DNA of 64,000 nucleotides, from contig PGYL01000008.1 in the NCBI GenBank assembly GCA_002839645.1, forward strand, positions 1-64,000. The letters run 5' to 3'. Positions 1 to 64,000 of this stretch are shown one piece after another (within the stretch, counting starts at the first letter, position 1; each line of letters opens with the position of its first letter). The position numbers and the translations under genes are program-made. The stretch comes from Methanomicrobiales archaeon HGW-Methanomicrobiales-2. Lineage in GTDB: Archaea > Halobacteriota > Methanomicrobia > Methanomicrobiales > Methanoculleaceae. Under the pieces are notes generated by a model. The model had not been told where the DNA came from. It ran no database searches and worked only from the letters and a program-made list of their open reading frames with translations.

Positions 1-2
1 AG

Positions 3-2561
<2,559 letters not shown>

Positions 2562-2781
2562 ATGGGTCCTTCCTCCCCCGCGCCCCTGCCGGTCTCAAAC
2601 GCTGAGCGCCGGAAGCACCGGGCTCTTCTCTCCCGGCGGGCGATAGATATCGGCATGATTATACGCGGATTACGCTAAACTGAATCCTACTATCGGTATC
2701 CAGGGATCCCATGACTGTCAGAACCTTTCATGTAGCACAAACCACCACAGATCGCTCCAATCGTCGCCGGGGTGATGGAAG

Positions 2782-4065
2782 ATGATCGTCGGCCCGGAAC
2801 TGATCGCCGTCGTGGTCTTCATCATCACCTACGCGCTCATCATCGACGAGCGAATTCACCGCGCAGTGGTCGCGATGGTCGGTGCCTCGGTCGTCGTCTT
2901 CCTCCACATCGTCCCCTGGGAGATGATCCCGGAGTACATCGACCTCGGGACCATCTTCCTCCTGATCGGGATGATGATCATCGTCAACACCGCCCGCGGC
3001 AGCGGTCTCTTCGAGTATATCGCCATCAAGACGGCGAAACTTGCAAAAGGGAGCCCGATGCGGGTGTTGCTCCTCTTCTCGCTCGTGACCGGCATCACGA
3101 GCGCGTTCCTCGACAATGTCACGACGGTCCTCCTCATCACCCCGATGCTGCTCTACGTCGCGAGCGTCATGAAGACCAGCCCCATACCCTTCCTGATTGC
3201 GGAAATATTCGCCTCCAACATCGGCGGGGCGGCAACGCTCATCGGCGACCCCCCGAACATCATGATCGGTTCGGCCGCCGGCCTGACGTTCAACGAGTTC
3301 ATCATCAACATGGCACCGATGATGGCCGTCAACCTGGTTGTTGTCCTCGGGATGCTCGCCCTCATCTACAGAAAGGATCTCCACGTCTCGCCCGACGAGC
3401 GGGAGAATATCGAGAGGACGTTTGCGGAGTTAAAAGACCGGGAGGCGATCCGGGACTGGCCGCTCTTTAAGAAGTCGGTCATCGTCATCGCGCTCGTCAT
3501 CGGGATGTTCTTCGTCCACGACCAGCTCGGCCTCGAACCCGCTCTCGTCGCCCTGATCGGCGCGTCCATCCTTCTCTTCTGGAGCAGGCAGTCGCCGGAG
3601 GAGATCTTTGAGAAGATCGAGTGGCCCGCCCTCTTCTTCTTCGGCGGGCTCTTCGTCGTCGTCGGCGCTCTCGTCGAGACCGGGGTCATCGCGAGCGTCG
3701 CGGAGTTCGTGGTCGCGAACGTCCATTCGGAGGGCGAGGCCATCCTGATCATCGCCTGGTTTGCCGCCATCGCCTCGGCGATCGTGGACAACATCCCCCT
3801 CACCGCCACCCTGATCCCCCTGATCCACGGCATGAGCGGATCGATGGATGTCTACCCGCTCTGGTGGGCGCTCTCGCTCGGTGCGTGCCTCGGTGGGAAC
3901 GGCACGGTCATCGGTGCGTCGGCAAACGTGGTCGTGCTCGGGATCGCCGCACGAAACGGTTTCACGATCTCGTTCGTGGAGTTCCTGAAAGTCGGGATGC
4001 TCGTGCTCTTCGTCACGGTAGCGATTGGTTCGGCGTTCCTCTGGCTCAACTTCGTCGTGCTGTGA
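2782..4065 (+). CDS. ArsB/NhaD-family (SLC13-like) membrane permease
   Basis: A 427-residue integral membrane protein with about eleven hydrophobic segments. The start MIVGPELIAVVVFIITYALIIDE and two re-entrant-type repeats (AFLDNVTTVLL near residue 110 and SAIVDNIPLTATLIP near residue 330) are the classic duplicated signature of the ion-transporter superfamily holding ArsB arsenite permeases and NhaD antiporters. GDPPNIMIGSAAGL follows the first repeat, as in NhaD/ArsB. It is preceded by a 220 bp non-coding stretch. No arsenic-resistance genes are nearby, so the substrate (arsenite, Na+/H+ or an organic anion) cannot be assigned. Confidence 0.85.
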   Translation: MIVGPELIAVVVFIITYALIIDERIHRAVVAMVGASVVVFLHIVPWEMIPEYIDLGTIFLLIGMMIIVNTARGSGLFEYIAIKTAKLAKGSPMRVLLLFSLVTGITSAFLDNVTTVLLITPMLLYVASVMKTSPIPFLIAEIFASNIGGAATLIGDPPNIMIGSAAGLTFNEFIINMAPMMAVNLVVVLGMLALIYRKDLHVSPDERENIERTFAELKDREAIRDWPLFKKSVIVIALVIGMFFVHDQLGLEPALVALIGASILLFWSRQSPEEIFEKIEWPALFFFGGLFVVVGALVETGVIASVAEFVVANVHSEGEAILIIAWFAAIASAIVDNIPLTATLIPLIHGMSGSMDVYPLWWALSLGACLGGNGTVIGASANVVVLGIAARNGFTISFVEFLKVGMLVLFVTVAIGSAFLWLNFVVL

Positions 4066-4072
4066 GCCGGTT

Positions 4073-4348
4073 TTATCGGTTCGGCGGGGTCCCGGGTCGG
4101 ACCACCTCGACCTCCTGGAGCCGGCCGACCAACCACTTATACGCGGTCCCGGCCGCCTCCCGGGCCGAGGGGCTCGGGTCCTCGTTTCGCATCTTCTCAA
4201 GCGGCTCTCTCGCCTTCGGGTCGGCGATCGTCCCGAGGGAAAGCGCCGCCTGCGCCCGGACCTGCTCGTCTGTGTCGTCGAGAGCCCGGATCAGCCCGTC
4301 GATGTCCCGGCCGTCACGCAGGGTATCGATATCGTCCAGTGTCGCCAT
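4073..4348 (-). CDS. Small HEAT-repeat (PBS-lyase-like) protein
   Basis: A 91-residue protein built almost wholly of two to three HEAT helical repeats (DIDGLIRALDDTDEQVRAQA, then ADPKAREPLEKMRNEDPSPS). Such domains mediate protein-protein contact and carry no catalytic residues. AGGAG lies just upstream of the ATG. It ends 7 nt from the convergent permease gene. It is a paralogue of the next minus-strand gene, 110 bp away, sharing the frame TLRDGRDIDGLIRAL / TMRRARDIDGLIGAL. Confidence 0.7.
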   Translation of the reverse strand: MATLDDIDTLRDGRDIDGLIRALDDTDEQVRAQAALSLGTIADPKAREPLEKMRNEDPSPSAREAAGTAYKWLVGRLQEVEVVRPGTPPNR

Positions 4349-4459
4349 AACAATCTCCTGATCGTTTCGCGTAGGCGTCCTGGCGGTATATATGCCTTTG
4401 CGGGCGGACTGCAGGTGACCCCGGCCCGTCCGTATTCATGGGAGGAGAATCCCGGCTGC

Positions 4460-4732
4460 CTACGTATCAACGAGCCAGCCTTCCACTGCCTTCTTCTCCG
4501 CGAGCCTCCCTACCACCCGGGCGTGCGCGAGCGACGCGGCCCGCTTGACGCCCATGTTAGAGTCCGAGAACTTCAGACGCTCGAGCGCCTCAAGCGCCCG
4601 TTCGTCGCCGACGGTGCCGAGGGCTTCGGCCGCGGTCAGCCGCACAGCCTCAGCCGGGTCCAAAAGCGCTCCAATCAGCCCGTCGATATCCCGGGCCCTC
4701 CGCATCGTGTCGATATCTTTTACCTGCGTCAT
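4460..4732 (-). CDS. Small HEAT-repeat protein, paralogue of the neighbouring gene
   Basis: A 90-residue protein beginning MTQVKDIDTMRRARDIDGLI. The ORF track extends it upstream to 4903, but that extension has no repeat character, while GGAG sits at normal distance from the ATG at 4732, so I chose the inner start. HEAT units include EAVRLTAAEALGTVGDERALEALERL. Its N-terminus matches the gene at 4073-4348, which marks a local duplication. The role is probably adaptor or scaffold; no partner is evident. Confidence 0.7.
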   Translation of the reverse strand: MTQVKDIDTMRRARDIDGLIGALLDPAEAVRLTAAEALGTVGDERALEALERLKFSDSNMGVKRAASLAHARVVGRLAEKKAVEGWLVDT

Positions 4733-4839
4733 AGATCTCCCCGGTCGGCCGGTGCAACGCATCTGGCCCTGCTCTGTTAAGAAGATTGTGGGAAGCGACG
4801 GACGGAACGTCCGGAGCTTCAAGCATCGATAAAAAGAGG

Positions 4840-6074
4840 TTAATATGCCGCCAGGTAGCGGTCGAGTTCCCAGGGGTGGACCGCCGTCCGGAAAGCATCC
4901 CACTCGGCCTGTGCGACGCTCGTGAGGGCATCGACGACATGGGGGCCGAACGCCCTGCAGATGAGGTCGTCGGCAAGGAGGGCCTGGTGGGCCTCATAGA
5001 GGCTCGCGGGCAGGGTCGCGATCCCGTCGCGCTCCCGCTCAGCGGTCGTCATGTGGAAGATGTTCCCATTGGCACCGCCCGGAGGCTCGATCTCCTCCCG
5101 GACGCCCTCCATCCCGGCGGCGAGCATCGCGGTGAAGGCGAGGTAGGGGTTGCAGGTCGGGTCGGGGCTGCGGAACTCGACCCGGGTGCTGTTGCCGCGG
5201 GGCGCCGGAACCCGGACGAGGGCCGAACGGTTGCTCGCGCTCCAGCTGACGTAGCAAGGCGCCTCGTAGCCGGGGACGAGCCGTTTGTAGGAGTTGATCG
5301 TCGGGTTTGCGACCCGGGTGATGGCCGGCGCGTGGCGGAGCAGCCCGCCGATGAAGTCCCGTTGATGCCGTAGATCGGCTTTGCCATGAACGACGCATGC
5401 AGGCCGCGCATCAGCGCCATCGTCTTGACCGCGAACTTGAAGGTGATGACGTTGTCCGCGGTGTGGAGGGCGTCGCTGTACTTGAAGTCGATCTCGTGCT
5501 GGCTCTCGGCGACCTCGTGGTGGGATGCCTCGATCTCGAACCCCATCTCGGTGAGCGCGAGAATCGCCTCGCGCCGGAGATCCTCCGCGAGATCGGTCGG
5601 CGCGAGGTCGAAGTAGCCGCCGGCGTCCTGGAACTGCGTGGTCGGTCGACCCTCAATCATCTTGAAGAGGAAGAACTCCAGTTCCGGCCCGGTGTTGAAG
5701 ACGTAGCCGTCCTTCGCGGCGTCATCCATCGCCCGGCGGAGCACGTGGCGCGGGTCGCCTTCAAACGGTTTGCCGTCCGGTTTGTAGACATCGCAGATGA
5801 ACCGGGCGACACTCTTCTCCCGGGGCCGCCAGGGCAGGAGGGTGTAGGTCGAGAGGTCGGGTTTGAGCACCATATCGGACTCTTCGATCCGGACGAAGCC
5901 CTCGACGGACGACCCGTCGAACCCGATGCCGTCGGTCAACGCTTTCCCGACCTGATTCGCCGGGATGGAGACGTTTTTGGGCATGCCCAGGAGATCGGTG
6001 AACTGCAGCCGGAGGAACCGGACGTTGTCCTGTTCGATGCGCTCGAGCATTGCCGAGATGTTGTCGGGACTCAT
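4840..6074 (-). pseudogene. glnA: Glutamine synthetase type I, interrupted by an internal deletion/frameshift
   Basis: Glutamine synthetase makes glutamine from glutamate, ammonia and ATP. The ATG at 6074 starts [20 protein letters not shown]. The first frame runs through the beta-grasp motif [10 protein letters not shown] and GPELEFFLF to AKPIYGING. The next expected block, the SGMHxxxSLF region with a substrate-binding histidine, is absent, and the sequence jumps in another frame to [42 protein letters not shown] and the C-terminus at 4840. The length of 1235 nt is not a multiple of three; adding about 100 nt gives a normal protein of roughly 445 residues. All flanking motifs are well preserved, so this is either a very recent lesion or an assembly/sequencing error. 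An NrpR-like operator lies upstream. Confidence 0.85.
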
Positions 6075-6076
6075 GT

Positions 6077-6094
6077 GGAAGGAAACTTCCTTCC
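6077..6094. promoter_or_regulatory. NrpR-like nitrogen operator upstream of glnA
   Basis: GGAAGGAAACTTCCTTCC is an inverted repeat with 8 bp arms and a 2 nt centre. It contains two overlapping copies of GGAA-N6-TTCC, the operator known for the methanogen nitrogen repressor NrpR at nif and glnA promoters. It lies between the minus-strand TATA box and the glnA start codon, where bound repressor would block transcription. The assignment rests on the match to the consensus and on the glnA context. Confidence 0.75.
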
Positions 6095-6099
6095 AATAG

Positions 6100-6110
6100 T
6101 ATTTATACTT
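6100..6110 (-). promoter_or_regulatory. TATA box of glnA
   Basis: On the minus strand AAGTATAAATA lies about 27-35 nt upstream of the glnA ATG, with the palindromic operator in between. The same short A/T stretch is nearly symmetrical and could also serve the divergent glutamate synthase genes. Confidence 0.5.
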
Positions 6111-6182
6111 GACTGATCTATATCTATCAGAGCGTTCCCCGACCACCCGGAGGTGGAGGGGGGCGGGTCGACCGTGATGGCA

Positions 6183-7235
6183 ATGTGCGGCATAATTGGC
6201 GTAATGGATAAATCTCGCCGGACGATGGATGGTTCCGGCATCCGACAGGCCCTCTCCATGATGAACGAGCGCGGTAGTGGCGAGGGGGCGGGGTACGCAG
6301 CCTACGGCATCTACCCCGACTACCGGGACTGCTACGCCCTCCATGTCTTCTTCGACAACATCCGTGAGAACAAACCGGCTCTCGACGCGGCGCTCGCGCA
6401 ATGGGGGACGGTCGAGCACGACGAGGCGATCCCGACCTACGACCAGCCGAACCTCCGGGCAGCCCACACCCCCTGGCGCTACTTCTTCAAGCCCGACGCC
6501 ACTCTTGCTCCCGGAAGCACGACGTCGGAGGACGACATCGTCAGCGCCCTGGTGATGCGGGTCAACGCCGCCCGCCGCGGCGCACTCATCTTCTCCTCCG
6601 GCAAAGACCTCGGGGTGTTCAAGGCCGGCGGCTGGCCCGAGGACGTGGCGGACTACTACCGGATAGAGGACTACGAGGGCTACACCTGGCTCGCGCACAA
6701 CCGCTACCCGACGAACACCCCCGGCTGGTGGGGTGGTGCGCACCCGTTCAACCTCCTCGACTGGAGCGTCGTGCATAACGGCGAGATCACCTCGTATGGG
6801 ACCAACCGGCGCTACATCGAGAGTTTTGGCTACACCTGCACGATGTTCACCGACACCGAGGTCGTCGCCTACTTAGTCGACCTCCTGGTGCGGCGGCACG
6901 GGCTTGACGTCGACCTCGCTGTCCGTGCGCTCGCCCCGCCCTTCTGGAAGGAGATCGACCGGATGCCCGACGCGGAGCGTGAATGGAACTCTGCCATCAG
7001 GCTTGCCTATGCCCCTGCGATGATGAACGGGCCGTTTGCCATCGTGGCTGCGAACGCCGAGATGATGGTCGGGTTCACCGACCGGAGCAAACTCCGGCCG
7101 ATGGTCGTCGGCGAGTGCGGCGACCGCCTCTACATCTCAAGCGAGGAGGCGGCGATCCGGGCGATGGAGCCCAACGTCGAATCGATCATGATGCCGGCCG
7201 CGGGAGAGCCGGTGATCGGGAGGGTTGCCCCATGA
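6183..7235 (+). CDS. Glutamate synthase glutamine-amidotransferase subunit (class II, archaeal split type)
   Basis: An Ntn-type glutaminase domain that releases ammonia from glutamine for the FMN-containing synthase subunit encoded just downstream. The ATG at 6183 is chosen because it places Cys at position 2 ([10 protein letters not shown]), the catalytic N-terminal nucleophile; the ORF track start at 6153 would bury it. [12 protein letters not shown] and [22 protein letters not shown] carry the conserved Arg and Asn-Gly of class II amidotransferases, and [19 protein letters not shown] follows. At 350 residues it matches free-standing archaeal GltB N-domains. The stop overlaps the next start (7232). 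It is divergent from glnA across a shared 108 bp regulatory region. Confidence 0.85.
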
Positions 7236-8819
7236 TCGGGAGTCTTCCTCCCCGGTACCGGATCAGCGTCGATCCTGTCCGGTGCATGGAGTGCGGGCGG
7301 TGTATCGGGAACTGCTCCTACGGCGTCTTCTGGCAGGACAACGGCCGGATCCTCGTCAACTCCCGGAACTGCACCGCCTGCCACCGCTGCATCGCCTGCT
7401 GCCCCCGGGACGCCATCATGCTTGAAGAACACCCCTGCGACTACCGGAGCCATCCCCTCTGGACCCGGGAAGCCCGGGAGGCGATCTACAACCAGGCCCG
7501 GACGGGGAAGATCATCCTGGCCGGGATGGGCAACGCCCTCGATTACCCGGTCATCTTCGACCGCCTGGTCCTGGACGCCTGCCAGGTCACGAATCCCAGC
7601 CTCGACCCGCTCCGCGAGCCGATCGAACTCGTGACCCACCTCGGGAAGAAGCCGGCGAAGCTGTACCTCCGGCGGCGGGAGAGCGGCGACGTGGGGCCCG
7701 ACCGACCCCGTGCCCCCCCGGGGGAAGAGCCCGGCGAGCCTGTCCCCCGGGGGGGGGGAGGGCGGCGCCGTCGACCCCGGGCCCCGCCTCACCCCGAATC
7801 TCCGCCTCGAAACCCCGATCATGATCGGACATATGAGTTATGGGGCGGTCAGCCTCAACGCCCAGACGGCCATGGCGCGGGCGGCGAAAGAAGTCGGGAC
7901 GTTCATGGGTAGCGGGGAAGGCGGCCTGCACTCCACGCTCTACCCCTACCAGGACAACATGATCGTCCAGGTCGCGTCCGGGCGGTTCGGCGTGAACATC
8001 GATTACCTGGAGCGCGGGGCCGCCATCGAGATCAAGATCGGCCAGGGTGCAAAACCCGGGATCGGCGGGCACCTCACCGGGGAGAAGGTCTGCAAGGAAG
8101 TCTCCTGTACACGGATGATCCCGGAAGGAAGCGATGCGATCAGCCCTGCGCCGCACCACGACATCTACAGCATCGAAGACCTTGCCCAGCTCGTCCGGGG
8201 CCTCAAGGAGGCGACGGAGTGGAAGAAGCCGGTCTTCGTCAAGATCGCCGCCGTCCATAACGCTGCCGCCATCGCCGCCGGGGTCGCCCGAACGCCCGCC
8301 GATGCGGTCGTCATCGACGGGTTCCGGGGTGGGACCGGCGCAGCGCCGAAGGTCTTCCGCGACCACGTCGGCATCCCGATCGAGGCGGCTGTGGCGAGCG
8401 TGGACAAAAAACTTCGCGATCAGGGGATCAGAAACGAGATCTCCATCATTGCAAGCGGGGGTATCCGGGGGAGCCCCGATGTTGCGAAGGCGATCGCCCT
8501 CGGGGCGGATGCGGTCTACATCGGGACCGCAGCGCTCGTGGCGATGGGCTGCCGGGTCTGCGGGAACTGTTACCGGGGCCTCTGCCCCTGGGGGATCGCT
8601 ACCCAGCGCCAGGACCTCGTGGACCGCTTAGACCCCGATGCCGCATCGAAGCAGGTGGCCAACCTGCTCCACGCGTGGACGCTCGAACTCTCCGAACTGC
8701 TCGGCGCGGCCGGGATCAACAGCATCGAGAGCCTGCGGGGCAACCGCGACCGGCTCCGGGGCTATATGCTCGACGAGAACCTGATGCAGGTGCTCGATGT
8801 CGAGTCGGTGGGGGCGTAA
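7232..8819 (+). pseudogene. Glutamate synthase FMN/Fe-S subunit (archaeal GltB2 type), frameshifted
   Basis: This should encode the alpha-subunit-like synthase that makes glutamate from 2-oxoglutarate and ammonia. The first frame (7232 to about 7700) starts [18 protein letters not shown] and carries an 8-Cys ferredoxin domain (CMECGRCIGNC, CTACHRCIACCP). The second frame (about 7780 to 8819) carries the FMN-binding GOGAT core: TPIMIGHMSYGAVS, IDGFRGGTGAAP, IIASGGIRG and the Fe-S motif CRVCGNCYRGLCPWG. The two frames meet in a very GC-rich stretch with C7, C5 and a run of ten G at 7749-7758; one G fewer restores a single frame. Both halves look under selection, so a homopolymer sequencing error or a very recent indel is likely. 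A GTG at 7710 could start the second frame alone, but that protein would lack its electron-input domain. Confidence 0.8.
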
Positions 8820-8824
8820 CGCCC

Positions 8825-9985
8825 TCACGACGTCGCGACTTCGACGCACTCCTTCCTCGTCCCGATACGGGAGAGCGCCCCGCACATCGCCGGAACGTAG
8901 GCAAGCGCCTTGCCCGAGTCCACCATGATCGATGCAAACTCGTCCATCCGGGGCGAGACGACCATGCAGGTGTCCGGTATCACCCGGGCGCCGCTCTTCT
9001 CGATGGCGGCCACAAGGTCGGCGTTCTCCCGCGCGACCCCCCGGGAGACGAAGATGTAGAAAGGTTTCGTCGTCTTCTTTCCCTTGAGGAGATTCGCGAG
9101 GTCGCGGAGTTCGTCGGGGGAGCAGTGCGGGCACCCGACCGCGACCGCCTCGACGGGGGTCTCAACAAAGAGGGCTTCGACCTCGTCCCGGGTTACTGTC
9201 ACCCGGTCGAGGTCGGCGGTATCGAACGAAAAGACCCTCGCTTCCGGGGTTATCTTATCGACGTGGAAGAGAGCGACCGCGCCGGTCGCGGCCATCGCAG
9301 CGCCGAGCGCCTTCAACTGGTCGCGGCCCGGCCGGATACCCTGAAATATCGGTATCCGGTTCCCCACCTTCTTTCCGGCGACGTGCCCGATGGCGCCCCA
9401 GTGGTCGGACCGCGGGCCCGTCCCGCTCTCGACCTCGACGACGACCTGCGGCTGCCGGTTCGCGACGATATGGAGGCCGTAGTACGGGGTCTTCCCGATG
9501 ATCGCCGCCGCAAGGGCGCTCGGTCCGCCTTCGCGGTTGGTCCGGGCGCCGAGAACCGAGTTTGCGTAGGCTACCGCCGAGGACTCCGACCAGGCCAGGT
9601 GTTCCCCGAACTCTGTGATGCGGAGGTAGTAGGGCGTGCAGGTGCACTCGAGCCGGATCCCGAGCCTCCGGTAGGTCTCGACGACCTCCGTCTGGTGGCG
9701 GGCGAACTCTTCGGCGATCCCGAACTCCCGCCACCCCTCCTGCGGCATACCGATGGGGTTCAAGACGGTCGGGACCGCCACCCGGGCGTTGAGGCTCTGC
9801 AGCCAGGCAAGCCCCCATCTCCCGATGGTCTTATACGATGCACCGCTCACCTGGGCGCTCGCAATCGGGACGAGCCTCTCGGCGTCGTAGACTCCCCCGA
9901 GCGCGACCAGGATCTCCATCATCTTCTGGCGTGTCTCGCCGAACTCGCCGGCGAGCACCTTCTCGTCATCGTTATCAAGGTACAA
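8825..9985 (-). CDS. Aconitase X large subunit; phosphomevalonate dehydratase large subunit
   Basis: A 386-residue AcnX catalytic (large) subunit. In archaea the AcnX pair dehydrates mevalonate 5-phosphate to trans-anhydromevalonate 5-phosphate, using a [4Fe-4S] cluster. The start is TTG, directly after the stop of the upstream decarboxylase gene; MYLDNDDEKVLAGEFGE is the usual AcnX beginning. Characteristic parts are TPYYLRITEFGEHLAWSESSAVAYANSVLGARTNREGG (quoted in part), VAVGCPHCSPDEL and PDTCMVV, whose cysteines are the likely cluster ligands. The small subunit (DUF126) is not in the window. The operon with UbiD and UbiX homologues supports the mevalonate role over the proline-related AcnX role in bacteria. 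Confidence 0.8.
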   Translation of the reverse strand: MYLDNDDEKVLAGEFGETRQKMMEILVALGGVYDAERLVPIASAQVSGASYKTIGRWGLAWLQSLNARVAVPTVLNPIGMPQEGWREFGIAEEFARHQTEVVETYRRLGIRLECTCTPYYLRITEFGEHLAWSESSAVAYANSVLGARTNREGGPSALAAAIIGKTPYYGLHIVANRQPQVVVEVESGTGPRSDHWGAIGHVAGKKVGNRIPIFQGIRPGRDQLKALGAAMAATGAVALFHVDKITPEARVFSFDTADLDRVTVTRDEVEALFVETPVEAVAVGCPHCSPDELRDLANLLKGKKTTKPFYIFVSRGVARENADLVAAIEKSGARVIPDTCMVVSPRMDEFASIMVDSGKALAYVPAMCGALSRIGTRKECVEVATS

Positions 9986-11227
9986 CTACAGCCACTCCGC
10001 TCTCCTGAATTCGTCCTCTCTCCCCATAACCATCGTGGCATCGACCCCGACCTTCACGTTCGTCCCGTCGGCAAGGCGCGTCGGGTCAAGCGACGAGCCC
10101 CGCACCCCGGTGATGACCATGATGTCGGTATCGCCCCGCACCCGTGTCGCGATCGCGTACTCGACGTCGTGGGGGTCGTGGATATCGATATCCTCGTCCA
10201 CCACCACGACGTGCTTTAACGAGGTGTGGGCGGCAAACGCCGCCATGATGGCGTTTTTGGCGTCACCTTGCGTGTTCTTCCGGATCTGGACCACCGCGTG
10301 GAGGTAGCCGGCGCCGCCTTTCGTGAGGAGGACGTCTTTGACCGTCGTCACCTCGCCGACAGCGCGGTAGATCTTCGGCTCGTAGGGGGCTCCCATCAGG
10401 AGTTTGTGCTCGTCGCCGGCGGGGAGGATGCCGTGATAGATGGGGTCCTCCTTGCAGTACATCCGGGTGAACTCGATCACGTGCTGCTGCCGGACAGGGT
10501 CGTAGGTGCCGGTGATATCGACGAACGGCCCTTCCGCCGCTTTTTCGGCCCCGATGTAGCCCTCGAGCACGATCTCGGCGTCGGGGACCCGGACGCCGTT
10601 TGCACACTCCCGGACCCTTAGTTCCCCGCCCATCAGCTCCGCCGCGTAGGTGAGTTCCTTTCCTTCCGGGACACGGGTGCAGGCGGCAAACGTCACGAGC
10701 GGGTGGGTGCCGACGGTGACGGCGATCGGGAGTCTCTCCCCCCGGGCGAGCGCCGCCTTAAGGAGGGTGTGGGTGTGTCTCCCCTCCACCAGGCGGGCGA
10801 CGACCCGATGGTCATCGAGGACCATCATCCGGTGAATGGAGGCGTTCTCCACACCGTCATAGCGCGAGAAGACTATCCCGGACGTGAAGTAGCGCCCGGC
10901 GTCCCCCGGGAAGTGCTTCATGACCGGGAGGCGGGAGAGATCGGCAGGGACGCCGCCCTGCAACCGTCCCGCGTCCACCACGCGGCCGCTGTAGGTGGCG
11001 GCCGCAAGGTGTCTGACCAGATCGCGCTCCTCCACGCCGAGCGCCGCTGCAAGCGATCGCCTGTCGCCGAGGAGGTTCATCACTCCCCGGTGGCCGTCGA
11101 GGTCGTGGAAGAAGAGGATCTTATCGGTCCGGCTCCCCATACGGGGGGCCTCGTAGACGGTCGAGCAGGTCCTCTCGATATCCTCAACCCTGCCCTGGTT
11201 TCGCATCATCGCTATGAAATCACGCAT
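9986..11227 (-). CDS. UbiD-family decarboxylase; probable anhydromevalonate phosphate decarboxylase
   Basis: UbiD enzymes are prenyl-FMN-dependent decarboxylases. The archaeal member paired with AcnX converts anhydromevalonate phosphate to isopentenyl phosphate. I place the start at 11227 (MRDFIAMMRNQG), because ATGCGTGA overlaps the ubiX stop by 8 nt and the ORF-track extension to 11251 lies inside ubiX. Conserved parts include NASIHRMM (metal/prFMN site), EGPFVDITGTY (residue about 230, the usual E-P-F block), MGAPYEP and VVVDEDIDIHDPHDVEYAIATR. The gene continues into acnX with no gap, so the three minus-strand genes form an operon. Confidence 0.82.
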   Translation of the reverse strand: MRDFIAMMRNQGRVEDIERTCSTVYEAPRMGSRTDKILFFHDLDGHRGVMNLLGDRRSLAAALGVEERDLVRHLAAATYSGRVVDAGRLQGGVPADLSRLPVMKHFPGDAGRYFTSGIVFSRYDGVENASIHRMMVLDDHRVVARLVEGRHTHTLLKAALARGERLPIAVTVGTHPLVTFAACTRVPEGKELTYAAELMGGELRVRECANGVRVPDAEIVLEGYIGAEKAAEGPFVDITGTYDPVRQQHVIEFTRMYCKEDPIYHGILPAGDEHKLLMGAPYEPKIYRAVGEVTTVKDVLLTKGGAGYLHAVVQIRKNTQGDAKNAIMAAFAAHTSLKHVVVVDEDIDIHDPHDVEYAIATRVRGDTDIMVITGVRGSSLDPTRLADGTNVKVGVDATMVMGREDEFRRAEWL

Positions 11228-11774
11228 CGTATCCGCTCCATCGGGATCCAAGACGGTGCTTGACCCCCATGTGGTCGAGCACCCGGGCGACCACCATATC
11301 GACGAGGTCGTCGATCGTCTCCGGGTGCTGGTAGAAAGGAGGACTTGCGACCATCACGGTCGCGCCGGCCTCATCGGCTGCGAGCATATTCTTTAGATGG
11401 ATCCGGGAGAGCGGCATCTCCCGGAGGAGGAGGAGGAGGGGCCGCCTCTCCTTGAGGCAGACGTCCGCTGCCCGGGTGATCAGGTTGTCGGCAAACCCGT
11501 TGCTGACCGCCGCAAGCGTCTTCATGCTGCAGGGGACGATCGCCATCCCATCGTAGCAGAACGACCCGCTGGCGATATCGGCCGCGAGGTTGCTGTTCTC
11601 GGCGTATATAGCGTCGAACCCCGAGAGGTCCACGTGCTCGATCCCGGCTATCTGCCGGGCGGTATCGGAGATGACGATATGCACCGTTGCCTGATCGCAG
11701 AGCACCTCGAGCAGGCGATGGGCGTAAATGACCCCGCTTGCTCCGGTGACCCCGACGACAAATTCCTTCTTCAT
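11220..11774 (-). CDS. ubiX: Flavin prenyltransferase, UbiX family
   Basis: Makes prenylated FMN, the cofactor of UbiD decarboxylases, from reduced FMN and dimethylallyl phosphate. The 184-residue protein begins VVGVTGASGVIYAHRLLE (flavodoxin-like FMN loop) and contains IVPCSMKTLAAVSNGFADNLITRAADV and LLLLLREMPLS, both hallmark UbiX motifs. It is the first gene of the ubiX-ubiD-acnX operon and overlaps the ubiD start by 8 nt, which makes a dedicated cofactor supply for the decarboxylase likely. Confidence 0.9.
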   Translation of the reverse strand: MKKEFVVGVTGASGVIYAHRLLEVLCDQATVHIVISDTARQIAGIEHVDLSGFDAIYAENSNLAADIASGSFCYDGMAIVPCSMKTLAAVSNGFADNLITRAADVCLKERRPLLLLLREMPLSRIHLKNMLAADEAGATVMVASPPFYQHPETIDDLVDMVVARVLDHMGVKHRLGSRWSGYDA

Positions 11775-11788
11775 ATGCTCCTCATCGA

Positions 11789-12997
11789 TTATGCAACTGC
11801 GAGTTTATCCTGTTTCGTCGCCCGCTTCACCCGGAGCACCTCCATCGCCGCCAGCTCCACGGTATGGCGGTGCTGCTCGGTGGTGTAGATCCCGAGGCGC
11901 CATTGCTGCCGCCGGGTGTCGTTTAGGGTGTTGATGAGGGGCGAGACCCCCTCGATATCCACCATTGCGTGGCTGTTCCTGACCCGGACCTCCATCGAGA
12001 GGGCGCGGGGGAGCCGGGGGATGTCCACGAGGACGCAGTCCCCCGGGACTCCTGCAGTCTCGGCGATGGCAATGGCGAGGTCCCGCTCGCGGGCGGCCCC
12101 GAGGTCCTGCTGGAGGGCTGCGGCGTTCACCCGGTCTTCGCCGACGTAGAGCGCCCTCTTGTAGAGGTCCCGGACATAGACCCGGCAGGCAAGGTCACGG
12201 GTGATTGCGTGCTCTGAGTGCTTCAGCCGCTCCATGCAGGCGGCGTCGTCCATCCGGACGAGTTCGCGGGCGTCCGCACCCGGGACGTTCTGCACCTCCT
12301 CGTGGAGGGCGTGAACGAACATGCTCGTCGCGATCCGGCTCACGTGGTGGAAGTAGACCGCCGGGCGCATCAGGGTCCGGGCGATCAGGAGCGACTCGGC
12401 GGCGTTGATCCCGCCTTCGGAGAGGGCGATACCGGATTCAGCCAGGATCGTCGACCTGATCAGCCGGTGTGCGTCGACGGTCCCGTAGGGGACACCGGTG
12501 TAGTGGGCGTCCCGCAGGAGGTAGTCCATCCGGTCGACGTCGAGGCTCCCGTGGATGATGCTTGCGAGGCGGTGCTCTCCTGCGACGACGGCGCAGACCT
12601 CGGCGGGGTCGATCCCCTCCGCTTCGAGGATCCCGGCGATTGCCCCCTCGCAGACCAGATGATCGATCTGGTGGTGGCATCTCCCCGTGAACTCCTCCAT
12701 CACCGGTTCGGTGACGTGGGAGAAGGGGCCGTGGCCGATGTCGTGGAGGAGGGCGGCCGTCGCGACGAGCCTCGTCTCGCCCGCATCGAGCCCGAGCTCC
12801 TTGCACATGAGGCCTGCGAGGTGCATCGTCCCGAGCGAGTGCTCAAAGCGGGTATGGTTTGCCCCGGGGTAGACGAGGTTTGCAAACCCGAGCTGGGTGA
12901 TGTGGCGGAGCCGCTGGACAACTCCCGAGTCCAGCAGCCGGAGCGCGAGCGCATCCGCCTCGACGTAGCCGTGCACCGGATCTTTGATGATCTTCAT
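11789..12997 (-). CDS. HD-superfamily phosphohydrolase (dGTPase-like)
   Basis: A 402-residue metal-dependent phosphohydrolase. It begins MKIIKDPVHGYVE, the family's standard start. The metal ligands are seen as TRFEHSLGT (H), LLHDIGHGPFSH (HD) and, further on, SLDVDRMDYLLRDA (D). The family includes nucleotide triphosphohydrolases, but the natural substrate here is unknown. No Shine-Dalgarno sequence is visible. The palindromic left end of a TnpB element sits only about 20 bp upstream of the ATG, so the insertion has probably replaced the native promoter region. Confidence 0.85.
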   Translation of the reverse strand: MKIIKDPVHGYVEADALALRLLDSGVVQRLRHITQLGFANLVYPGANHTRFEHSLGTMHLAGLMCKELGLDAGETRLVATAALLHDIGHGPFSHVTEPVMEEFTGRCHHQIDHLVCEGAIAGILEAEGIDPAEVCAVVAGEHRLASIIHGSLDVDRMDYLLRDAHYTGVPYGTVDAHRLIRSTILAESGIALSEGGINAAESLLIARTLMRPAVYFHHVSRIATSMFVHALHEEVQNVPGADARELVRMDDAACMERLKHSEHAITRDLACRVYVRDLYKRALYVGEDRVNAAALQQDLGAARERDLAIAIAETAGVPGDCVLVDIPRLPRALSMEVRVRNSHAMVDIEGVSPLINTLNDTRRQQWRLGIYTTEQHRHTVELAAMEVLRVKRATKQDKLAVA

Positions 12998-13086
12998 CTG
13001 AATTGGGCAAGGAGACCCCGGCCTTTAGGCCGGGGAGAAATTGCCCTGTCACCTCCGATATATCTTTCTCCTAACCTAATCAGTAT

Positions 13087-14190
13087 ATGAATGTGATTAG
13101 GACAATCACGTTCAAACTTCAGTTGCCCGATGGCGGGTCCACGGCTCTCCTCGATACGATGAGGGCCTATTCCACGGCGTTCTCTGCTTCCGCCCAATGG
13201 GGGTATGAGAACCGTACGTGGAACAAGGTGGAGAACCACAAGGCAACCTACAAGGCTGTTCGTGATACTGTTCCTGATCTTCCGTCCTCTCTGGTGCAGG
13301 GTGCGCGAGACTGTGCGTGTGAAGCCCTGAAAGCCACCAAGTGTAAGAGTTTGCCGGAACGGAAACCACTCGCCGCTATGCGGTACAACCAGCGGGTCAT
13401 CACGGTGAACCTGATCCATGGTATCGCTACGATTGCATCGGTAAAAGGACGAATCAAAGTAGTATTCCCGATCTCGGAGTACCATCGCCAGTACCTTTCC
13501 TGGACCGTCACTTCTTCGACCATCTCGTATGATCGAGGGAAGAGAGTGTTCTATCTCCATATCTCGATGGAGCATCCTGATGTCGAACCGGTACAGGAGG
13601 TCAGAGTGCTTGGTATCGACCGAGGAATCGTGAACGTCGCGGTCTGCTCCGATAACTCCTTTTTCAACTCCAGGCGCGTCAAGAATGCGCGAGCAAAGTA
13701 TGCTCATCTTCGCGCGGAGTTGCAGTCCAAAGGCACCCGGTCGGCAACGCGGAAACTCCGCACGATGTCTCGCCGGGAAAGACGGTTTGTGACTGACACC
13801 AACCATTGTATCGCGAAGCAGATTGTCAATTCTGATTACACGGTCTTTGCTCTGGAAGATTTGAGCAAGATCCGGGTCCAGAAGCGGCGTAGCAGGTCGT
13901 TCAACCGGAAGTTGAACAACTGGGCATTTCACGAACTGGAGCAGTTCCTCCGGTACAAGGCCGAGGCACTCGGAAAGCAAATTCTCCTGGTGGATGCCCG
14001 GTACACCTCGCAGAAGTGCTCGGTGTGCGGGCATACCTACAAGGGAAACCGGGAAGGCTCGTCGTTCCAATGCCGAAAGTGCGGATTCCAACTCCATGCT
14101 GACCTCAATGCTGCTCGTAACATTGCTCAAGCAGGTATATCTTGCCTGAGTAGGCTGCCTGTCAACCAGCCGAATGTAGCGTGTCTCTGA
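13087..14190 (+). CDS. tnpB: TnpB RNA-guided nuclease of IS200/IS605 element
   Basis: A 367-residue TnpB. RuvC-like active-site blocks are visible: GIDRGIVNVAV (first Asp), VFALEDLSKIR (Glu) and HADLNAARN (last Asp). Between the last two sits a zinc ribbon CSVCGH...CRKCGF. TnpB proteins are omega-RNA-guided DNA nucleases that help transposon retention. All catalytic residues are intact, so the protein may be functional. It is less GC-rich than the flanking genes, consistent with recent arrival. Confidence 0.92.
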   Translation: MNVIRTITFKLQLPDGGSTALLDTMRAYSTAFSASAQWGYENRTWNKVENHKATYKAVRDTVPDLPSSLVQGARDCACEALKATKCKSLPERKPLAAMRYNQRVITVNLIHGIATIASVKGRIKVVFPISEYHRQYLSWTVTSSTISYDRGKRVFYLHISMEHPDVEPVQEVRVLGIDRGIVNVAVCSDNSFFNSRRVKNARAKYAHLRAELQSKGTRSATRKLRTMSRRERRFVTDTNHCIAKQIVNSDYTVFALEDLSKIRVQKRRSRSFNRKLNNWAFHELEQFLRYKAEALGKQILLVDARYTSQKCSVCGHTYKGNREGSSFQCRKCGFQLHADLNAARNIAQAGISCLSRLPVNQPNVACL

Positions 14191-14230
14191 CATAGCTACA
14201 AGCCCTGCCCTTCAGGGCGGGGTAGTTGAC
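14150..14230 (+). ncRNA. Predicted omega-RNA / right-end hairpin of the TnpB element
   Basis: In characterised IS605-type elements the guide (omega) RNA overlaps the 3' end of tnpB and runs to the element's right end. Here the corresponding segment ends in the stable hairpin CCCTGCCC-TTCA-GGGCGGGG followed by TAGTTGAC. The 5' boundary is a guess; only the hairpin is directly seen. Confidence 0.4.
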
Positions 14231-14641
14231 CCGTTCTGTTAAGATTTTTGGGAGATGAGTGATAAAGGTATTTGACAACGCGCGGAGTGTGAAATTGTGG
14301 CGCTCGCATGGATCTCGTTTGTCTATAGGACTGCAGCCCTCATGCGCCGGGAAGCTTGGGTCTCTCCCCCCCCACCGCCCGCGCCTGAGGGCGCTCCTCA
14401 CTCGCGCCTTCGGTGCTCAAACTCCTGCCCTTCGGCCAGTCGTTCCCCCGCGAGGGGGGCGGGCAGTAGTTGCGATAGGCCCTGCTGGGGAGCGGCAAGG
14501 CCCCCGGCTGGGCCGAACCGGCCGGAGGTGCTGGTGGGATCAGCCTGGTTTTTCAGGTGCTGAAACTCTGCAAACCGAGTTCTCGATATGTAGATCAGAT
14601 CCCAGGCGATGACATCCCGGACGTCCGACCTAGAAAGATCC
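14231..14641. other. GC-rich non-coding stretch downstream of the TnpB element
   Basis: About 400 bp with no convincing gene; listed ORFs are short and share no family motif. It contains several short inverted repeats, for example CTGCCC facing GGGCAG around 14427-14465 and a C8 run near 14370. It marks the change from GC-rich host DNA to the AT-rich island that follows. Confidence 0.4.
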
Positions 14642-14773
14642 AAGTTGCCGAGGAAATCTCGGCTGGCCGAGGGCTATCTCTACCTGCCGCTCCCAGGAGC
14701 CTTCCCTCGCAGAGGGTCGGTGCAGGAAGAGACACTGGAGGAGATCCGGATGCAGGTTGTCGAATTTTTGTGA
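14642..14773 (+). pseudogene. Possible relic of a small HicB-like antitoxin
   Basis: A frame absent from the ORF track encodes LPLPGAFPRRGSVQEETLEEI ending at a TGA at 14771. The pattern 'LPG...G.T.EEA...I' followed by a hydrophobic tail resembles the end of HicB-type antitoxins, but the N-terminus is missing and the only possible start is a TTG. No HicA-like partner is seen. This is a weak call. Confidence 0.2.
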
Positions 14774-14845
14774 TCAGAAGAAGGCAAGAGATTACTTCGA
14801 GGTAACTTGGAATACTGAGTAAATGGGGTATTGACTCTCTGTAAT

Positions 14846-15568
14846 CTACTGCATGCCTGACGAATTCTCTATGCCAACTCTATAGCGAGGATCAAAAAAT
14901 TTTGGAGTCTCATCCCAAAATGGGTTTAGTCCATAACAACTGATCAATGTGGATAATAATGAAGTTCGTAAATGTTTTAAAATTGAAATTATTTCATGTA
15001 GTTTATCTTTCGAAAATCGACTTGTTGCTCCATTATGGATTACTTGGTGCCTTTCTTTGAACAATTTAATCAAACTACTCCAATTTTCTTGAGATTTTTT
15101 AACGTTTGAATCTAGCATTTTGTCTAATTCGATATCAAAAAACGCTTTATATGCACTCTTTGCCCCTTTTCTTTCATTCAATCTTTGGAAACTCAAACGA
15201 GGTATGTCTCCGCCAAAGAGCGTCTTATCTAGACTATCCGTTTCAGGATCTAGACTGCCGCGCTCGTATACATAATAATTCTTTAAATATTCGTCAAATA
15301 TGCCAATATTATCGAGATAGTTTTTAATTTTCTCCCTAGTTTTCATATGATCGTGATTATCCAAGGTAGCAATCATGACATAGGGTTGATGGTAAAACCA
15401 CAGTTCTTTGGATGATCTAAAGGTATCACGTAAGAGAACTTCTGTAACTGATACTATCAAAATGACTGCCTCGTCGAGGTAATCGAGGTCTATTAGTTTT
15501 TCAATCCTATCAATATGACCGTCAAAAACGTCCGAGATTTTTTGGAGTTCTTCTCCCTTTAGTGCCAT
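14846..15568 (-). CDS. HEPN-domain protein (RiboL-PSP-HEPN-like), hypothetical
   Basis: A 240-residue all-helical protein in AT-rich DNA. Near residue 170 it carries RHQVIHNG, which fits the HEPN active-site pattern R-x4-H with a polar residue after Arg. HEPN domains of this kind are often RNases in toxin, abortive-infection or RNA-repair-associated systems. Earlier parts (EAVILIVSVTEVLLRDTF) resemble the first HEPN helices. No antitoxin-like partner gene is adjacent. Codon use differs clearly from the host genes. The HEPN assignment is inference from the motif and predicted helicity. Confidence 0.5.
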   Translation of the reverse strand: MALKGEELQKISDVFDGHIDRIEKLIDLDYLDEAVILIVSVTEVLLRDTFRSSKELWFYHQPYVMIATLDNHDHMKTREKIKNYLDNIGIFDEYLKNYYVYERGSLDPETDSLDKTLFGGDIPRLSFQRLNERKGAKSAYKAFFDIELDKMLDSNVKKSQENWSSLIKLFKERHQVIHNGATSRFSKDKLHEIISILKHLRTSLLSTLISCYGLNPFWDETPKFFDPRYRVGIENSSGMQ

Positions 15569-15654
15569 TTTATCGCCTTATCGCCTTTTCGTAGCGGGAT
15601 TCCCCTAGACCAACAAGGATAGTTGCGGGGAGAAGAGGAAAAGGGTTGCGGAAC

Positions 15655-16515
15655 GAGATGGCTTTGTATTGGAGGTCATCCCATAACCCTCCAGATCATG
15701 ATGGCACGTGTCAGGTGGATCAATCCGAGGAATGAGTGCTCATAGCGTTCATATCGAGGAACAATCTTCTTGAATGCCTCGATCCAGCTGAAGAACCGTT
15801 CAATCGCCCCTCTTTCTTTGTACAGTATCAGATCGAACCAGCGCGGTCTTCCCCGCTTCGGGTGTAACCGGGATCTCGGGTTGGTCGGGATATTGCTCTT
15901 GATCCTTCGTTTCCAGTTGTACTAGCGGATCATCTGGGCATCGTAGGCTGCATCCGCCGAGATGATTGAGGGATGAACCTGCATCTCCGGAATCGTAAAC
16001 GCTTCAACGGTTGGTTCATAAAGTTGGGAATCATGGATATTTGCCGGGAAGATGGTGCAGACAAGAGGAAGACCGTTTCGATCGACCAGAGCGCTCAGCT
16101 TGTTCCCTTTTACTTTCTTATAGCCATCATAACCAGTCGATCCCCTTTTTTAGCCGGGATATCCTTGGTATCGGTGGAACAGTGGGTGAGATCGATTTTC
16201 CGGATCTCATATCCCGATCGAAGAAGGTCGAGGAAAATGTCCTGATAGATACTATGTTCGGCAAGATAGAGGTGAAACCGATGTACCGTCGATTTCGTGC
16301 CGTATTGCCGAGGGACGTCGCTCCAGATACAACTGGTGGTCAGGGCATACAGAATCCCGTTGAACATCGCCCGATGGTCGGTTCGGGGTCGCGCGACATG
16401 AGGTTTCTGAGGAGGGAGATGCGGCTCAATGATTGCCCAGAGATCGTCATCGGTTTCCCGGAATGCCATACATCTCGGGTTTTATTCAAGACCTCATATA
16501 ATTGTGGGACGATCT
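15655..16515 (-). mobile_element. Degraded IS5-family insertion sequence
   Basis: A transposase reading frame on the minus strand is flanked by loosely matching ends: GAGATGGCTTTGTATTGGAGGTC on the left and, in reverse complement, GAGATCGTCCCACAATTATATGAGGTC on the right. The ends share GAGAT and GAGGTC, but I cannot fix the exact terminal repeats or a target duplication. The transposase is defective (see its own entry). The element sits inside the AT-rich island between the HEPN gene and the T5orf172 gene. Confidence 0.6.
15676..16469 (-). pseudogene. IS5-family transposase, two-frame and with an internal stop
   Basis: The first frame (16469 to about 16110) encodes the N-terminal domain (LPPQKPHVARPRTDHRAMFNGILYAL in part, then WSDVPRQYG). 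The second, in the -1 frame, continues GYDGYKKVKGNKLSALVDRNGLPL and ends at 15676. The junction contains A6G4, so a programmed -1 shift is plausible, as in the IS427 group. A TAG at 15922-15924 interrupts the second frame, which otherwise runs on through KERGAIERFFSWIEAFKKIVP. The first catalytic Asp expected in a DST motif reads CST here. SADAAYDA and AIERFF supply the other two acidic residues. The element is probably dead. Confidence 0.75.
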
Positions 16516-16763
16516 CTTAAAGGAGAATCCAAAGGGGGGACCGTTCACGATGAATAAACGTTTCTGAGTGCGAATTGAGGATTGGTGATATGAGGGATTC
16601 ACTTGTATCCTGTCATCGTTATGTATCATACCTTATTTTTACCGTCGATATTGTGAAGTAGAACGGTTAAAATTGCAAATGGATATGCTTTTAGTATATG
16701 CCGTTGACGTGCCCATATAAGGATTATATTAAATTCATTTAGGAGTTAGGGAGGCTATGCTCA
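16516..16763. other. AT-rich non-coding leader
   Basis: About 250 bp upstream of the T5orf172 gene, markedly AT-rich, with several TATA-like stretches (for example GGATTATATTAAATTC near 16722-16737). I see no gene; it probably holds the promoter of the downstream gene. Confidence 0.4.
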
Positions 16764-18056
16764 ATGGGAATTGGTGATATATTCAAAATTTCTGATATTA
16801 AAAACGAAAATGAAAAGTTAAAGAAAGAAATTGAGGAGTTAAAATCGTATTTTAATCAGTTTCAGGGAATGGATCCTATTCAACTCAACAATGCAATTAA
16901 TAAATTAAAAACTGATATCCAAAATCTAGAACTAAATAAGCAGAAAAGCCAGAACGAAATTAACCAAGTTGAACAGGAATTAAACAAACTTAGAATGCAA
17001 ATTGTTTCGTCTGATGAAGAAATAACGCTTGAATCTTTTGCTTTATACAAACCACATTTCGCTTTTCACAATAGTCATGAATACAAACTTAAACTCGATG
17101 AAATCAGAGAAAAACAAAAAGAAATGATTAAAACTGACCGCGCCGCATCTTGTCCAACAGAATGGACCGTAAATAATAGTAAAAGTGAAGGTAAAAAGTT
17201 TGTAAAATCATTAAAAAAATTACTGTTAAGATCTTTCAATAATGAATGTGATTATTGCGTTGACCATGTAAAATTTAGTAATATTGACCAAAGCGAAAAA
17301 AGAATGAGCACTTCATTTGACACTATTAATAAACTGGGTGAAATAACGCAGATCTCTTTATCGCATGAATATAAAAAATTAAAATTTGATGAGCTTCATC
17401 TCGCATATGAATACCAACTGAAGAAACAGGAAGAAAAAGAAGAACAAGCACGACTAAGAGAGGAAATCAGAGAACAACAAAAATTAGAAAAGGAAATAAA
17501 ATTAGCCAGAGAAAAAATCGCAAAAGAAAAGAAGCATTATGCACAAGTTATTGCGGAAATTACACAAAGAATCTCAGATTCTACTGATGAACAAGAGTTA
17601 ATCGATTTAAATTCAAAATTGGAAAAATTACAAAAAGAAAGGTTAGCTTTAGATGAGGAAGAGAAACTCGTAGATTATCGAGAGAAAAATGCTAAAGCAG
17701 GTTATATTTATATCATTTCGAACATCGGTGCATTTGGCAAAAATGTATTTAAGATAGGTATGACTCGCAGGTTAGATCCTTATGAAAGAGTATATGAGCT
17801 AGGTGATTCTTCTGTACCATTTCCATTTGATACTCATGCAATGATTTTCTCTGATAATGCTCCAGCTCTAGAGGCTATAATTCATCAGCATTTTCATAAA
17901 AATAGGTTGAATAAAATCAATAATCGACGAGAATTTTTTGTTGCCGATGTCAATGAGCTTGAAAAAGTAATTAGGGAAAACTATGATAAGGTTATTGATT
18001 TCGTAAAAGAATCACCTGCAGAACAATATCGAGAAAGTCTCTTAACTCGAGATTAA
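16764..18056 (+). CDS. Coiled-coil DUF4041 protein with C-terminal T5orf172 (GIY-YIG-like) domain
   Basis: A 430-residue protein. Residues 15-90 are a coiled coil. Residues about 90-220 match the DUF4041 pattern (SFALYKPHFAFHNSHEYKLKLDEIREKQKEMI in part), with KKLLLRSFNNECD. A second long charged coiled coil follows. The C-terminus from about 318 (AGYIYIISNIGAFGKNVFKIGMTR) has the GIY-YIG-like T5orf172 fold, ending in EAIIHQHFHKNRLNKINNRREFF with the conserved Glu. Proteins of this architecture are widespread in phages and mobile islands; a nuclease role is inferred, not shown. The gene is strongly AT-rich beside a high-GC genome. Confidence 0.75.
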   Translation: MGIGDIFKISDIKNENEKLKKEIEELKSYFNQFQGMDPIQLNNAINKLKTDIQNLELNKQKSQNEINQVEQELNKLRMQIVSSDEEITLESFALYKPHFAFHNSHEYKLKLDEIREKQKEMIKTDRAASCPTEWTVNNSKSEGKKFVKSLKKLLLRSFNNECDYCVDHVKFSNIDQSEKRMSTSFDTINKLGEITQISLSHEYKKLKFDELHLAYEYQLKKQEEKEEQARLREEIREQQKLEKEIKLAREKIAKEKKHYAQVIAEITQRISDSTDEQELIDLNSKLEKLQKERLALDEEEKLVDYREKNAKAGYIYIISNIGAFGKNVFKIGMTRRLDPYERVYELGDSSVPFPFDTHAMIFSDNAPALEAIIHQHFHKNRLNKINNRREFFVADVNELEKVIRENYDKVIDFVKESPAEQYRESLLTRD

Positions 18057-18069
18057 AATATACTTTCTA

Positions 18070-18288
18070 TTGACGATGAGAGGGAGCTGGCTGAATATTG
18101 CCGAGATTGAACTCAGTGCTCTGACACGCCAGTGCGTGAAGCGAAGAATCCCGACCATCGGAGCACTCCGGACGGAAACAGATACATGGAAACGGCAACG
18201 CAACCAGGCACAGAGGGGTGTCGACTGGCAGTTCACTGCTGAAGATGCAAGAGTGGAACTCAAGTGGCTCTACCCGATGATCTTATAG
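18070..18288 (+). pseudogene. IS630-family transposase C-terminal relic
   Basis: The frame encodes GSWLNIAEIELSALTRQC and later WQFTAEDARVELKWLYP. These are the last 65-70 residues of IS630-type DDE transposases, including the final catalytic Glu of 'WLNxAEIE'. The rest of the transposase is missing and the DNA returns to AT-rich sequence immediately upstream, so this is a fragment left by deletion or recombination. Confidence 0.7.
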
Positions 18289-18520
18289 ATTAAAGCTAGC
18301 GCTGACATACGGTCGGCCTGAATTCAAAGTTCATTCGAACGACGATATCTGGTTTTATCCGTCATGTAAACCGAAGTCCCACGGCCATGACTCTGACAGT
18401 CACTCCCGGATATGATGATTGACCTGATAGTTTCCTTTTCTCTCACGACTGTACCTGCTTCCCCGGCTCCCGGTGTACTATAGGGCTGTAGATGGACGCT
18501 CGAACCGTCACCGCCAAATG
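18289..18520. other. Non-coding stretch after the IS630 relic
   Basis: About 230 bp without a recognisable gene or strong repeat. It separates the plus-strand relic from the convergent minus-strand gene pair. Confidence 0.35.
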
Positions 18521-19231
18521 TTACGTCAAAGTAGGGAGGTGAGTCTTCATTTCGCTGCTTCCTTCAATGAATTCTAAAAATTCCAATCCAAACGCAGATA
18601 TCTCCACAATTTCATATGCCCCTGTGCTTAACCGACCCATACCATCATCACTGAGAAGAGACTTTGATATCAGATCTTGATTGTAAAATTTCAGCAAAGC
18701 GTAGTCCAGACCTAGACATGTAGCAGCCCAGGCACTTCGGATTTTTTCTAGAACTTCCGGTGATTGCTCACCTTGATTTGTTTCTTTCAGTTCTTTTCGC
18801 AGATTTCGGTAATAACTGAGAACCCGAATTTGATCCTCATTAATCCGTAAGGCTAAATCCAAGAAGGTCTCTTTGAAGTCGGAAGTATAGGGGCATACAG
18901 CTTCATTGATCAGTATTTTTTGAAATCGCTTTATTTTATCTTCTGATTTTGTAGTAATGACTCTTTGAAGGATGGAGTAAAACAAATCATTGTAATCCTC
19001 GCATTTGATGTATTCTTTGTCGATGCATGCAGGATCGACCGATTTTAAAAATGCCTCAAATCCTAATACGAAGTAGTTGATACGCTTTTGAATAATCCGC
19101 TCTCGACATTCAATTACTTCCCTCACCATCGGACCAACGCCAGGGGCTAGGTTCAGGAGCATGTTTCTTGTTGTGACTGCAATCTCATCGCCGATTATGT
19201 CAATCTCTTTGTTGTCCATGTTAATTCCCAT
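18521..19231 (-). CDS. Hypothetical helical protein, partner of the caspase-like gene
   Basis: A 236-residue protein of unknown function. Near residues 28-50 it has LAPGVGPMVREVIECRER followed by a long helical, charged region. This 'P.G..V.E....R..R' opening resembles families I associate with defence islands, but I cannot name one. It begins 9 nt after the stop of the upstream gene, so the two are very likely co-translated. An alternative start at 19219 (MDNKEID) is equally possible. Codon use is AT-rich, as in the rest of the island. Confidence 0.55.
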   Translation of the reverse strand: MGINMDNKEIDIIGDEIAVTTRNMLLNLAPGVGPMVREVIECRERIIQKRINYFVLGFEAFLKSVDPACIDKEYIKCEDYNDLFYSILQRVITTKSEDKIKRFQKILINEAVCPYTSDFKETFLDLALRINEDQIRVLSYYRNLRKELKETNQGEQSPEVLEKIRSAWAATCLGLDYALLKFYNQDLISKSLLSDDGMGRLSTGAYEIVEISAFGLEFLEFIEGSSEMKTHLPTLT

Positions 19232-19240
19232 ATCTGTCTG

Positions 19241-19861
19241 CTAATTGATGTTAAACTCTTCCAGGATTTGTTTAATGAATTTTCTGTTTCTTGTTGGATT
19301 GTTTATCTGATTTGAAACAAATCCACGGCCACTAGATAGTGTTTCGGTAAGTGATTCCTCATCACCGTGATTACAGTGGAATTGATAAATGTACTTTTTA
19401 CGCAATTGAGGCATGTTCTTAAACTCTGAATAGTTACAGATCTCTCGCTTCCAAGAGTACAAACCTACTCCTCCCCGATAACCATGACCAAAGATCCACA
19501 GGCTTTCGGCCAAGGGTTTTCTCACAACATCTCTAAACTGTTCTATTGTGGTGCAGTGATAGACAGCATAAGGAGTGATCGGTGATGTTTTCCTAAAATG
19601 GTTTATCAATAAACCTATGCCACTCCCGTACATAGACATGCCTGCAACGTCAGAATGAACGATTACTATGGCATCGTGTCCTAGATGCGGCATGTATGAA
19701 CTATACCGTTTGGCAATTTCTTTGCTATATATGTTGTAAAGGAAATCCCAAATTAGGATGTAGTGGACGTAGTCTCGGATAAGATATAAAATAGAGAAAT
19801 GTTCCTTGAGCTCTTGGCGCGCCCAGACCCCATAGACGGACACCCCCCGACCAAGCACCAC
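19241..19861 (-). CDS. Predicted caspase/CHAT-fold cysteine protease-like protein
   Basis: A 206-residue protein. The C-terminal 140 residues alternate hydrophobic strands and helices (HDAIVIVHSD, YAVYHC, SLWIFGHG, YIYQFHC). The third strand ends in GHG, and 37 residues after that His the next strand ends in FHCNHG, the layout of the His-Cys dyad in caspase-like and CHAT proteases. The N-terminus is hydrophobic (residues 1-45) and could be a membrane anchor. The start is uncertain: the frame opens with GTG codons, and base composition switches from AT-rich to host-like GC-rich near 19812, so the native 5' end may have been replaced at the island boundary. The protease call is inference from motif order. 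Confidence 0.45.
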   Translation of the reverse strand: MVLGRGVSVYGVWARQELKEHFSILYLIRDYVHYILIWDFLYNIYSKEIAKRYSSYMPHLGHDAIVIVHSDVAGMSMYGSGIGLLINHFRKTSPITPYAVYHCTTIEQFRDVVRKPLAESLWIFGHGYRGGVGLYSWKREICNYSEFKNMPQLRKKYIYQFHCNHGDEESLTETLSSGRGFVSNQINNPTRNRKFIKQILEEFNIN

Positions 19862-20096
19862 AACGCTGACCGCCGAGATCCATGTTGGGTCGGGGAGGCA
19901 GTACGCCCGAGGGCTATTGCGATCCCGGGAGGCTGACTGCCGTGACGAGGACGGAAAGCCGGATTCTTATAAGTGGCCAGGAACCCGGAGAGCGCGCCCA
20001 TCAACACTCAACCTCCGCCCCGACCCCATACCCCTCCCCACCACAGCAAATGAAACTGTTAACCCCCCAGACCCCCCACATACAGGGCATTCAGCC

Positions 20097-20999
20097 ATGA
20101 TCACCTTCCTCTCGGGCGGAACCGGAGTACCTGCGCTCATCCGGGGCGCCCGGCAGATCCTCTACGACAGCGAGATCGCCGTGGTCGCGAATACCGCTGA
20201 GGATCTCTGGGTCTCGGGGAGCCACTGTGCGCCGGATATCGACACCGCCATCTTCCTCTTTTCCGGCATCCTCGATCCCGGCCGGTGGTGGGGGATCAAG
20301 GGGGATACCTACGCCACCCACAACTACCTCCCGAAGGTGGCGGGCGGCGAACCCTTCGTGATCGGCGACCGTGCCCGGGCCGTCCAGATCGCACGGGCGG
20401 CGCTCCTCAAGAAGGGATGGACCCTGACGGAGGCGGTGCAGGCGCAGTGCCGCTCACTCAACATCGGGGCGACCGTCCTCCCGGTGACCGACGGGGATTC
20501 CGCCCTCTTCGTCGATACCGGCACCGAACGGCTGCCGCTCTTTACCTACTGGATGGCCGCCGACGCCGGGACGGAAGTGCGGGAACTCGTCAGGCCCGAG
20601 CCCCCGGCAGTGACGGACGAGGTCCGGGCGGCGATCGAGGCAAGCGACGCCGTGGTGATCGGTGCCGGAAACCCCGCCCGGAGCATCCTCCCCATCCTCG
20701 ACTGCGCCGGCATGCGCAGCCTCCTCCGCGATACGTTCGTGGTGGCGGTCTCGCCGTTCCGGGGCGGCAGTCCGCCGGACCCAAAGGATGCCGCCCTCAT
20801 GTATGCCATCGGCGAAACCCCGACCTCCCCGGCGGTCTTCCGGCTTTATGAGGACATCGTCGATGTCTTCGTCCAGGACCTCCACGACCCCGACGAGGTC
20901 CCCGGGTCACTCCGTCTTGAGACTCGTCTCCTGCATACCCGGCAGGCCGAATCGCTCGCCTGGGACATCATGGCGGTCATACGGCACGCGGTTTCGTAA
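20097..20999 (+). CDS. cofD: 2-phospho-L-lactate transferase (CofD) paralogue 1
   Basis: CofD joins the phospholactyl group to 7,8-didemethyl-8-hydroxy-5-deazariboflavin (Fo) in coenzyme F420 synthesis. The ATG at 20097 gives [20 protein letters not shown], the family's nucleotide-binding start, so the ORF-track extension to 19917 is rejected. VANTAEDLWVSGSHCAPDID and GDRARAVQIARAALLKKG are standard CofD blocks. The later motif reads GAGNPARSILPIL, whereas the downstream paralogue has the commoner [13 protein letters not shown]. At 300 residues it is full length. Confidence 0.85.
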   Translation: MITFLSGGTGVPALIRGARQILYDSEIAVVANTAEDLWVSGSHCAPDIDTAIFLFSGILDPGRWWGIKGDTYATHNYLPKVAGGEPFVIGDRARAVQIARAALLKKGWTLTEAVQAQCRSLNIGATVLPVTDGDSALFVDTGTERLPLFTYWMAADAGTEVRELVRPEPPAVTDEVRAAIEASDAVVIGAGNPARSILPILDCAGMRSLLRDTFVVAVSPFRGGSPPDPKDAALMYAIGETPTSPAVFRLYEDIVDVFVQDLHDPDEVPGSLRLETRLLHTRQAESLAWDIMAVIRHAVS

Positions 21000-21036
21000 A
21001 CCGGGATGATTGTACTTCGCGGCTTAATTGACAAAT

Positions 21037-21045
21037 TACATATAC
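21037..21045 (+). promoter_or_regulatory. TATA box of the second cofD gene
   Basis: TACATATAC lies about 30 nt upstream of the ATG at 21072 in a short AT-rich gap between the two cofD genes. The second copy therefore probably has its own promoter and a leader of only a few nucleotides. Confidence 0.45.
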
Positions 21046-21071
21046 GGTTGCATTTGATACGCTAATTATTC

Positions 21072-21974
21072 ATGATAACTTTCCTCTCGGGCGGGACCGG
21101 AACCCCGAAGCTCCTCCGCGGCATGCAGGAACTGCTGGATGAGCGGGATATTGCGGTCATCGTCAACACGGCCGAGGACACGTGGCTTTCCGGCAACCAC
21201 CTCTCCCCTGACCTCGATACGGTCATGTACCTCTTTGCAGGCATCCTCGACACCGGCCGGTGGTGGGGGATCCGCGACGACACCTACATCACCCACGACC
21301 TCCTCGCGCGACTCGGCGTCGAGGAGTACATCGCCGTCGGGGACCAGGACCGGGCGATCCACGTTGCGCGAGGAGAGATGCTTCGGGGCGGCATGCGCCT
21401 CACCGAGGCGACTGCAATGCTCTGCAGGAGTCTGGCCGTCCGGGCGACCGTCCTCCCGATGACCGACTCCCCCGTGACGACCTACGTCCGCACCGACCAG
21501 GGAGAGATACACTTCCAGGAGTACTGGGTGAAGCACCGCGGGGACCTGGCGATCGACGGCGTGACCCGGCGGTTCCCGGAGCCGCCGGTCGCGACCGGCG
21601 AGGTTATCCGGGCGATCGAGGCGAGCGACGCCGTGGTGATCGGGCCGAGCAACCCGGTCACGAGCATATCGCCGATCCTCGAGTGCGCCGGGGTGAGGGA
21701 GGCGCTCCGCCACCAGAACGTCATCGCGGTCAGCCCCTTCATCGGCGATGCTCCGGTCAGCGGCCCGGCAGCGGCCCTGATGCGGGCCTTCGGCAAAGAA
21801 CCCTCATCGGCAGGAACCTGCGGTCTCTACGAGGACTTTGTGGACGTATTCATCCAGGACGTCCGGGACCCGGTCGGGATCGAGGGGGCTCTCCGCCTCG
21901 ACACCCTCATGGTCAACCGGGGCAAGAGCCTGGACCTCGCCAAAAACATACTGACACTGATATACCGGTGTTAA
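21072..21974 (+). CDS. cofD: 2-phospho-L-lactate transferase (CofD) paralogue 2
   Basis: A 300-residue CofD with the same length and architecture as the copy 72 bp upstream. It begins [20 protein letters not shown], followed by [20 protein letters not shown] and [19 protein letters not shown], which match the canonical enzyme more closely than the first copy. I take this as the likely housekeeping F420 enzyme. Protein similarity between the two is substantial but clearly below identity, so the duplication is old rather than recent. It ends 6 nt from the convergent iscU gene. Confidence 0.88.
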
Positions 21975-21980
21975 CAACCT

Positions 21981-22379
21981 TCACTCTTTCTTCTGCTTCT
22001 CCCGGTAATCCTCTATTGCCGCGTGGAGCGCGTCCGCCGCCAGGTTCGAGCAGTGCATCTTTTTGGGCGGCAGCCCCTCAAGTTCGGTCGCCACGTCGTC
22101 GCGGGTGATCTTCATCGCCTCCTCAAGCGTCTTTCCTTTCGCGAGGTCGGTCACCATGCTGCTCGTGGCGATCGCCGATCCGCACCCGAACGTCCGGAAC
22201 CGGATATCCTCGATGACGTTCTCTTTGACCCTGATGAAGATCTCCATGAGGTCGCCGCAGACGGGGTTGCCGACCTTGCCGTAGCCGTCGGGGTTCTCGA
22301 TCACCCCGACGTTGTGCGGGTTCATGAAGTGCTCCATTACCTTCTGACTGTATCCGATCTGTTCCGCCAATCTCTTCAC
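21981..22379 (-). CDS. iscU: Fe-S cluster scaffold protein IscU/NifU N-domain type
   Basis: A 132-residue scaffold on which Fe-S clusters are built before transfer. It has the three conserved cysteines (NPVCGD, FGCGSAIA, MHCSNLA) and the regulating Asp after the first Cys. Its ATG follows the stop of the cysteine desulfurase-like gene with no gap, the last step of a six-gene minus-strand sulfur operon. Confidence 0.93.
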   Translation of the reverse strand: MKRLAEQIGYSQKVMEHFMNPHNVGVIENPDGYGKVGNPVCGDLMEIFIRVKENVIEDIRFRTFGCGSAIATSSMVTDLAKGKTLEEAMKITRDDVATELEGLPPKKMHCSNLAADALHAAIEDYREKQKKE

Positions 22380-23534
22380 CTACAGCGATGTAATAGCCCG
22401 CAGGCGTTTAACTGTTTCTCCGACGGCCCTGACGATCCGGGGCACCTCGCCTTCGCTGTTTTCCCGCCCGAGCGTCGCGACCATCGACCCGTGCGCCTCG
22501 TCGTGGGTGAGCCCGATGGCGAGGAGGACATGGGAGGCCTCGAGCGTCCTTGAGGTGCATGCCGACCCGGTGGCGACCGCGATCCCGAGCATGTCCATGG
22601 CGAGCTGGATGCTCTCCCCCTCGATCCGGGAGAAGCGGAAACTCGCGTGGTGCGGGAGCCGCTCTGTCGGGTGGCCGGTCAGGTGGGCCTCCTCGATCTC
22701 CATGATCCCGGCGATGAGGCTGTCCCGGACTGCCCGGAGCCGCCTGCTCTCCTCCGGCATCTCCTCCCCTGCAAGCCGGGCCGCCTCTCCCATGCAGGCA
22801 ATCGAAAAGACGTTCTCGGTCCCGGGCCGGAGGCCGCGCTCCTGCCCGCCCCCGAAGATGACCGGCTGGACCCGGATACCCGGGCGGATGTAGAGCGCCC
22901 CCACGCCATCCGGCCCCCCGAGCTGGTTTCCCGAGAGTGTGAGAAGGTCGACGCCGTCACGCTCCACGTCGATCGGTATCCTTCCCGCGGCATCGGTGGC
23001 GTCCGCGTGGAGGAGCCCTCCCCGGTCGTGGACGATCTCCGCCACCTCCCGGATCGGCTGAACCGTCCCGATCTCGTTGTTCGCGTAGTGGACCGACGCA
23101 ACAATGGTCTCCGGCGTGACCGCCGCGCCGAGGGCGTCGAGATCGACGGTGCCGTAACGGTCGACCGGAGCCAGCGTGAGGGTAAACCCGCCCTTCTGGA
23201 GGTCTTTTGCCGGGTTCAGCACGGATATGTGCTCGATGGCACTCGCCACGATCCGCTTTCCTTTCTTTGCGTTCCGGAGTGCGGTCCCCCGGACGGCGAT
23301 GTTGTTCGACTCGGTCGCGCCGCTCGTGAAGATGATCGAGTCCGCCGATCTCGCGCCGATGAGCCCCGCTACCTTCTCCCGCGCTATGGCAAGGGTTTCC
23401 TGCGCCACGAGCCCTTCCCGGTAGATCGTGGAGGGGTTGCCGGCGAAACCGTCCGGAAACTGCCCGGCAAACCGGGCAACTCCCGGGTGGACCGGCATCG
23501 CCGCCGCATGATCGAGATAGATCCGTTTTTCCAT
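22380..23534 (-). CDS. iscS: Cysteine desulfurase homologue (IscS/NifS) lacking the PLP lysine
   Basis: A 384-residue class V aminotransferase-fold protein. Expected motifs are present: YLDHAAAMP, TSGATESNN, IEHISVLNP (cofactor-stacking His), HADATDAAG and the catalytic loop TGSACTSRT with its Cys. At the site that normally reads SGHKxxGPKG, where Lys forms the PLP Schiff base, this protein reads SGNQLGGPDG, so no lysine is available. A similar loss was reported for the Archaeoglobus fulgidus IscS, which has an Asp there. It may act as a sulfur-holding or scaffold partner of IscU rather than a true desulfurase. It sits in an operon with IscU, DsrE and TusA-like proteins. Confidence 0.88.
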   Translation of the reverse strand: MEKRIYLDHAAAMPVHPGVARFAGQFPDGFAGNPSTIYREGLVAQETLAIAREKVAGLIGARSADSIIFTSGATESNNIAVRGTALRNAKKGKRIVASAIEHISVLNPAKDLQKGGFTLTLAPVDRYGTVDLDALGAAVTPETIVASVHYANNEIGTVQPIREVAEIVHDRGGLLHADATDAAGRIPIDVERDGVDLLTLSGNQLGGPDGVGALYIRPGIRVQPVIFGGGQERGLRPGTENVFSIACMGEAARLAGEEMPEESRRLRAVRDSLIAGIMEIEEAHLTGHPTERLPHHASFRFSRIEGESIQLAMDMLGIAVATGSACTSRTLEASHVLLAIGLTHDEAHGSMVATLGRENSEGEVPRIVRAVGETVKRLRAITSL

Positions 23535-23546
23535 ATCCGGCCGTCC

Positions 23547-23906
23547 CTAGAACGTGATGACCGCGTCGGCGTCGACCGCGAGGTCGTTCAACGTGAGCGC
23601 GCCCACGACCTGCCCTTCTTCGATGAAGTCGCCCCGTGTCATACCGAGGAGCTGCGTGCTCTGTTCGCAGATGTAGATCTTTGCGCCCGCAGCAATCGCC
23701 TGGTCCCGCATCTCGGAGAGTTTCGGGAAGTTCCCGACCTGGATCCCCTCCGCTGCGCCCTTCTTGACGACCGTCACCCCCTTGATCATGAAGTAGATGT
23801 CGGCGTCCATATCCGTCGCACGTGCCGTCATCGCGAGGACGAACGGTGCATACAGCCGCTCCGGGGTATCGGTGCCGCTGGTCTGGATGTACAGTATCCG
23901 TGCCAT
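23547..23906 (-). CDS. DsrE/DsrF-like sulfur-relay protein
   Basis: A 119-residue protein beginning MARILYIQTSGTDTPERLYAPF. DsrE-family proteins pass persulfide sulfur between carriers. One Cys lies in IYICEQSTQLLGM, near the usual reactive position. I chose 23906 rather than the track's 23915 (MKGMARIL) because the family starts at the first strand; either start overlaps or abuts the upstream TusA-like gene (ends at 23912). The protein lies between the TusA-like carriers and IscS. Confidence 0.75.
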   Translation of the reverse strand: MARILYIQTSGTDTPERLYAPFVLAMTARATDMDADIYFMIKGVTVVKKGAAEGIQVGNFPKLSEMRDQAIAAGAKIYICEQSTQLLGMTRGDFIEEGQVVGALTLNDLAVDADAVITF

Positions 23907-23911
23907 ACCTT

Positions 23912-24142
23912 TCACGCCCCTTTCCTGATTGAGATGGTGGTCTTCTCCCCGGCCTTCTCCTCGCCCACGATCTCGTGGCCCATCCGTCTTGCCCAGACCC
24001 TGACGTCCTCCCCGGTGGGGGCGTTGTCCACGTCGACCTTTAAAACCCCCCCGGCCGGCAGCCGGTCCATCTCTTCTTTGAGCATGATCACCGGCGCCTG
24101 GCAGTAGGCTCCCCGGGCATCCACGTAGCCGTCGGCAGCCAT
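23912..24142 (-). CDS. TusA-like sulfur carrier, copy 3
   Basis: A 76-residue protein with the TusA signature Cys-x-x-Pro as DARGAYCQAPVIMLKEEMDRL and the C-terminal WARRMGHEIVGEE. TusA carries sulfane sulfur on that Cys. It is the third of three tandem TusA-like genes, 4 nt after the second. It abuts or slightly overlaps dsrE, depending on the start chosen. Confidence 0.8.
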   Translation of the reverse strand: MAADGYVDARGAYCQAPVIMLKEEMDRLPAGGVLKVDVDNAPTGEDVRVWARRMGHEIVGEEKAGEKTTISIRKGA

Positions 24143-24146
24143 CCGA

Positions 24147-24407
24147 TCACTTCGCCTCTACCGCTGCCGCCCTTCCCTTGCGGAGGATGAGGGTCGTCAC
24201 CCCCGAGGCAACGTGCTCTTCCTCGATAACATGCCCGTTCTCACCGGCCCAGGACCTGACCGTCACTACAAGGTCCGGTTTGTCGGTCGTCACCTGCAGG
24301 ATCTGCCCCTCGTCGAGCACCTTCATCTCCGTCTCGATCGAGAGCATGGGCGACTGGCAGATGCCAACGCAGCTCACCGTTTTATCAGCGTACATCATTT
24401 GTATCAC
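24147..24407 (-). CDS. TusA-like sulfur carrier, copy 2 (divergent)
   Basis: An 86-residue protein. It keeps the TusA fold markers (SCVGICQSPMLSIETEMKVL and SWAGENGHVIEEE), but the usual Cys-Pro-x-Pro motif is altered to CQSP, with a second Cys four residues earlier. It is the most divergent of the three tandem copies. It starts directly after the stop of copy 1. Confidence 0.72.
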   Translation of the reverse strand: MIQMMYADKTVSCVGICQSPMLSIETEMKVLDEGQILQVTTDKPDLVVTVRSWAGENGHVIEEEHVASGVTTLILRKGRAAAVEAK

Positions 24408-24650
24408 CTACTTCATCTTCCGGATGGAGAACCTCATGACTCCGTCATCCTTCTCGAACTTCACGATCTCGTGCCCCACCCGGTTCGCCCAGCGCTGGAT
24501 ATCCTCCTCCGCGGCAGGGTCGTCCGCCTCGACCAGGAGCACCTCTCCGACGTCGAGTTTCTCGATCGCCTCTTTGGTCATCGCGATCGGCATGGGGCAG
24601 TAGAGCCCGATACAGTCCACGACCGCAGCAGGTTTCTTCTCCAGTTCCAT
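24408..24650 (-). CDS. TusA-like sulfur carrier, copy 1 (first gene of the sulfur operon)
   Basis: An 80-residue protein starting MELEKKPAAVVDCIGLYCPMP. The CPMP motif is the canonical TusA sulfur-binding site, and WANRVGHEIVKFEKDDG forms the C-terminal half. The ATG at 24650 is chosen over the track's 24836 because GGTGGAG precedes it and homology begins there. Six genes then follow on the minus strand without real gaps: three TusA-like, DsrE, IscS-like, IscU. Confidence 0.82.
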   Translation of the reverse strand: MELEKKPAAVVDCIGLYCPMPIAMTKEAIEKLDVGEVLLVEADDPAAEEDIQRWANRVGHEIVKFEKDDGVMRFSIRKMK

Positions 24651-24886
24651 CTCTCCACCTTCCGTTGCGGGGCGCGCGTGGGAATCCGGGCACCGTGACA
24701 CGTCGACGGCACGCTCCCGGCTGCACCGGATCGTGCACCATCCCTTATAAGCGTTCCTCCGGGGGTGCCTGTGGTAGAGGACGGCAACGGGAGGCCGTTC
24801 GGGCTCCGGGAGAAGATCAGAAGAGTTATACTCCATCTCCTGCTACTTTCCATCATCGGAGAAGACCGATCACCTGGAGTATGATC

Positions 24887-26062
24887 ATGGGACTGTGGAA
24901 CCGGTTTGGCGTGCGCAAGCAGGAGGAGGCAGCGGCTGCATCGTTTGATGCAGAAGAGGATGCCCGGATAGCGGGGCTTGAGAAATTGCTCGAGAGCGAG
25001 GATATCGGGACCCGGTGGAGGGCGGTCAGGGCGTTTGGGGAGATGGGGGAAACAGCGGTGCTCCCGCTGATGAAAGGGCTCGCCGATGAGGACTGGTGTG
25101 TCCGGAGGGTGGCGGCAGGCGCCCTCGGCCGGATCGGCCCGGCGGCGATCCCCCACCTCATCGGCACCTTCTCGTACGCGGATGACGCTGTGCGGCAGGA
25201 CGCCGTCTGGGCGCTCCGGTTGATCGGAAGCCCGGCGGTGGACGCCCTGATGCAGACGGCGCATGACGGGGATGCAACGGTCCGGTGTAACGCTCTGCAG
25301 GCGCTTGCGGACCTCCCTGCAGGGGATATCTTCCTGGAGGCGCTTGGGGACGACGACCCCCGGGTGCGGAGGTGCGCGATCGCCGGGGTGAAGCGGTCGG
25401 GGGACGAGCGTGGCATAGAGGGTCTGGTCGGGCTCCTGCATGATCCGGACGAGCAGGTCAGGTCTCTCGCCGCCGATGCGCTCTCTCTGTTCGGGGGCGA
25501 TGCGGTATCTCTCTGTATCGAGGCGCTTGGCGACGACGACGAGGATCTCCGTCGGCGGGGTGCGGCGGTTCTTGTCCGTATCGGTGCTCCGGCGACCGGT
25601 CCCCTGGCAGCTGCCCTCCACGACGAACGGGCGTCCGTCCGCCGGTGGGCTGCGTGGGTGCTCGGCGAGGTCCGGGCCGGAGAGGCGATCGCGCCGCTCA
25701 TCGAGACGCTCTCCGACCCCGACCGCGAGGTCAGGTGGAATGCTTCCGGTGCGCTTGCCGAGATCGGAACGCCCGCCGTCGGCCCGCTCGTTCAGGCTCT
25801 CGGTGACGGTGACGAGGTCGCCCGGCACCGGGTGATGGAAGCACTCTGGCGGGTGGGAGAGGCGGCAGCACCGGCCCTGATCGATCTTGCCGGTGCCGAT
25901 GACGCCGGGACCCGGCTCCGGTCCACCATCGTCCTCGGTGAGATCGGGGCCCCGGGTGCTTCCGGAACCCTGCAGTCCCTCCTCGAGGACTCCGACAGGG
26001 ATGTCCGGCGGGAGGCGTTCGAGGCGCTGGAGACGATCAAGGCACGGGGAGATCTCGCCTGA
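24887..26062 (+). CDS. HEAT-repeat (PBS-lyase-type) protein
   Basis: A 391-residue protein made of about eleven HEAT units of 30-31 residues. Typical units are TRWRAVRAFGEMGETAVLPL and DVRREAFEALETIKARGD. GGAG lies 7 nt before the ATG at 24887 (MGLWNRFGV); the ATG at 24881 is too close to it. The short amphipathic N-terminus could contact the membrane. No enzyme domain is fused, so a scaffold or regulator role is inferred. It is divergent from the sulfur operon. Confidence 0.75.
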   Translation: MGLWNRFGVRKQEEAAAASFDAEEDARIAGLEKLLESEDIGTRWRAVRAFGEMGETAVLPLMKGLADEDWCVRRVAAGALGRIGPAAIPHLIGTFSYADDAVRQDAVWALRLIGSPAVDALMQTAHDGDATVRCNALQALADLPAGDIFLEALGDDDPRVRRCAIAGVKRSGDERGIEGLVGLLHDPDEQVRSLAADALSLFGGDAVSLCIEALGDDDEDLRRRGAAVLVRIGAPATGPLAAALHDERASVRRWAAWVLGEVRAGEAIAPLIETLSDPDREVRWNASGALAEIGTPAVGPLVQALGDGDEVARHRVMEALWRVGEAAAPALIDLAGADDAGTRLRSTIVLGEIGAPGASGTLQSLLEDSDRDVRREAFEALETIKARGDLA

Positions 26063-26348
26063 CCGATGCGCTCCACCGTTGCCCCGGTAAGATCGCGGGA
26101 GTTTTCCGATATCGCCGGTTCCGGTAACGATTACGGTTCAGGCCGCTCTCCTTGTGGGGATCGGCCCGTTCGAGCGCAGCCGCGATCCCGCCACTGTGCC
26201 CGGGTAATCCGTAGTTTTTTGAGTATTTTCCCCTTTACCCGCATTTTCCTCCTCTAATGTCTAAAAAAGTGGAGATTCCGCTCCTTTTTTAATTTGTGAC
26301 TGTTATTACCGAAAATCTTAAAAAACTCAAGCGATAAGAAGATCCTTA

Positions 26349-26891
26349 ATGTTCGTTCCGACCAAGTGTTTCTTTACGAAAGGTGTAGGCGTCCACAAAG
26401 ATAAACTGGCTTCGTTTGAACTGGCTCTCAGGCAGGCGGGCATCGAGAAGTACAATCTGGTCTACGTCTCGAGTATCTTCCCCCCGAACTGCCAGCTGGT
26501 CTCCAGGGAGGAGGGCTTAAAGGAACTCTCTCCGGGCAGCATTGTTTACGTTGTCATGGCCCGGAACGAGACCAACGAACCCAGCAGGCTCGCCTCCGCC
26601 GCCATCGGTCACGCGATGCCGAAGGAGAGCAACGCCTACGGCTACCTCTCCGAGCACCATGCCTTCGGGGAGACGGCGGAGGTCTCGGGCGAATACGCCG
26701 AAGACCTTGCGGCAACCATGCTTGCGACGACGCTCGGGATCGAGTTCGACCCCGATCAGGCGTGGCAGGAACGGGAACAGATCTATAAGGCCAGCGGCCG
26801 GATCATCAACACGACCCACACCTGCCAGGCGGCGGAAGGGGTTATGGACGGCCGCTGGACGACGGTCATCTCCGCAGCAGTCTTCCTCTAA
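26349..26891 (+). CDS. pdaD: Pyruvoyl-dependent arginine decarboxylase
   Basis: Makes agmatine from arginine for polyamine and agmatidine synthesis. The 180-residue proenzyme self-cleaves at Ser-Ser in [12 protein letters not shown] to give the pyruvoyl group. [34 protein letters not shown] and [12 protein letters not shown] are characteristic. The gene is preceded by about 285 bp of non-coding DNA that includes a T-rich stretch near 26215 and an AT-rich segment just before the start. Confidence 0.93.
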
Positions 26892-27030
26892 CCCCCACAT
26901 CCCGGGGCAGCCATTCTTTTTCCTCATCGGCGGGACCGGCCATATCCGGCCACCCCCCGGCGCGCTCCCCCGGTGAAGGAGCGTAAAGCAAAATACCTCC
27001 CGGGACCCACACTGTATCCAGGTTTTTCAT

Positions 27031-28320
27031 ATGCGTATACCAATACGGGCCGTAACCCCGGAAACTGAATCTGCCGAGATCATCGGCTGGGTGCACGAGG
27101 TCCGCGATCTCGGAGGACTTGCGTTCTTCCTGATCCGCGACCGGACGGGCATCATCCAGGTGACCATCCCGAAGAAGAAGGTCCCGGCAGAGATCCTCGA
27201 TACCGTCCGGAGCGTCTCAAGAGAGTCAGTGGTCAGGGTCCAGGGGAAGGTAAAGGCGATCGAGAAAGCCCCCGGCGGGCGCGAGATCGTCCCCGAAGAA
27301 CTCGAGATCATCAGCATCGCAGAGAGTCCGCTCCCGCTCGACGTCGCCGAGAAGGTGCCCGCCGAGATGGATACGAGGATCGACTCCCGGTTCCTGGACG
27401 TAAGGAAGCCGCGTGTCCGCGCCATCTTCTTCATCCGCTCGGCGGTGACCTGCGCCGCGACCGCGTTCCTCTCCTCCCGGGGCTGCATCAACATCACCAC
27501 CCCAAAGATTGTCGCCGCCGCCACCGAGGGCGGTACGGAACTCTTCCCGATCGCCTACTTTGAGAAAGAGGCGTTCATGAACCAGAGCCCGCAGCTCTAC
27601 AAACAGATGATGATGGCTGCCGGCTTTGAGGCGGTCTTCGATCTCGGTCCCATCTTCCGCGCCGAGGAGCACAACACCGTCCGGCACCTCAACGAGGCGA
27701 CGAGCCTCGATGTGGAGGTCTCGTTTGCAGACCACAACGACGTCATGGAACTCCTCGAAGACCTGATCGTCTATGTCTACGACTACGTCGCGAAGAACTG
27801 CAGCGAACACCTCGCGGAACTCGAAGTCGACCTCGCCGTCCCGGCAAAGCCGTTCCCCCGGATCCCGTATACGGAGGCGATCGAGATCGCGAACCGCACC
27901 ATCGAGGAGAAACTCTCCTTCGGTGACGACCTCTCCCCGGCGGGCGAGCGGGCGATCGGGGACGTCATCGGGCAGCACTACTTCATCGTGGACTGGCCGA
28001 CGGATATCAGGCCCTACTACGCGATGCCCTACCCGGAGAGGCCCGAGTTTTGCAAGGCGTTCGACCTGATGCACCCCCGGATGGAACTCTCCTCCGGCGC
28101 CCAGCGTATCCACGACCACGATGCCCTTGTGGAGCGGATCCGCGCCAAAGGCCTCTCTCCCGAGAGTTTCGAGTTCTACTTAAGGGCGTTCCGGTACGGC
28201 ATGCCCCCGCACGCCGGATGGGGGCTCGGCATCGAGCGCCTGGTGATGACGATGCTCGGCCTCGCAAACATCCGCGAAGCGGTGCTCTTCCCGCGTGACC
28301 GGCACAGACTGACGCCATGA
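27031..28320 (+). CDS. aspS: Aspartyl-tRNA synthetase (archaeal type)
   Basis: A 429-residue class IIb synthetase that charges tRNA(Asp), and in methanogens lacking AsnRS usually also tRNA(Asn). It has an OB-fold anticodon domain (residues 15-105: EIIGWVHEVRDLGGLAFFLIRDRTG in part). The catalytic motifs are FLDVRKPRVRAIFFIRS, the motif 2 loop FRAEEHNTVRHLNEATSLD and motif 3 GWGLGIERLVMTMLG. It overlaps the downstream methionine synthase by 4 nt (ATGA). Confidence 0.95.
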   Translation: MRIPIRAVTPETESAEIIGWVHEVRDLGGLAFFLIRDRTGIIQVTIPKKKVPAEILDTVRSVSRESVVRVQGKVKAIEKAPGGREIVPEELEIISIAESPLPLDVAEKVPAEMDTRIDSRFLDVRKPRVRAIFFIRSAVTCAATAFLSSRGCINITTPKIVAAATEGGTELFPIAYFEKEAFMNQSPQLYKQMMMAAGFEAVFDLGPIFRAEEHNTVRHLNEATSLDVEVSFADHNDVMELLEDLIVYVYDYVAKNCSEHLAELEVDLAVPAKPFPRIPYTEAIEIANRTIEEKLSFGDDLSPAGERAIGDVIGQHYFIVDWPTDIRPYYAMPYPERPEFCKAFDLMHPRMELSSGAQRIHDHDALVERIRAKGLSPESFEFYLRAFRYGMPPHAGWGLGIERLVMTMLGLANIREAVLFPRDRHRLTP

Positions 28321-29219
28321 CCCTGACAGGCAAATGTCTCCCGACCACGGTAGTCGGGAGTTACCCGGTGGTGAAAGGCTCGGGGCTTCTCGCCCGCATG
28401 GACCCGCTGAAAAATGCGGTGGAGGTAGCGGTCGCCGACCAGATTGCTGCCGGGATCGATATCATCTCCGACGGCCAGGTCAGGGGCGACATGATCCGCG
28501 CCTTCACCTCCCACCTCCCCGGCATCCGCGGGTCTGCGGTCGTCGGGAAGGTCCAGCCGGCCGCACGGCCCATCACGCTTGCGGACACGAAGTATGCCCT
28601 CTCGAAGCACCCGAAGGTGAAGGGAATCCTCACCGGCCCGAGCACGCTCGCGCACGGCCTTGCCCTGGAGACCCCCTTCTACCGGAACAAGGACGAACTG
28701 GTCCTGGACCTCGCCCAGGCGCTCGTGGTCGAGGCGGACTACCTCCAGAATGCCGGCGTCACCCTCCTCCAGATCGATGAGCCCATCTTCTCCACGGGGG
28801 CCGCAAACATAGCCATCGGCCGCGAGGCGGTGAACGCGATCGTCGGGAGGCTCCGGGTGCCGGTATGCCTCCACGTCTGCGGGAACCTCGAGGACGTCGT
28901 GGATGACGTCCTCCGGACGGATGTTGCCGTATTCGACTTCGAGTTCGCGAACAACCCGGAGAACCTTGAGGTGCTCTCGGAAAAGGATCTGCGGGGACGG
29001 ATGATCGGCTACGGGTGCGTGGACTCGGCCGACCCCGGCGTCGAGAGCGTCGAGACCATCAAAAAGCGGATAGAAGCAGGGGTAAACGTATTTTCACCCG
29101 ATGCCATGCTCATAGACCCCGACTGCGGCCTGCGAATGCAGTCGCGGGAAGCGGCGTCTGGAAAACTGAAGAATATGGTTGTCGCAGCGGGACTGGTCCG
29201 GGCCGAGTATACGGACTAG
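28317..29219 (+). CDS. metE: Archaeal methionine synthase (MetE C-terminal domain type)
   Basis: A 300-residue TIM-barrel methyltransferase that forms methionine from homocysteine. The short archaeal form lacks the folate-binding N-terminal half and uses a methylated corrinoid. It starts LPTTVVGSYPVV. Zinc-ligand motifs are seen as CLHVCGN and DPDCGLRM, with QIDEPIFSTG between them. It is translationally coupled to aspS and ends tail to tail with the KaiC-like gene, overlapping it by 4 nt. Confidence 0.88.
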   Translation: MTLTGKCLPTTVVGSYPVVKGSGLLARMDPLKNAVEVAVADQIAAGIDIISDGQVRGDMIRAFTSHLPGIRGSAVVGKVQPAARPITLADTKYALSKHPKVKGILTGPSTLAHGLALETPFYRNKDELVLDLAQALVVEADYLQNAGVTLLQIDEPIFSTGAANIAIGREAVNAIVGRLRVPVCLHVCGNLEDVVDDVLRTDVAVFDFEFANNPENLEVLSEKDLRGRMIGYGCVDSADPGVESVETIKKRIEAGVNVFSPDAMLIDPDCGLRMQSREAASGKLKNMVVAAGLVRAEYTD

Positions 29220-29797
29220 ACCACCCTGCTCGTCGTCGAGAGCTCAAGGCCCTTCGCGATGATATTGTAGGGAATCACCCGCTGCGGCACGTTTGCATCT
29301 TTGAGTTTCTCAATGGCGAGCGTCCGCTCGAACTCGTTGCCGTGGACCTGGTGCCTGAGGGTCATGTAGATGTCGGCGGCACGCATCATCCGCGCCTCCT
29401 CGAGGGGGGTGTGGAGGCCGGTGTAGAGGAGGTAAACGATGTTTGCCCCTCCTTCGATGATCCCCCGGGTGTCCTCGAGGACGAACCTGGTGGCTGCGTC
29501 TATCCCCCAGGCGGCGATCAGCGTGGAGAGCGAGTCTACGACGATCCTCTCGCCCTGCATGGCCCCGACCAGCGCCGCGGGATCCATACCCCGTGCGTCG
29601 ACCATCCCCTCCAGCGGCACGGCATCGAGCATCAGGTAAGCACCTGCTTCTCCCGCCTGCCAGAACTGCTGTGAGAGGAGTTCAAGGCCGCTCAAGGGAG
29701 ATCCGGAGATGACGATGCGGGTGCCCGGTGGAAATCCTCCGTCGAGTGCAAGGTCCAGGCCCGCGATTCCTGTCGAACGTCTGGTGGTGTCTGTCAT
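29216..29797 (-). CDS. KaiC/RecA-superfamily protein with degenerate Walker A
   Basis: A 193-residue protein. The opening STGIAGLDLALDGGFPPGTRIVISG is the KaiC/RadA-like lead-in, and a Walker B strand is visible (ERIVVDSLSTL). The P-loop reads GSPLSGLELL in place of GxxGxGKT, so the ATP-contacting Lys and Thr are absent. It may bind partners without hydrolysing ATP. Many small proteins of this group are found in euryarchaea with unknown roles. Confidence 0.65.
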   Translation of the reverse strand: MTDTTRRSTGIAGLDLALDGGFPPGTRIVISGSPLSGLELLSQQFWQAGEAGAYLMLDAVPLEGMVDARGMDPAALVGAMQGERIVVDSLSTLIAAWGIDAATRFVLEDTRGIIEGGANIVYLLYTGLHTPLEEARMMRAADIYMTLRHQVHGNEFERTLAIEKLKDANVPQRVIPYNIIAKGLELSTTSRVV

Positions 29798-29871
29798 GTC
29801 TCTACCTGCAAGGGGTCCTCAAAGATATCTATTTGCCGCCCTTTTCTTAATACTACCCGTCAGGTACAGCC

Positions 29872-31413
29872 TTATGCCCCGCCTGAAGCACAGTACTCTT
29901 CCCGGAGACGTTTCCGCATGAGTTTCCACCCGTTCACCCGGGGGATCTCGCCGGCAAAGATGATCCGGCGAGGGACCTTGTAGCCCGCAAGGCGCTCGCG
30001 GGCGAAGGCGATGATATCCCCGGGTGTGACGCCCTCGCCGGAAGGGACCACCACGGCCACCGGCACCTCTCCCCGGTGCTCGTCGGTGCACCCGAAGACC
30101 GCCGCGTCCCGGACGCCCGGGTGCTGGACGAGCACATCCTCGACCTCCGTCGGGTAGACCTTCCAGCCCGACATGACGATCATGTCCTTCTTCCGGTCGG
30201 TGATATAGAGCATCCCGGTCTCATCCAGGTGGCCGACGTCGCCGGTCAGGAACCACCCGTCGGGGAGGAAGGCGGCGCGGGTCTCCTCCGGCATCTGCCA
30301 GTAGCCGAGCGCCACCGCCGGCCCCCGGAGGGCGATCTCGCCGTCCTCACCGGGTCCAAGTCCCCGGCCGGGGTCGTCTGCGGCGACGATCTTCACCTCC
30401 GAAAACCCGACCGGGGTGCCGACGCTCCGGAATTCGTCGGCGGTCGCGTAGTGTTCGGGGCGGATCGCGGTCCCGGTCCCGACGACGACCGTCTCGGAGA
30501 GGCCGTAGGCGTTGACGATCGGGATATCGAACCGCTCGTGGAAGGGTTTCCAGACGCCGGGCGTCAGGGGTCCGCCGCCGCTGATCATCACCCGGGCGGT
30601 GGCGAGCGCCGTCTCGGTCCCCGGCGGGGTCTGGAGGAGGGAGTGGATCACCGGCGGCATGCCGGCGACGATCGTGGCCCGGTAGTCGCGGGCGAGGTCG
30701 AGGTAACGGGAGAGATCGAACCGTTCCATGACGACGTAGGTCCCGCCGGCCCGGAGCGTGGCGATACCCCAGCTGATGCCGACGTGCCCCATCGGGTAGA
30801 TCCCGAGGTAGACGTCGTCGGCGGTGATCCCGAGAACGTCGCGTTCGGCGTCCATGGCCGCTATCCAGTTCCCGTGGGTGAGCATGGCGCCTTTCGGCTT
30901 TCCCGTGGTGCCGGAGGTGTACTGGATCTGGCAGAGGTCGTCGAACCGGCAGTGGGCGGCGCGGAGGTCCGGAGACGCACGGAGGAGGTCCGACCAGGGG
31001 GTGGCGCCCGCGATCGCTCCACCGACGGCGACGACCTGCCTGAGCGTCGGTGCCCGGTCCCGGATGCGGTCGACGAGGGCCGCGCCCTCCGCGTCGGTGA
31101 TGACGGCGGCAGCCCCTGCGTCGCGGACGGCGTAGAGTACCTCGCTCTCCCGGTAGACCCGGTTCGTCGGGACGGCGACGGCGCCGATACGCCAGAGGGC
31201 GAGGTAACTGACCAGGTACTCCGCCGAACTGTCCAGGTAGATGCAGACCCGCTCCCCGCGAGTGATCCCGAGAGCGAGGAGGCCGTTTCCCACCCGGGAG
31301 GCCCGGTCCAGGAGGTCGGCGCGGGTGTAGGACTCTCCGGTGGAGGGGACGACGAGAGCGACTTTTTGGGGGTTACAGGCGTTGGCGTCGAGAAATGTGG
31401 TGCAGTTCGGCAT
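29872..31413 (-). CDS. AMP-forming acyl-CoA synthetase
   Basis: A 513-residue ANL-superfamily adenylating ligase. Landmarks are the P-loop-like TSGTTGKPKGAMLTHGN (residue about 165), NAYGLSETVVVGTG, the ATP motif GWFLTGDVGHLDETG, the hinge DRKKDMIVMSGWKVYPTEVE and the C-terminal catalytic Lys in NGWKLMRKRL. The substrate is a carboxylic acid, probably medium or long chain, but it cannot be read from the sequence. Upstream a minus-strand ATATACAT stretch near 31445-31455 may be the promoter. Confidence 0.88.
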   Translation of the reverse strand: MPNCTTFLDANACNPQKVALVVPSTGESYTRADLLDRASRVGNGLLALGITRGERVCIYLDSSAEYLVSYLALWRIGAVAVPTNRVYRESEVLYAVRDAGAAAVITDAEGAALVDRIRDRAPTLRQVVAVGGAIAGATPWSDLLRASPDLRAAHCRFDDLCQIQYTSGTTGKPKGAMLTHGNWIAAMDAERDVLGITADDVYLGIYPMGHVGISWGIATLRAGGTYVVMERFDLSRYLDLARDYRATIVAGMPPVIHSLLQTPPGTETALATARVMISGGGPLTPGVWKPFHERFDIPIVNAYGLSETVVVGTGTAIRPEHYATADEFRSVGTPVGFSEVKIVAADDPGRGLGPGEDGEIALRGPAVALGYWQMPEETRAAFLPDGWFLTGDVGHLDETGMLYITDRKKDMIVMSGWKVYPTEVEDVLVQHPGVRDAAVFGCTDEHRGEVPVAVVVPSGEGVTPGDIIAFARERLAGYKVPRRIIFAGEIPRVNGWKLMRKRLREEYCASGGA

Positions 31414-31643
31414 GGGGGGCTCCGCGCAGCAGGTATGCGCTTTGATGTATATGCTTGTTCATAACCCGGTAAATAGGTTGCCCCGGGATTATGGGAGCAG
31501 CCGCGACCCCGGCGGGTAAAACCAGAAGGAGATTACCGGACCTCCTCTTCCGGCAATCTTTCCGGACGCTGGCTACAAACTGCCGCAAGAAACCACAAAG
31601 CCCAAATCACGCCGCACAGAATTGATATTTAAGGTAGAAGATC

Positions 31644-33290
31644 GTGCATTCAAGAAATTTACGCGTGATAAGAGCAGGACTGGTCCTGTTGGCTCTGTTC
31701 CTCTTCTCCATACCGCTGCCGGTATCCGCCGGCCTCTACACCGAGTCGTGCGGGATGGTCTGGGAGGATGCCTGCATCCCGTTCGAGCGGAACAACGAGA
31801 CGGCCTACAACGAGGAGTTGTTCGCATCTTTCGCGCCGATTGCGGCGAACCTGACGGAGGCCCCCGACCTCAGCAACATGTCCTGGAGTGATGCCTTCCG
31901 CGAGACCTGCGCCTACATGGAGGAGCGCTACGCCTTCACGGAGTGGCGCGGCGTCGACTGGGATTCGCTTTATGCGACCTACGCGCCGAAGATCGCGGAT
32001 GCCGAGAAGAACGGTGACAGGGCCGCGTACTACCGCACGCTCCGGGAGTTCTCCGGCGCCATCCCGGACGGGCACGTCATGGTCCTCGCTCCCGATGATT
32101 TCGGGGCGAAGTACGCCGATATCGGCGGGGGTTACGGGCTCGCCGTCGCAAGGCTCGATTCCGGCAAGGTCATCGTGATCTACGTCGCGGAGGGGAGCGA
32201 GGCTGAACGGGCGGGGGTCCGGTTCGGCGATGAGGTGGTCTCCTGGAATGGCCGGCCCATCGGGGAGGCGATCGACGCGGCCTCGATCATCTGGGCCCCG
32301 GTCAAGCCCTCGACCGGAGAAGGGATCCTCCTCCAGAAGCAGCGGTTCCTGACCCGGGCGCCCGTCGGCACTCCGGCGAAGGTCGGCATCGCCGGCCCGG
32401 AGGGCTCCGCCCCCCGCACGATCAACCTGACCGCGGCGGACGACGGTTACGAGACCCTCGCCCGGACGAGCATCTTCCTCGGCCGCGAGGCAAACGACGG
32501 AAAGGCCGGCTCGTCGGCGGAACTCAAAGGGATGATCTCGAACGATACCGTGACTTCCCGAACCCTGCCGGGAGGCATTGCCTACATCGCTGTCTACGAA
32601 GAGTTTTATGATGTCTACCAGCCCTTCAGGGCGGCGGTGAAGGACGCGATCGCGAGCGGCGCGCCCGGCATCGTCGTCGATCTCCGGTTCAACCGGGGTG
32701 GAGACGACAACCTGGCCGCCGCCTACGCCGGATGGTTCGTGGACCGGCCGGTCTTCTATGAATACGGCACCACCTACGACCCCGGGACCGGGGAGCCCGC
32801 GGTCCTCTGGGAGTCCTGGACACAGCCCCGGCCCGACCGCTACACCGGTCCGGTCGCCCTCCTGGTCAGCCCCTACACCATCAGTTCGGGCGAAGGTCTC
32901 CCGAAGGTCTTTGCCGAATCCGGAACAGGCGCGATCGTCTCGTGGTACGGGACGAACGGGGCGTTCGGCATGGAATCGATGGGGCCGCTGCTCCCCCTCG
33001 GTATCCTGACCGCCTTCCCGACGGGCGCATCGCTCGATGAGAGCGGAAGTATTCAGGTGGACAGCAACGCCTCGATGGTCGGCGGGGTCGCCCCGACGGT
33101 GCGGGTGCCGCTCGATACGGAGACCCTGGCACGGGCGATGGCCGGGGAGGACGTCCAGCTCGCGTATGCGGTCGAGTGGATCGGAGGGCAGAATAGAGAG
33201 TCCTCCCCCGCCCCGACGGCGGCGGCACCCGGGTGGGCGGCCGTGCTCGCGGCGTTTGCGGTTATTGCTGTCTGGTACGGTCGGCGGTAA
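31644..33290 (+). CDS. Secreted S41-family (tail-specific) serine protease with C-terminal sorting-type tail
   Basis: A 548-residue exported protein. The N-terminal signal peptide is LVLLALFLFSIPLPVSA. A PDZ-like part (AERAGVRFGDEVVSWNGRPI) lies near residues 190-210. The S41 core has DLRFNRGGDDN and the nucleophile region SPYTISSGEGL, with Ser as expected. The end APTAAAPGWAAVLAAFAVIAVWYGRR (partly quoted) is a PG-x, hydrophobic, Arg-rich tail like the PGF-CTERM signals processed by archaeosortase, so the protease is probably surface-anchored. A TATA-like GATATTTAA lies about 20 nt upstream of the start. Confidence 0.85.
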   Translation: MHSRNLRVIRAGLVLLALFLFSIPLPVSAGLYTESCGMVWEDACIPFERNNETAYNEELFASFAPIAANLTEAPDLSNMSWSDAFRETCAYMEERYAFTEWRGVDWDSLYATYAPKIADAEKNGDRAAYYRTLREFSGAIPDGHVMVLAPDDFGAKYADIGGGYGLAVARLDSGKVIVIYVAEGSEAERAGVRFGDEVVSWNGRPIGEAIDAASIIWAPVKPSTGEGILLQKQRFLTRAPVGTPAKVGIAGPEGSAPRTINLTAADDGYETLARTSIFLGREANDGKAGSSAELKGMISNDTVTSRTLPGGIAYIAVYEEFYDVYQPFRAAVKDAIASGAPGIVVDLRFNRGGDDNLAAAYAGWFVDRPVFYEYGTTYDPGTGEPAVLWESWTQPRPDRYTGPVALLVSPYTISSGEGLPKVFAESGTGAIVSWYGTNGAFGMESMGPLLPLGILTAFPTGASLDESGSIQVDSNASMVGGVAPTVRVPLDTETLARAMAGEDVQLAYAVEWIGGQNRESSPAPTAAAPGWAAVLAAFAVIAVWYGRR

Positions 33291-33368
33291 GGGTGGGAGG
33301 AGTCTGCTCCAGGCCGGAAGAGACGGGGATTTTCCGGATGGGGATGATCCCCGTATAAAAAGAGTCCT

Positions 33369-33386
33369 CCGGGGGTTATCCCCCGG
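33369..33386. terminator. Hairpin between the convergent S41 protease and CDC48 genes
   Basis: CCGGGGG-TTAT-CCCCCGG forms a 7 bp GC stem with a 4 nt loop, 10 nt beyond the CDC48 stop and about 80 nt beyond the protease stop. It could limit read-through in both directions. There is no strong U-run, so function is inferred from position. Confidence 0.4.
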
Positions 33387-33395
33387 AAGATCCGC

Positions 33396-36300
33396 TTACT
33401 GGTATTCCAGCGGCTGCACTTCTTTTGGCAGGCCGCCCTTGAAGTGCTGCTGCACCTTCCCGTAGTACTGGCGCAGCCTCTCGTTCATCGTCGCGTGCAC
33501 TTTGTCCCGTGCATTCTCAAAATGCGACGGCTTCACGACGGCGGCATCCTCCCGCATGGCGAGCATGGCTGCCTCCCGGGCGAGCGCCTCGAGGTCCGAG
33601 CCGACGAACCCCTCGGCATCGGTCGCTATCTTCTTGAGGAGTCGGGCCCGTGCAGGATCGTCGAGGGTCACTTTCTGCTGGGCGAGGAGGTCGACGAGTT
33701 TCTTCCGCCGGATGTTGCTCTCGAGCTTCTCGCCATCTGGTGCAATCGCGTCGAGATGTCTACCCACATCTTCGATGGTCTCCTGATAAGTAGTCATAAC
33801 GTCCCGGCTCACGTCTTTGAGTGTGTCCCCTGAAAGCCCCTCTGTTAACTTCACGAGGACTCCAATCGTAGAGTCCTTGATGGTGGGTGTATAGTGGAGG
33901 AAGCTCTCGCGGATCTTTTCTTGGTTTTTGGTTCCAATGACCTGGAACAGTTCTTCGAGTTCGCTCTCTGTAATTTTCTCTGTCGATCCCACAAGATCTA
34001 CTATTGCGGAGTCCTCGATTGTAGGCATGTGATGAGTAAGATTCGCGAAGATCTCCTTTCGGTGATTAACCCAAATAGACAAGATCAGGTCGTTGAGTCT
34101 GCTCTCCAAAAACCCTTCCGCCAGCCTCACGAGGTCTTCGATCGTAGAATCCTTGATAGATCTGTATCTAGTGTGGGCTTTGCGGATATCCTCCTGGTTG
34201 TTGGTTCCAATTGCGCAGAACAGGTCTTCAAGTTCAGTCTCCGTAATTCCCTCCGTTGACTTCGCGAGGTCTTCGATCGTGGAATCCCTGATAGTAGGCA
34301 TGTACTTGGCGAGAATCTTGAAAGCCTTCCTCCGGTAATAGATCCCTATGGACAGGATCAGATCATGAAGTTCGTTTTCTGAAAGTCCCTCCGTCAGCTT
34401 CACAAGGTCTTCGATAATAGAGCCTTCGATTGGCACCTTTTGCCGGGAAAGGAGGTCAATGAGTATCCTCCTTCGAACGTCATGCTGAAGTCCCTCCTCT
34501 TTTCTTGCCACACTTGTAGTGAACTGATGACTTGCAAGTTGATTCCTCACATCTTCGGTGTTCACTCGACGGGCCCTGACGACCAAGGCTAGGTCACTGA
34601 GTTCACTTTCCCAGATCTCCTCTGCCATCTCCATGAGGTCTTCTACTGTTGAGTCTTTGATTGACTCTTCCTGCCGAGCAAGGAGGTCGACGAGTTTCCT
34701 TCTCCGGAGTTCACGCTGGAATCCCTCATCTTTTCTCGCTGCGATCGCGGCGAGTCGATTCCTTGCAATTTGATTCCTCAAGTACTGGATGCTGACATGG
34801 TTATTGGCCCTGACGGCGAGAATCAGATCTTCAAGTTCGTTCTCCGAGAGTTTCTCGGTGATCGCCACGAGCTCTCCCATCGTCGAGCCCTCGAGCGGCA
34901 TATAGCGGGTGTGGATAGCGAGGATCTTCTGCCGGTCTTCCCACCCGGGTTCGCCGATGTAGACGAGTCGGTCGAACCGGCCGGGCCGGAGAAGCGCCGG
35001 GTCGACCATATCCGGCCGGTTCGTCGCTCCCATCACCACCACGCCCCGGAGTTCCTCGAGACCGTCGATCTCGGTGAGGATCTGGTTTAAGACGCTCTCG
35101 ATCACGTGCGACTCGCTGCCGCCGCCCCGGGCCGGGGCGAGCGCATCGAATTCGTCGAAGAAGATGATGGCCGGCGCTACCTGCCGGGCTTTCTTGAAGA
35201 TCTCGCGGACCCCCCGCTCGCTTTCGCCCACCCACTTCGAGAGGAGCTGGGGGCCCTTGACCGGGATGAAGTTCGCGCCGCTCTCGCTCGCGACCGCCTT
35301 TGCGATCAGGGTCTTTCCGGTCCCCGGCGGGCCGTAGAGGAGGACGCCCTTCGGCGGTTCGATGCTGAGGTTCTCGAACCGCTCCCGCTGGGTGAGCGGG
35401 TACTCCACCACCTCGCGGATCTCCTGCTTCGCCTCTTCGAGGCCTCCCACGTCTTCCCAGGAGGTGTGGGGCACTTCGAGGAGGATCTCCCGCATGGCGC
35501 TCGGGCCCACATCGCGGAGGGCGTCGCGGAAGTCCCGCCCGAGCACTTCCATCTTCTCGAGGGTCTCGGGCGGGATCTCCTCGGCCTCCAGGTCGATCTC
35601 GGGGAGATAACGCCGCAGTGCCTTGATCGCCGCCTCACGGGCGAGGGCGGCGAGGTCTGCCCCGACAAACCCATGGGTCTGCTGGGCGATGGCGGCGATC
35701 GAGACATCGTCGGCAAGCGGCATACCGCGGGTGTGGATATGGAGCACCTGGGTCCGGTCGTCCTCTGAGGGAACCCCGATCTCGATCTCCCGGTCGAACC
35801 GTCCCGGGCGCCGGAGGGCGGGGTCGATGGCGTCGAGCCGGTTCGTGGCCCCGATCACCACGACCTGTCCCCGCTCTTCAAGCCCGTCCATCATGGTGAG
35901 GAGCTGGGCCACTACGCGCCGTTCGACCTCCCCGGTCACCTCCTCGCGCCGGGGGGCGATGGAGTCGAGTTCGTCGATGAAGATGATGGCGGGAGCGTGC
36001 TGCCGTGCGTCCTCAAAGACCTCACGGAGCCGCTGCTCGCTCTCACCGTAGTACTTCGAGATCACCTCCGGTCCTGCTATGGAGATGAAATGCGCTCCGC
36101 TCTCGCTTGCGACCGCCTTTGCGATCAGGGTCTTTCCGGTCCCCGGCGGACCATAGAGGAGGACACCCTTCGGCGGCTCGATACCGAGCTTCCTGAAGAT
36201 CTCCGGGTGGCGCATGGGCAGTTCGATCGTCTCGCGGACACGCTGCAGCTCGCCTTTCAGGCCGCCGATGTCCTCGTAGCTGATCCTCTTTACGCCCTCA

Positions 36301-36824
36301 AACCCGGCCGCAGGCTTCTCGGAGAACTCGATCTTCGTGTTCTTGGTGATGATCACGGCGGTCTCCGGCTCGACCACCACGGCTTTGAACGCGACCAGCT
36401 GGGGCTGCATGAACGGGAGCCCCGCCTGGATCGGTACGGAGTCGTTCTTCACGATCGGGAAGTCAATCAGTTTGTTGACGACGCTGCCGTAGTTGATGGG
36501 GAGTTGTTTGGGGAGATCTTCGGGAGGCGCGAGCACGACCCGTTTCGCCTCGTCCTCCGCATCCAGCGTTTTTATCTTCACCCGATCCCCGATGCTCGCG
36601 CCGGTGTTGAGCCGGGTGAAATTATCGATCCGAACCTTACCCTGGTGCCAGTCGTTTACCATGGCACGCCAGACCTTGGCCACGGTCCGACGCTTCCCTT
36701 CGATGGCGACAAGGTCTCCGGGGTTGAGCCGAAGCTGCAGCATGGTGTCAGGGTCAAGCCGTGCCTTGCCCGCCCCCTGATCCTCCGGATAAGCGCTATC
36801 CACCTTCAAGTATATCTCGGGCAT
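33396..36824 (-). CDS. CDC48/VAT-family AAA ATPase with large lid-repeat insertion
   Basis: Unfoldase that extracts and unfolds proteins for the archaeal proteasome. Domains: double-psi N domain (residues 1-180), D1 (Walker A GPPGTGKT near 225-232, Walker [10 protein letters not shown]), D2 (second GPPGTGKT near 500, [15 protein letters not shown]). The usual family length is about 800 residues; this one has 1142. The excess lies after D2, between about residues 655 and 1055. There a helical unit of the type '[23 protein letters not shown]' (partly quoted) recurs about seven times before a canonical final lid ([20 protein letters not shown]). The unit resembles the AAA lid helices themselves. 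The inserted DNA is less GC-rich than the rest. The frame is intact throughout, and the C-terminal tail is preserved. Confidence 0.93.
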
Positions 36825-36836
36825 TACCTCTAGTTC

Positions 36837-36858
36837 TTATATTTCGGGGATTTATAAG
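36837..36858. promoter_or_regulatory. Divergent TATA elements between CDC48 and larC
   Basis: Only 46 bp separate the two start codons. On the minus strand AAATATAA (36837-36844) faces CDC48, and on the plus strand TTTATAAG (36851-36858) faces larC. The closeness of the boxes implies very short leaders and possibly mutually exclusive initiation. Confidence 0.4.
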
Positions 36859-36870
36859 TACTGGAGACGC

Positions 36871-38064
36871 ATGAACATACTTCTCTTCGACCCGTTCAAC
36901 GGAGCCGCAGGCGACATGATCATCGGAACTCTGCTCGATCTGGGGGCCGATGAAGAACCTGTCAGGACAGCCATGCGTTCCGTCGTCGGCGAACCGACAA
37001 TAGAACGGGTAGACCGCTCCGGCATCCGTGCGGTCCAGGTGAAAGCGCATGCCCCGGTGGATCACCGCACTCTTGACGAGGTGCTCGACCGGGTGGCCGG
37101 GAGCGACGCCCCCGCCCCTGCACGGGATATGGCACGGCGGGTCTTTCTCCGGATACACCGGGCCGAGGAGAGCATCCACGGGCCCGGAGCGCATTTCCAC
37201 GAGGTGGGTGCGGACGACGCCGTCGCCGACGTGGTCGGGGCCTGCACCGCCCTCCACGCCCTCGGCGTCGACGGCGTGGCCGTCCTCCCGGTTGCCCTCG
37301 GCCGTGGCTTTGCGGTCGGGGCTCACGGGACCTTCCCCATCCCCGCCCCGGCGACCGTGGCGATCCTCGCCGCATCGGACCTCGCGACCGCCCCCGGTAA
37401 CGAGGAGCGGGAACTCTGCACCCCGACGGGAGCCGCACTCCTCGCCGAGTTCTCGACGGTCCGGCCCGAAGACCTCGGCTCTCGCACCATCCGGGCGGTC
37501 GGCTACGGGGCCGGGAGCAGAAACCCCGCAGGGAAGCCGAACGTCCTCCGGTCGATGCTCGTCGCGACGGCGGGCCAGGTCACCGGGGACCGCGTCGATA
37601 TCCTCGAGACGAACGTCGACGACGTCACCGGGGAGGCCCTCGCCTACACGCTCGGCCGCCTGATGGAGGAGGGGGCACGGGACGCAAGCGCCATTCCTCT
37701 CGTGATGAAGAAAGGGCGGAGCGGGCACCTCGTCCGGGTGGTATGCCGCCCCGATGCGACCGACAACCTCGTGGGCGTGATGGCCCGGGAGCTCGGGACG
37801 CTCGGGATACGGTGCATACCGATGGTTCACCGGTCGGTCGCCGAACGGACGGTTGAAGCGGTCACGGTGACCATACGTGGCCGGGAGTGGATGATCGACG
37901 TGAAGTGCGGCTGGTCGGGGAAGAAGATCACCTCCTTCAAGGCGGAATACGAGCAGGCGGCGGCGTGCGCCCGGGAGACCGGGGTGCCGTTCCGTGAGGT
38001 CGCCGGCACCGTCGAAGCGGCTGCACGCCGCCTCTTCGTCGAGCGGGGTGTGCTCGCACCATGA
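36871..38064 (+). CDS. larC: Nickel-pincer cofactor biosynthesis protein LarC-like (nickel insertion)
   Basis: A 397-residue LarC-family protein. It begins MNILLFDPFNGAAGDMIIGTLLDLG, the family signature, followed by HGPGAHFHEVGADDAVADVVG, with clustered His typical of nickel handling, and TPTGAALLAEF. LarC inserts nickel into the pyridinium-dithiocarboxylate pincer cofactor of lactate racemase-type enzymes. LarB and LarE homologues are not in the window, so the target enzyme here is open. GGAG precedes the ATG. The stop overlaps radB by 4 nt. Confidence 0.85.
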   Translation: MNILLFDPFNGAAGDMIIGTLLDLGADEEPVRTAMRSVVGEPTIERVDRSGIRAVQVKAHAPVDHRTLDEVLDRVAGSDAPAPARDMARRVFLRIHRAEESIHGPGAHFHEVGADDAVADVVGACTALHALGVDGVAVLPVALGRGFAVGAHGTFPIPAPATVAILAASDLATAPGNEERELCTPTGAALLAEFSTVRPEDLGSRTIRAVGYGAGSRNPAGKPNVLRSMLVATAGQVTGDRVDILETNVDDVTGEALAYTLGRLMEEGARDASAIPLVMKKGRSGHLVRVVCRPDATDNLVGVMARELGTLGIRCIPMVHRSVAERTVEAVTVTIRGREWMIDVKCGWSGKKITSFKAEYEQAAACARETGVPFREVAGTVEAAARRLFVERGVLAP

Positions 38065-38738
38065 AACCGGACCGGGTCAGCACGGGGAGCCAGGCTCTCG
38101 ACGACCTGCTCGGGGGCGGGCTTGAACGGCGGACGATCACCCAGATCTACGGCGAGTCCGCGAGCGGCAAGAGCACCTTCTGCCTGATGGCCGCGGTGGC
38201 CTCTCTCCGGGCCGGGAACTCGGTCGTCTACATCGACACCGAGGGGTTCTCGGTGGAGCGGTTTACGCAGATCGCCGGGACGGAAGCCGCAGAGTTCGCA
38301 GACCGGCTCTACCTCTTCGAGCCGATCGACTTTGCCCAGCAGGGGACAATGATCGCCGATGCGGAAGGGCTGCTCAAGGCGAGCGACCATGCCCCCATCG
38401 GACTGCTGGTGATGGACTCGGCCACCGCCCTCTACCGGACGGAACTCGATCTCGGGCGGGAGGCGTTGCGGAAGCTCCTGCACCACATGATAAAACTCCT
38501 CGGGCTTGCGAAGAAGTACAACATCCCGGTCCTGATCACCAACCAGATCTTCATGGATATCGAACGCGAACGGGTCTCCGGTCTCGGGGGGACGGCGCTC
38601 GAGCATCTCTCGAAGGCCATCGTGAGGCTCGAAAAGAAGGATAGTGTCCGGCGGGCCATGCTCAGGAAGCACCGGTCCCGGCCGGAAGGGCTCACGTTTG
38701 ATTTTCTGATCACCGAGGACGGGATCAGAAAAGTATAG
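38061..38738 (+). CDS. radB: DNA repair and recombination protein RadB
   Basis: A 225-residue RecA-fold protein of the euryarchaeal RadB type, without the N-terminal helix-hairpin-helix domain of RadA. Walker A is GESASGKSTF, and Walker B LLVMDSATALYR. VLITNQIFMD and GLGGTALEHLSKAIVRLEK follow, as in RadA/RadB. It is coupled to larC by ATGA overlap and overlaps the convergent dapF by 14 nt. Confidence 0.92.
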   Translation: MKPDRVSTGSQALDDLLGGGLERRTITQIYGESASGKSTFCLMAAVASLRAGNSVVYIDTEGFSVERFTQIAGTEAAEFADRLYLFEPIDFAQQGTMIADAEGLLKASDHAPIGLLVMDSATALYRTELDLGREALRKLLHHMIKLLGLAKKYNIPVLITNQIFMDIERERVSGLGGTALEHLSKAIVRLEKKDSVRRAMLRKHRSRPEGLTFDFLITEDGIRKV

Positions 38739-39546
38739 TGCCCTCAAAGACTGTTTCGGCGGGGCCTTCCATGGTGACGTCCTCGCCGAAGCGGATGACG
38801 AGCGGCCCGCCTTTTGTCTCGACCCTTACTGTCTCCCCGGCGTTGCCGAGGTGGCGGGCGACCGCTGCCGCCGCGGTGGCGCCTGTGCCGCAGCTTTCGG
38901 TCTCGCCCTCGACACCGCGCTCGAACGTCCGGATCCGGAGCACATCGCCGGCGGTCTCGACGAAGTTGACGTTCGCACCCTCAAGGAAGGAGGGGTGGTT
39001 CCGTATCGCGGGGCCGGCGGTGGCGATGTCGACGGCGCCTATTTCTTTGACGAAGACAACGGCGTGAGGGACGCCGGTGTTCGCGGCATAGACGGTGAAG
39101 TTGCGGATCTCCTCTTTGTATTCGCCGTTCCCGGTGGCGGGGATGGCGTTCCGCTCGAACGCGGGCGCCGGCATCGTGATCGTCGCGGTGAACTCATCCT
39201 CCGCGTAGCCCATCGTCACCGCCACGATCCCGGCCCCGGTCTCGACCGAGCAGGATTCTTTGACGTAGCCGGCGTCATGGGCGTACTTCGCGAGGCACCG
39301 GATGCCGTTTCCGCACATCGCGGCCTCGCTCTCGTCGGGCTGCAAAAGCCGCATCCGGATGTCGGCGGCATCGGATGCCTGGAGGAAGAGGATGCCGTCG
39401 GCGCCGATGCCGAACCTGCGGTCGCAGTAGAGCGCCGCAAACGCTCCCTTCATCTCCTCGGGGATGGCTTCCTGTTCGAATTCGTCAATCAGAATAAAGT
39501 CGTTGCCGTTTCCCTGCAGTTTGGTAAATCCGATCTCCATCTCCAT
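38725..39546 (-). CDS. dapF: Diaminopimelate epimerase
   Basis: Converts LL- to meso-diaminopimelate in lysine synthesis. The 273-residue enzyme has FTKLQGNGNDFILID at the start and both catalytic Cys motifs, AAMCGNGIRCLAKYA and ESCGTGATAAAAVA. GAGG precedes the ATG at 39546. Since the organism has no murein, the role is lysine supply. Confidence 0.95.
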   Translation of the reverse strand: MEMEIGFTKLQGNGNDFILIDEFEQEAIPEEMKGAFAALYCDRRFGIGADGILFLQASDAADIRMRLLQPDESEAAMCGNGIRCLAKYAHDAGYVKESCSVETGAGIVAVTMGYAEDEFTATITMPAPAFERNAIPATGNGEYKEEIRNFTVYAANTGVPHAVVFVKEIGAVDIATAGPAIRNHPSFLEGANVNFVETAGDVLRIRTFERGVEGETESCGTGATAAAAVARHLGNAGETVRVETKGGPLVIRFGEDVTMEGPAETVFEGTILF

Positions 39547-39639
39547 AGTGTAGCCTCGCTAGTGTAGGTATTGGGAGCGGCGGGTGATAAACCGTGGTGG
39601 TTCGTGGGGGATGGGGTCCGGCAGGGGAGCGGTGCATCC

Positions 39640-40167
39640 TTATGGTTCCATTCGAGGACCGAGGACCGGCTCCGGCGGGGAAATGAACACCGTGAACTTC
39701 ACCGGGATATCCTCAATCCCCATCTCCTTTGCCCGCGTATCAAGCATCGTATACACTGTTTCTATCGAGGAGACATTCTCCGGCGGAGGTGGGCCGTTCC
39801 AGATGCTCACCCGGAGATAGCCGTCAAGATCGTAGCCGAAACCGATGAGAGACCCGTTGGGATAGAGGTAGTCTTTCTGTATCCGATCTTCTATGGCGGT
39901 GGTGAAATTCTCCAGATCCGGAAGCGATGCGCTTTTTCCACCCTTCGAGAAGGGAAGCCCTCCGAGCGTGATGGTGATGGGCTCCTGCCTGTTCAGGCCG
40001 GCTTTGAGGCGCTCGACGTCCAATCCGGCGAGTGCCGGCTGATATGGCTGGAGTTTCGCGGCGGACGCTGCCGGCCCCTGATCCCGCAGGCCTTCGGAGA
40101 GGCACAGTCCTGCGGAGAGGCTGAGCACAAGGGCGAAAAGCAGTATCGGGACTGAAAATTTACTCAT
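39640..40167 (-). CDS. Exported hypothetical protein
   Basis: A 175-residue protein with a clear signal peptide (VPILLFALVLSLSAGLCLS). The Cys in SAGLCLS is roughly where a lipobox Cys would fall, so it may be a lipoprotein. The mature part contains FTTAIEDRIQKDYLYPNGSLIGFGYD and IETVYTMLDTRAKEMGI but no domain I recognise. It opens the accessory region of exported proteins. Confidence 0.6.
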   Translation of the reverse strand: MSKFSVPILLFALVLSLSAGLCLSEGLRDQGPAASAAKLQPYQPALAGLDVERLKAGLNRQEPITITLGGLPFSKGGKSASLPDLENFTTAIEDRIQKDYLYPNGSLIGFGYDLDGYLRVSIWNGPPPPENVSSIETVYTMLDTRAKEMGIEDIPVKFTVFISPPEPVLGPRMEP

Positions 40168-40260
40168 GACTATGCATCCTCATTTCGTTAACGGAAGAGC
40201 ACCTGGTTCCCTCTGCACACCTGGTATTGGTGGAAAATACCCGTCACCGCGGTTCGGTCA

Positions 40261-41019
40261 TCAGGCATGCAACAAGGACTCCGCATCCCGGTATTCCACT
40301 GTCTCAGCCTTGCCAAGGTCACGAAGCGTGAACAGCGTGCAGCAGTGGCTACTCTCTCCGGGGGCAGGCCCTCCTGATATACCGGTAGAACCGTCACTCG
40401 TTCTATTAAAGACGGCAATGTCATACCAGGGGTCATTTGTAGAGAACGCCACCCTCTCCAGGGGAACGACCTCACCCCGGTGCAGGGCAAAGAGGCTTCT
40501 GTACCATGCTTCATATGCCAGATCTCCATACTGTGCATCGACCTCGATGATCAGCCCCGTGTTCTCGCCGGTCAGTTTCCGGTAAGGGATCCGTTCGATC
40601 TCAGAGAGGAGGACGAGCGGGTGCTCCCCTACTGGTACTCTATCGACAGTCCAGGAATCCCAGGTCATGATGCTCATAGGGCTGACTCTAATCCGGTAGA
40701 ATTGATGGAGATCTTCATTGTCTCCGTAGAAGCTCATATGCAACGATTTGATCGATCCGTCATCTGTGGCTACGAGCGTCAGGTCTCCAAGGACCGCTGT
40801 TGTGTTCTCGATGCCGGTCCACTCCTCTATGATCGCCCACATCCCCGAGAGCGGGGTGCCATAGATATTCTGCGGAAGAGAGACTGCGGGGGGTCCGGGG
40901 TCATAAATGAGCACGGATATGGATAGAATCCCGGCGGCAGCGAACACAATGCAGATCGCCAGAGCGATGATTTTTTTCTGCTTATTTTGTGATGGGCCTT
41001 CGATCATCTTCACACTCAC
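40261..41019 (-). CDS. Membrane-anchored hypothetical protein
   Basis: A 252-residue protein. A positively charged start (QNKQKKI) is followed by one transmembrane segment (IALAICIVFAAAGILSISVLI), so the remaining 210 residues should face outside. The outer part has CC near residue 228 and many aromatic residues. I do not recognise the family. Confidence 0.6.
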   Translation of the reverse strand: MSVKMIEGPSQNKQKKIIALAICIVFAAAGILSISVLIYDPGPPAVSLPQNIYGTPLSGMWAIIEEWTGIENTTAVLGDLTLVATDDGSIKSLHMSFYGDNEDLHQFYRIRVSPMSIMTWDSWTVDRVPVGEHPLVLLSEIERIPYRKLTGENTGLIIEVDAQYGDLAYEAWYRSLFALHRGEVVPLERVAFSTNDPWYDIAVFNRTSDGSTGISGGPAPGESSHCCTLFTLRDLGKAETVEYRDAESLLHA

Positions 41020-41056
41020 AGCATATTAAAAAAGATATGTTTCACCTACTCAACCA

Positions 41057-42100
41057 TCAATACTGGAAATTAATGTTCCAAGTATGGCTTAATGTATGGT
41101 AAGTGGTCACTCCATTGTAGAATTGCCCGTCGGCCTGAAGATTCAAGATCCTGTACGTGCCACTGCTGTGCTGACTCACTGAACCGACGCTCCCTGGTTT
41201 CATACCCCCAGTCGTTTCTTTCGCATCATCGCTGTTGAAGAACATCTCCCACTTTGCTTTCTCGGTGCCAGTGCTGCTCCGGTCGTACGTCGTCACTTCG
41301 GGTTGATCGTAACTCCAGCTCCATGTTGCTGAAGCGCCTCCGGTGCCCCCCGTTATGGATACCCCGATTGTTTGTGCTCCCGTTTTGGTTCCAAGAGGAT
41401 CCCACTCATACAGTTCGGGGCTACCGAATGTTCCTGCAGACCAATCGTGTAGCATAGTCCCCATTCTATTCTTCCATGAGATCATCTCAAAAGCCTGACA
41501 ACCTGGCTCCATGGCAAAAATCTGTTTGATCGCAAACCAATCTTTCGTACTGTCTCCATCGTTTGACAACTGTTGAAGTTCATAATTGTCCGTCACACCA
41601 CCATACGGGCTCAGATAGTAGTCACCGGTCATGAGACCAATTGTTACCCACTCAGCACTAGCCAGTGCTCCTGCTTGCTCAGCAACCGCAAGTTGTGGAT
41701 TGACAATATTTGAGTCATACCATTCCTGTGCTTTCTTCTGGATGATGGAAACAGATTCCTCATCACCTGCAAGCCCGACGTACTGAACAGGGACTCCACG
41801 AGCGTCAAGAGTGAAACCATAGGCCACGATTTCGGCGCCTTCGGGCACAACTGGATCGGCCAATACGAGTGGCGCATGACTTTCGGTCCTCTGTTGGGAG
41901 TTGTCGATCACGCTCTCCCTCATCTCTTTCAAGTCACTCAGAGTTATCGGATTTGTGAAATCTGTAACTCTGTAAACTGACGAAACATCACTGTTTCCGG
42001 TGTTTATCGACGTTGCGCTCACCGCAGGCGCCACAACCATACTCACCAGAAACACGGCGAGGAGCCCAGAAAGTGCCCGCATTCCAATCTTTCCATTCAT
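41057..42100 (-). CDS. Secreted hypothetical protein
   Basis: A 347-residue exported protein. The ATG at 42100 (MNGKIGMRALSG) is chosen because GGAGG sits 8 nt upstream; the track's longer start adds no signal. The signal peptide ends at VAPAVSA and resembles that of the plus-strand protein at 44266 (IFVPAVSA). The mature part is rich in Ser, Thr, Trp and Tyr with a beta-rich look (GASATWSWSYDQPEVTTYD in part). Base composition is more AT-rich than the surrounding housekeeping genes. Function unknown. Confidence 0.65.
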   Translation of the reverse strand: MNGKIGMRALSGLLAVFLVSMVVAPAVSATSINTGNSDVSSVYRVTDFTNPITLSDLKEMRESVIDNSQQRTESHAPLVLADPVVPEGAEIVAYGFTLDARGVPVQYVGLAGDEESVSIIQKKAQEWYDSNIVNPQLAVAEQAGALASAEWVTIGLMTGDYYLSPYGGVTDNYELQQLSNDGDSTKDWFAIKQIFAMEPGCQAFEMISWKNRMGTMLHDWSAGTFGSPELYEWDPLGTKTGAQTIGVSITGGTGGASATWSWSYDQPEVTTYDRSSTGTEKAKWEMFFNSDDAKETTGGMKPGSVGSVSQHSSGTYRILNLQADGQFYNGVTTYHTLSHTWNINFQY

Positions 42101-42677
42101 TTCATTTTCCTCCGATAACTCCCGGAGGCAGGAGAGGCATACCTTCAAGTACGGGAAGCGCACACATTCCCTTTGCCTCCGGGCGCGCGGGACGTTCACC
42201 CATCCGATTCGCTACTGGCCGGGTGAACCTCCGCACTGGTGCAGGCGCTGCCTGCGGCACCTACGATTGAGAACTCAACGTCCCTCTATATCCCTTTTCC
42301 GGCCCAATCAGCTACACGTCGAGGCGTTTCAATCCATTTTGCCCCAAAGCATGCCGCAGCCGGCCGGGGCCTGCGTTGCACCGGCCGATAAGGGAACCTG
42401 CATGGCAGGGGAGACTCGGTGCTTTGGGGTCGTGCCTGCCCGGTAGGGAAGGGTTCCGGACGACATCCTGCTTGGCAGCAGCGCACGATCCCGACCGAGC
42501 CGTGCGCTGAGCGCTGTGGCTCCCGATCGAGACTCGGGTTTCGGCTGCAAGTGATCCCGGCGACACGCATCTACGCGTCGGGTCCGCGAGAGCGACTCCA
42601 TATCCGAACGTAACCCCTACAGTCCGGGAGCCGGGGAGGCGCCAAACGACGGAGGGCAAACACCTTGTCGCCGGGAC
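42101..42677. ncRNA. Hairpin-rich intergenic region; possible structured RNA or long leader
   Basis: No gene is evident across 577 bp. Many stems are visible: GTTCACCC/GGGTGAAC (42194-42201 with 42221-42228), GCAGGCGCTGCCTGC (42241-42255), CCCCAAAGC/GCTTTGGGG (42342-42350 with 42421-42429) enclosing CGGCCGG/CCGGCCG and CCTGC/GCAGG, GCGCACG/CGTGCGC (42481-42507), and CCCGA/TCGGG. A TATA-like CTATATCC near 42286 could drive plus-strand transcription, or read in reverse could serve the gene at 41057-42100. I found no RNase P or SRP RNA hallmark. Strand and limits are unknown. Confidence 0.3.
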
Positions 42678-43493
42678 CTAACCTGATAGGACCTCGTGGC
42701 CCTTTGCGGCAGGATAACTCCCCGTGCCGGGATGCCTGGAAACGGGGAGGTCTCCCGTATACCGGTTGAGAAATTCCCGTGCGCCCCCGAAGAGCCTGTA
42801 GCGGACAAACCGCCCGTCCCTCTCTGCGGTGACGATCCCTTCTGCCTCGAACTCCTGCATGTGCCGGGAGATCGTAGGGCCGGAGAGCCCGAGCCGTTCT
42901 GCGACATCACTCCGGGTTGTGTCCGGGGCTTCGAGGAGATGCGTGAGTATCGTCCGGGAGGGTTCTTCCTGCAGGCTGATGAGAATGCGCTGTTCTAAGT
43001 CAGTATACCTCTGGTTCCGGGCGAAGTGCCCGGTGCGGTTCCGGTGGTCCACGGCGGCCACCTTGCCTTCCCGGATGAGCAGATCGAGGTGGTATCGGAG
43101 CCGCCCTCGCGATGCACCCGTCAACTCACTGAGTTCCCCGGCACCGGCACCCGGGTTGGCGACGATCTGCCGGTAAAGGTCGCTCCGGAAGTCGTCGTCG
43201 AGGACGGTGCGCTTTGTTATCCGCCGGAACCCGAATGGCAGGAGGACGCTGAGAATGTAGAAGAGTTCGCCGGGGAAGAAGCATGCGGGGAGAACCAGGA
43301 GTATGAAGTTGAGGAGCATCACCCGGGGCGGTAGGTCCCAGAATGTGTTCTCCTCGAAATCATGCATCTCGCCGGGGTACTCCTCCGTCACCGGTTCGAC
43401 CGTGTAACCGGCGGTTGCCGTGCCCGGGAGTGCAAGGCCTGCGAGGGCCACGGCAGCGAGAAGAATGGAAAAGATCCGGCTCCACCGCACCAT
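42678..43493 (-). CDS. Membrane-anchored winged-helix transcription regulator
   Basis: A 271-residue protein. An N-terminal signal-like segment (IFSILLAAVALAGLALPGTA) and a second hydrophobic block (VMLLNFILLVLPACFFPGELFYIL in part) place it in the membrane. Two winged-helix units follow: AGELSELTGASRGRLRYHLDLLIREGKV and later RSDVAERLGLSGPTISRHMQEFEAEG (both partly quoted). The start at 43493 (MVRWSRIF) fits the signal peptide better than the track's 43592. This architecture is common in Methanomicrobiales. It may regulate the neighbouring exported-protein genes. Confidence 0.75.
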   Translation of the reverse strand: MVRWSRIFSILLAAVALAGLALPGTATAGYTVEPVTEEYPGEMHDFEENTFWDLPPRVMLLNFILLVLPACFFPGELFYILSVLLPFGFRRITKRTVLDDDFRSDLYRQIVANPGAGAGELSELTGASRGRLRYHLDLLIREGKVAAVDHRNRTGHFARNQRYTDLEQRILISLQEEPSRTILTHLLEAPDTTRSDVAERLGLSGPTISRHMQEFEAEGIVTAERDGRFVRYRLFGGAREFLNRYTGDLPVSRHPGTGSYPAAKGHEVLSG

Positions 43494-43533
43494 ACCGGAT
43501 CGTCGCCGGAAGAGGTGTTCAACGTTTCGATAT

Positions 43534-43977
43534 TCACCGCCAGGTGATCGTGTAGTCCTCGGTCCCGGCCACGTCGTCCCCGTAGACCGCAAACTGCCAT
43601 GTCCCGGGGTACAGACCGTTTGAATCCCGTATACGGACGTATATCCTTCCGTTCACGCCATCGTATGCATCATAATACGGCCCGATTACGGAATCCGGTG
43701 CGTAAATTGTCAATCTAAGCGAGTCGGACGAGTCGCCCCAGTTCAGGTCGACGATGAGTTCCGTTTTGCCTGCGGCAACATTGGTCGAGTACCAGTCCGT
43801 CTCGCCCTGCGCAATGCTGCCGATGTTCATAGGCATGAACAGCGGGTTGTCTTCGGGCATCGTGTCCCCGGCCGGGGTTACGATGTAGGTGTGACTCCCT
43901 GTCTCCTGCGCTCCAACGGCCGGGACCAGCAGCGCCGCGATGATCATGATAATTGTTGCGAATCTGTCGAGCTTCAT
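43534..43977 (-). CDS. Secreted beta-rich protein (PPC-like domain)
   Basis: A 147-residue exported protein with signal peptide FATIIMIIAALLVPAVGAQ. The mature part (IAQGETDWYSTNVAAGKTELIVDLNWGDSSDSLRLTIYAPD, partly quoted) has the layout of bacterial pre-peptidase C-terminal domains: a beta sandwich with GETDWY and a D-rich loop. No catalytic domain is fused. A TATA-like ACATATAG on the minus strand lies near 44008, next to a long inverted repeat shared with the divergent gene. Confidence 0.6.
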   Translation of the reverse strand: MKLDRFATIIMIIAALLVPAVGAQETGSHTYIVTPAGDTMPEDNPLFMPMNIGSIAQGETDWYSTNVAAGKTELIVDLNWGDSSDSLRLTIYAPDSVIGPYYDAYDGVNGRIYVRIRDSNGLYPGTWQFAVYGDDVAGTEDYTITWR

Positions 43978-44016
43978 AGAGCATCGTAGAGGAGTTTCTA
44001 AAACGTCTATATGTCT

Positions 44017-44070
44017 TTTACGGCCACCGAAGCTACATGTCGCGCGATCCGTAGCTGCAGTGGCCGTAAA
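44017..44070. repeat. Long inverted repeat between divergent genes
   Basis: TTTACGGCCAC (44017-44027) is perfectly repeated in inverse as GTGGCCGTAAA (44060-44070). Inside it AGCTAC faces GTAGCT. TATA-like sequences lie just outside on both sides. It may be an operator for divergent promoters, an RNA hairpin, or the end of a lost element. Confidence 0.6.
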
Positions 44071-44106
44071 CTATATCAAACCCCGTCCCCTGACAAAACA
44101 GCGTGG

Positions 44107-44214
44107 ATGCCGGAACGGTATCCTGCGGGGACCGGGGAACTCGATTGGCGTCGTGTCCCGGACCCCACAGCGTGCCCGGAGGGCAATAGGGCTGTTGGCT
44201 GCCATCGGGGATAG
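44107..44214 (+). pseudogene. Fragment related to the N-terminus of the protein at 49216
   Basis: The short frame MPERYPAGTGELDWRR resembles the start region of the membrane protein at 49216 (RGVGKFDWRRG). At DNA level about 38 nt match closely (CGGTATCC-GCGGGG ... TCGATTGGCGTCGTG). It stops soon after and has no transmembrane segment, so it looks like a truncated copy left by duplication in this region. Confidence 0.35.
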
Positions 44215-44265
44215 CCGTTGCGGCTCCGTGGTCGTCCCGGGTATGCATAAAGGAGGAATGGAACC

Positions 44266-45276
44266 ATGAAAAGGAAATCCCTTTCCGGAATCAGCGCCCT
44301 CATCGTGGCGCTGCTGTTCGTCGGTGCGATCTTCGTGCCGGCGGTGAGTGCGGATGAGAACAACCTGGATGCTGTTTGGTCCTCTGAAGGCAATCTGGTG
44401 GGCCAGAATGTAGAATTGGCGAGAAATCCCTATCTCTTTGACAGTATGGGAAACAGGTTAAGTGACAAAGAAATTTCTCAAATGATCGAAACGATGCCCG
44501 CGGTAACGTATCTTGATGGCATGGACGAAGAGAAGAGTAAAGAAATCTCAGAAAGACTTAGTCAGTTGCATAAATATCGATCTGTTACAATGGATAACAA
44601 CGTAGATGTCTCCTTACGATCTACGCAGGCACAGGCAGACTCGGGCATTAGAATTAATGAGCATCACTATAATGGGATCAGCGGTTACAACCATCCTGGG
44701 AACTTGGAAGTATCTTCCAGTGGAACGGCATATCATTATTTGACATCTCACATTGGTAAGGAACTCAGTGGAACCCCTACTTGGATTGAGGTAGGTGTGA
44801 CAAAGCAGTCCCCAGCAGTTGGAGGCGATCCTTCTGAATATGTTGTGTTCACGTACGATAGTACGGCACCGGAAGGGGAGCAGTATATCGCTCATCAAAC
44901 GTTTACAAGCGGATCGAGTGATTACGGCTTTGAAATCTACATCAGCACATCACAAGCGTCTGAGGGATACCCATACATGCTACTGTGGCAGGGTACAGTC
45001 ATTAGAACAGGACATGTGCCTTTTTGTTTTGGGGATGTAGATGAAAACCATGAATACTTTGCCTTAAATGGTAATTCTTTTACTCCTGTATCCGAGGCAT
45101 ACTTTTGCAGCTCATATCTGTATACCAGTTACAGTTCCAATACGTTATGGTGGAACAGCAACCTTCAGGATAGTACAGTTTCTCACCTTGTAGGTTGTTC
45201 TGCAGGAACGCCAGAGTTGGATTTTGCTGTTCCTTGGTGGTCACAGGCGTATCAGGTTAGGTCATGGATCGTATGA
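44266..45276 (+). CDS. Secreted hypothetical protein, first gene of the ABC-2 permease run
   Basis: A 336-residue exported protein with signal peptide ALIVALLFVGAIFVPAVSA. The mature part begins acidic and helical, then becomes beta-rich and aromatic (HHYNGISGYNHPGN, EYVVFTYDSTAPEG) with Cys in VPFCFGD, YFCSS and VGCSAG. I do not recognise the family. The gene is AT-richer than the host average. It overlaps the next gene by 13 nt, so the two are co-translated. Confidence 0.65.
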   Translation: MKRKSLSGISALIVALLFVGAIFVPAVSADENNLDAVWSSEGNLVGQNVELARNPYLFDSMGNRLSDKEISQMIETMPAVTYLDGMDEEKSKEISERLSQLHKYRSVTMDNNVDVSLRSTQAQADSGIRINEHHYNGISGYNHPGNLEVSSSGTAYHYLTSHIGKELSGTPTWIEVGVTKQSPAVGGDPSEYVVFTYDSTAPEGEQYIAHQTFTSGSSDYGFEIYISTSQASEGYPYMLLWQGTVIRTGHVPFCFGDVDENHEYFALNGNSFTPVSEAYFCSSYLYTSYSSNTLWWNSNLQDSTVSHLVGCSAGTPELDFAVPWWSQAYQVRSWIV

Positions 45277-45683
45277 GTAAGCTGATGGCTGGTCTCCTAA
45301 TTCTAACCTTTTTTGTGGGAGTTGGGGTTGGATACCTGATTCCAATACAGAGTGAGCCCTACGAAGCAGGGATAGCAGGTAAATGTCCCACTGAAATAAC
45401 ATCCCTTGAGGCATTAACTATAGCGCTTCACGACCCAGAGGTCGTCGGGCTGCTGGATAGTAAGAGCATCGATATGATCGCGTTCTCAAAAGGCTCTTAC
45501 AGCGAGAGAGGTGTGAATTTCACCCAGATCGTCTTCCATCCCCGGGACCCAAACCCCGACGATCGCATGACCACCTCGATGATCGTCGTTCAGATCAACA
45601 AGTCGTGCATGGTTTCTGCCGCTTATGAAACATATCCGTCGTATATCCCCGAGATCGCCACGGAGACCCGGGAAGCGTCTTGA
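45264..45683 (+). CDS. Small membrane-anchored protein, paralogue of 49836
   Basis: A 139-residue protein with one N-terminal transmembrane segment (LMAGLLILTFFVGVGVGYLIP) and a small outer domain of about 110 residues. It matches the protein at 49836 along its length: CPTEITSLEALTIALHDPEVVGLL against CPAEITSLDALTVALHDSEVVELL (partly quoted), and YETYPSYIPE in both. The pair brackets the three ABC-2 permeases. Function unknown. Confidence 0.65.
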   Translation: MDRMSKLMAGLLILTFFVGVGVGYLIPIQSEPYEAGIAGKCPTEITSLEALTIALHDPEVVGLLDSKSIDMIAFSKGSYSERGVNFTQIVFHPRDPNPDDRMTTSMIVVQINKSCMVSAAYETYPSYIPEIATETREAS

Positions 45684-45755
45684 ACTGCACGTGGATCTCG
45701 TGACTCCGGTCAACGCTCCAGTATACCGTGTTCCCGGCACCCGTAGCGTGAGAAT

Positions 45756-46775
45756 ATGAGCACTGACAACCCTCTGTACATACCCCTGAGCAGCAAACCG
45801 GTCGGAAGTGGTCTCTTAACGGTGGCCGGCAAGGAACTTACCGACCACCTGACGAGCCGGACGTTCCTCGTCTTTGCGGTCCTGCTCGTCGTGGTCTGCG
45901 TCCTCCCTTTCCAGCAGGGTCTTACCGGATACCGGGCAACTCAGGCGGCGTATGCTGCTGGTCCCGTCGTCACCCCATGGGGTGTCGAAGAGTTCGGTAG
46001 CAGCCTTCCGAACGCCGCGGACGTTTACGCCCGCCTCCCCGGAGGACTCTCTACCGTCGGGGCAATCCTTGCGATCGCCATGGGGTTCGATCTCGTCTCG
46101 CGGGAGCGGCAGACCGGTTCGCTTAAGTTGCTCCTCGTCCGGCCGATCTTCCGGGACGAGATCATCACCGGCAAGGCGCTCGGAGGCCTCCTCGCCCTGA
46201 CGGCGCTCATCGCCGCGGGGCTTGCCGTTTCGCTGGCAGTCCTTCTCATCGAAGGGATCGTGCCCGGCCCGGACGACCTGGTCTCGATCTCTCTCTTCGG
46301 GATCGCAACGGTTGCGTTTCTGGCGTTCTACTTCAGTCTCGCCCTGGCGATCTCGACGGTGGTGCCCCGGACCGGGAAGGCATTTTTGTACGCGCTGATC
46401 GCGTTCTTCATCTTTTCCGCCCTCGTCCCGACCACGGGCGCGGTTGCGAAGGATGTCGTTGCCGGTGCCCACCCTCTGGGCGCGAGCCCCTCCGAACGGG
46501 AAGACTACCAGACACGGCTCGCACTGGTGAACAGCGTCGCGACGGTCTTCTCACCGCAGTGGAACTACGAACTGGTTGCAAAGAGTGCTCTTGAACCGCG
46601 GCTTACCACCTATTCGTTCATTGAGGGTTCCGTAGTCCTCCTCCCCGACGACGGGACGGCACGCCCGGCGGACGCCCTCGCACGGTTCTGGCAGAACACG
46701 CTGGTGCTCTTCATGGCACCGCACGTGCTCTTTATGCTCGCCTATATGGCGTTCCAGAGGATGGATGTCCGGTGA
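45756..46775 (+). CDS. ABC-2 type (NosY-like) transporter permease 1
   Basis: A 339-residue membrane protein with about six transmembrane segments and a large outer loop after the first. The family block AMGFDLVSRERQTGSLKLLLVRPIFRDEIITGKALGG (partly quoted) follows the second helix, and the C-terminus ends MAFQRMDVR. The same features recur in the next two genes. These permeases need a separate ATPase, and none is adjacent. Cargo unknown. Confidence 0.82.
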   Translation: MSTDNPLYIPLSSKPVGSGLLTVAGKELTDHLTSRTFLVFAVLLVVVCVLPFQQGLTGYRATQAAYAAGPVVTPWGVEEFGSSLPNAADVYARLPGGLSTVGAILAIAMGFDLVSRERQTGSLKLLLVRPIFRDEIITGKALGGLLALTALIAAGLAVSLAVLLIEGIVPGPDDLVSISLFGIATVAFLAFYFSLALAISTVVPRTGKAFLYALIAFFIFSALVPTTGAVAKDVVAGAHPLGASPSEREDYQTRLALVNSVATVFSPQWNYELVAKSALEPRLTTYSFIEGSVVLLPDDGTARPADALARFWQNTLVLFMAPHVLFMLAYMAFQRMDVR

Positions 46776-46782
46776 TGTGCCA

Positions 46783-47805
46783 ATGAAGATCGACCTCTCC
46801 CGTGTGGCGATCATCGCACGAAAGGAGTTCGCCGACCACCTCACCGACCGGACGTTCCTTCTGGTGCTCGCGCTCTTCGGCATCCTGACCTTCCTTGCCC
46901 TGGAGCGGGGTCTTGCCAGTTACGAGAGTGCGCTGCAATGGTATGAGTTTCTTCTGGAGAGGGCGGGGAACGTCGATACCGTGTCGACATCACCGCTCAC
47001 TACCTCTTCCTCCTTTGTCCTCCCGTCGGTGCTGTGGATCTTCCTGAGCGTGGGGGATCAGCTCCTCCTCTTCGGGCCGGTTCTCGCGATCGCCACAGGC
47101 TTCGACCTCATCTCCGGGGAGCGTTCGACCCGGTCGCTTCGGATGCTCCTTTCCCGGCCGGTCTATCGCGACGAAGTCATCACCGGCAAGGCCGTGGGCG
47201 GCACCGCCGTGCTGGTGCTCGCATCCGTCGTGCCGTACCTTCTGGCGCTGGGTGCGGTGCTCGTCGCCGGGCTCACTGTTACGCCTTACGATACAGTGAT
47301 CGTGATGCTCTGCTGGGGCGCCACGGCCCTCTACCTGCTCGCGTACTTCGGCGTCGCCATCGCGTTCTCCGCGTTCAGCGAAGACGGCGGCCGGGCGCTT
47401 GCCTGGGCGATGGCGGTCTTCATCCTCTTCTCGACGGTTGTGCCCTATGCCGCATCATATGCGGCCGGTTCAGCCGCCGGTTCTCTGCCTGAATGGCCCC
47501 TCGATGACACCCTGCCTGACGAGATCCAGCGGTACCTGGAGGAGCGGAGCGACTACTACGCGACGTATAACTGGGTCAAAAATTCGGTTATGGCCCTCAG
47601 CCCCAACGGCAACTATGAGACGATAACAGGGATGCTGGTCGATCCCCACCACGGCGGGGACGCGACGACCGGGTCCCTTACGGGAACGCCGGATCTGGCG
47701 GAGGCGCTGGGCCAATTCTGGCAGAATATCGTCGGCCTCGTTGCGTTCCCGGCGATCTTTCTCGCCGTCGCTTACGTGCGGTTCATGCGGCTCGACCTGC
47801 GGTAA
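46783..47805 (+). CDS. ABC-2 type (NosY-like) transporter permease 2
   Basis: A 340-residue paralogue of the preceding permease. The start at 46783 (MKIDLSRVAIIARKEFADHL) is chosen because GGTGAT lies 7 nt upstream; the track's 46765 would overlap the previous gene. The block ATGFDLISGERSTRSLRMLL and the ending VRFMRLDLR match its neighbours. It is the middle of three tandem copies. Confidence 0.82.
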   Translation: MKIDLSRVAIIARKEFADHLTDRTFLLVLALFGILTFLALERGLASYESALQWYEFLLERAGNVDTVSTSPLTTSSSFVLPSVLWIFLSVGDQLLLFGPVLAIATGFDLISGERSTRSLRMLLSRPVYRDEVITGKAVGGTAVLVLASVVPYLLALGAVLVAGLTVTPYDTVIVMLCWGATALYLLAYFGVAIAFSAFSEDGGRALAWAMAVFILFSTVVPYAASYAAGSAAGSLPEWPLDDTLPDEIQRYLEERSDYYATYNWVKNSVMALSPNGNYETITGMLVDPHHGGDATTGSLTGTPDLAEALGQFWQNIVGLVAFPAIFLAVAYVRFMRLDLR

Positions 47806-47999
47806 CAATCGGATTTGGGATGAAAAATGACAACAATCAGGTATTCTCCGGTAATATGCCGGGTTGCCGGGACAACCCGGGCCCTGCCACCTGGGATGGG
47901 ACATACGGGTGACGGTATCACGGTGTCGACAGACCCCGTCGGCACGCGGCGGTATAGGGACGTCCTGCCTCCTCTCCCCTCCACCGGGGGTGGCTTCTC

Positions 48000-49046
48000 G
48001 TGACTGCAGGTCGCCTGTTCGTGGTGCTGCAGAAAGAGTTCGTCGACCAGTTGACCGACCGGCGCTTCCTCAGCATATTTGCGCTGTTCCTGATCATCTC
48101 CGTGATCGGCGTCCACGATGGAGCGGACCGGTACAGCGATATGCTTGCGTCGTATGCACAACAGATGCAGTCCGTCTCTTCCTACACTCAGGTTACAGGG
48201 TATATGCCCGAAAAGTTATCACCCCTGCTTATATTTACGAAGATAGCCGATTACTTCGTGATGTTTGGGGTGTTCCTCGGCATCGCAATGGGATTTGACC
48301 TTATATCGAAGGAAAAGGAGACCCGATCGCTCAAAACCCTCCTTTCCCACCCGGTGTTCAGGGACGAGATTGTGAACGGAAAAGCACTCGGCGGTGCCCT
48401 GGTACTGGCGATTGCCCTCGGTGCGACGATCGCGGTATCGGTCGCAATCCTCCTCATAATGGGCATCGTACCCACCATGGGTGAACTGGGTGCAATCCTG
48501 GTGTTCACCGGGATTTCGGCGATATTCGTTCTGACCTACTTCGCGCTGGCTCTCCTGATGTCCACCGTCGCGCTGGACAGCGGAACCGCCCTCATCTCCA
48601 CTCTCGTAATCTTTCTGCTCCTCTCCTCGGCCATACCGATCTTCGGATGGACGGCCGCCGAGATGATTGCCGGACCGCTCCCCGAACAGCCTGCCGGGGC
48701 CCAGGGTGCTCTTTACACCTCGATGAATGCCAATCCGGAGGAGTTCAAGCAGTATGAGCAGGAGATGCAGTCATACTGGGAGAGACGGGCGGCTGCATCG
48801 TCCCTGATCTGTCTGCTCTCCCCGAACGTCAATTATCAGAAGGCTGCAACGGCTGTCACCAACCCGAGGATCGCCATGACCATGGACAACAATCCCTACT
48901 CGTTCACCGAGGGGCCACCGGAGACACAGCCCGGCCTGGACGAGATTCTCGGCAGGATCTGGGCAAATGTTGTTGCACTCCTGCTTCTACCAACCGTATT
49001 TTTTGCAGTTGCGTATGTGAAGTTCATGCGGATGGATATCCGATGA
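48000..49046 (+). CDS. ABC-2 type (NosY-like) transporter permease 3
   Basis: A 348-residue paralogue that starts with GTG, with GGTGG at the usual distance. The block AMGFDLISKEKETRSLKTLL and the ending VKFMRMDIR match the two upstream permeases. The outer loop is longer and contains SYTQVTGYMPEKLSPLLIF. A 194 bp gap separates it from the second permease, so it may have its own promoter. No ATPase gene is adjacent. Confidence 0.82.
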   Translation: MTAGRLFVVLQKEFVDQLTDRRFLSIFALFLIISVIGVHDGADRYSDMLASYAQQMQSVSSYTQVTGYMPEKLSPLLIFTKIADYFVMFGVFLGIAMGFDLISKEKETRSLKTLLSHPVFRDEIVNGKALGGALVLAIALGATIAVSVAILLIMGIVPTMGELGAILVFTGISAIFVLTYFALALLMSTVALDSGTALISTLVIFLLLSSAIPIFGWTAAEMIAGPLPEQPAGAQGALYTSMNANPEEFKQYEQEMQSYWERRAAASSLICLLSPNVNYQKAATAVTNPRIAMTMDNNPYSFTEGPPETQPGLDEILGRIWANVVALLLLPTVFFAVAYVKFMRMDIR

Positions 49047-49215
49047 CGGCAGGGACCGACCCCGCCCTGGATACGCGCACGTGTAGCAAGCCTGTAGACG
49101 TCTCCGCCTGCAACTGGTATCCAGCTCAGACGCTGAAGCACCGCGCTCCGGTACTGCATGAGCCAGGTTTTTTTCCCCGGGCCAGGTACCTCTGGGTGCA
49201 CGATCGAATCGGTGT

Positions 49216-49740
49216 TTGTCCGAGAATTGGTATAAGGAAGAACAACAAAGTCCGTCGGGGATACCGCATGCGGTATCCCGCGGGGTCGGGAAGTTCGATT
49301 GGCGTCGTGGCTCCCTGGCATTCCTTCTCATCGCAGTGGTCTGTATGGTAGTTACCTTGTTCTGGCCGGGTGGAGAGGTACACGTTATAGACGCCGCAAA
49401 CGGGCGTATCGTCTTTAGTGAGAACGTCGCCACCGGCACCCATCCTCTGGGGCGGGCCTGGATCGACTCGGACCTCAACGAGACGGTTGCTTCTCCCGGC
49501 GCGGATATCGTGACCGGGTTCGGCAGGAACACGTTTACGGCGACCTGCACCAACCGGAACTATGGGCCCTTTGATCCCGCCCGTGCCTCGTTCACGCTGA
49601 CTGTCCGGGATGTCGGGGGCAGGCCGTACAGCGAATCCGTCACCCTGGACCGGGCCGGTACAAAGACCTTATCCGTTTCTTTCGTTGCGGAGGAGGCGGG
49701 TGAGGGAGCATTTCGGATCTCTGCGACGAGCATTCGGTAG
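49216..49740 (+). CDS. Membrane-anchored protein with outer beta-sandwich domain
   Basis: A 174-residue frame with one transmembrane segment (LAFLLIAVVCMVVTLFWP) preceded by a basic DWRRG patch. The outer part has an Ig-like or CARDB-like beta pattern (RASFTLTVRDVGGRPYSESVTLD in part). The only upstream start is a TTG at 49216; ATG codons occur only inside the helix, so the start is uncertain. A truncated relative of its N-terminus lies near 44107. Confidence 0.55.
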   Translation: MSENWYKEEQQSPSGIPHAVSRGVGKFDWRRGSLAFLLIAVVCMVVTLFWPGGEVHVIDAANGRIVFSENVATGTHPLGRAWIDSDLNETVASPGADIVTGFGRNTFTATCTNRNYGPFDPARASFTLTVRDVGGRPYSESVTLDRAGTKTLSVSFVAEEAGEGAFRISATSIR

Positions 49741-49835
49741 GATGGGCAACGACATCGATGGAAGATGCACCGGGCAAAGTGTGCCCTCTCTCGCCCCTGG
49801 TCCCAGGGGCATGGGAAAGATGTATTTGGTGAATC

Positions 49836-50231
49836 ATGGATGATATGAAATCGTTGACCGTCGGCCTCATAATCCTGGCCTTCATAGTCGGAGCCGGGAC
49901 CGGCTATCTTCTCTCCACGCAGGACACAACGACTGCCGGCACATGCCCGGCAGAGATCACGTCCCTCGATGCATTGACCGTGGCGCTTCACGATTCAGAG
50001 GTCGTCGAATTGCTGGAGGATAAGAGTATCAGCACGATCGCGTTCTCAAGAGGCCCCTGTAGCGAGAGAAACATGAACTATACCCAGATCGTCTTCCGTC
50101 CTCTGGACCCGGACCCCGACGACCACATGACCGCCTCGATGATTATCGTTCAGGTCAACGATTCCTGCATGGTCTATGCTGTTTACGAGACATACCCGTC
50201 GTATATTCCTGAAGTTCTCCCGGAGGCCTGA
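49836..50231 (+). CDS. Small membrane-anchored protein, paralogue of 45264
   Basis: A 131-residue protein with N-terminal anchor SLTVGLIILAFIVGAGTGYLL and an outer domain closely similar to the protein at 45264 (AFSRGPCSERNMNYTQIVF against AFSKGSYSERGVNFTQIVF, and YETYPSYIPE in both). The last gene of the permease run; two Cys (CPAEIT and PCSERN) could pair. Function unknown. Confidence 0.65.
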   Translation: MDDMKSLTVGLIILAFIVGAGTGYLLSTQDTTTAGTCPAEITSLDALTVALHDSEVVELLEDKSISTIAFSRGPCSERNMNYTQIVFRPLDPDPDDHMTASMIIVQVNDSCMVYAVYETYPSYIPEVLPEA

Positions 50232-50353
50232 GACACATCCGTCCAGATGTTTCGCCGGCGAGCGGTGCAGGCCCGCCGCCTACCCGCACCGCTACGGATC
50301 ATGGTGCGCTTTTCACGTCACGGCGGGCCGTCGCGGCGACGGCCGCGCCGCAT

Positions 50354-50482
50354 TCATCCCTCCCCCAGTTCCGCCATGACCTCCTCCAGGGTATAGGCCC
50401 TCCCGACCCTGAGATCCTCAAACGACTGTTCGATCTTCCGGAGCGTCTCCTCATCGAGCGGCTCTTCGTCTATGTCTTTATC
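50354..50482 (-). CDS. Small RelB/antitoxin-like ORF without a standard start codon
   Basis: A frame too short for the ORF track reads DKDIDEEPLDEETLRKIEQS, then FEDLRVGRAYTLEEVMAELG, and stops at 50354. The 'G.AYTLEEV..ELG' tail is typical of small RelB/Phd-like antitoxin C-termini. The frame opens inside the end of the ribose-bisphosphate isomerase gene, and no ATG, GTG or TTG precedes the conserved part. It is a relic, has a sequencing error, or uses an unusual start. No toxin partner is seen. Confidence 0.35.
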   Translation of the reverse strand, partial: DKDIDEEPLDEETLRKIEQSFEDLRVGRAYTLEEVMAELGEG

Positions 50483-51413
50483 GCAGCTCCTCGACCTTCC
50501 ACCCCAGGTAGTCCCGGATCACCGTGAACGCGAGTCCCGGCGGGATCGCCCCCTGCTCGGTGACGATCAGGTCGATGTACTCAGCAGGCGTCACGTCGAA
50601 GGCCGGGTTCCTGACCCGGACGAACGGGAGCCTCTCCGCCTCCGCCCGGGGGAGCACCTCATAGGGGTCGCGCTCCTCGATCTCGATCAACTCCCCGAGG
50701 ATGGTCCTCGGCGCGAACTTGTAGGTCTCCGCCGCCACGATGACGTTCGTCCGGGCCTCGTGTGCTGCGTGCGCAATCTGGGCGGTCCCGATCTTGTTCA
50801 CCACCGCGCCGTTCACCGCGATGGCGTCGGCGCCGACGATGACGAGGTCGACGTCGTTGATGAAGTAGCGGACCGCCGAGTCGACGATATAGTTTGTGCG
50901 GATCCCGGCATCGTTTAAGGTCCTGATGGTGACAAGCCCCTGGCCCCGGGGCCGGACTTCCGTCGCGTAGACCTCGATCTCCTTGCCCTGCCGGTGTGCC
51001 TCGAGGATACACCCGAGCGCCGCCTCGGAGTTGCAGTGGGTCATGAGAACGTCGCCGTCGGAGATGTGGCGTGCCCCGATTGCCGCTATCCGCTCGACCG
51101 CATGCTCCGAGTGGTCGACGAACTCCGCCGCCCGGGAAAGAACCGCGTCCCGTGCAGCCTCTACCGACTCAAACGAGTCGAGAGCCCGCATCACGCTTCG
51201 CACAGCGTTTGGGAGCGAGACAGCGGTCGGACGGGTGGCGGTGAGGATATCGGCCGCCCTCTGCATCTCGGTCTTGAACGTCCCCGGGTCGGATACGTCA
51301 AGATTCCGGGCATAATCGGCCAGTGCTTCCACCGCCGCCCGGGCGATCCTGCCGGCGCCCCGGATCTCCATATTCTTTATGCTTGCTGCCGTCTCACTCA
51401 GTACCATAGTCAT
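50478..51413 (-). CDS. Ribose-1,5-bisphosphate isomerase (eIF2B-alpha-like)
   Basis: Converts ribose 1,5-bisphosphate to ribulose 1,5-bisphosphate in the archaeal AMP/nucleoside salvage route that feeds form III RuBisCO. The 311-residue protein belongs to the eIF2B/MTNA fold. SDGDVLMTHCNSEAALGCI holds the catalytic Cys, and VDLVIVGADAIAVNGAVVNKIGT the conserved Asp. KFAPRTILGELIEIEERDP is typical of the isomerase group. RuBisCO and AMP phosphorylase are not in the window. A start at 51407 is also possible. Confidence 0.85.
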   Translation of the reverse strand: MTMVLSETAASIKNMEIRGAGRIARAAVEALADYARNLDVSDPGTFKTEMQRAADILTATRPTAVSLPNAVRSVMRALDSFESVEAARDAVLSRAAEFVDHSEHAVERIAAIGARHISDGDVLMTHCNSEAALGCILEAHRQGKEIEVYATEVRPRGQGLVTIRTLNDAGIRTNYIVDSAVRYFINDVDLVIVGADAIAVNGAVVNKIGTAQIAHAAHEARTNVIVAAETYKFAPRTILGELIEIEERDPYEVLPRAEAERLPFVRVRNPAFDVTPAEYIDLIVTEQGAIPPGLAFTVIRDYLGWKVEELR

Positions 51414-51456
51414 TCATTCAGACGACCACTACATAGATTTATTGACGTGAGAACAA

Positions 51457-52299
51457 ATGTCGGTAGCCGTTGTTTTCGATAGTGCAGGCACACTTCTCCG
51501 GACCTACCGTGTGGCACGCGATCTCCTCCACGATGAGATGCTGACCGAGGTCGAGACCACCACCATCACCTTCGGGGCCGAGGCGAGAGTGCTCGTCGTC
51601 CTTCACCTCCATTCGCGGGACGTCATCGAGGCGCCGGAGGACCAGCTCCTCTCGGAGTTCTTCCTGGAGCGGTCGATAGGCTTCGGGGTGGCCTGTTCGC
51701 GGCGGATCATCCCCGCCGAGGAGGTTGCAGAGATCCTCTACAACGACAGGCATGCCCGTATCGGTGATATGCAGGCCTGTATCCGGCAGGTCTGGAGCTG
51801 CTGCAAGAGAGAGTCGATCGTCACCATGAACAGCGGCGTGATCTTAAACATGGACCTCGCCCGCATCGAGTTCACGGTGACGACCGGGGGGAGGCCGTTT
51901 GACGGTGCGAGAGAGGCCATCAGCGAGCTGCACCGGATGGGCGTCCCCGCATACATAGCGTCCGGGGACCGCGTGGCGAAGCTCGAACGAATGGGGGATT
52001 ACCTCGGCATCCCCAGAGAAAGGGTCTACGGCGTCGCCACGCCCTCGATGAAGGCCCGGGTCGTGGAAGACCTCAAAGAGCAGTACGACAAAGTTGTTAT
52101 GGTTGGAGATGCCATCAACGACTTAAACGCCTTCCGGAAGGCCGATCTCGCGGTACTCACCGAACAGCAGTCTGATCTCAAGCCTGATATACTCTATACC
52201 ACCGCGGATCGGGTGATCCGGAATGTCAGCGAGGTGCCCGGTATTGTGGCGGAACTCCTCACGGATACCGCGGAGTCCGGGAAAAGTGCAACAATATAA
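51457..52299 (+). CDS. HAD-superfamily phosphatase (soluble P-type ATPase-like)
   Basis: A 280-residue HAD-fold protein. Motif I is VVFDSAGTLLRT, with the nucleophile Asp followed by Ser rather than a second Asp. Motif IV is MVGDAINDLNAFRKADLAVL, like P-type ATPase hinge domains, and motif II/III is AYIASGDRVAKLERMGDYLG. It stands at the head of the plus-strand AtwA/methanogenesis-marker run, with a 47 bp gap. The substrate is unknown; the position suggests a link with methyl-coenzyme M reductase maturation. Confidence 0.75.
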   Translation: MSVAVVFDSAGTLLRTYRVARDLLHDEMLTEVETTTITFGAEARVLVVLHLHSRDVIEAPEDQLLSEFFLERSIGFGVACSRRIIPAEEVAEILYNDRHARIGDMQACIRQVWSCCKRESIVTMNSGVILNMDLARIEFTVTTGGRPFDGAREAISELHRMGVPAYIASGDRVAKLERMGDYLGIPRERVYGVATPSMKARVVEDLKEQYDKVVMVGDAINDLNAFRKADLAVLTEQQSDLKPDILYTTADRVIRNVSEVPGIVAELLTDTAESGKSATI

Positions 52300-52346
52300 A
52301 CCCTAATATGATACCACGAGAAGATTAGTTTAACGAGGAGCTCAAG

Positions 52347-53957
52347 ATGACCCCACTCATTACAGTAAAGGACCTCTGCATGGAGTTCAATGGCTGCGTT
52401 GTACTCAAAAATATACATTTTGAAGTAGCAGAGGGAGAGACGGTCGGTATTATCGGAAGAAGCGGGGCCGGTAAGACTGTTCTTATGCACCTTATGCGGG
52501 GTGTGGACCAGCCCCCGACACGCGGTGCGATCATCTATCATGTCGTCGCCTGTGAGAAGTGCGAATACATCGGCGTCCCGGGCGAGGCAGGGAAACCCTG
52601 TCCTGCCTGTGGAGGCGAACTCAAACCGGTAGACGTCGATCTCTGGGCCGAAGAGAGCGCGATGATGAAACGGCGGATCATGCGAAGGACCGCCATCATG
52701 TTCCAACGGACGTTCGCCCTCTACGGCGATGACCGCGTGATCGAGAACATCCTGCGGGCACTCGATGACATCGGCTATCCGGCCGAGAAGGCGGTCAGCA
52801 GGGCCGCCGACTTAATCGACCAGGTCCGGCTCTCTCACCGGATGATGCACATCGCCCGGGACCTCTCCGGCGGCGAGAAGCAGCGGGTGGTGCTCGCCCG
52901 ACAGCTCGCGAAGAACCCGTTCATGCTCTTTGCAGACGAGCCGACCGGGACGCTCGACCCGGAGACCGCGACACTCGTTCACCGGATGCTCATCGAGAGC
53001 GCGCAGCAGAACGATATGGCAATGGTGATCACGTCGCACTTCTCAAGCGTCATCGAGGATGTCGTGGATAGGGCTATTCTCCTTGAAAACGGGGAGATCA
53101 AGGAGATCGGGGCCCCGGAGCAGGTCATCCACAAGTTCATGGAGAACTACAGCGATGTCGAGCAGCACGAGGCCGGGGAGGTCGGCGAGAAGATCCTGAT
53201 CGCCCGCGACGTGGTCAAGCGTTACCTCTCGGTCGACCGGGGCGTCGTCAGGGCGGTCAACGGTGTCTCCTTCGAGGTCGCCGAGCAGGAGATCTTCGGG
53301 ATCATCGGCAAGAGCGGTGCGGGGAAGACGACCCTCTCCCGGATCATATCCGGGATTCTCGAGCCCACCAGCGGCGAGATGAACATCCGGATCGGGGACG
53401 ACTGGATCGATATGACAAAACCCGGCATCGAGAACCGCGGCCGGGCAAAGGGCTACATAGGCCTTCTCCACCAGGAGTACGACCTCTACCCGCACAGGAC
53501 GGTGCTCGACAACCTCACCGATGCCATTGGCCTTGAGTTCCCCAAGGAACTTGCAATGAGGAAGGCGATCATCACCCTCGGAATGGCCGGGTTTACGCCC
53601 GAGAAGAGCCGGGAGATCCTGGAGCGCTACCCAAGTCAGCTCTCTGAAGGCGAGAAGCACCGGGTGGCGCTGGCCCAGGTCCTCATTCGCGAGCCCCTGT
53701 TGGTCGTCCTCGACGAACCGACCGGCACGATGGACCCGATCACGAAGATCGACGTGAAACACTCGATCCTCCATGCCCGCGAAGAGATGGACGAGACATT
53801 TATCGTGGTCTCGCACGACATGGATTTTGTCCGAGACATCTGCGATCGCGTGGCCCTCATGCGGGGGGGCAGGATCATCCAGATGGGCCCGACCGAGGAG
53901 GTGCTCGCTCACCTCACCGAGGAAGAACGACAGGTGATGGGGGCCGGCGCTCCCTGA
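52347..53957 (+). CDS. atwA: Methyl-coenzyme M reductase activation ATPase, component A2
   Basis: A 536-residue protein with two ABC ATPase domains (Walker [11 protein letters not shown] near residue 40 and [10 protein letters not shown] near 325). The signatures are LSGGEKQRV and LSEGEKHRV, and the Walker B motifs LFADEPTG and VVLDEPTG. The first domain carries a zinc-type insertion CEKC...CPAC. Component A2 supplies ATP-driven activation of nickel F430 in methyl-coenzyme M reductase. GAGGAG stands before the ATG. It is followed directly by mmp3. Confidence 0.93.
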
Positions 53958-53968
53958 GGTGTGAAAAG

Positions 53969-55495
53969 ATGGAGATCCACCTGGACGGAGAACGTAGAGA
54001 AGTCCCGGCGGGTTCCCGGCTCGGGGCTCTCCTCCCGGAGCGGGACGTGCGATGCAGCGTCGCGGTCATCCGGCCGGCACTCGATGAGGATGCGGCGGAG
54101 TCGCAGGAAGTCAGGTTCGTCACCTCTGCGGGCGATATGGTCGTCGAGATGGCCGACCCGGGGATGGCCTCCCGCCTCTTTTTGCCCGGGCTTGCCGAAC
54201 CGCTCCGCCTCCACTGGCAGGACCGCTCCGCCGCCGCCTTCGGGCCGTTTGCGTCCGGCGTCCGACCGGCACGGCAACCGGCCCGGTACGAGCGTGGCGA
54301 TGTGATCCTCGGGTGCGGAGGCTACGATCCGTCACAATCCTACCTGATCTTCGCACGCATGCGGCATACCGCCGACTACGGCGCCCCGGCAGACGGCGGC
54401 GTCATCGGCAGGGTCGTCAGCGGCCGGGGGCTGCTCGACCGCATCGGCGACGGTGACCGGGTCATCGAGGTCGAGCGGATATTCCAGCGTGCCGACCGGT
54501 CGCATGCGATCGTCACCCACGATGCGGAGTTCCCGCTCGAAGACGGGATGCAGATCGTCTCCTACGTCGAAGCGGAAGTGCTGGGCTTCGAGGCAGGCGA
54601 GGTCGATACCGAGACTGCACGGAGCGTCGAGCACTTTCTCCTCTCCGTGCAGACCGGCAGATTCCCGGTGGACCGTTCGGGCAGCACCTACATCGCCGAT
54701 ACGCATCTGGTCCCGACGAGAGTTCCGATGGAGTTCTCCGGTCCGAGGCTTGAAGGGACCATCACCGTCAGGACTGCCGGGAAATCCTCGGGAGCAGTCT
54801 ACATTTATACGCAGGGCGTATCGGCCAGCCCGGCGCACACCGTCGTAGGCAAGGTTGTCCACGGCATCGAGCTGGTCCGGTTTGCCGGCGAGGGCGACCT
54901 CCTCGCCATCCGGGCCGAACCGGAACAGTTCGATCTGGTCGGTCTTTCGCTCGCCGAGGCAGAGGCGGTCGCCGCCCGTCGCGGCGTTTCGCTCACCGCC
55001 GATACGGCCGGGGAAGACCGCGTGGTGATCGGCCAGATGCCGGCAACGACGCTCGAGGTGCTGGCCGCGAAAACTGTCGAAGTTGCAACGGAGTCCCCGG
55101 ACCACGTCATCAGCATCACCCTCGACGAGGCGGCCGCCCCCCGATCGGTCGCGATCCTCCGCGAGGCGACCGGGCTCAAACACCACGCCGTCGGGAAGAT
55201 GCCGCTTGTCTTTATGTTCGAGGACGTCTTCCTCTTCAAGCCGAAGATCGCCAAAAATATCGGGATCATCCCCGAGAATGTTCCTGCGGGCGAGACGCCG
55301 GCGTTCACCCTCGCGATGACCAACGACTCGCGACGGGGCACCGGCATGGTCGGCGTTCGCACGAAACCAAACGCCGAGTTCGGCCCGACCTCCGAGCCGT
55401 TCACGGGCACGAACATCATCGGGAAGGTGCTCGACATGGGGAACCTTGCCGGAATGCGTGAAGGAGCGACAGTATACGTGAAGGAGGTTAAATGA
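53969..55495 (+). CDS. mmp3: Methanogenesis marker protein 3
   Basis: A 508-residue protein of the UPF0288 / marker 3 family, found in methanogens and reported as part of the MCR activation complex. It begins MEIHLDGERREVPAGSRLGA, a ubiquitin-like fold start. A peptidyl-prolyl-isomerase-like part includes GGVIGRVVSGRGLLDRIGDGD, and the end carries FGPTSEPFTGTNIIG. It overlaps mmp6 by 4 nt. Confidence 0.9.
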   Translation: MEIHLDGERREVPAGSRLGALLPERDVRCSVAVIRPALDEDAAESQEVRFVTSAGDMVVEMADPGMASRLFLPGLAEPLRLHWQDRSAAAFGPFASGVRPARQPARYERGDVILGCGGYDPSQSYLIFARMRHTADYGAPADGGVIGRVVSGRGLLDRIGDGDRVIEVERIFQRADRSHAIVTHDAEFPLEDGMQIVSYVEAEVLGFEAGEVDTETARSVEHFLLSVQTGRFPVDRSGSTYIADTHLVPTRVPMEFSGPRLEGTITVRTAGKSSGAVYIYTQGVSASPAHTVVGKVVHGIELVRFAGEGDLLAIRAEPEQFDLVGLSLAEAEAVAARRGVSLTADTAGEDRVVIGQMPATTLEVLAAKTVEVATESPDHVISITLDEAAAPRSVAILREATGLKHHAVGKMPLVFMFEDVFLFKPKIAKNIGIIPENVPAGETPAFTLAMTNDSRRGTGMVGVRTKPNAEFGPTSEPFTGTNIIGKVLDMGNLAGMREGATVYVKEVK

Positions 55496-55959
55496 TGGCC
55501 GAATACACACCGGACTACGTGGGCACGGTGACCAAGTACGTCTTCGTCGAGTCCCCGTCCATGACCCCGGGCGAGCTCGCGCTGCGGGCATACGAGGCGT
55601 CCGAGGGCGTCCTGATCAAGGAGACGTGCTTCGGGCTGCAGGTGACGGGTGAACCGGAGTCCGTCGACCGCCTCATCGAAGAGATCCGCGCCTTCGACCC
55701 CACTCACATCTTCATCAAGGACCGGGGGTTCCCGCCCGGGGATCCGCGGCGGTGCCGGGCGAACCTCGGCGGTGCGAGGCCGGGTTACCTCGGCCACGAG
55801 CGGGAGTTCCGCATCCTCCGCTACATCACCCACGGCCTCGAGGAACTCGACCGGCGGGGAGAGGAGGCGGAGGTGCCGGAGACGGCTCCCGTAAGCGAGA
55901 AGAAACCCGTGTTTGATATCAAGCGATTACAAGAAATTATTGAGACAGAGGAGCCCTGA
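55492..55959 (+). CDS. mmp6: Methanogenesis marker protein 6
   Basis: A 155-residue protein with the marker 6 pattern (FVESPSMTPGELALRAYEAS, HIFIKDRGFPPGDPRRCRAN, GARPGYLGHEREF). It is part of the same cotranscribed run and has been found with MCR-activation proteins. Overlap with mmp3 by ATGA indicates coupled translation. The last 30 residues are charged and variable. Confidence 0.9.
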   Translation: MMAEYTPDYVGTVTKYVFVESPSMTPGELALRAYEASEGVLIKETCFGLQVTGEPESVDRLIEEIRAFDPTHIFIKDRGFPPGDPRRCRANLGGARPGYLGHEREFRILRYITHGLEELDRRGEEAEVPETAPVSEKKPVFDIKRLQEIIETEEP

Positions 55960-55964
55960 ATAGA

Positions 55965-56417
55965 ATGGCAAAGGTGTTTATCTACCCTGCAACGAGCCTC
56001 ATACTCTCCGACCTGGTGGCCCGGTTCGGCCATAAACCGCTCGGTGCAGCCCTCGGTATCCGGGAGCGGATACAGACCGCCGGGGTTGACTCCCCGCCCC
56101 TGCAGATCACCCCCGAAGAGCCGAAACGCGGCCTGAAGTACGCTGCCGTCGAGGTGCCGTCCGGTGTCCGGGGCCGGATGGCGATCTACGGACCTCTCAT
56201 CGAGGAGGCAGAGGCTGCGGTGATCGTCACCGACGCCGACCTTGCGTTCGGGTGCATGGGGTGCGCCCGCACCGACGAGTTGATCCTCTTTTCCCTGCGC
56301 CAGAAGGGCATGCCGATCCTGGAACTGAAGTATCCGACAACCGAGGAGGAGGGCGTGCAGTTCGTCGCCGCCATCAAAAAATTCCTCGCTGGTCTCCCCA
56401 ACGGAGGTGAAGCATGA
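55965..56417 (+). CDS. mmp5: Methanogenesis marker protein 5
   Basis: A 150-residue protein with the marker 5 signature [20 protein letters not shown] and [16 protein letters not shown], a CxxC pair that could bind metal or form a redox disulfide. Role not established. It overlaps the start of mmp15 by 4 nt. Confidence 0.88.
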
Positions 56418-57652
56418 GCCGGAAGGTCCGGATTGCCCAGCTCACCTGTGGGTCGGAGTACAGCGGCGTCCAGAAGGAGATCTACGAAGCCGCCGAGGCG
56501 GTGGGCGCGGAGATGTTCTTCCCCGATATCGCGCTCGCCGACGTCGAGAGGGCGGTCAAGACGTTCGGGCTGGACGTCAAAAGCGCCGACTTAAAACTGA
56601 TGATCGCCCGGGGCATGGCTCTGGTGGAAGGGAAAGTGGAGGCGGACGGGGTCTTCATCGGGACCTGCTTCCGGTGCGCCGAGGCGGCGATCGTCAGGAA
56701 CGAACTCAGGCGGTATATCCCCGAGAACTCGAAGCTGCCGGTGGTGAGTTACTCCTTCACCGAGCGGACGACTTCCGGGACCCTTCTCACCAGGATGGAA
56801 GCCCTGACCACCATCGCCCGCCGCCGAGCGCTTCTCGCCCGCGAGGAGCAGACCGGGATCACGATGGGCGTCGACTCGGGTTCGAGCACCACAAAGGCGG
56901 TCGTGATGAAGGATAACCAGATCGTCGGCACCGGGTGGCACCCGACGACCGAGGTGATCAAGAGCGCCGAGAGTGCGATTGCCGACGCGCTTGCGATGGC
57001 GGGCCTCACCCGTGAGGATATCCAGGCGATCGGCACCACCGGATACGGCCGGTTCCTGATCGGCAAGCACCTCGGGGCCGACCTTATTCAGGAGGAACTG
57101 ACGGTGAACTCGAAAGGCGCCGTCTACCTTGCCGGCCACCAGCGGGGCTCCGCGACCGTCATCGATATCGGCGGCATGGACAACAAGGCGATCAGCGTCA
57201 TCGACGGCATCCCCGGAACCTTCACGATGGGCGGGATCTGCGCCGGTGCGAGCGGCCGGTTCCTGGAGATGACCGCAAAGCGTCTCGGCGTGGATATCAC
57301 CGAACTCGGCCCCCTTGCCATGAAGGGTATGGGGAAGAACGTCTCGATGAACAGTTACTGTATCGTCTTTGGGACGCAGAGCCTGGTGAACGCGCTCGCT
57401 GCAGGGAGCTCGCGTGAGGACGTGGCGGCTGCAGCCTGCCACAGCGTTGCGGAACAGGTCTTTGAGCAGCAGTTGCAGGAGGTCGACATCAAGGAGCCGG
57501 TGATCATGGTCGGCGGCACCTCGCTGATCGAGGGGCTGGTCTATGCGATGGGCCAGCTCCTGCAGACCGAGATCGTCGTCCCGCCCTACTCGCAGTACAT
57601 CGGTGCGGTCGGGTCTGCCCTGCTCGCGTCCGGGTTCGTCCAGGGAGAGTAG
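56414..57652 (+). CDS. mmp15: Methanogenesis marker protein 15 (BadF/BcrA-type ATPase)
   Basis: A 412-residue protein. The first 140 residues ([31 protein letters not shown]) are a marker-15-specific Cys-bearing domain. The rest is an ASKHA-fold ATPase like activators of 2-hydroxyacyl-CoA dehydratases: [36 protein letters not shown] and [14 protein letters not shown]. Such ATPases drive low-potential electron transfer from an Fe-S cluster, consistent with a part in reductive activation of the nickel cofactor; that role is inferred. Confidence 0.9.
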
Positions 57653-58237
57653 ATGCCCCCCTTGAATTACTTCGTGGTCGAGTCTCCCGATGAGATCGGG
57701 AGAGAAGCCTACGAACGGATCGTGGCCGATGTCCTCCAGGACCTCGACCTGATCAAGGTGGTCGACCGGCTGCACATCTACGTCGACCCGAAGGTGCCGA
57801 TCTTCGTCGCCGCAGGAGTGCTGCGCCATATGCCGCGTGCTATCCGTATCAGCGACTTTGCCAATATCAACCCTGGTGAGAAGGAGATCGTGCTTGATAT
57901 CGGCGACGAGACCTACCTTGCGCCGCTGCTCCAGAACCTCTGGGCCCGTTACGGCAAGGAGAACGTCGACCAGCCCGACCGGTTCACGGTCGTCCTCCCT
58001 GCGGGGGTTGCCGGAGAAGAGGATCTCGAACATATGGTGGTCGCCGATCCGAGCGAGACGCTCTATATGGACGTCATCTACGCGCTCCAGTACATCGCAC
58101 CCGAGGGGTTCAAGGTCCGCCGCCAGTATATCCGGGATGAGAAGTTTTACTATGTGGCAAGCGAGGATACCCTGCCGGCCGACATCGTGGAGACGATGAT
58201 CGTGCCGATCTTTGCAAAGATGGGGGTGACGCTGTGA
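57653..58237 (+). CDS. mmp17: Methanogenesis marker protein 17
   Basis: A 194-residue protein of the marker 17 family (YFVVESPDEIGREAYERIVAD in part, ALQYIAPEGFKVRRQYI, PADIVETMIVPIFAKMGVTL). It has been identified in the MCR-activating component A3 complex. It begins right after the mmp15 stop and overlaps mmp7 by 4 nt. Confidence 0.9.
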   Translation: MPPLNYFVVESPDEIGREAYERIVADVLQDLDLIKVVDRLHIYVDPKVPIFVAAGVLRHMPRAIRISDFANINPGEKEIVLDIGDETYLAPLLQNLWARYGKENVDQPDRFTVVLPAGVAGEEDLEHMVVADPSETLYMDVIYALQYIAPEGFKVRRQYIRDEKFYYVASEDTLPADIVETMIVPIFAKMGVTL

Positions 58238-59175
58238 CGACGCTGGTGCCGGTGACCTACAAGGGAGGCGTCTACCGGCACGACGAGATCATGGACCTGA
58301 TCGACGACCTCGGGGGCTACATCGTCCAGAAACACGTCATGGCCCAGGACGTCGTGCTCCAGTCGTTCGTGCCGCGGGACGATATCGACCTGATCCGGGA
58401 GATCGCAAAACCGCTCGCGGGCGAGGTGGTCGAGGCACCCCTGGTCGGGACCGAGATCGCCGTGGTCAGCCCGAGCCTGGAGATCCATCACCTCCCGCAT
58501 ACCGCCTGCGATATCGCCGAGTACCTCCGGCGCTCAGGCGCGAAGACCAACATGGTCGGGCTTTCGAGGGGGTTTGGGAAGCGGATAGCAAACCTCAACG
58601 ATGAGGAGCGGGACGTCATCAACGAGCACGATCTCGCTGTCTACGCTCTCGGCAACTTCGAGGAGTGTATCCAGCAGAAGTTCCCGGTGCTCCGGCGCGG
58701 GATCCACGTCCCGATCGTGGTGACCGGCGCCCCGGACCGCGAAACCCTGCTGCGAATCATCGACCCGCCCGTCGAGGGGTATGTCGGAGGCGTCGGCAGG
58801 ATCATGCACCGGTTCAAGCGTCCCGAGGAACTCGCGAAGCTCGACGAACTGGTGGACGAGGTCTCCCGCACCCTGGATGCCCGGCGGGACGACCTCGCAA
58901 GGGACCCGCTCTCTATCTTCCCGCCCCGCCTGATGGCGATCCTCGAGGAGCGGATCCACGAGATAAGCATGCTGACGCACCCGACGCCGGTGACCGCCCA
59001 GATGGAAGGCCTCCGGGTGAAACTCCCCTATGACCTGTATGCCGATGGCGTACGGTCACTTGAGGTCGCCAGCGGGGTCACCATCGGGGATATTGCCAGC
59101 GTTACGCCGTCACGGATGCGCAACTACATATTGATCCGGATTAAACCCTTCTCTGAGACCAGAATCTTGGTGTAA
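58234..59175 (+). CDS. mmp7: Methanogenesis marker protein 7
   Basis: A 313-residue protein starting with GTG (TTLVPVTYKGGVYRHDEIMD). Blocks typical of marker 7 are YIVQKHVMAQDVVLQSFVPR, VVSPSLEIHHLPHTACDIAE and VNEHDL-like NEHDLAVYALGNFEECIQ. It is a core subunit of the MCR activation complex described in Methanothermobacter and Methanococcus. The gene closes the marker set, 2 nt before the AhpD-like gene. Confidence 0.9.
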   Translation: MTTLVPVTYKGGVYRHDEIMDLIDDLGGYIVQKHVMAQDVVLQSFVPRDDIDLIREIAKPLAGEVVEAPLVGTEIAVVSPSLEIHHLPHTACDIAEYLRRSGAKTNMVGLSRGFGKRIANLNDEERDVINEHDLAVYALGNFEECIQQKFPVLRRGIHVPIVVTGAPDRETLLRIIDPPVEGYVGGVGRIMHRFKRPEELAKLDELVDEVSRTLDARRDDLARDPLSIFPPRLMAILEERIHEISMLTHPTPVTAQMEGLRVKLPYDLYADGVRSLEVASGVTIGDIASVTPSRMRNYILIRIKPFSETRILV

Positions 59176-59177
59176 CG

Positions 59178-59624
59178 ATGGATTTTGAGAAGATACTCAC
59201 GAGGGTTGCACAGCGGGGGTCGGACGTCATCGCGGAGGAACTTCTCCGGGAGATCGAGGCCGAATACGGCAGGGTTCCCCTGATATTCGAGCGGATGGCG
59301 GAACGGCCCGAGATCCTCATCTCGCACCTGTTGTACAAGGGCGCCGTTACCGAGACCAGCCAGCTCGAGCCGAAGGTGATCGAACTGATCAGCCTCGCGG
59401 TGGGCGCCGCACTCAAGTGCAGTCACTGCGTCGAGTACCACATGCAGTCGGCGATGGCGAAGGGCGCAACTCGGGCCGAGATCCTGGAGGTGATCCTGAT
59501 CGCGGGGATGCTCGCGAACTCCGCGGTCCTCGCGGACGCCTACCGGGTGGTGAACGGTTCGGGTCCCTGCCCTTCCTGCGACATCAACGGCACGGGCCTC
59601 GATAAGACCTGTTCCGACGACTGA
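59178..59624 (+). CDS. AhpD/carboxymuconolactone decarboxylase-like protein
   Basis: A 148-residue helical protein with the AhpD-type active site CSHCVEYHMQSAMAKGAT, a redox CxxC followed by His. Such proteins act as peroxidase partners or disulfide reductants. A second group of Cys at the end (GPCPSCDINGTGLDKTC) could bind metal. Its position 2 nt after mmp7 suggests cotranscription with the marker genes, possibly protecting a redox-sensitive process. Confidence 0.8.
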   Translation: MDFEKILTRVAQRGSDVIAEELLREIEAEYGRVPLIFERMAERPEILISHLLYKGAVTETSQLEPKVIELISLAVGAALKCSHCVEYHMQSAMAKGATRAEILEVILIAGMLANSAVLADAYRVVNGSGPCPSCDINGTGLDKTCSDD

Positions 59625-59635
59625 TTGACTCTGGT

Positions 59636-61447
59636 ATGTGCGGTATTGCCGGGCAGTTTGCCCTGAACGGAGATGCGGCGGACGCGGTCCTCGTCGGGGC
59701 CATGGCGGAGCGACTGGCTCATCGCGGACCTGACGGCGAGGGGAGCCACTTCTCCGGCCCGGTCGGCCTTGCCCACCGCCGTCTCGCGATCATCGACCTC
59801 TCCGACGAAGGCCGGCAGCCGATGGCAAACGAGGACGGATCGCTTCAGATCGTCTTCAACGGCGAGATCTACAACTATCGCGAGCTCCGGGAGGAACTCC
59901 TCGCCGCCGGCCATCGCTTCGCCTCGGCAACCGATACGGAGGTGATCCTGCACGCCTACGAGGAGTGGGGGAGGGACTGCCTCGCCCGGTTCAACGGGAT
60001 GTGGGCGTTTGGCCTCTGGGACGAGCGCCGCCGCGAACTCTTCTGCGCCCGTGACCGCCTGGGTGTCAAGCCGTTCTACTACACCGTGGTCGGGGGGTCG
60101 TTCCTCTTCGCCTCGGAGATCAAGGCGCTCCTTGCACATCCTCTGGCCGGTAAAAGGCCCAACGACCGTATGCTCTCGACGTTTCTTGCGTGGGGGGTCG
60201 CGGACCATCCCGCCGAGACGATGTACGACGGCATCTTCCAGCTCCCGCCGGCCCACGCACTCGTCGTCTCGGAGGGGGGCGTCGGGGAGCCGGAGCGCTA
60301 CTGGGACGTCGCGATGAACCCCGCCCCGCGGGCGGCCATCGACGACGAGACCGCCGCCCGGCGGGTCCGCGACCTCCTGACCGATGCGGTCCGGCTCAGG
60401 CTCAGGAGCGATGTCCCGGTCGGCACCTGCCTCTCGGGCGGCATCGACTCCTCGACGGTCACCGCCCTGATCAACGTTCTCCTCCGGGCGGAGAGCCCGG
60501 AGAGCGTCGGCGCCCGGCAAAAGACGTTCTCGGTCTGTTTCGACGATCCCCGGTTCGACGAGAGCAGGCATATCGACACGGTGGTTGCGGCGACAGAGGT
60601 CGCCAGCCGCCGGATCACTCCCAATACGGAGGGGCTCTGGGAGGATATCGAGAGGCTCCTTTACCTGCAGGACGAGCCGTTTGCGTCCCTCTCGATCTAC
60701 GCCCAGTATTGCGTGATGCGGCTCGCCGGAAGCGAGGTGAAGGTGGTCCTGGACGGGCAGGGCGCCGACGAGCAGCTCGGGGGATATATCGCCTACCAGG
60801 CGCCCTACATCCGCGGTCTCCTCCGGCGCCGGGAGATCCTCGCGGCCCTTCGGGAGGGGCTCGGGAGCGTGCGGCATCATGGGTCCTTCTTCTCGTGGGC
60901 ATTTCGGCAGTTCCGGGTCCGGTCGGAGCGGAGGGGGCTTCTCCGCGGCTCTCCGCCGGAGGTCCTCCGGTACGCGGGATCGCTTGAGGAGGTGCTGAAA
61001 CGGGAGGTCGTCGCCTCGAACCTCCCTCTCCTGCTGCACTGGGAAGACCGGAACTCGATGGCTTTCTCGATCGAGGCCCGGGTCCCGTTCCTCGACTACC
61101 GGCTGGTGGAGTACCTCGCAGGGCTCCCGCTCGACCAGAAGGTCCGCCACGGCGTTACGAAGTACGTCCTGCGGCGGGCGATCCACGGGCTGGTCCCCGA
61201 CGCCATCCGGTGCAGGATGGACAAGATGGGGTTCGTCACCCCCGAAGAGGTCTGGATGAAGGATGAACTTGCATCCCACATCCTCGCGCTCTTCTCCTCA
61301 CCGGAGTTTGCAGGGCGGCCCTACTGGGACGCGGAGCAGGTTCTCCGGAATTACCGGGAGTTCCTTTTGGGGAAGAGCGCGTACTCCACCGAGTTCTGGC
61401 GGATAGCCTGCGCGGAGCTGTGGTTGAGACAGTTTGCGATGGGCTGA
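59636..61447 (+). CDS. asnB: Asparagine synthetase (glutamine-hydrolysing)
   Basis: A 603-residue two-domain enzyme. The glutaminase domain starts MCGIAGQF with the N-terminal Cys nucleophile. RLAIIDLSDEGRQPM, FNGEIYNYRELR and ATDTEVILHAYEEWG follow. The synthetase domain has the PP-loop LSGGIDSSTV near residue 265 and DGQGADEQLGGY. It converts aspartate to asparagine. It starts 11 nt after the AhpD-like gene. The glutamine it needs comes from GlnA, whose gene is broken as read here. Confidence 0.95.
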   Translation: MCGIAGQFALNGDAADAVLVGAMAERLAHRGPDGEGSHFSGPVGLAHRRLAIIDLSDEGRQPMANEDGSLQIVFNGEIYNYRELREELLAAGHRFASATDTEVILHAYEEWGRDCLARFNGMWAFGLWDERRRELFCARDRLGVKPFYYTVVGGSFLFASEIKALLAHPLAGKRPNDRMLSTFLAWGVADHPAETMYDGIFQLPPAHALVVSEGGVGEPERYWDVAMNPAPRAAIDDETAARRVRDLLTDAVRLRLRSDVPVGTCLSGGIDSSTVTALINVLLRAESPESVGARQKTFSVCFDDPRFDESRHIDTVVAATEVASRRITPNTEGLWEDIERLLYLQDEPFASLSIYAQYCVMRLAGSEVKVVLDGQGADEQLGGYIAYQAPYIRGLLRRREILAALREGLGSVRHHGSFFSWAFRQFRVRSERRGLLRGSPPEVLRYAGSLEEVLKREVVASNLPLLLHWEDRNSMAFSIEARVPFLDYRLVEYLAGLPLDQKVRHGVTKYVLRRAIHGLVPDAIRCRMDKMGFVTPEEVWMKDELASHILALFSSPEFAGRPYWDAEQVLRNYREFLLGKSAYSTEFWRIACAELWLRQFAMG

Positions 61448-61509
61448 AGGGCGGGTGGCGGCCGTTTATATGGCCGGGGATCGAATCCCCCGCCCCTCTT
61501 TTGATACTA

Positions 61510-62214
61510 TCATTCCCCCTCCTCCTGGCAGACTCCCCCCTTCTTCCGCAGGCCTCTTCCTGCATACGCCGCAAGCAGGACCGAGATGACGCCGGTAATG
61601 AAGATGCCGTCGAAGATCCCCGCCCCCCCGATGGAGAGGACAGTCGCCTGGCCTCCGGCAAGTGCCGCGAGCACGTCGGGGTTTGCGAGGTTGAGGATAT
61701 CGGCGCCGAGCAGGGTGCCCATGGTCCCGCCCGCGTAGGCGAGCCCGGGAGCGGTGTGGCAGCCGCCGGCGAGGAGGAGTCCTGCGGCAGCCCCGGCGAG
61801 AGGCGCGATGTAGAACGGCATGGTGATCCCGATGCCGGGGACCGGTGTTGCGAAGATGTAGGCGACGAGGGATACGACGCCGACGGCAGCGAGGATCTTC
61901 GGGCGAGAGACCCGGCCCCGTCCGACCATCCCGATCGTCACGAAGAGAGGGATGACGGCGCCGCCGACGTTGACCGCGATGACTGCCTCGCCCACCGGGA
62001 CCAGCGGGATGTCGATCAGGCTCCCGAGCAGCGCTCCGGTGGTCACCAGCACCGCCTGGTAGAATCGGAGCCCGATCGACTCAAAGACCCCCTCGGTGAT
62101 GAGGAGCAGGTTGAATATGACCAGTGCCGGTATGAGGACGGCTAACGCGATGAGGATCTGCTCCGGACTGAAGGGAACCGGCATAATCGCGATCGTGGAC
62201 AGTTCGGTCTCCAT
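61510..62214 (-). CDS. DUF1614-family integral membrane protein
   Basis: A 234-residue protein with about seven hydrophobic helices (ILIALAVLIPALVIFNLLLI onward). The sequence VLSIGGAGIFDGIFITGVIS near the end is the DUF1614 hallmark. Function is unknown in any organism I can recall. It is convergent with asnB. Confidence 0.75.
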   Translation of the reverse strand: METELSTIAIMPVPFSPEQILIALAVLIPALVIFNLLLITEGVFESIGLRFYQAVLVTTGALLGSLIDIPLVPVGEAVIAVNVGGAVIPLFVTIGMVGRGRVSRPKILAAVGVVSLVAYIFATPVPGIGITMPFYIAPLAGAAAGLLLAGGCHTAPGLAYAGGTMGTLLGADILNLANPDVLAALAGGQATVLSIGGAGIFDGIFITGVISVLLAAYAGRGLRKKGGVCQEEGE

Positions 62215-62670
62215 AGGGCGGGCATACCGGACGGGTCCATACCATAAATAGTTTCAGCAGTATCGCCCCGGCGGGTCTCCCCGGCCGATGCGGAGGGCGT
62301 TCCCGTGGCTTCGATCGGAGGGTCTCCTGGCCGGGACAATATCGGCCGGCCTTGCCCGGCCAGCCAGGTTTGCTCTCTCCGGTAAAGGTGCGTCTCACCA
62401 GCCATGTGGGGAAAGGGGGGTTCAATAGAATAGGGAAAAGTTAAATGGCCTATTTTATATTCATTTATAAATAGATATGTTCATATAGGGATAACCAAAA
62501 ATAATACTAAAACAATAGTTCCTCCCTCGAATTGGATAACGGAAACCGGATAACACATCCCCGGGGGATATCCCGCAGGTGAGCCGGCATTCCTGGATGT
62601 ACGTGTCGGGGTAGTGGGTGATTGACAACGATTCTGTTCTATCCGACTGGTTGCATCTGTGCGGAGCAAC
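62215..62670. other. Intergenic region with a strong inverted repeat and AT-rich promoter zone
   Basis: The 455 bp gap between divergent genes has no gene. CTGGCCGGG (62327-62335) is inverted as CCCGGCCAG (62355-62363), with CGGCCGGCC in the loop. From 62420 onward the DNA becomes AT-rich with several TATA-like runs (for example TTTATAAATAGA near 62464), the likely promoter of the downstream gene. Confidence 0.45.
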
Positions 62671-63387
62671 ATGACCGCCTTTACTGTTGAGAACCTGATC
62701 CGGCATCTGGAGCGGCTCCAGGCACGAGGCCCGATCCCGTTTGACGTGAAGAGCGGAGAGGTATTTGGTATTCTCTGTCCCTGTGGGCAGGACCGGCGGA
62801 CTCTGCTCGCCATTCTCATGACGATGATCTTCCCGGTCTCCGGGTTTGCCGAGCGTTCACCGCTTGCGATCCTCGGGAATCTCGGGGACATGCGGCGGAA
62901 CATGGGTATCGTCCTTGAGAAGCCGGTGCTCGACCCTGCGCTGACGGGCAGGGAGAACCTGGACCTCCACGCGCGACTGCACGGCCTGGGTGACGAGGTC
63001 CGGAGACGGAGGATCCCCGAGGTCATGGGATTTGTCGGCCTCGCCGGGAGTGCCGACGCCGCGGTTGAGACTTACTCCCCCGTGATGGTGCAGCACCTTG
63101 AGATCGCCCGGGCTAATCTTACTCACCCGGAGGTCCTCTTCCTTGCCGAACCGACGAAGGGGCTGGACGACCCCGGACGTCGGGAGATCTGGGGCCTGCT
63201 CCGGCGGCTGAACCGCGAGCGAAGAGTGACGATCGTCTTTACAACGCACGATCTGGATGAAGCGGAGGCGATCTCCACCCGGGTTGCCGTGATGGATGGC
63301 AGGGAGGTCGTAGCCCTGGATACGCCGGATACCCTCCGTGCGGTGATGGCGCTTGATACGCCGCTCGAATTCGACGATACTCCTTAA
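62671..63387 (+). CDS. ABC-type ATP-binding protein homologue with degenerate catalytic motifs
   Basis: A 238-residue protein with the layout of an ABC-2 exporter ATPase. The usual GPNGAGKST is CPCGQDRRT, lacking the Walker A Lys. The LSGGM signature is YSPVM. Walker B reads LFLAEPTKGLDDP, with Ala in place of the Mg-binding Asp. The H-loop His is kept (FTTHDLDEAE). It is unlikely to hydrolyse ATP normally. ATG 62671 with GGAG upstream is preferred to the GTG at 62659. No permease is adjacent, although three ATPase-less permeases lie 14-17 kb away. Confidence 0.75.
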   Translation: MTAFTVENLIRHLERLQARGPIPFDVKSGEVFGILCPCGQDRRTLLAILMTMIFPVSGFAERSPLAILGNLGDMRRNMGIVLEKPVLDPALTGRENLDLHARLHGLGDEVRRRRIPEVMGFVGLAGSADAAVETYSPVMVQHLEIARANLTHPEVLFLAEPTKGLDDPGRREIWGLLRRLNRERRVTIVFTTHDLDEAEAISTRVAVMDGREVVALDTPDTLRAVMALDTPLEFDDTP

Positions 63388-63478
63388 GGCACCCCACTCC
63401 CGTACCGGCGAAGGCGGGTGACAGAAGCGGTCGGGAGGACCAAAATCCCTTTCATCTCTGCGGTCATGACATAGGTGT

Positions 63479-63913
63479 ATGACCGACCCTCATCTCCCGC
63501 TCGTCTTCCTGCTCGTTGCCGGGAGCACCCTTGTGGCCGTGCTCGCCGGCGGGTGCCTCGGCGGTGGCCCCGCACCGGATAACTCGACTGTCCGGACCAT
63601 CCCGCCCGCCGGAGCGTTCGCCCTGATCGAGGAGATGGGAAGTAGTCCGGGCTTTGTCATCATCGATGTCAGAAGACCGGACGAGTTCGCCGGGGGGCAT
63701 ATCCCGGGTGCAATCAATATCAACTCGGCCGAGTTCTCGAAGCATCTCCAGGACCTCGATCCGGAAGGAACCTACGTCATATGCTGCCAGCGGGGCGGAC
63801 GGAGCGCCGGTGTCCGGGAGTTGATGAAAGAGGCCGGGTTTCGTGAGATTTACGATATCGAAGGCGGGATGAGCGCCTGGAAGGCTGCCGGACTCCCGGT
63901 GGTCAAGGACTGA
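63479..63913 (+). CDS. Rhodanese-domain lipoprotein
   Basis: A 144-residue protein. The N-terminus has a lipobox-like LAGGC after a hydrophobic segment (LVFLLVAGSTLVAVLAGGC), so it is probably membrane-attached and facing outside. The rhodanese domain has VIIDVRRPDEFAGGHIPGAINI and the active loop CCQRGGRSAG with its Cys. Rhodaneses move sulfane sulfur, but the substrate of this exported one is unknown. Confidence 0.85.
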   Translation: MTDPHLPLVFLLVAGSTLVAVLAGGCLGGGPAPDNSTVRTIPPAGAFALIEEMGSSPGFVIIDVRRPDEFAGGHIPGAININSAEFSKHLQDLDPEGTYVICCQRGGRSAGVRELMKEAGFREIYDIEGGMSAWKAAGLPVVKD

Positions 63914-63916
63914 TCC

Positions 63917-64000
63917 TCACTCCTTGCTCTTCACGTAGGTGACGCCTTCCGGCTCTTCCCTCTCCCGGGTCTCTATCACGACGGTGTGAGAGATCCGGTT
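63917..64000 (-). CDS. C-terminal end of a minus-strand gene (partial)
   Basis: The frame from the window edge to TGA at 63917 reads ISHTVVIETREREEPEGVTY and ends VKSKE. Charge pattern and codon use look coding. Only 27 residues are visible, too few to name a family. It converges on the rhodanese gene with a 3 nt gap. Confidence 0.5.
   Translation of the reverse strand, partial: NRISHTVVIETREREEPEGVTYVKSKE

Follow-up and report, generated by a model that had tools for sequence, protein, structure and literature searches.

A probable remnant of a solo membrane-tethered caspase-like protease gene, and an independent Abi-alpha-like neighbour, in a genomic island of a Methanomicrobiales archaeon

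In a 64,000-nucleotide stretch of DNA from Methanomicrobiales archaeon HGW-Methanomicrobiales-2 (the window), a minus-strand reading frame, ORF1 (19241-19861; 206 aa from an apparent GTG start), is in all likelihood the degraded copy of a solo gene for a membrane-tethered caspase-like protease, and the reading frame that follows it after nine bases on the same strand, ORF2 (18521-19231; 236 aa), an independent Abi-alpha-like neighbour. An earlier note on this DNA had described both frames, which are indeed present, and had proposed that they form a two-gene system with a caspase/CHAT-like effector. The observations on which the present reading is built, namely an ORF1 family, conservation of its His-Cys dyad, its predicted fold, membrane-type segments in the relatives, truncation of the window copy and lack of pairing with ORF2, are held with high confidence.

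ORF1 belongs to a real, uncatalogued family that was recognised through a broken member. Relatives were found in 27 of the 232 genomes of the window's class, spread over 12 of 40 genera, and when 394 genomes of the phylum were searched with a profile, five further genomes outside the class were added, in three of which stop codons lie inside the match. The family is patchy in Methanomicrobiales and rare elsewhere in the phylum, its intact genes being dispersed among methanogens, and its aligned members share only 21-41% identity with the window copy. Across them FGHG never varies and QxHCN hardly does: in the 27-member alignment GHG is kept in all 27, and the Cys and the His preceding it in 26 each. 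Once six extra members are counted, all 33 have the GHG His and 32 have the Cys, the lone exception (L069) having Gly; in four members the second motif reads QYHCN or QLHCN. In ORF1 these residues are the predicted catalytic His126 (codon 19484-19486, minus strand; GHG) and Cys163 (codon 19373-19375, minus strand; QFHCN). The earlier note had singled out this GHG and FHC, spaced 37 residues apart, and had made conservation of His and Cys among homologues a check of its proposal; the conservation found puts the pair far above chance.

The family has been overlooked by Pfam, NCBIfam, PHROGs and PADLOC, in none of which ORF1 has a meaningful profile match. None of the 27 members matched Pfam C14 (PF00656) at E 0.1, nor did any match the CHAT profile (PF12770); a sequence search of the PDB with ORF1 gave no match, no relative was found in phages, plasmids or IMG/VR, and a contig scan with the single ORF1 protein as query returned none. 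The DNA pattern WIFGHG...HCN occurred at 12 loci, ten of them in Methanomicrobiales, and the family is absent from Bacteria as judged by this strict DNA pattern alone. The two pattern matches from outside the methanogens were set aside: in L073 (Gemmatimonadales) one motif is in another frame than its partner, and L081, a contig assigned to an 'Acholeplasmataceae' MAG, has a family gene almost the same as one of Methanocorpusculum and is most likely misbinned.

The AlphaFold2 model of the window ORF1, built on a 27-row alignment, reached a pLDDT of 89.6 and a pTM of 0.82, and consists of a long N-terminal helix followed by strands at 62-68, 98-103, 118-125 and 157-160 with helices between them. 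By DSSP, GHG follows the third strand (beta-3, 118-125), with His126 at its end, and QFHC follows the fourth (beta-4, 157-160). In clan CD, caspases and CHAT proteases place the catalytic dyad at the same strand ends. Foldseek against the PDB gave SAVED-CHAT (8tl0) as best match (E 0.007, probability 1.00), followed by caspase-11 and procaspase-1. The structural comparison called for by the earlier note thus returned caspase-like proteins at the top, but no match passed an E-value of 0.001 and TM-scores were modest (0.32-0.45), in part because the 44-residue N-terminal helix was included. The viral structure library held no convincing match to the model. A profile-profile comparison, of the kind that the note had also asked for (HHpred), was not significant with hhalign, either against C14 proteins of the same class (P 0.28, yet with GHG and the Cys in register) or against CHAT proteins of the same class (P 0.94). 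Given these weak profile comparisons beside the predicted fold, the SAVED-CHAT and caspase matches and the strictly conserved dyad, the caspase-like fold first suggested for ORF1 is upheld on the model, and ORF1 is therefore termed caspase-like, as a member of neither C14 nor CHAT.

N-terminal hydrophobic segments of transmembrane (TM) strength were found by Kyte-Doolittle in 23 of the 26 other aligned members, with one to four segments per TM-bearing member, most often two and in some four. (Genome G040 holds three caspase-family members, with L064 at G040:C4 and L044 at G040:C6; two of its three members have four hydrophobic segments.) The window copy has none: no 19-residue stretch of ORF1 reaches 1.6, hence no membrane segment, and the hydrophobic N-terminus read from it earlier was misleading, since its first codons have another origin. 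This became visible from the syntenic locus of a sister species (L050 in genome G048), whose flanks are ~87-90% identical to the window. The G048 caspase gene begins MLSLGITVYVLLQIFLFVG...NWKNVPKPKP, in agreement with the intact Methanoculleus sediminis protein of L053 (8057-8854, plus strand; ...DWKTPPAPKP), and its 5′ end, MLSLGITVYVLLQIFLFVGPIVE..., is as the family predicts.

Homology of the window to the G048 gene ends at ~19806 (blastn, MAFFT), and from ~19800 the window instead matches L050 from 10917, a position that precedes the start codon of the G048 gene (10829) on its upstream side (window 19800-19958 against L050 10917-11076, a 67% blastn alignment). The two abutting blastn matches, together with MAFFT, place a deletion junction at 19800-19806, where ~240 bp of G048 (L050 ~10676-10917), comprising the start codon, the membrane segment and upstream DNA, are missing from the window. 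This deletion fused upstream sequence in frame, so that the first ~20 codons of ORF1 are former intergenic DNA. ORF1 can accordingly be divided into an accidental 5′ extension that includes the apparent GTG (19804-19861, minus strand) and corresponds to intergenic upstream DNA in the sister locus, and the caspase-like domain remnant proper (codons ~21-206; 19241-19803, minus strand), which is delimited by the family alignment, the AlphaFold2 model and blastn/MAFFT against L050. The G048 copy has kept its 5′ end, and a 1-nt deletion splits it into two frames. A single shared event was rejected as the cause of the G048 frameshift and the window truncation, the lesions being at different places; on sequence comparison the two lesions are independent.

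In a pairwise comparison of the window with G048, dN/dS is 0.17-0.27 for two stretches of the caspase gene and 0.12 for ORF2. Purifying selection therefore acted on both genes through much of the divergence; the estimate is silent on when the caspase gene died. The window copy is probably non-functional, because the ~240-bp deletion took its anchor, its start codon and its upstream region.

ORF2 is intact (18521-19231, minus strand), although the initial Met of its relatives aligns near its second Met; its start may therefore be 19219, which would widen the gap to ORF1 to 21 nt. Homologues were found in five genomes besides the window's, with only archaeal relatives found. Pfam Abi_alpha matched weakly in two of five ORF2 members (best E 0.0036, below the curated cut-off), and hhalign against archaeal Abi_alpha gave a P of 3.5e-4 over 183 columns with a probability of 37%. 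In the AlphaFold2 model (pLDDT 73.5) a helical body is joined by a winged helix at the C-terminus, and Foldseek gave MarR-like winged helix-turn-helix proteins as matches. ORF2 is best described as a distant Abi-alpha-like protein that lies under the threshold of family membership.

The proposal that ORF1 and ORF2 make up a functional system of the abortive-infection or toxin-like kind, ORF1 being the protease effector and ORF2 its partner or sensor, draws on the adjacency of the two genes on one strand with a gap of 9-21 nt and an order kept in two species, on purifying selection acting on each, and on the resemblance of ORF2 to Abi-alpha, one member of which was shown to be abortive-infective (PMC6356687). 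It is nonetheless very unlikely. Apart from the window, the pair is found only at the one syntenic sister locus in G048. Each of these two genomes has a broken caspase gene, and the lesion differs between them; none of the other caspase-family loci contains an ORF2 relative or a recurrent neighbour, and the ORF2 relatives of four other genomes occur where no caspase gene is present; the pair is thus missing from all other loci of either family. Maps of 28 loci likewise revealed no recurrent neighbour family around the caspase-family genes. Cotranslation, which the earlier note had read from the spacing, concerns an arrangement that is not conserved, and homologues almost never pair, the very finding that the note had named as speaking against its system. 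Most likely, ORF2 is a separate intact gene that came by chance to lie downstream of the caspase gene in the window lineage. Equally improbable is a reading of the window copy as a soluble derivative that still functions, in which loss of the anchor freed the caspase-like domain and the GTG serves as a new start. The 206 open codons, the intact dyad and core and a G-rich stretch upstream of the GTG would fit such a product; on the other side, the ~90 bp that preceded the original start, and with them probably the promoter, were lost in the deletion as well, the GTG lacks a good ribosome-binding site, and the sister copy is independently dead.

The locus most likely represents a high-turnover island. 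Between conserved host genes at window ~12998 and ~20009, the island differs largely between the window and G048. It contains, outside the ORF1/ORF2 pair, a SNIPE/PD-Lambda-1-like gene (DUF4041 plus T5orf172 GIY-YIG; 16764-18056, plus strand; PADLOC PD-Lambda-1 E 8.9e-145, Pfam DUF4041) that is absent from G048, as are the gene of a 240-aa HEPN-like protein (14846-15568, minus strand; weak RiboL-PSP HEPN match, E 0.0045) and an IS4/5-type transposase fragment (16110-16469, minus strand; DUF4096, E 1.3e-19). The match of the SNIPE-like protein starts at model position 55, with no in-frame extension that has a start codon, and its N-terminal TM anchor therefore seems absent. Found only in G048 are, upstream of the caspase gene, the gene of a membrane protein of 316 aa (L050:11259-12209, plus strand) and, adjoining ORF2, the gene of a 199-aa protein (L050:8691-9290, plus strand) in which ECKYRSG may be a restriction-endonuclease-like motif. 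The variable island is bordered by two paralogous CofD-like genes that lie side by side (19917-20999 and 21072-21974, plus strand; recognised by eye from the sequence) and have the same order in G048.

Around the family as a whole, the 117 genes that lie no more than 3.5 kb from 26 members gave matches to 326 PADLOC models, as compared with 120 for 117 random genes from the same genomes, counts that are inflated by redundant restriction-modification models. Type I restriction subunits numbered at least three among the neighbours and none among the random matches listed, AriA four versus two, and mad3 four versus five. This modest enrichment of defence genes is no more than a modest hint of defence islands.

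What intact members do may be sketched as follows. They carry predicted N-terminal TM helices (most often two, in some four) and then one alpha/beta domain of ~150 residues, in which the His of FGHG and the Cys of QxHCN are each predicted to end one of two neighbouring strands, the arrangement known from caspases and CHAT proteases. Their genes stand alone, in variable regions where defence genes are often present. The membrane part would tether the caspase-like domain and perhaps sense; upon membrane perturbation, oligomerisation or ligand binding, the activated domain would cleave cellular proteins, after which the cell would stop growing or die. That intact members are membrane-tethered proteases that kill or arrest the cell once activated, the window copy being dead, we infer with about even confidence. 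A role in defence is put somewhat below that, and it is a tentative idea, on the doubtful side, that this solo membrane-anchored family provides an archaeal single-gene, membrane-triggered suicide or anti-virus effector with no dedicated sensor gene.

Alternatively, and with no better prospects than that last idea, intact members may be membrane-tethered proteases whose substrate is a regulatory or housekeeping one, acting for instance in membrane-protein turnover or signalling and not in virus defence. The lack of a PADLOC match and of relatives in phages, plasmids and IMG/VR would agree with such a role, as would the modest size of the defence-gene enrichment nearby; set against it are the patchy occurrence (27 of 232 genomes), the copy number of up to three per genome, and the location in variable regions with no conserved neighbourhood, which would be unusual for housekeeping genes. 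It is also improbable, if less so than a paired system, that the domain is caspase-like in fold and not a protease, its His-Cys together with the His and Gln of QxHCN serving other chemistry or the binding of a ligand or metal. In C14 and CHAT proteases the Cys usually stands in a D-x-C or A-C context. The QxHC of the family, with its invariant Gln and near-invariant His, is unlike these, and one member has changed Cys to Gly; however, GHG and Cys at adjacent strand ends are the clan CD arrangement, and the best fold matches are families of active proteases. The favoured reading, that the family consists of solo membrane-tethered caspase-like proteases, would carry some weight in archaea, where recognised caspase-like genes are few (metacaspases in 5 of 114 archaeal genomes in a 2012 survey; PMC3501461). 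If the intact members are active, methanogens would have in them a small membrane-tethered caspase-like protease that lends itself to testing and that could be considered for a part in programmed cell death or in defence against viruses in archaea; as a remnant, the window copy is itself of little weight.

Among known systems, CHAT proteases such as SAVED-CHAT (8tl0, PF12770) share with the ORF1 family the placing of the His behind a strand that ends in GH(G) and of the Cys on the next strand, whereas the family lacks a CHAT profile match and any SAVED/TPR part, being a single domain of ~150 residues with N-terminal membrane helices and its Cys in QxHCN. C14 proteases, metacaspases and orthocaspases (PF00656) share the GHG...C order and are represented among the Foldseek matches by caspase-11 and procaspase-1, and some prokaryotic metacaspases likewise have an N-terminal TM helix (PMC3501461); unlike them, the family has no p10-like half, no Pfam match and no significant profile comparison, and C14 proteins of the same class are encoded by separate genes. 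ORF2 resembles Abi-alpha (DUF4393, PF14337; EF2833, PMC6356687), which in Enterococcus faecalis causes abortive infection with premature lysis (PMC6356687), in size and apparently also in its helical body, where 'SDFKETFLDL.lRINEDQI.iL' aligns with 'hPaFvEiikqLspdEakiL', and in a C-terminal segment that closes with 'T.FG..F'. The neighbouring SNIPE-like protein matches SNIPE/PD-Lambda-1 (PMC13190303) over nearly its full length and differs in missing the TM-bearing N-terminal stretch, the anchor by which SNIPE of E. coli is restrained (PMC13190303).
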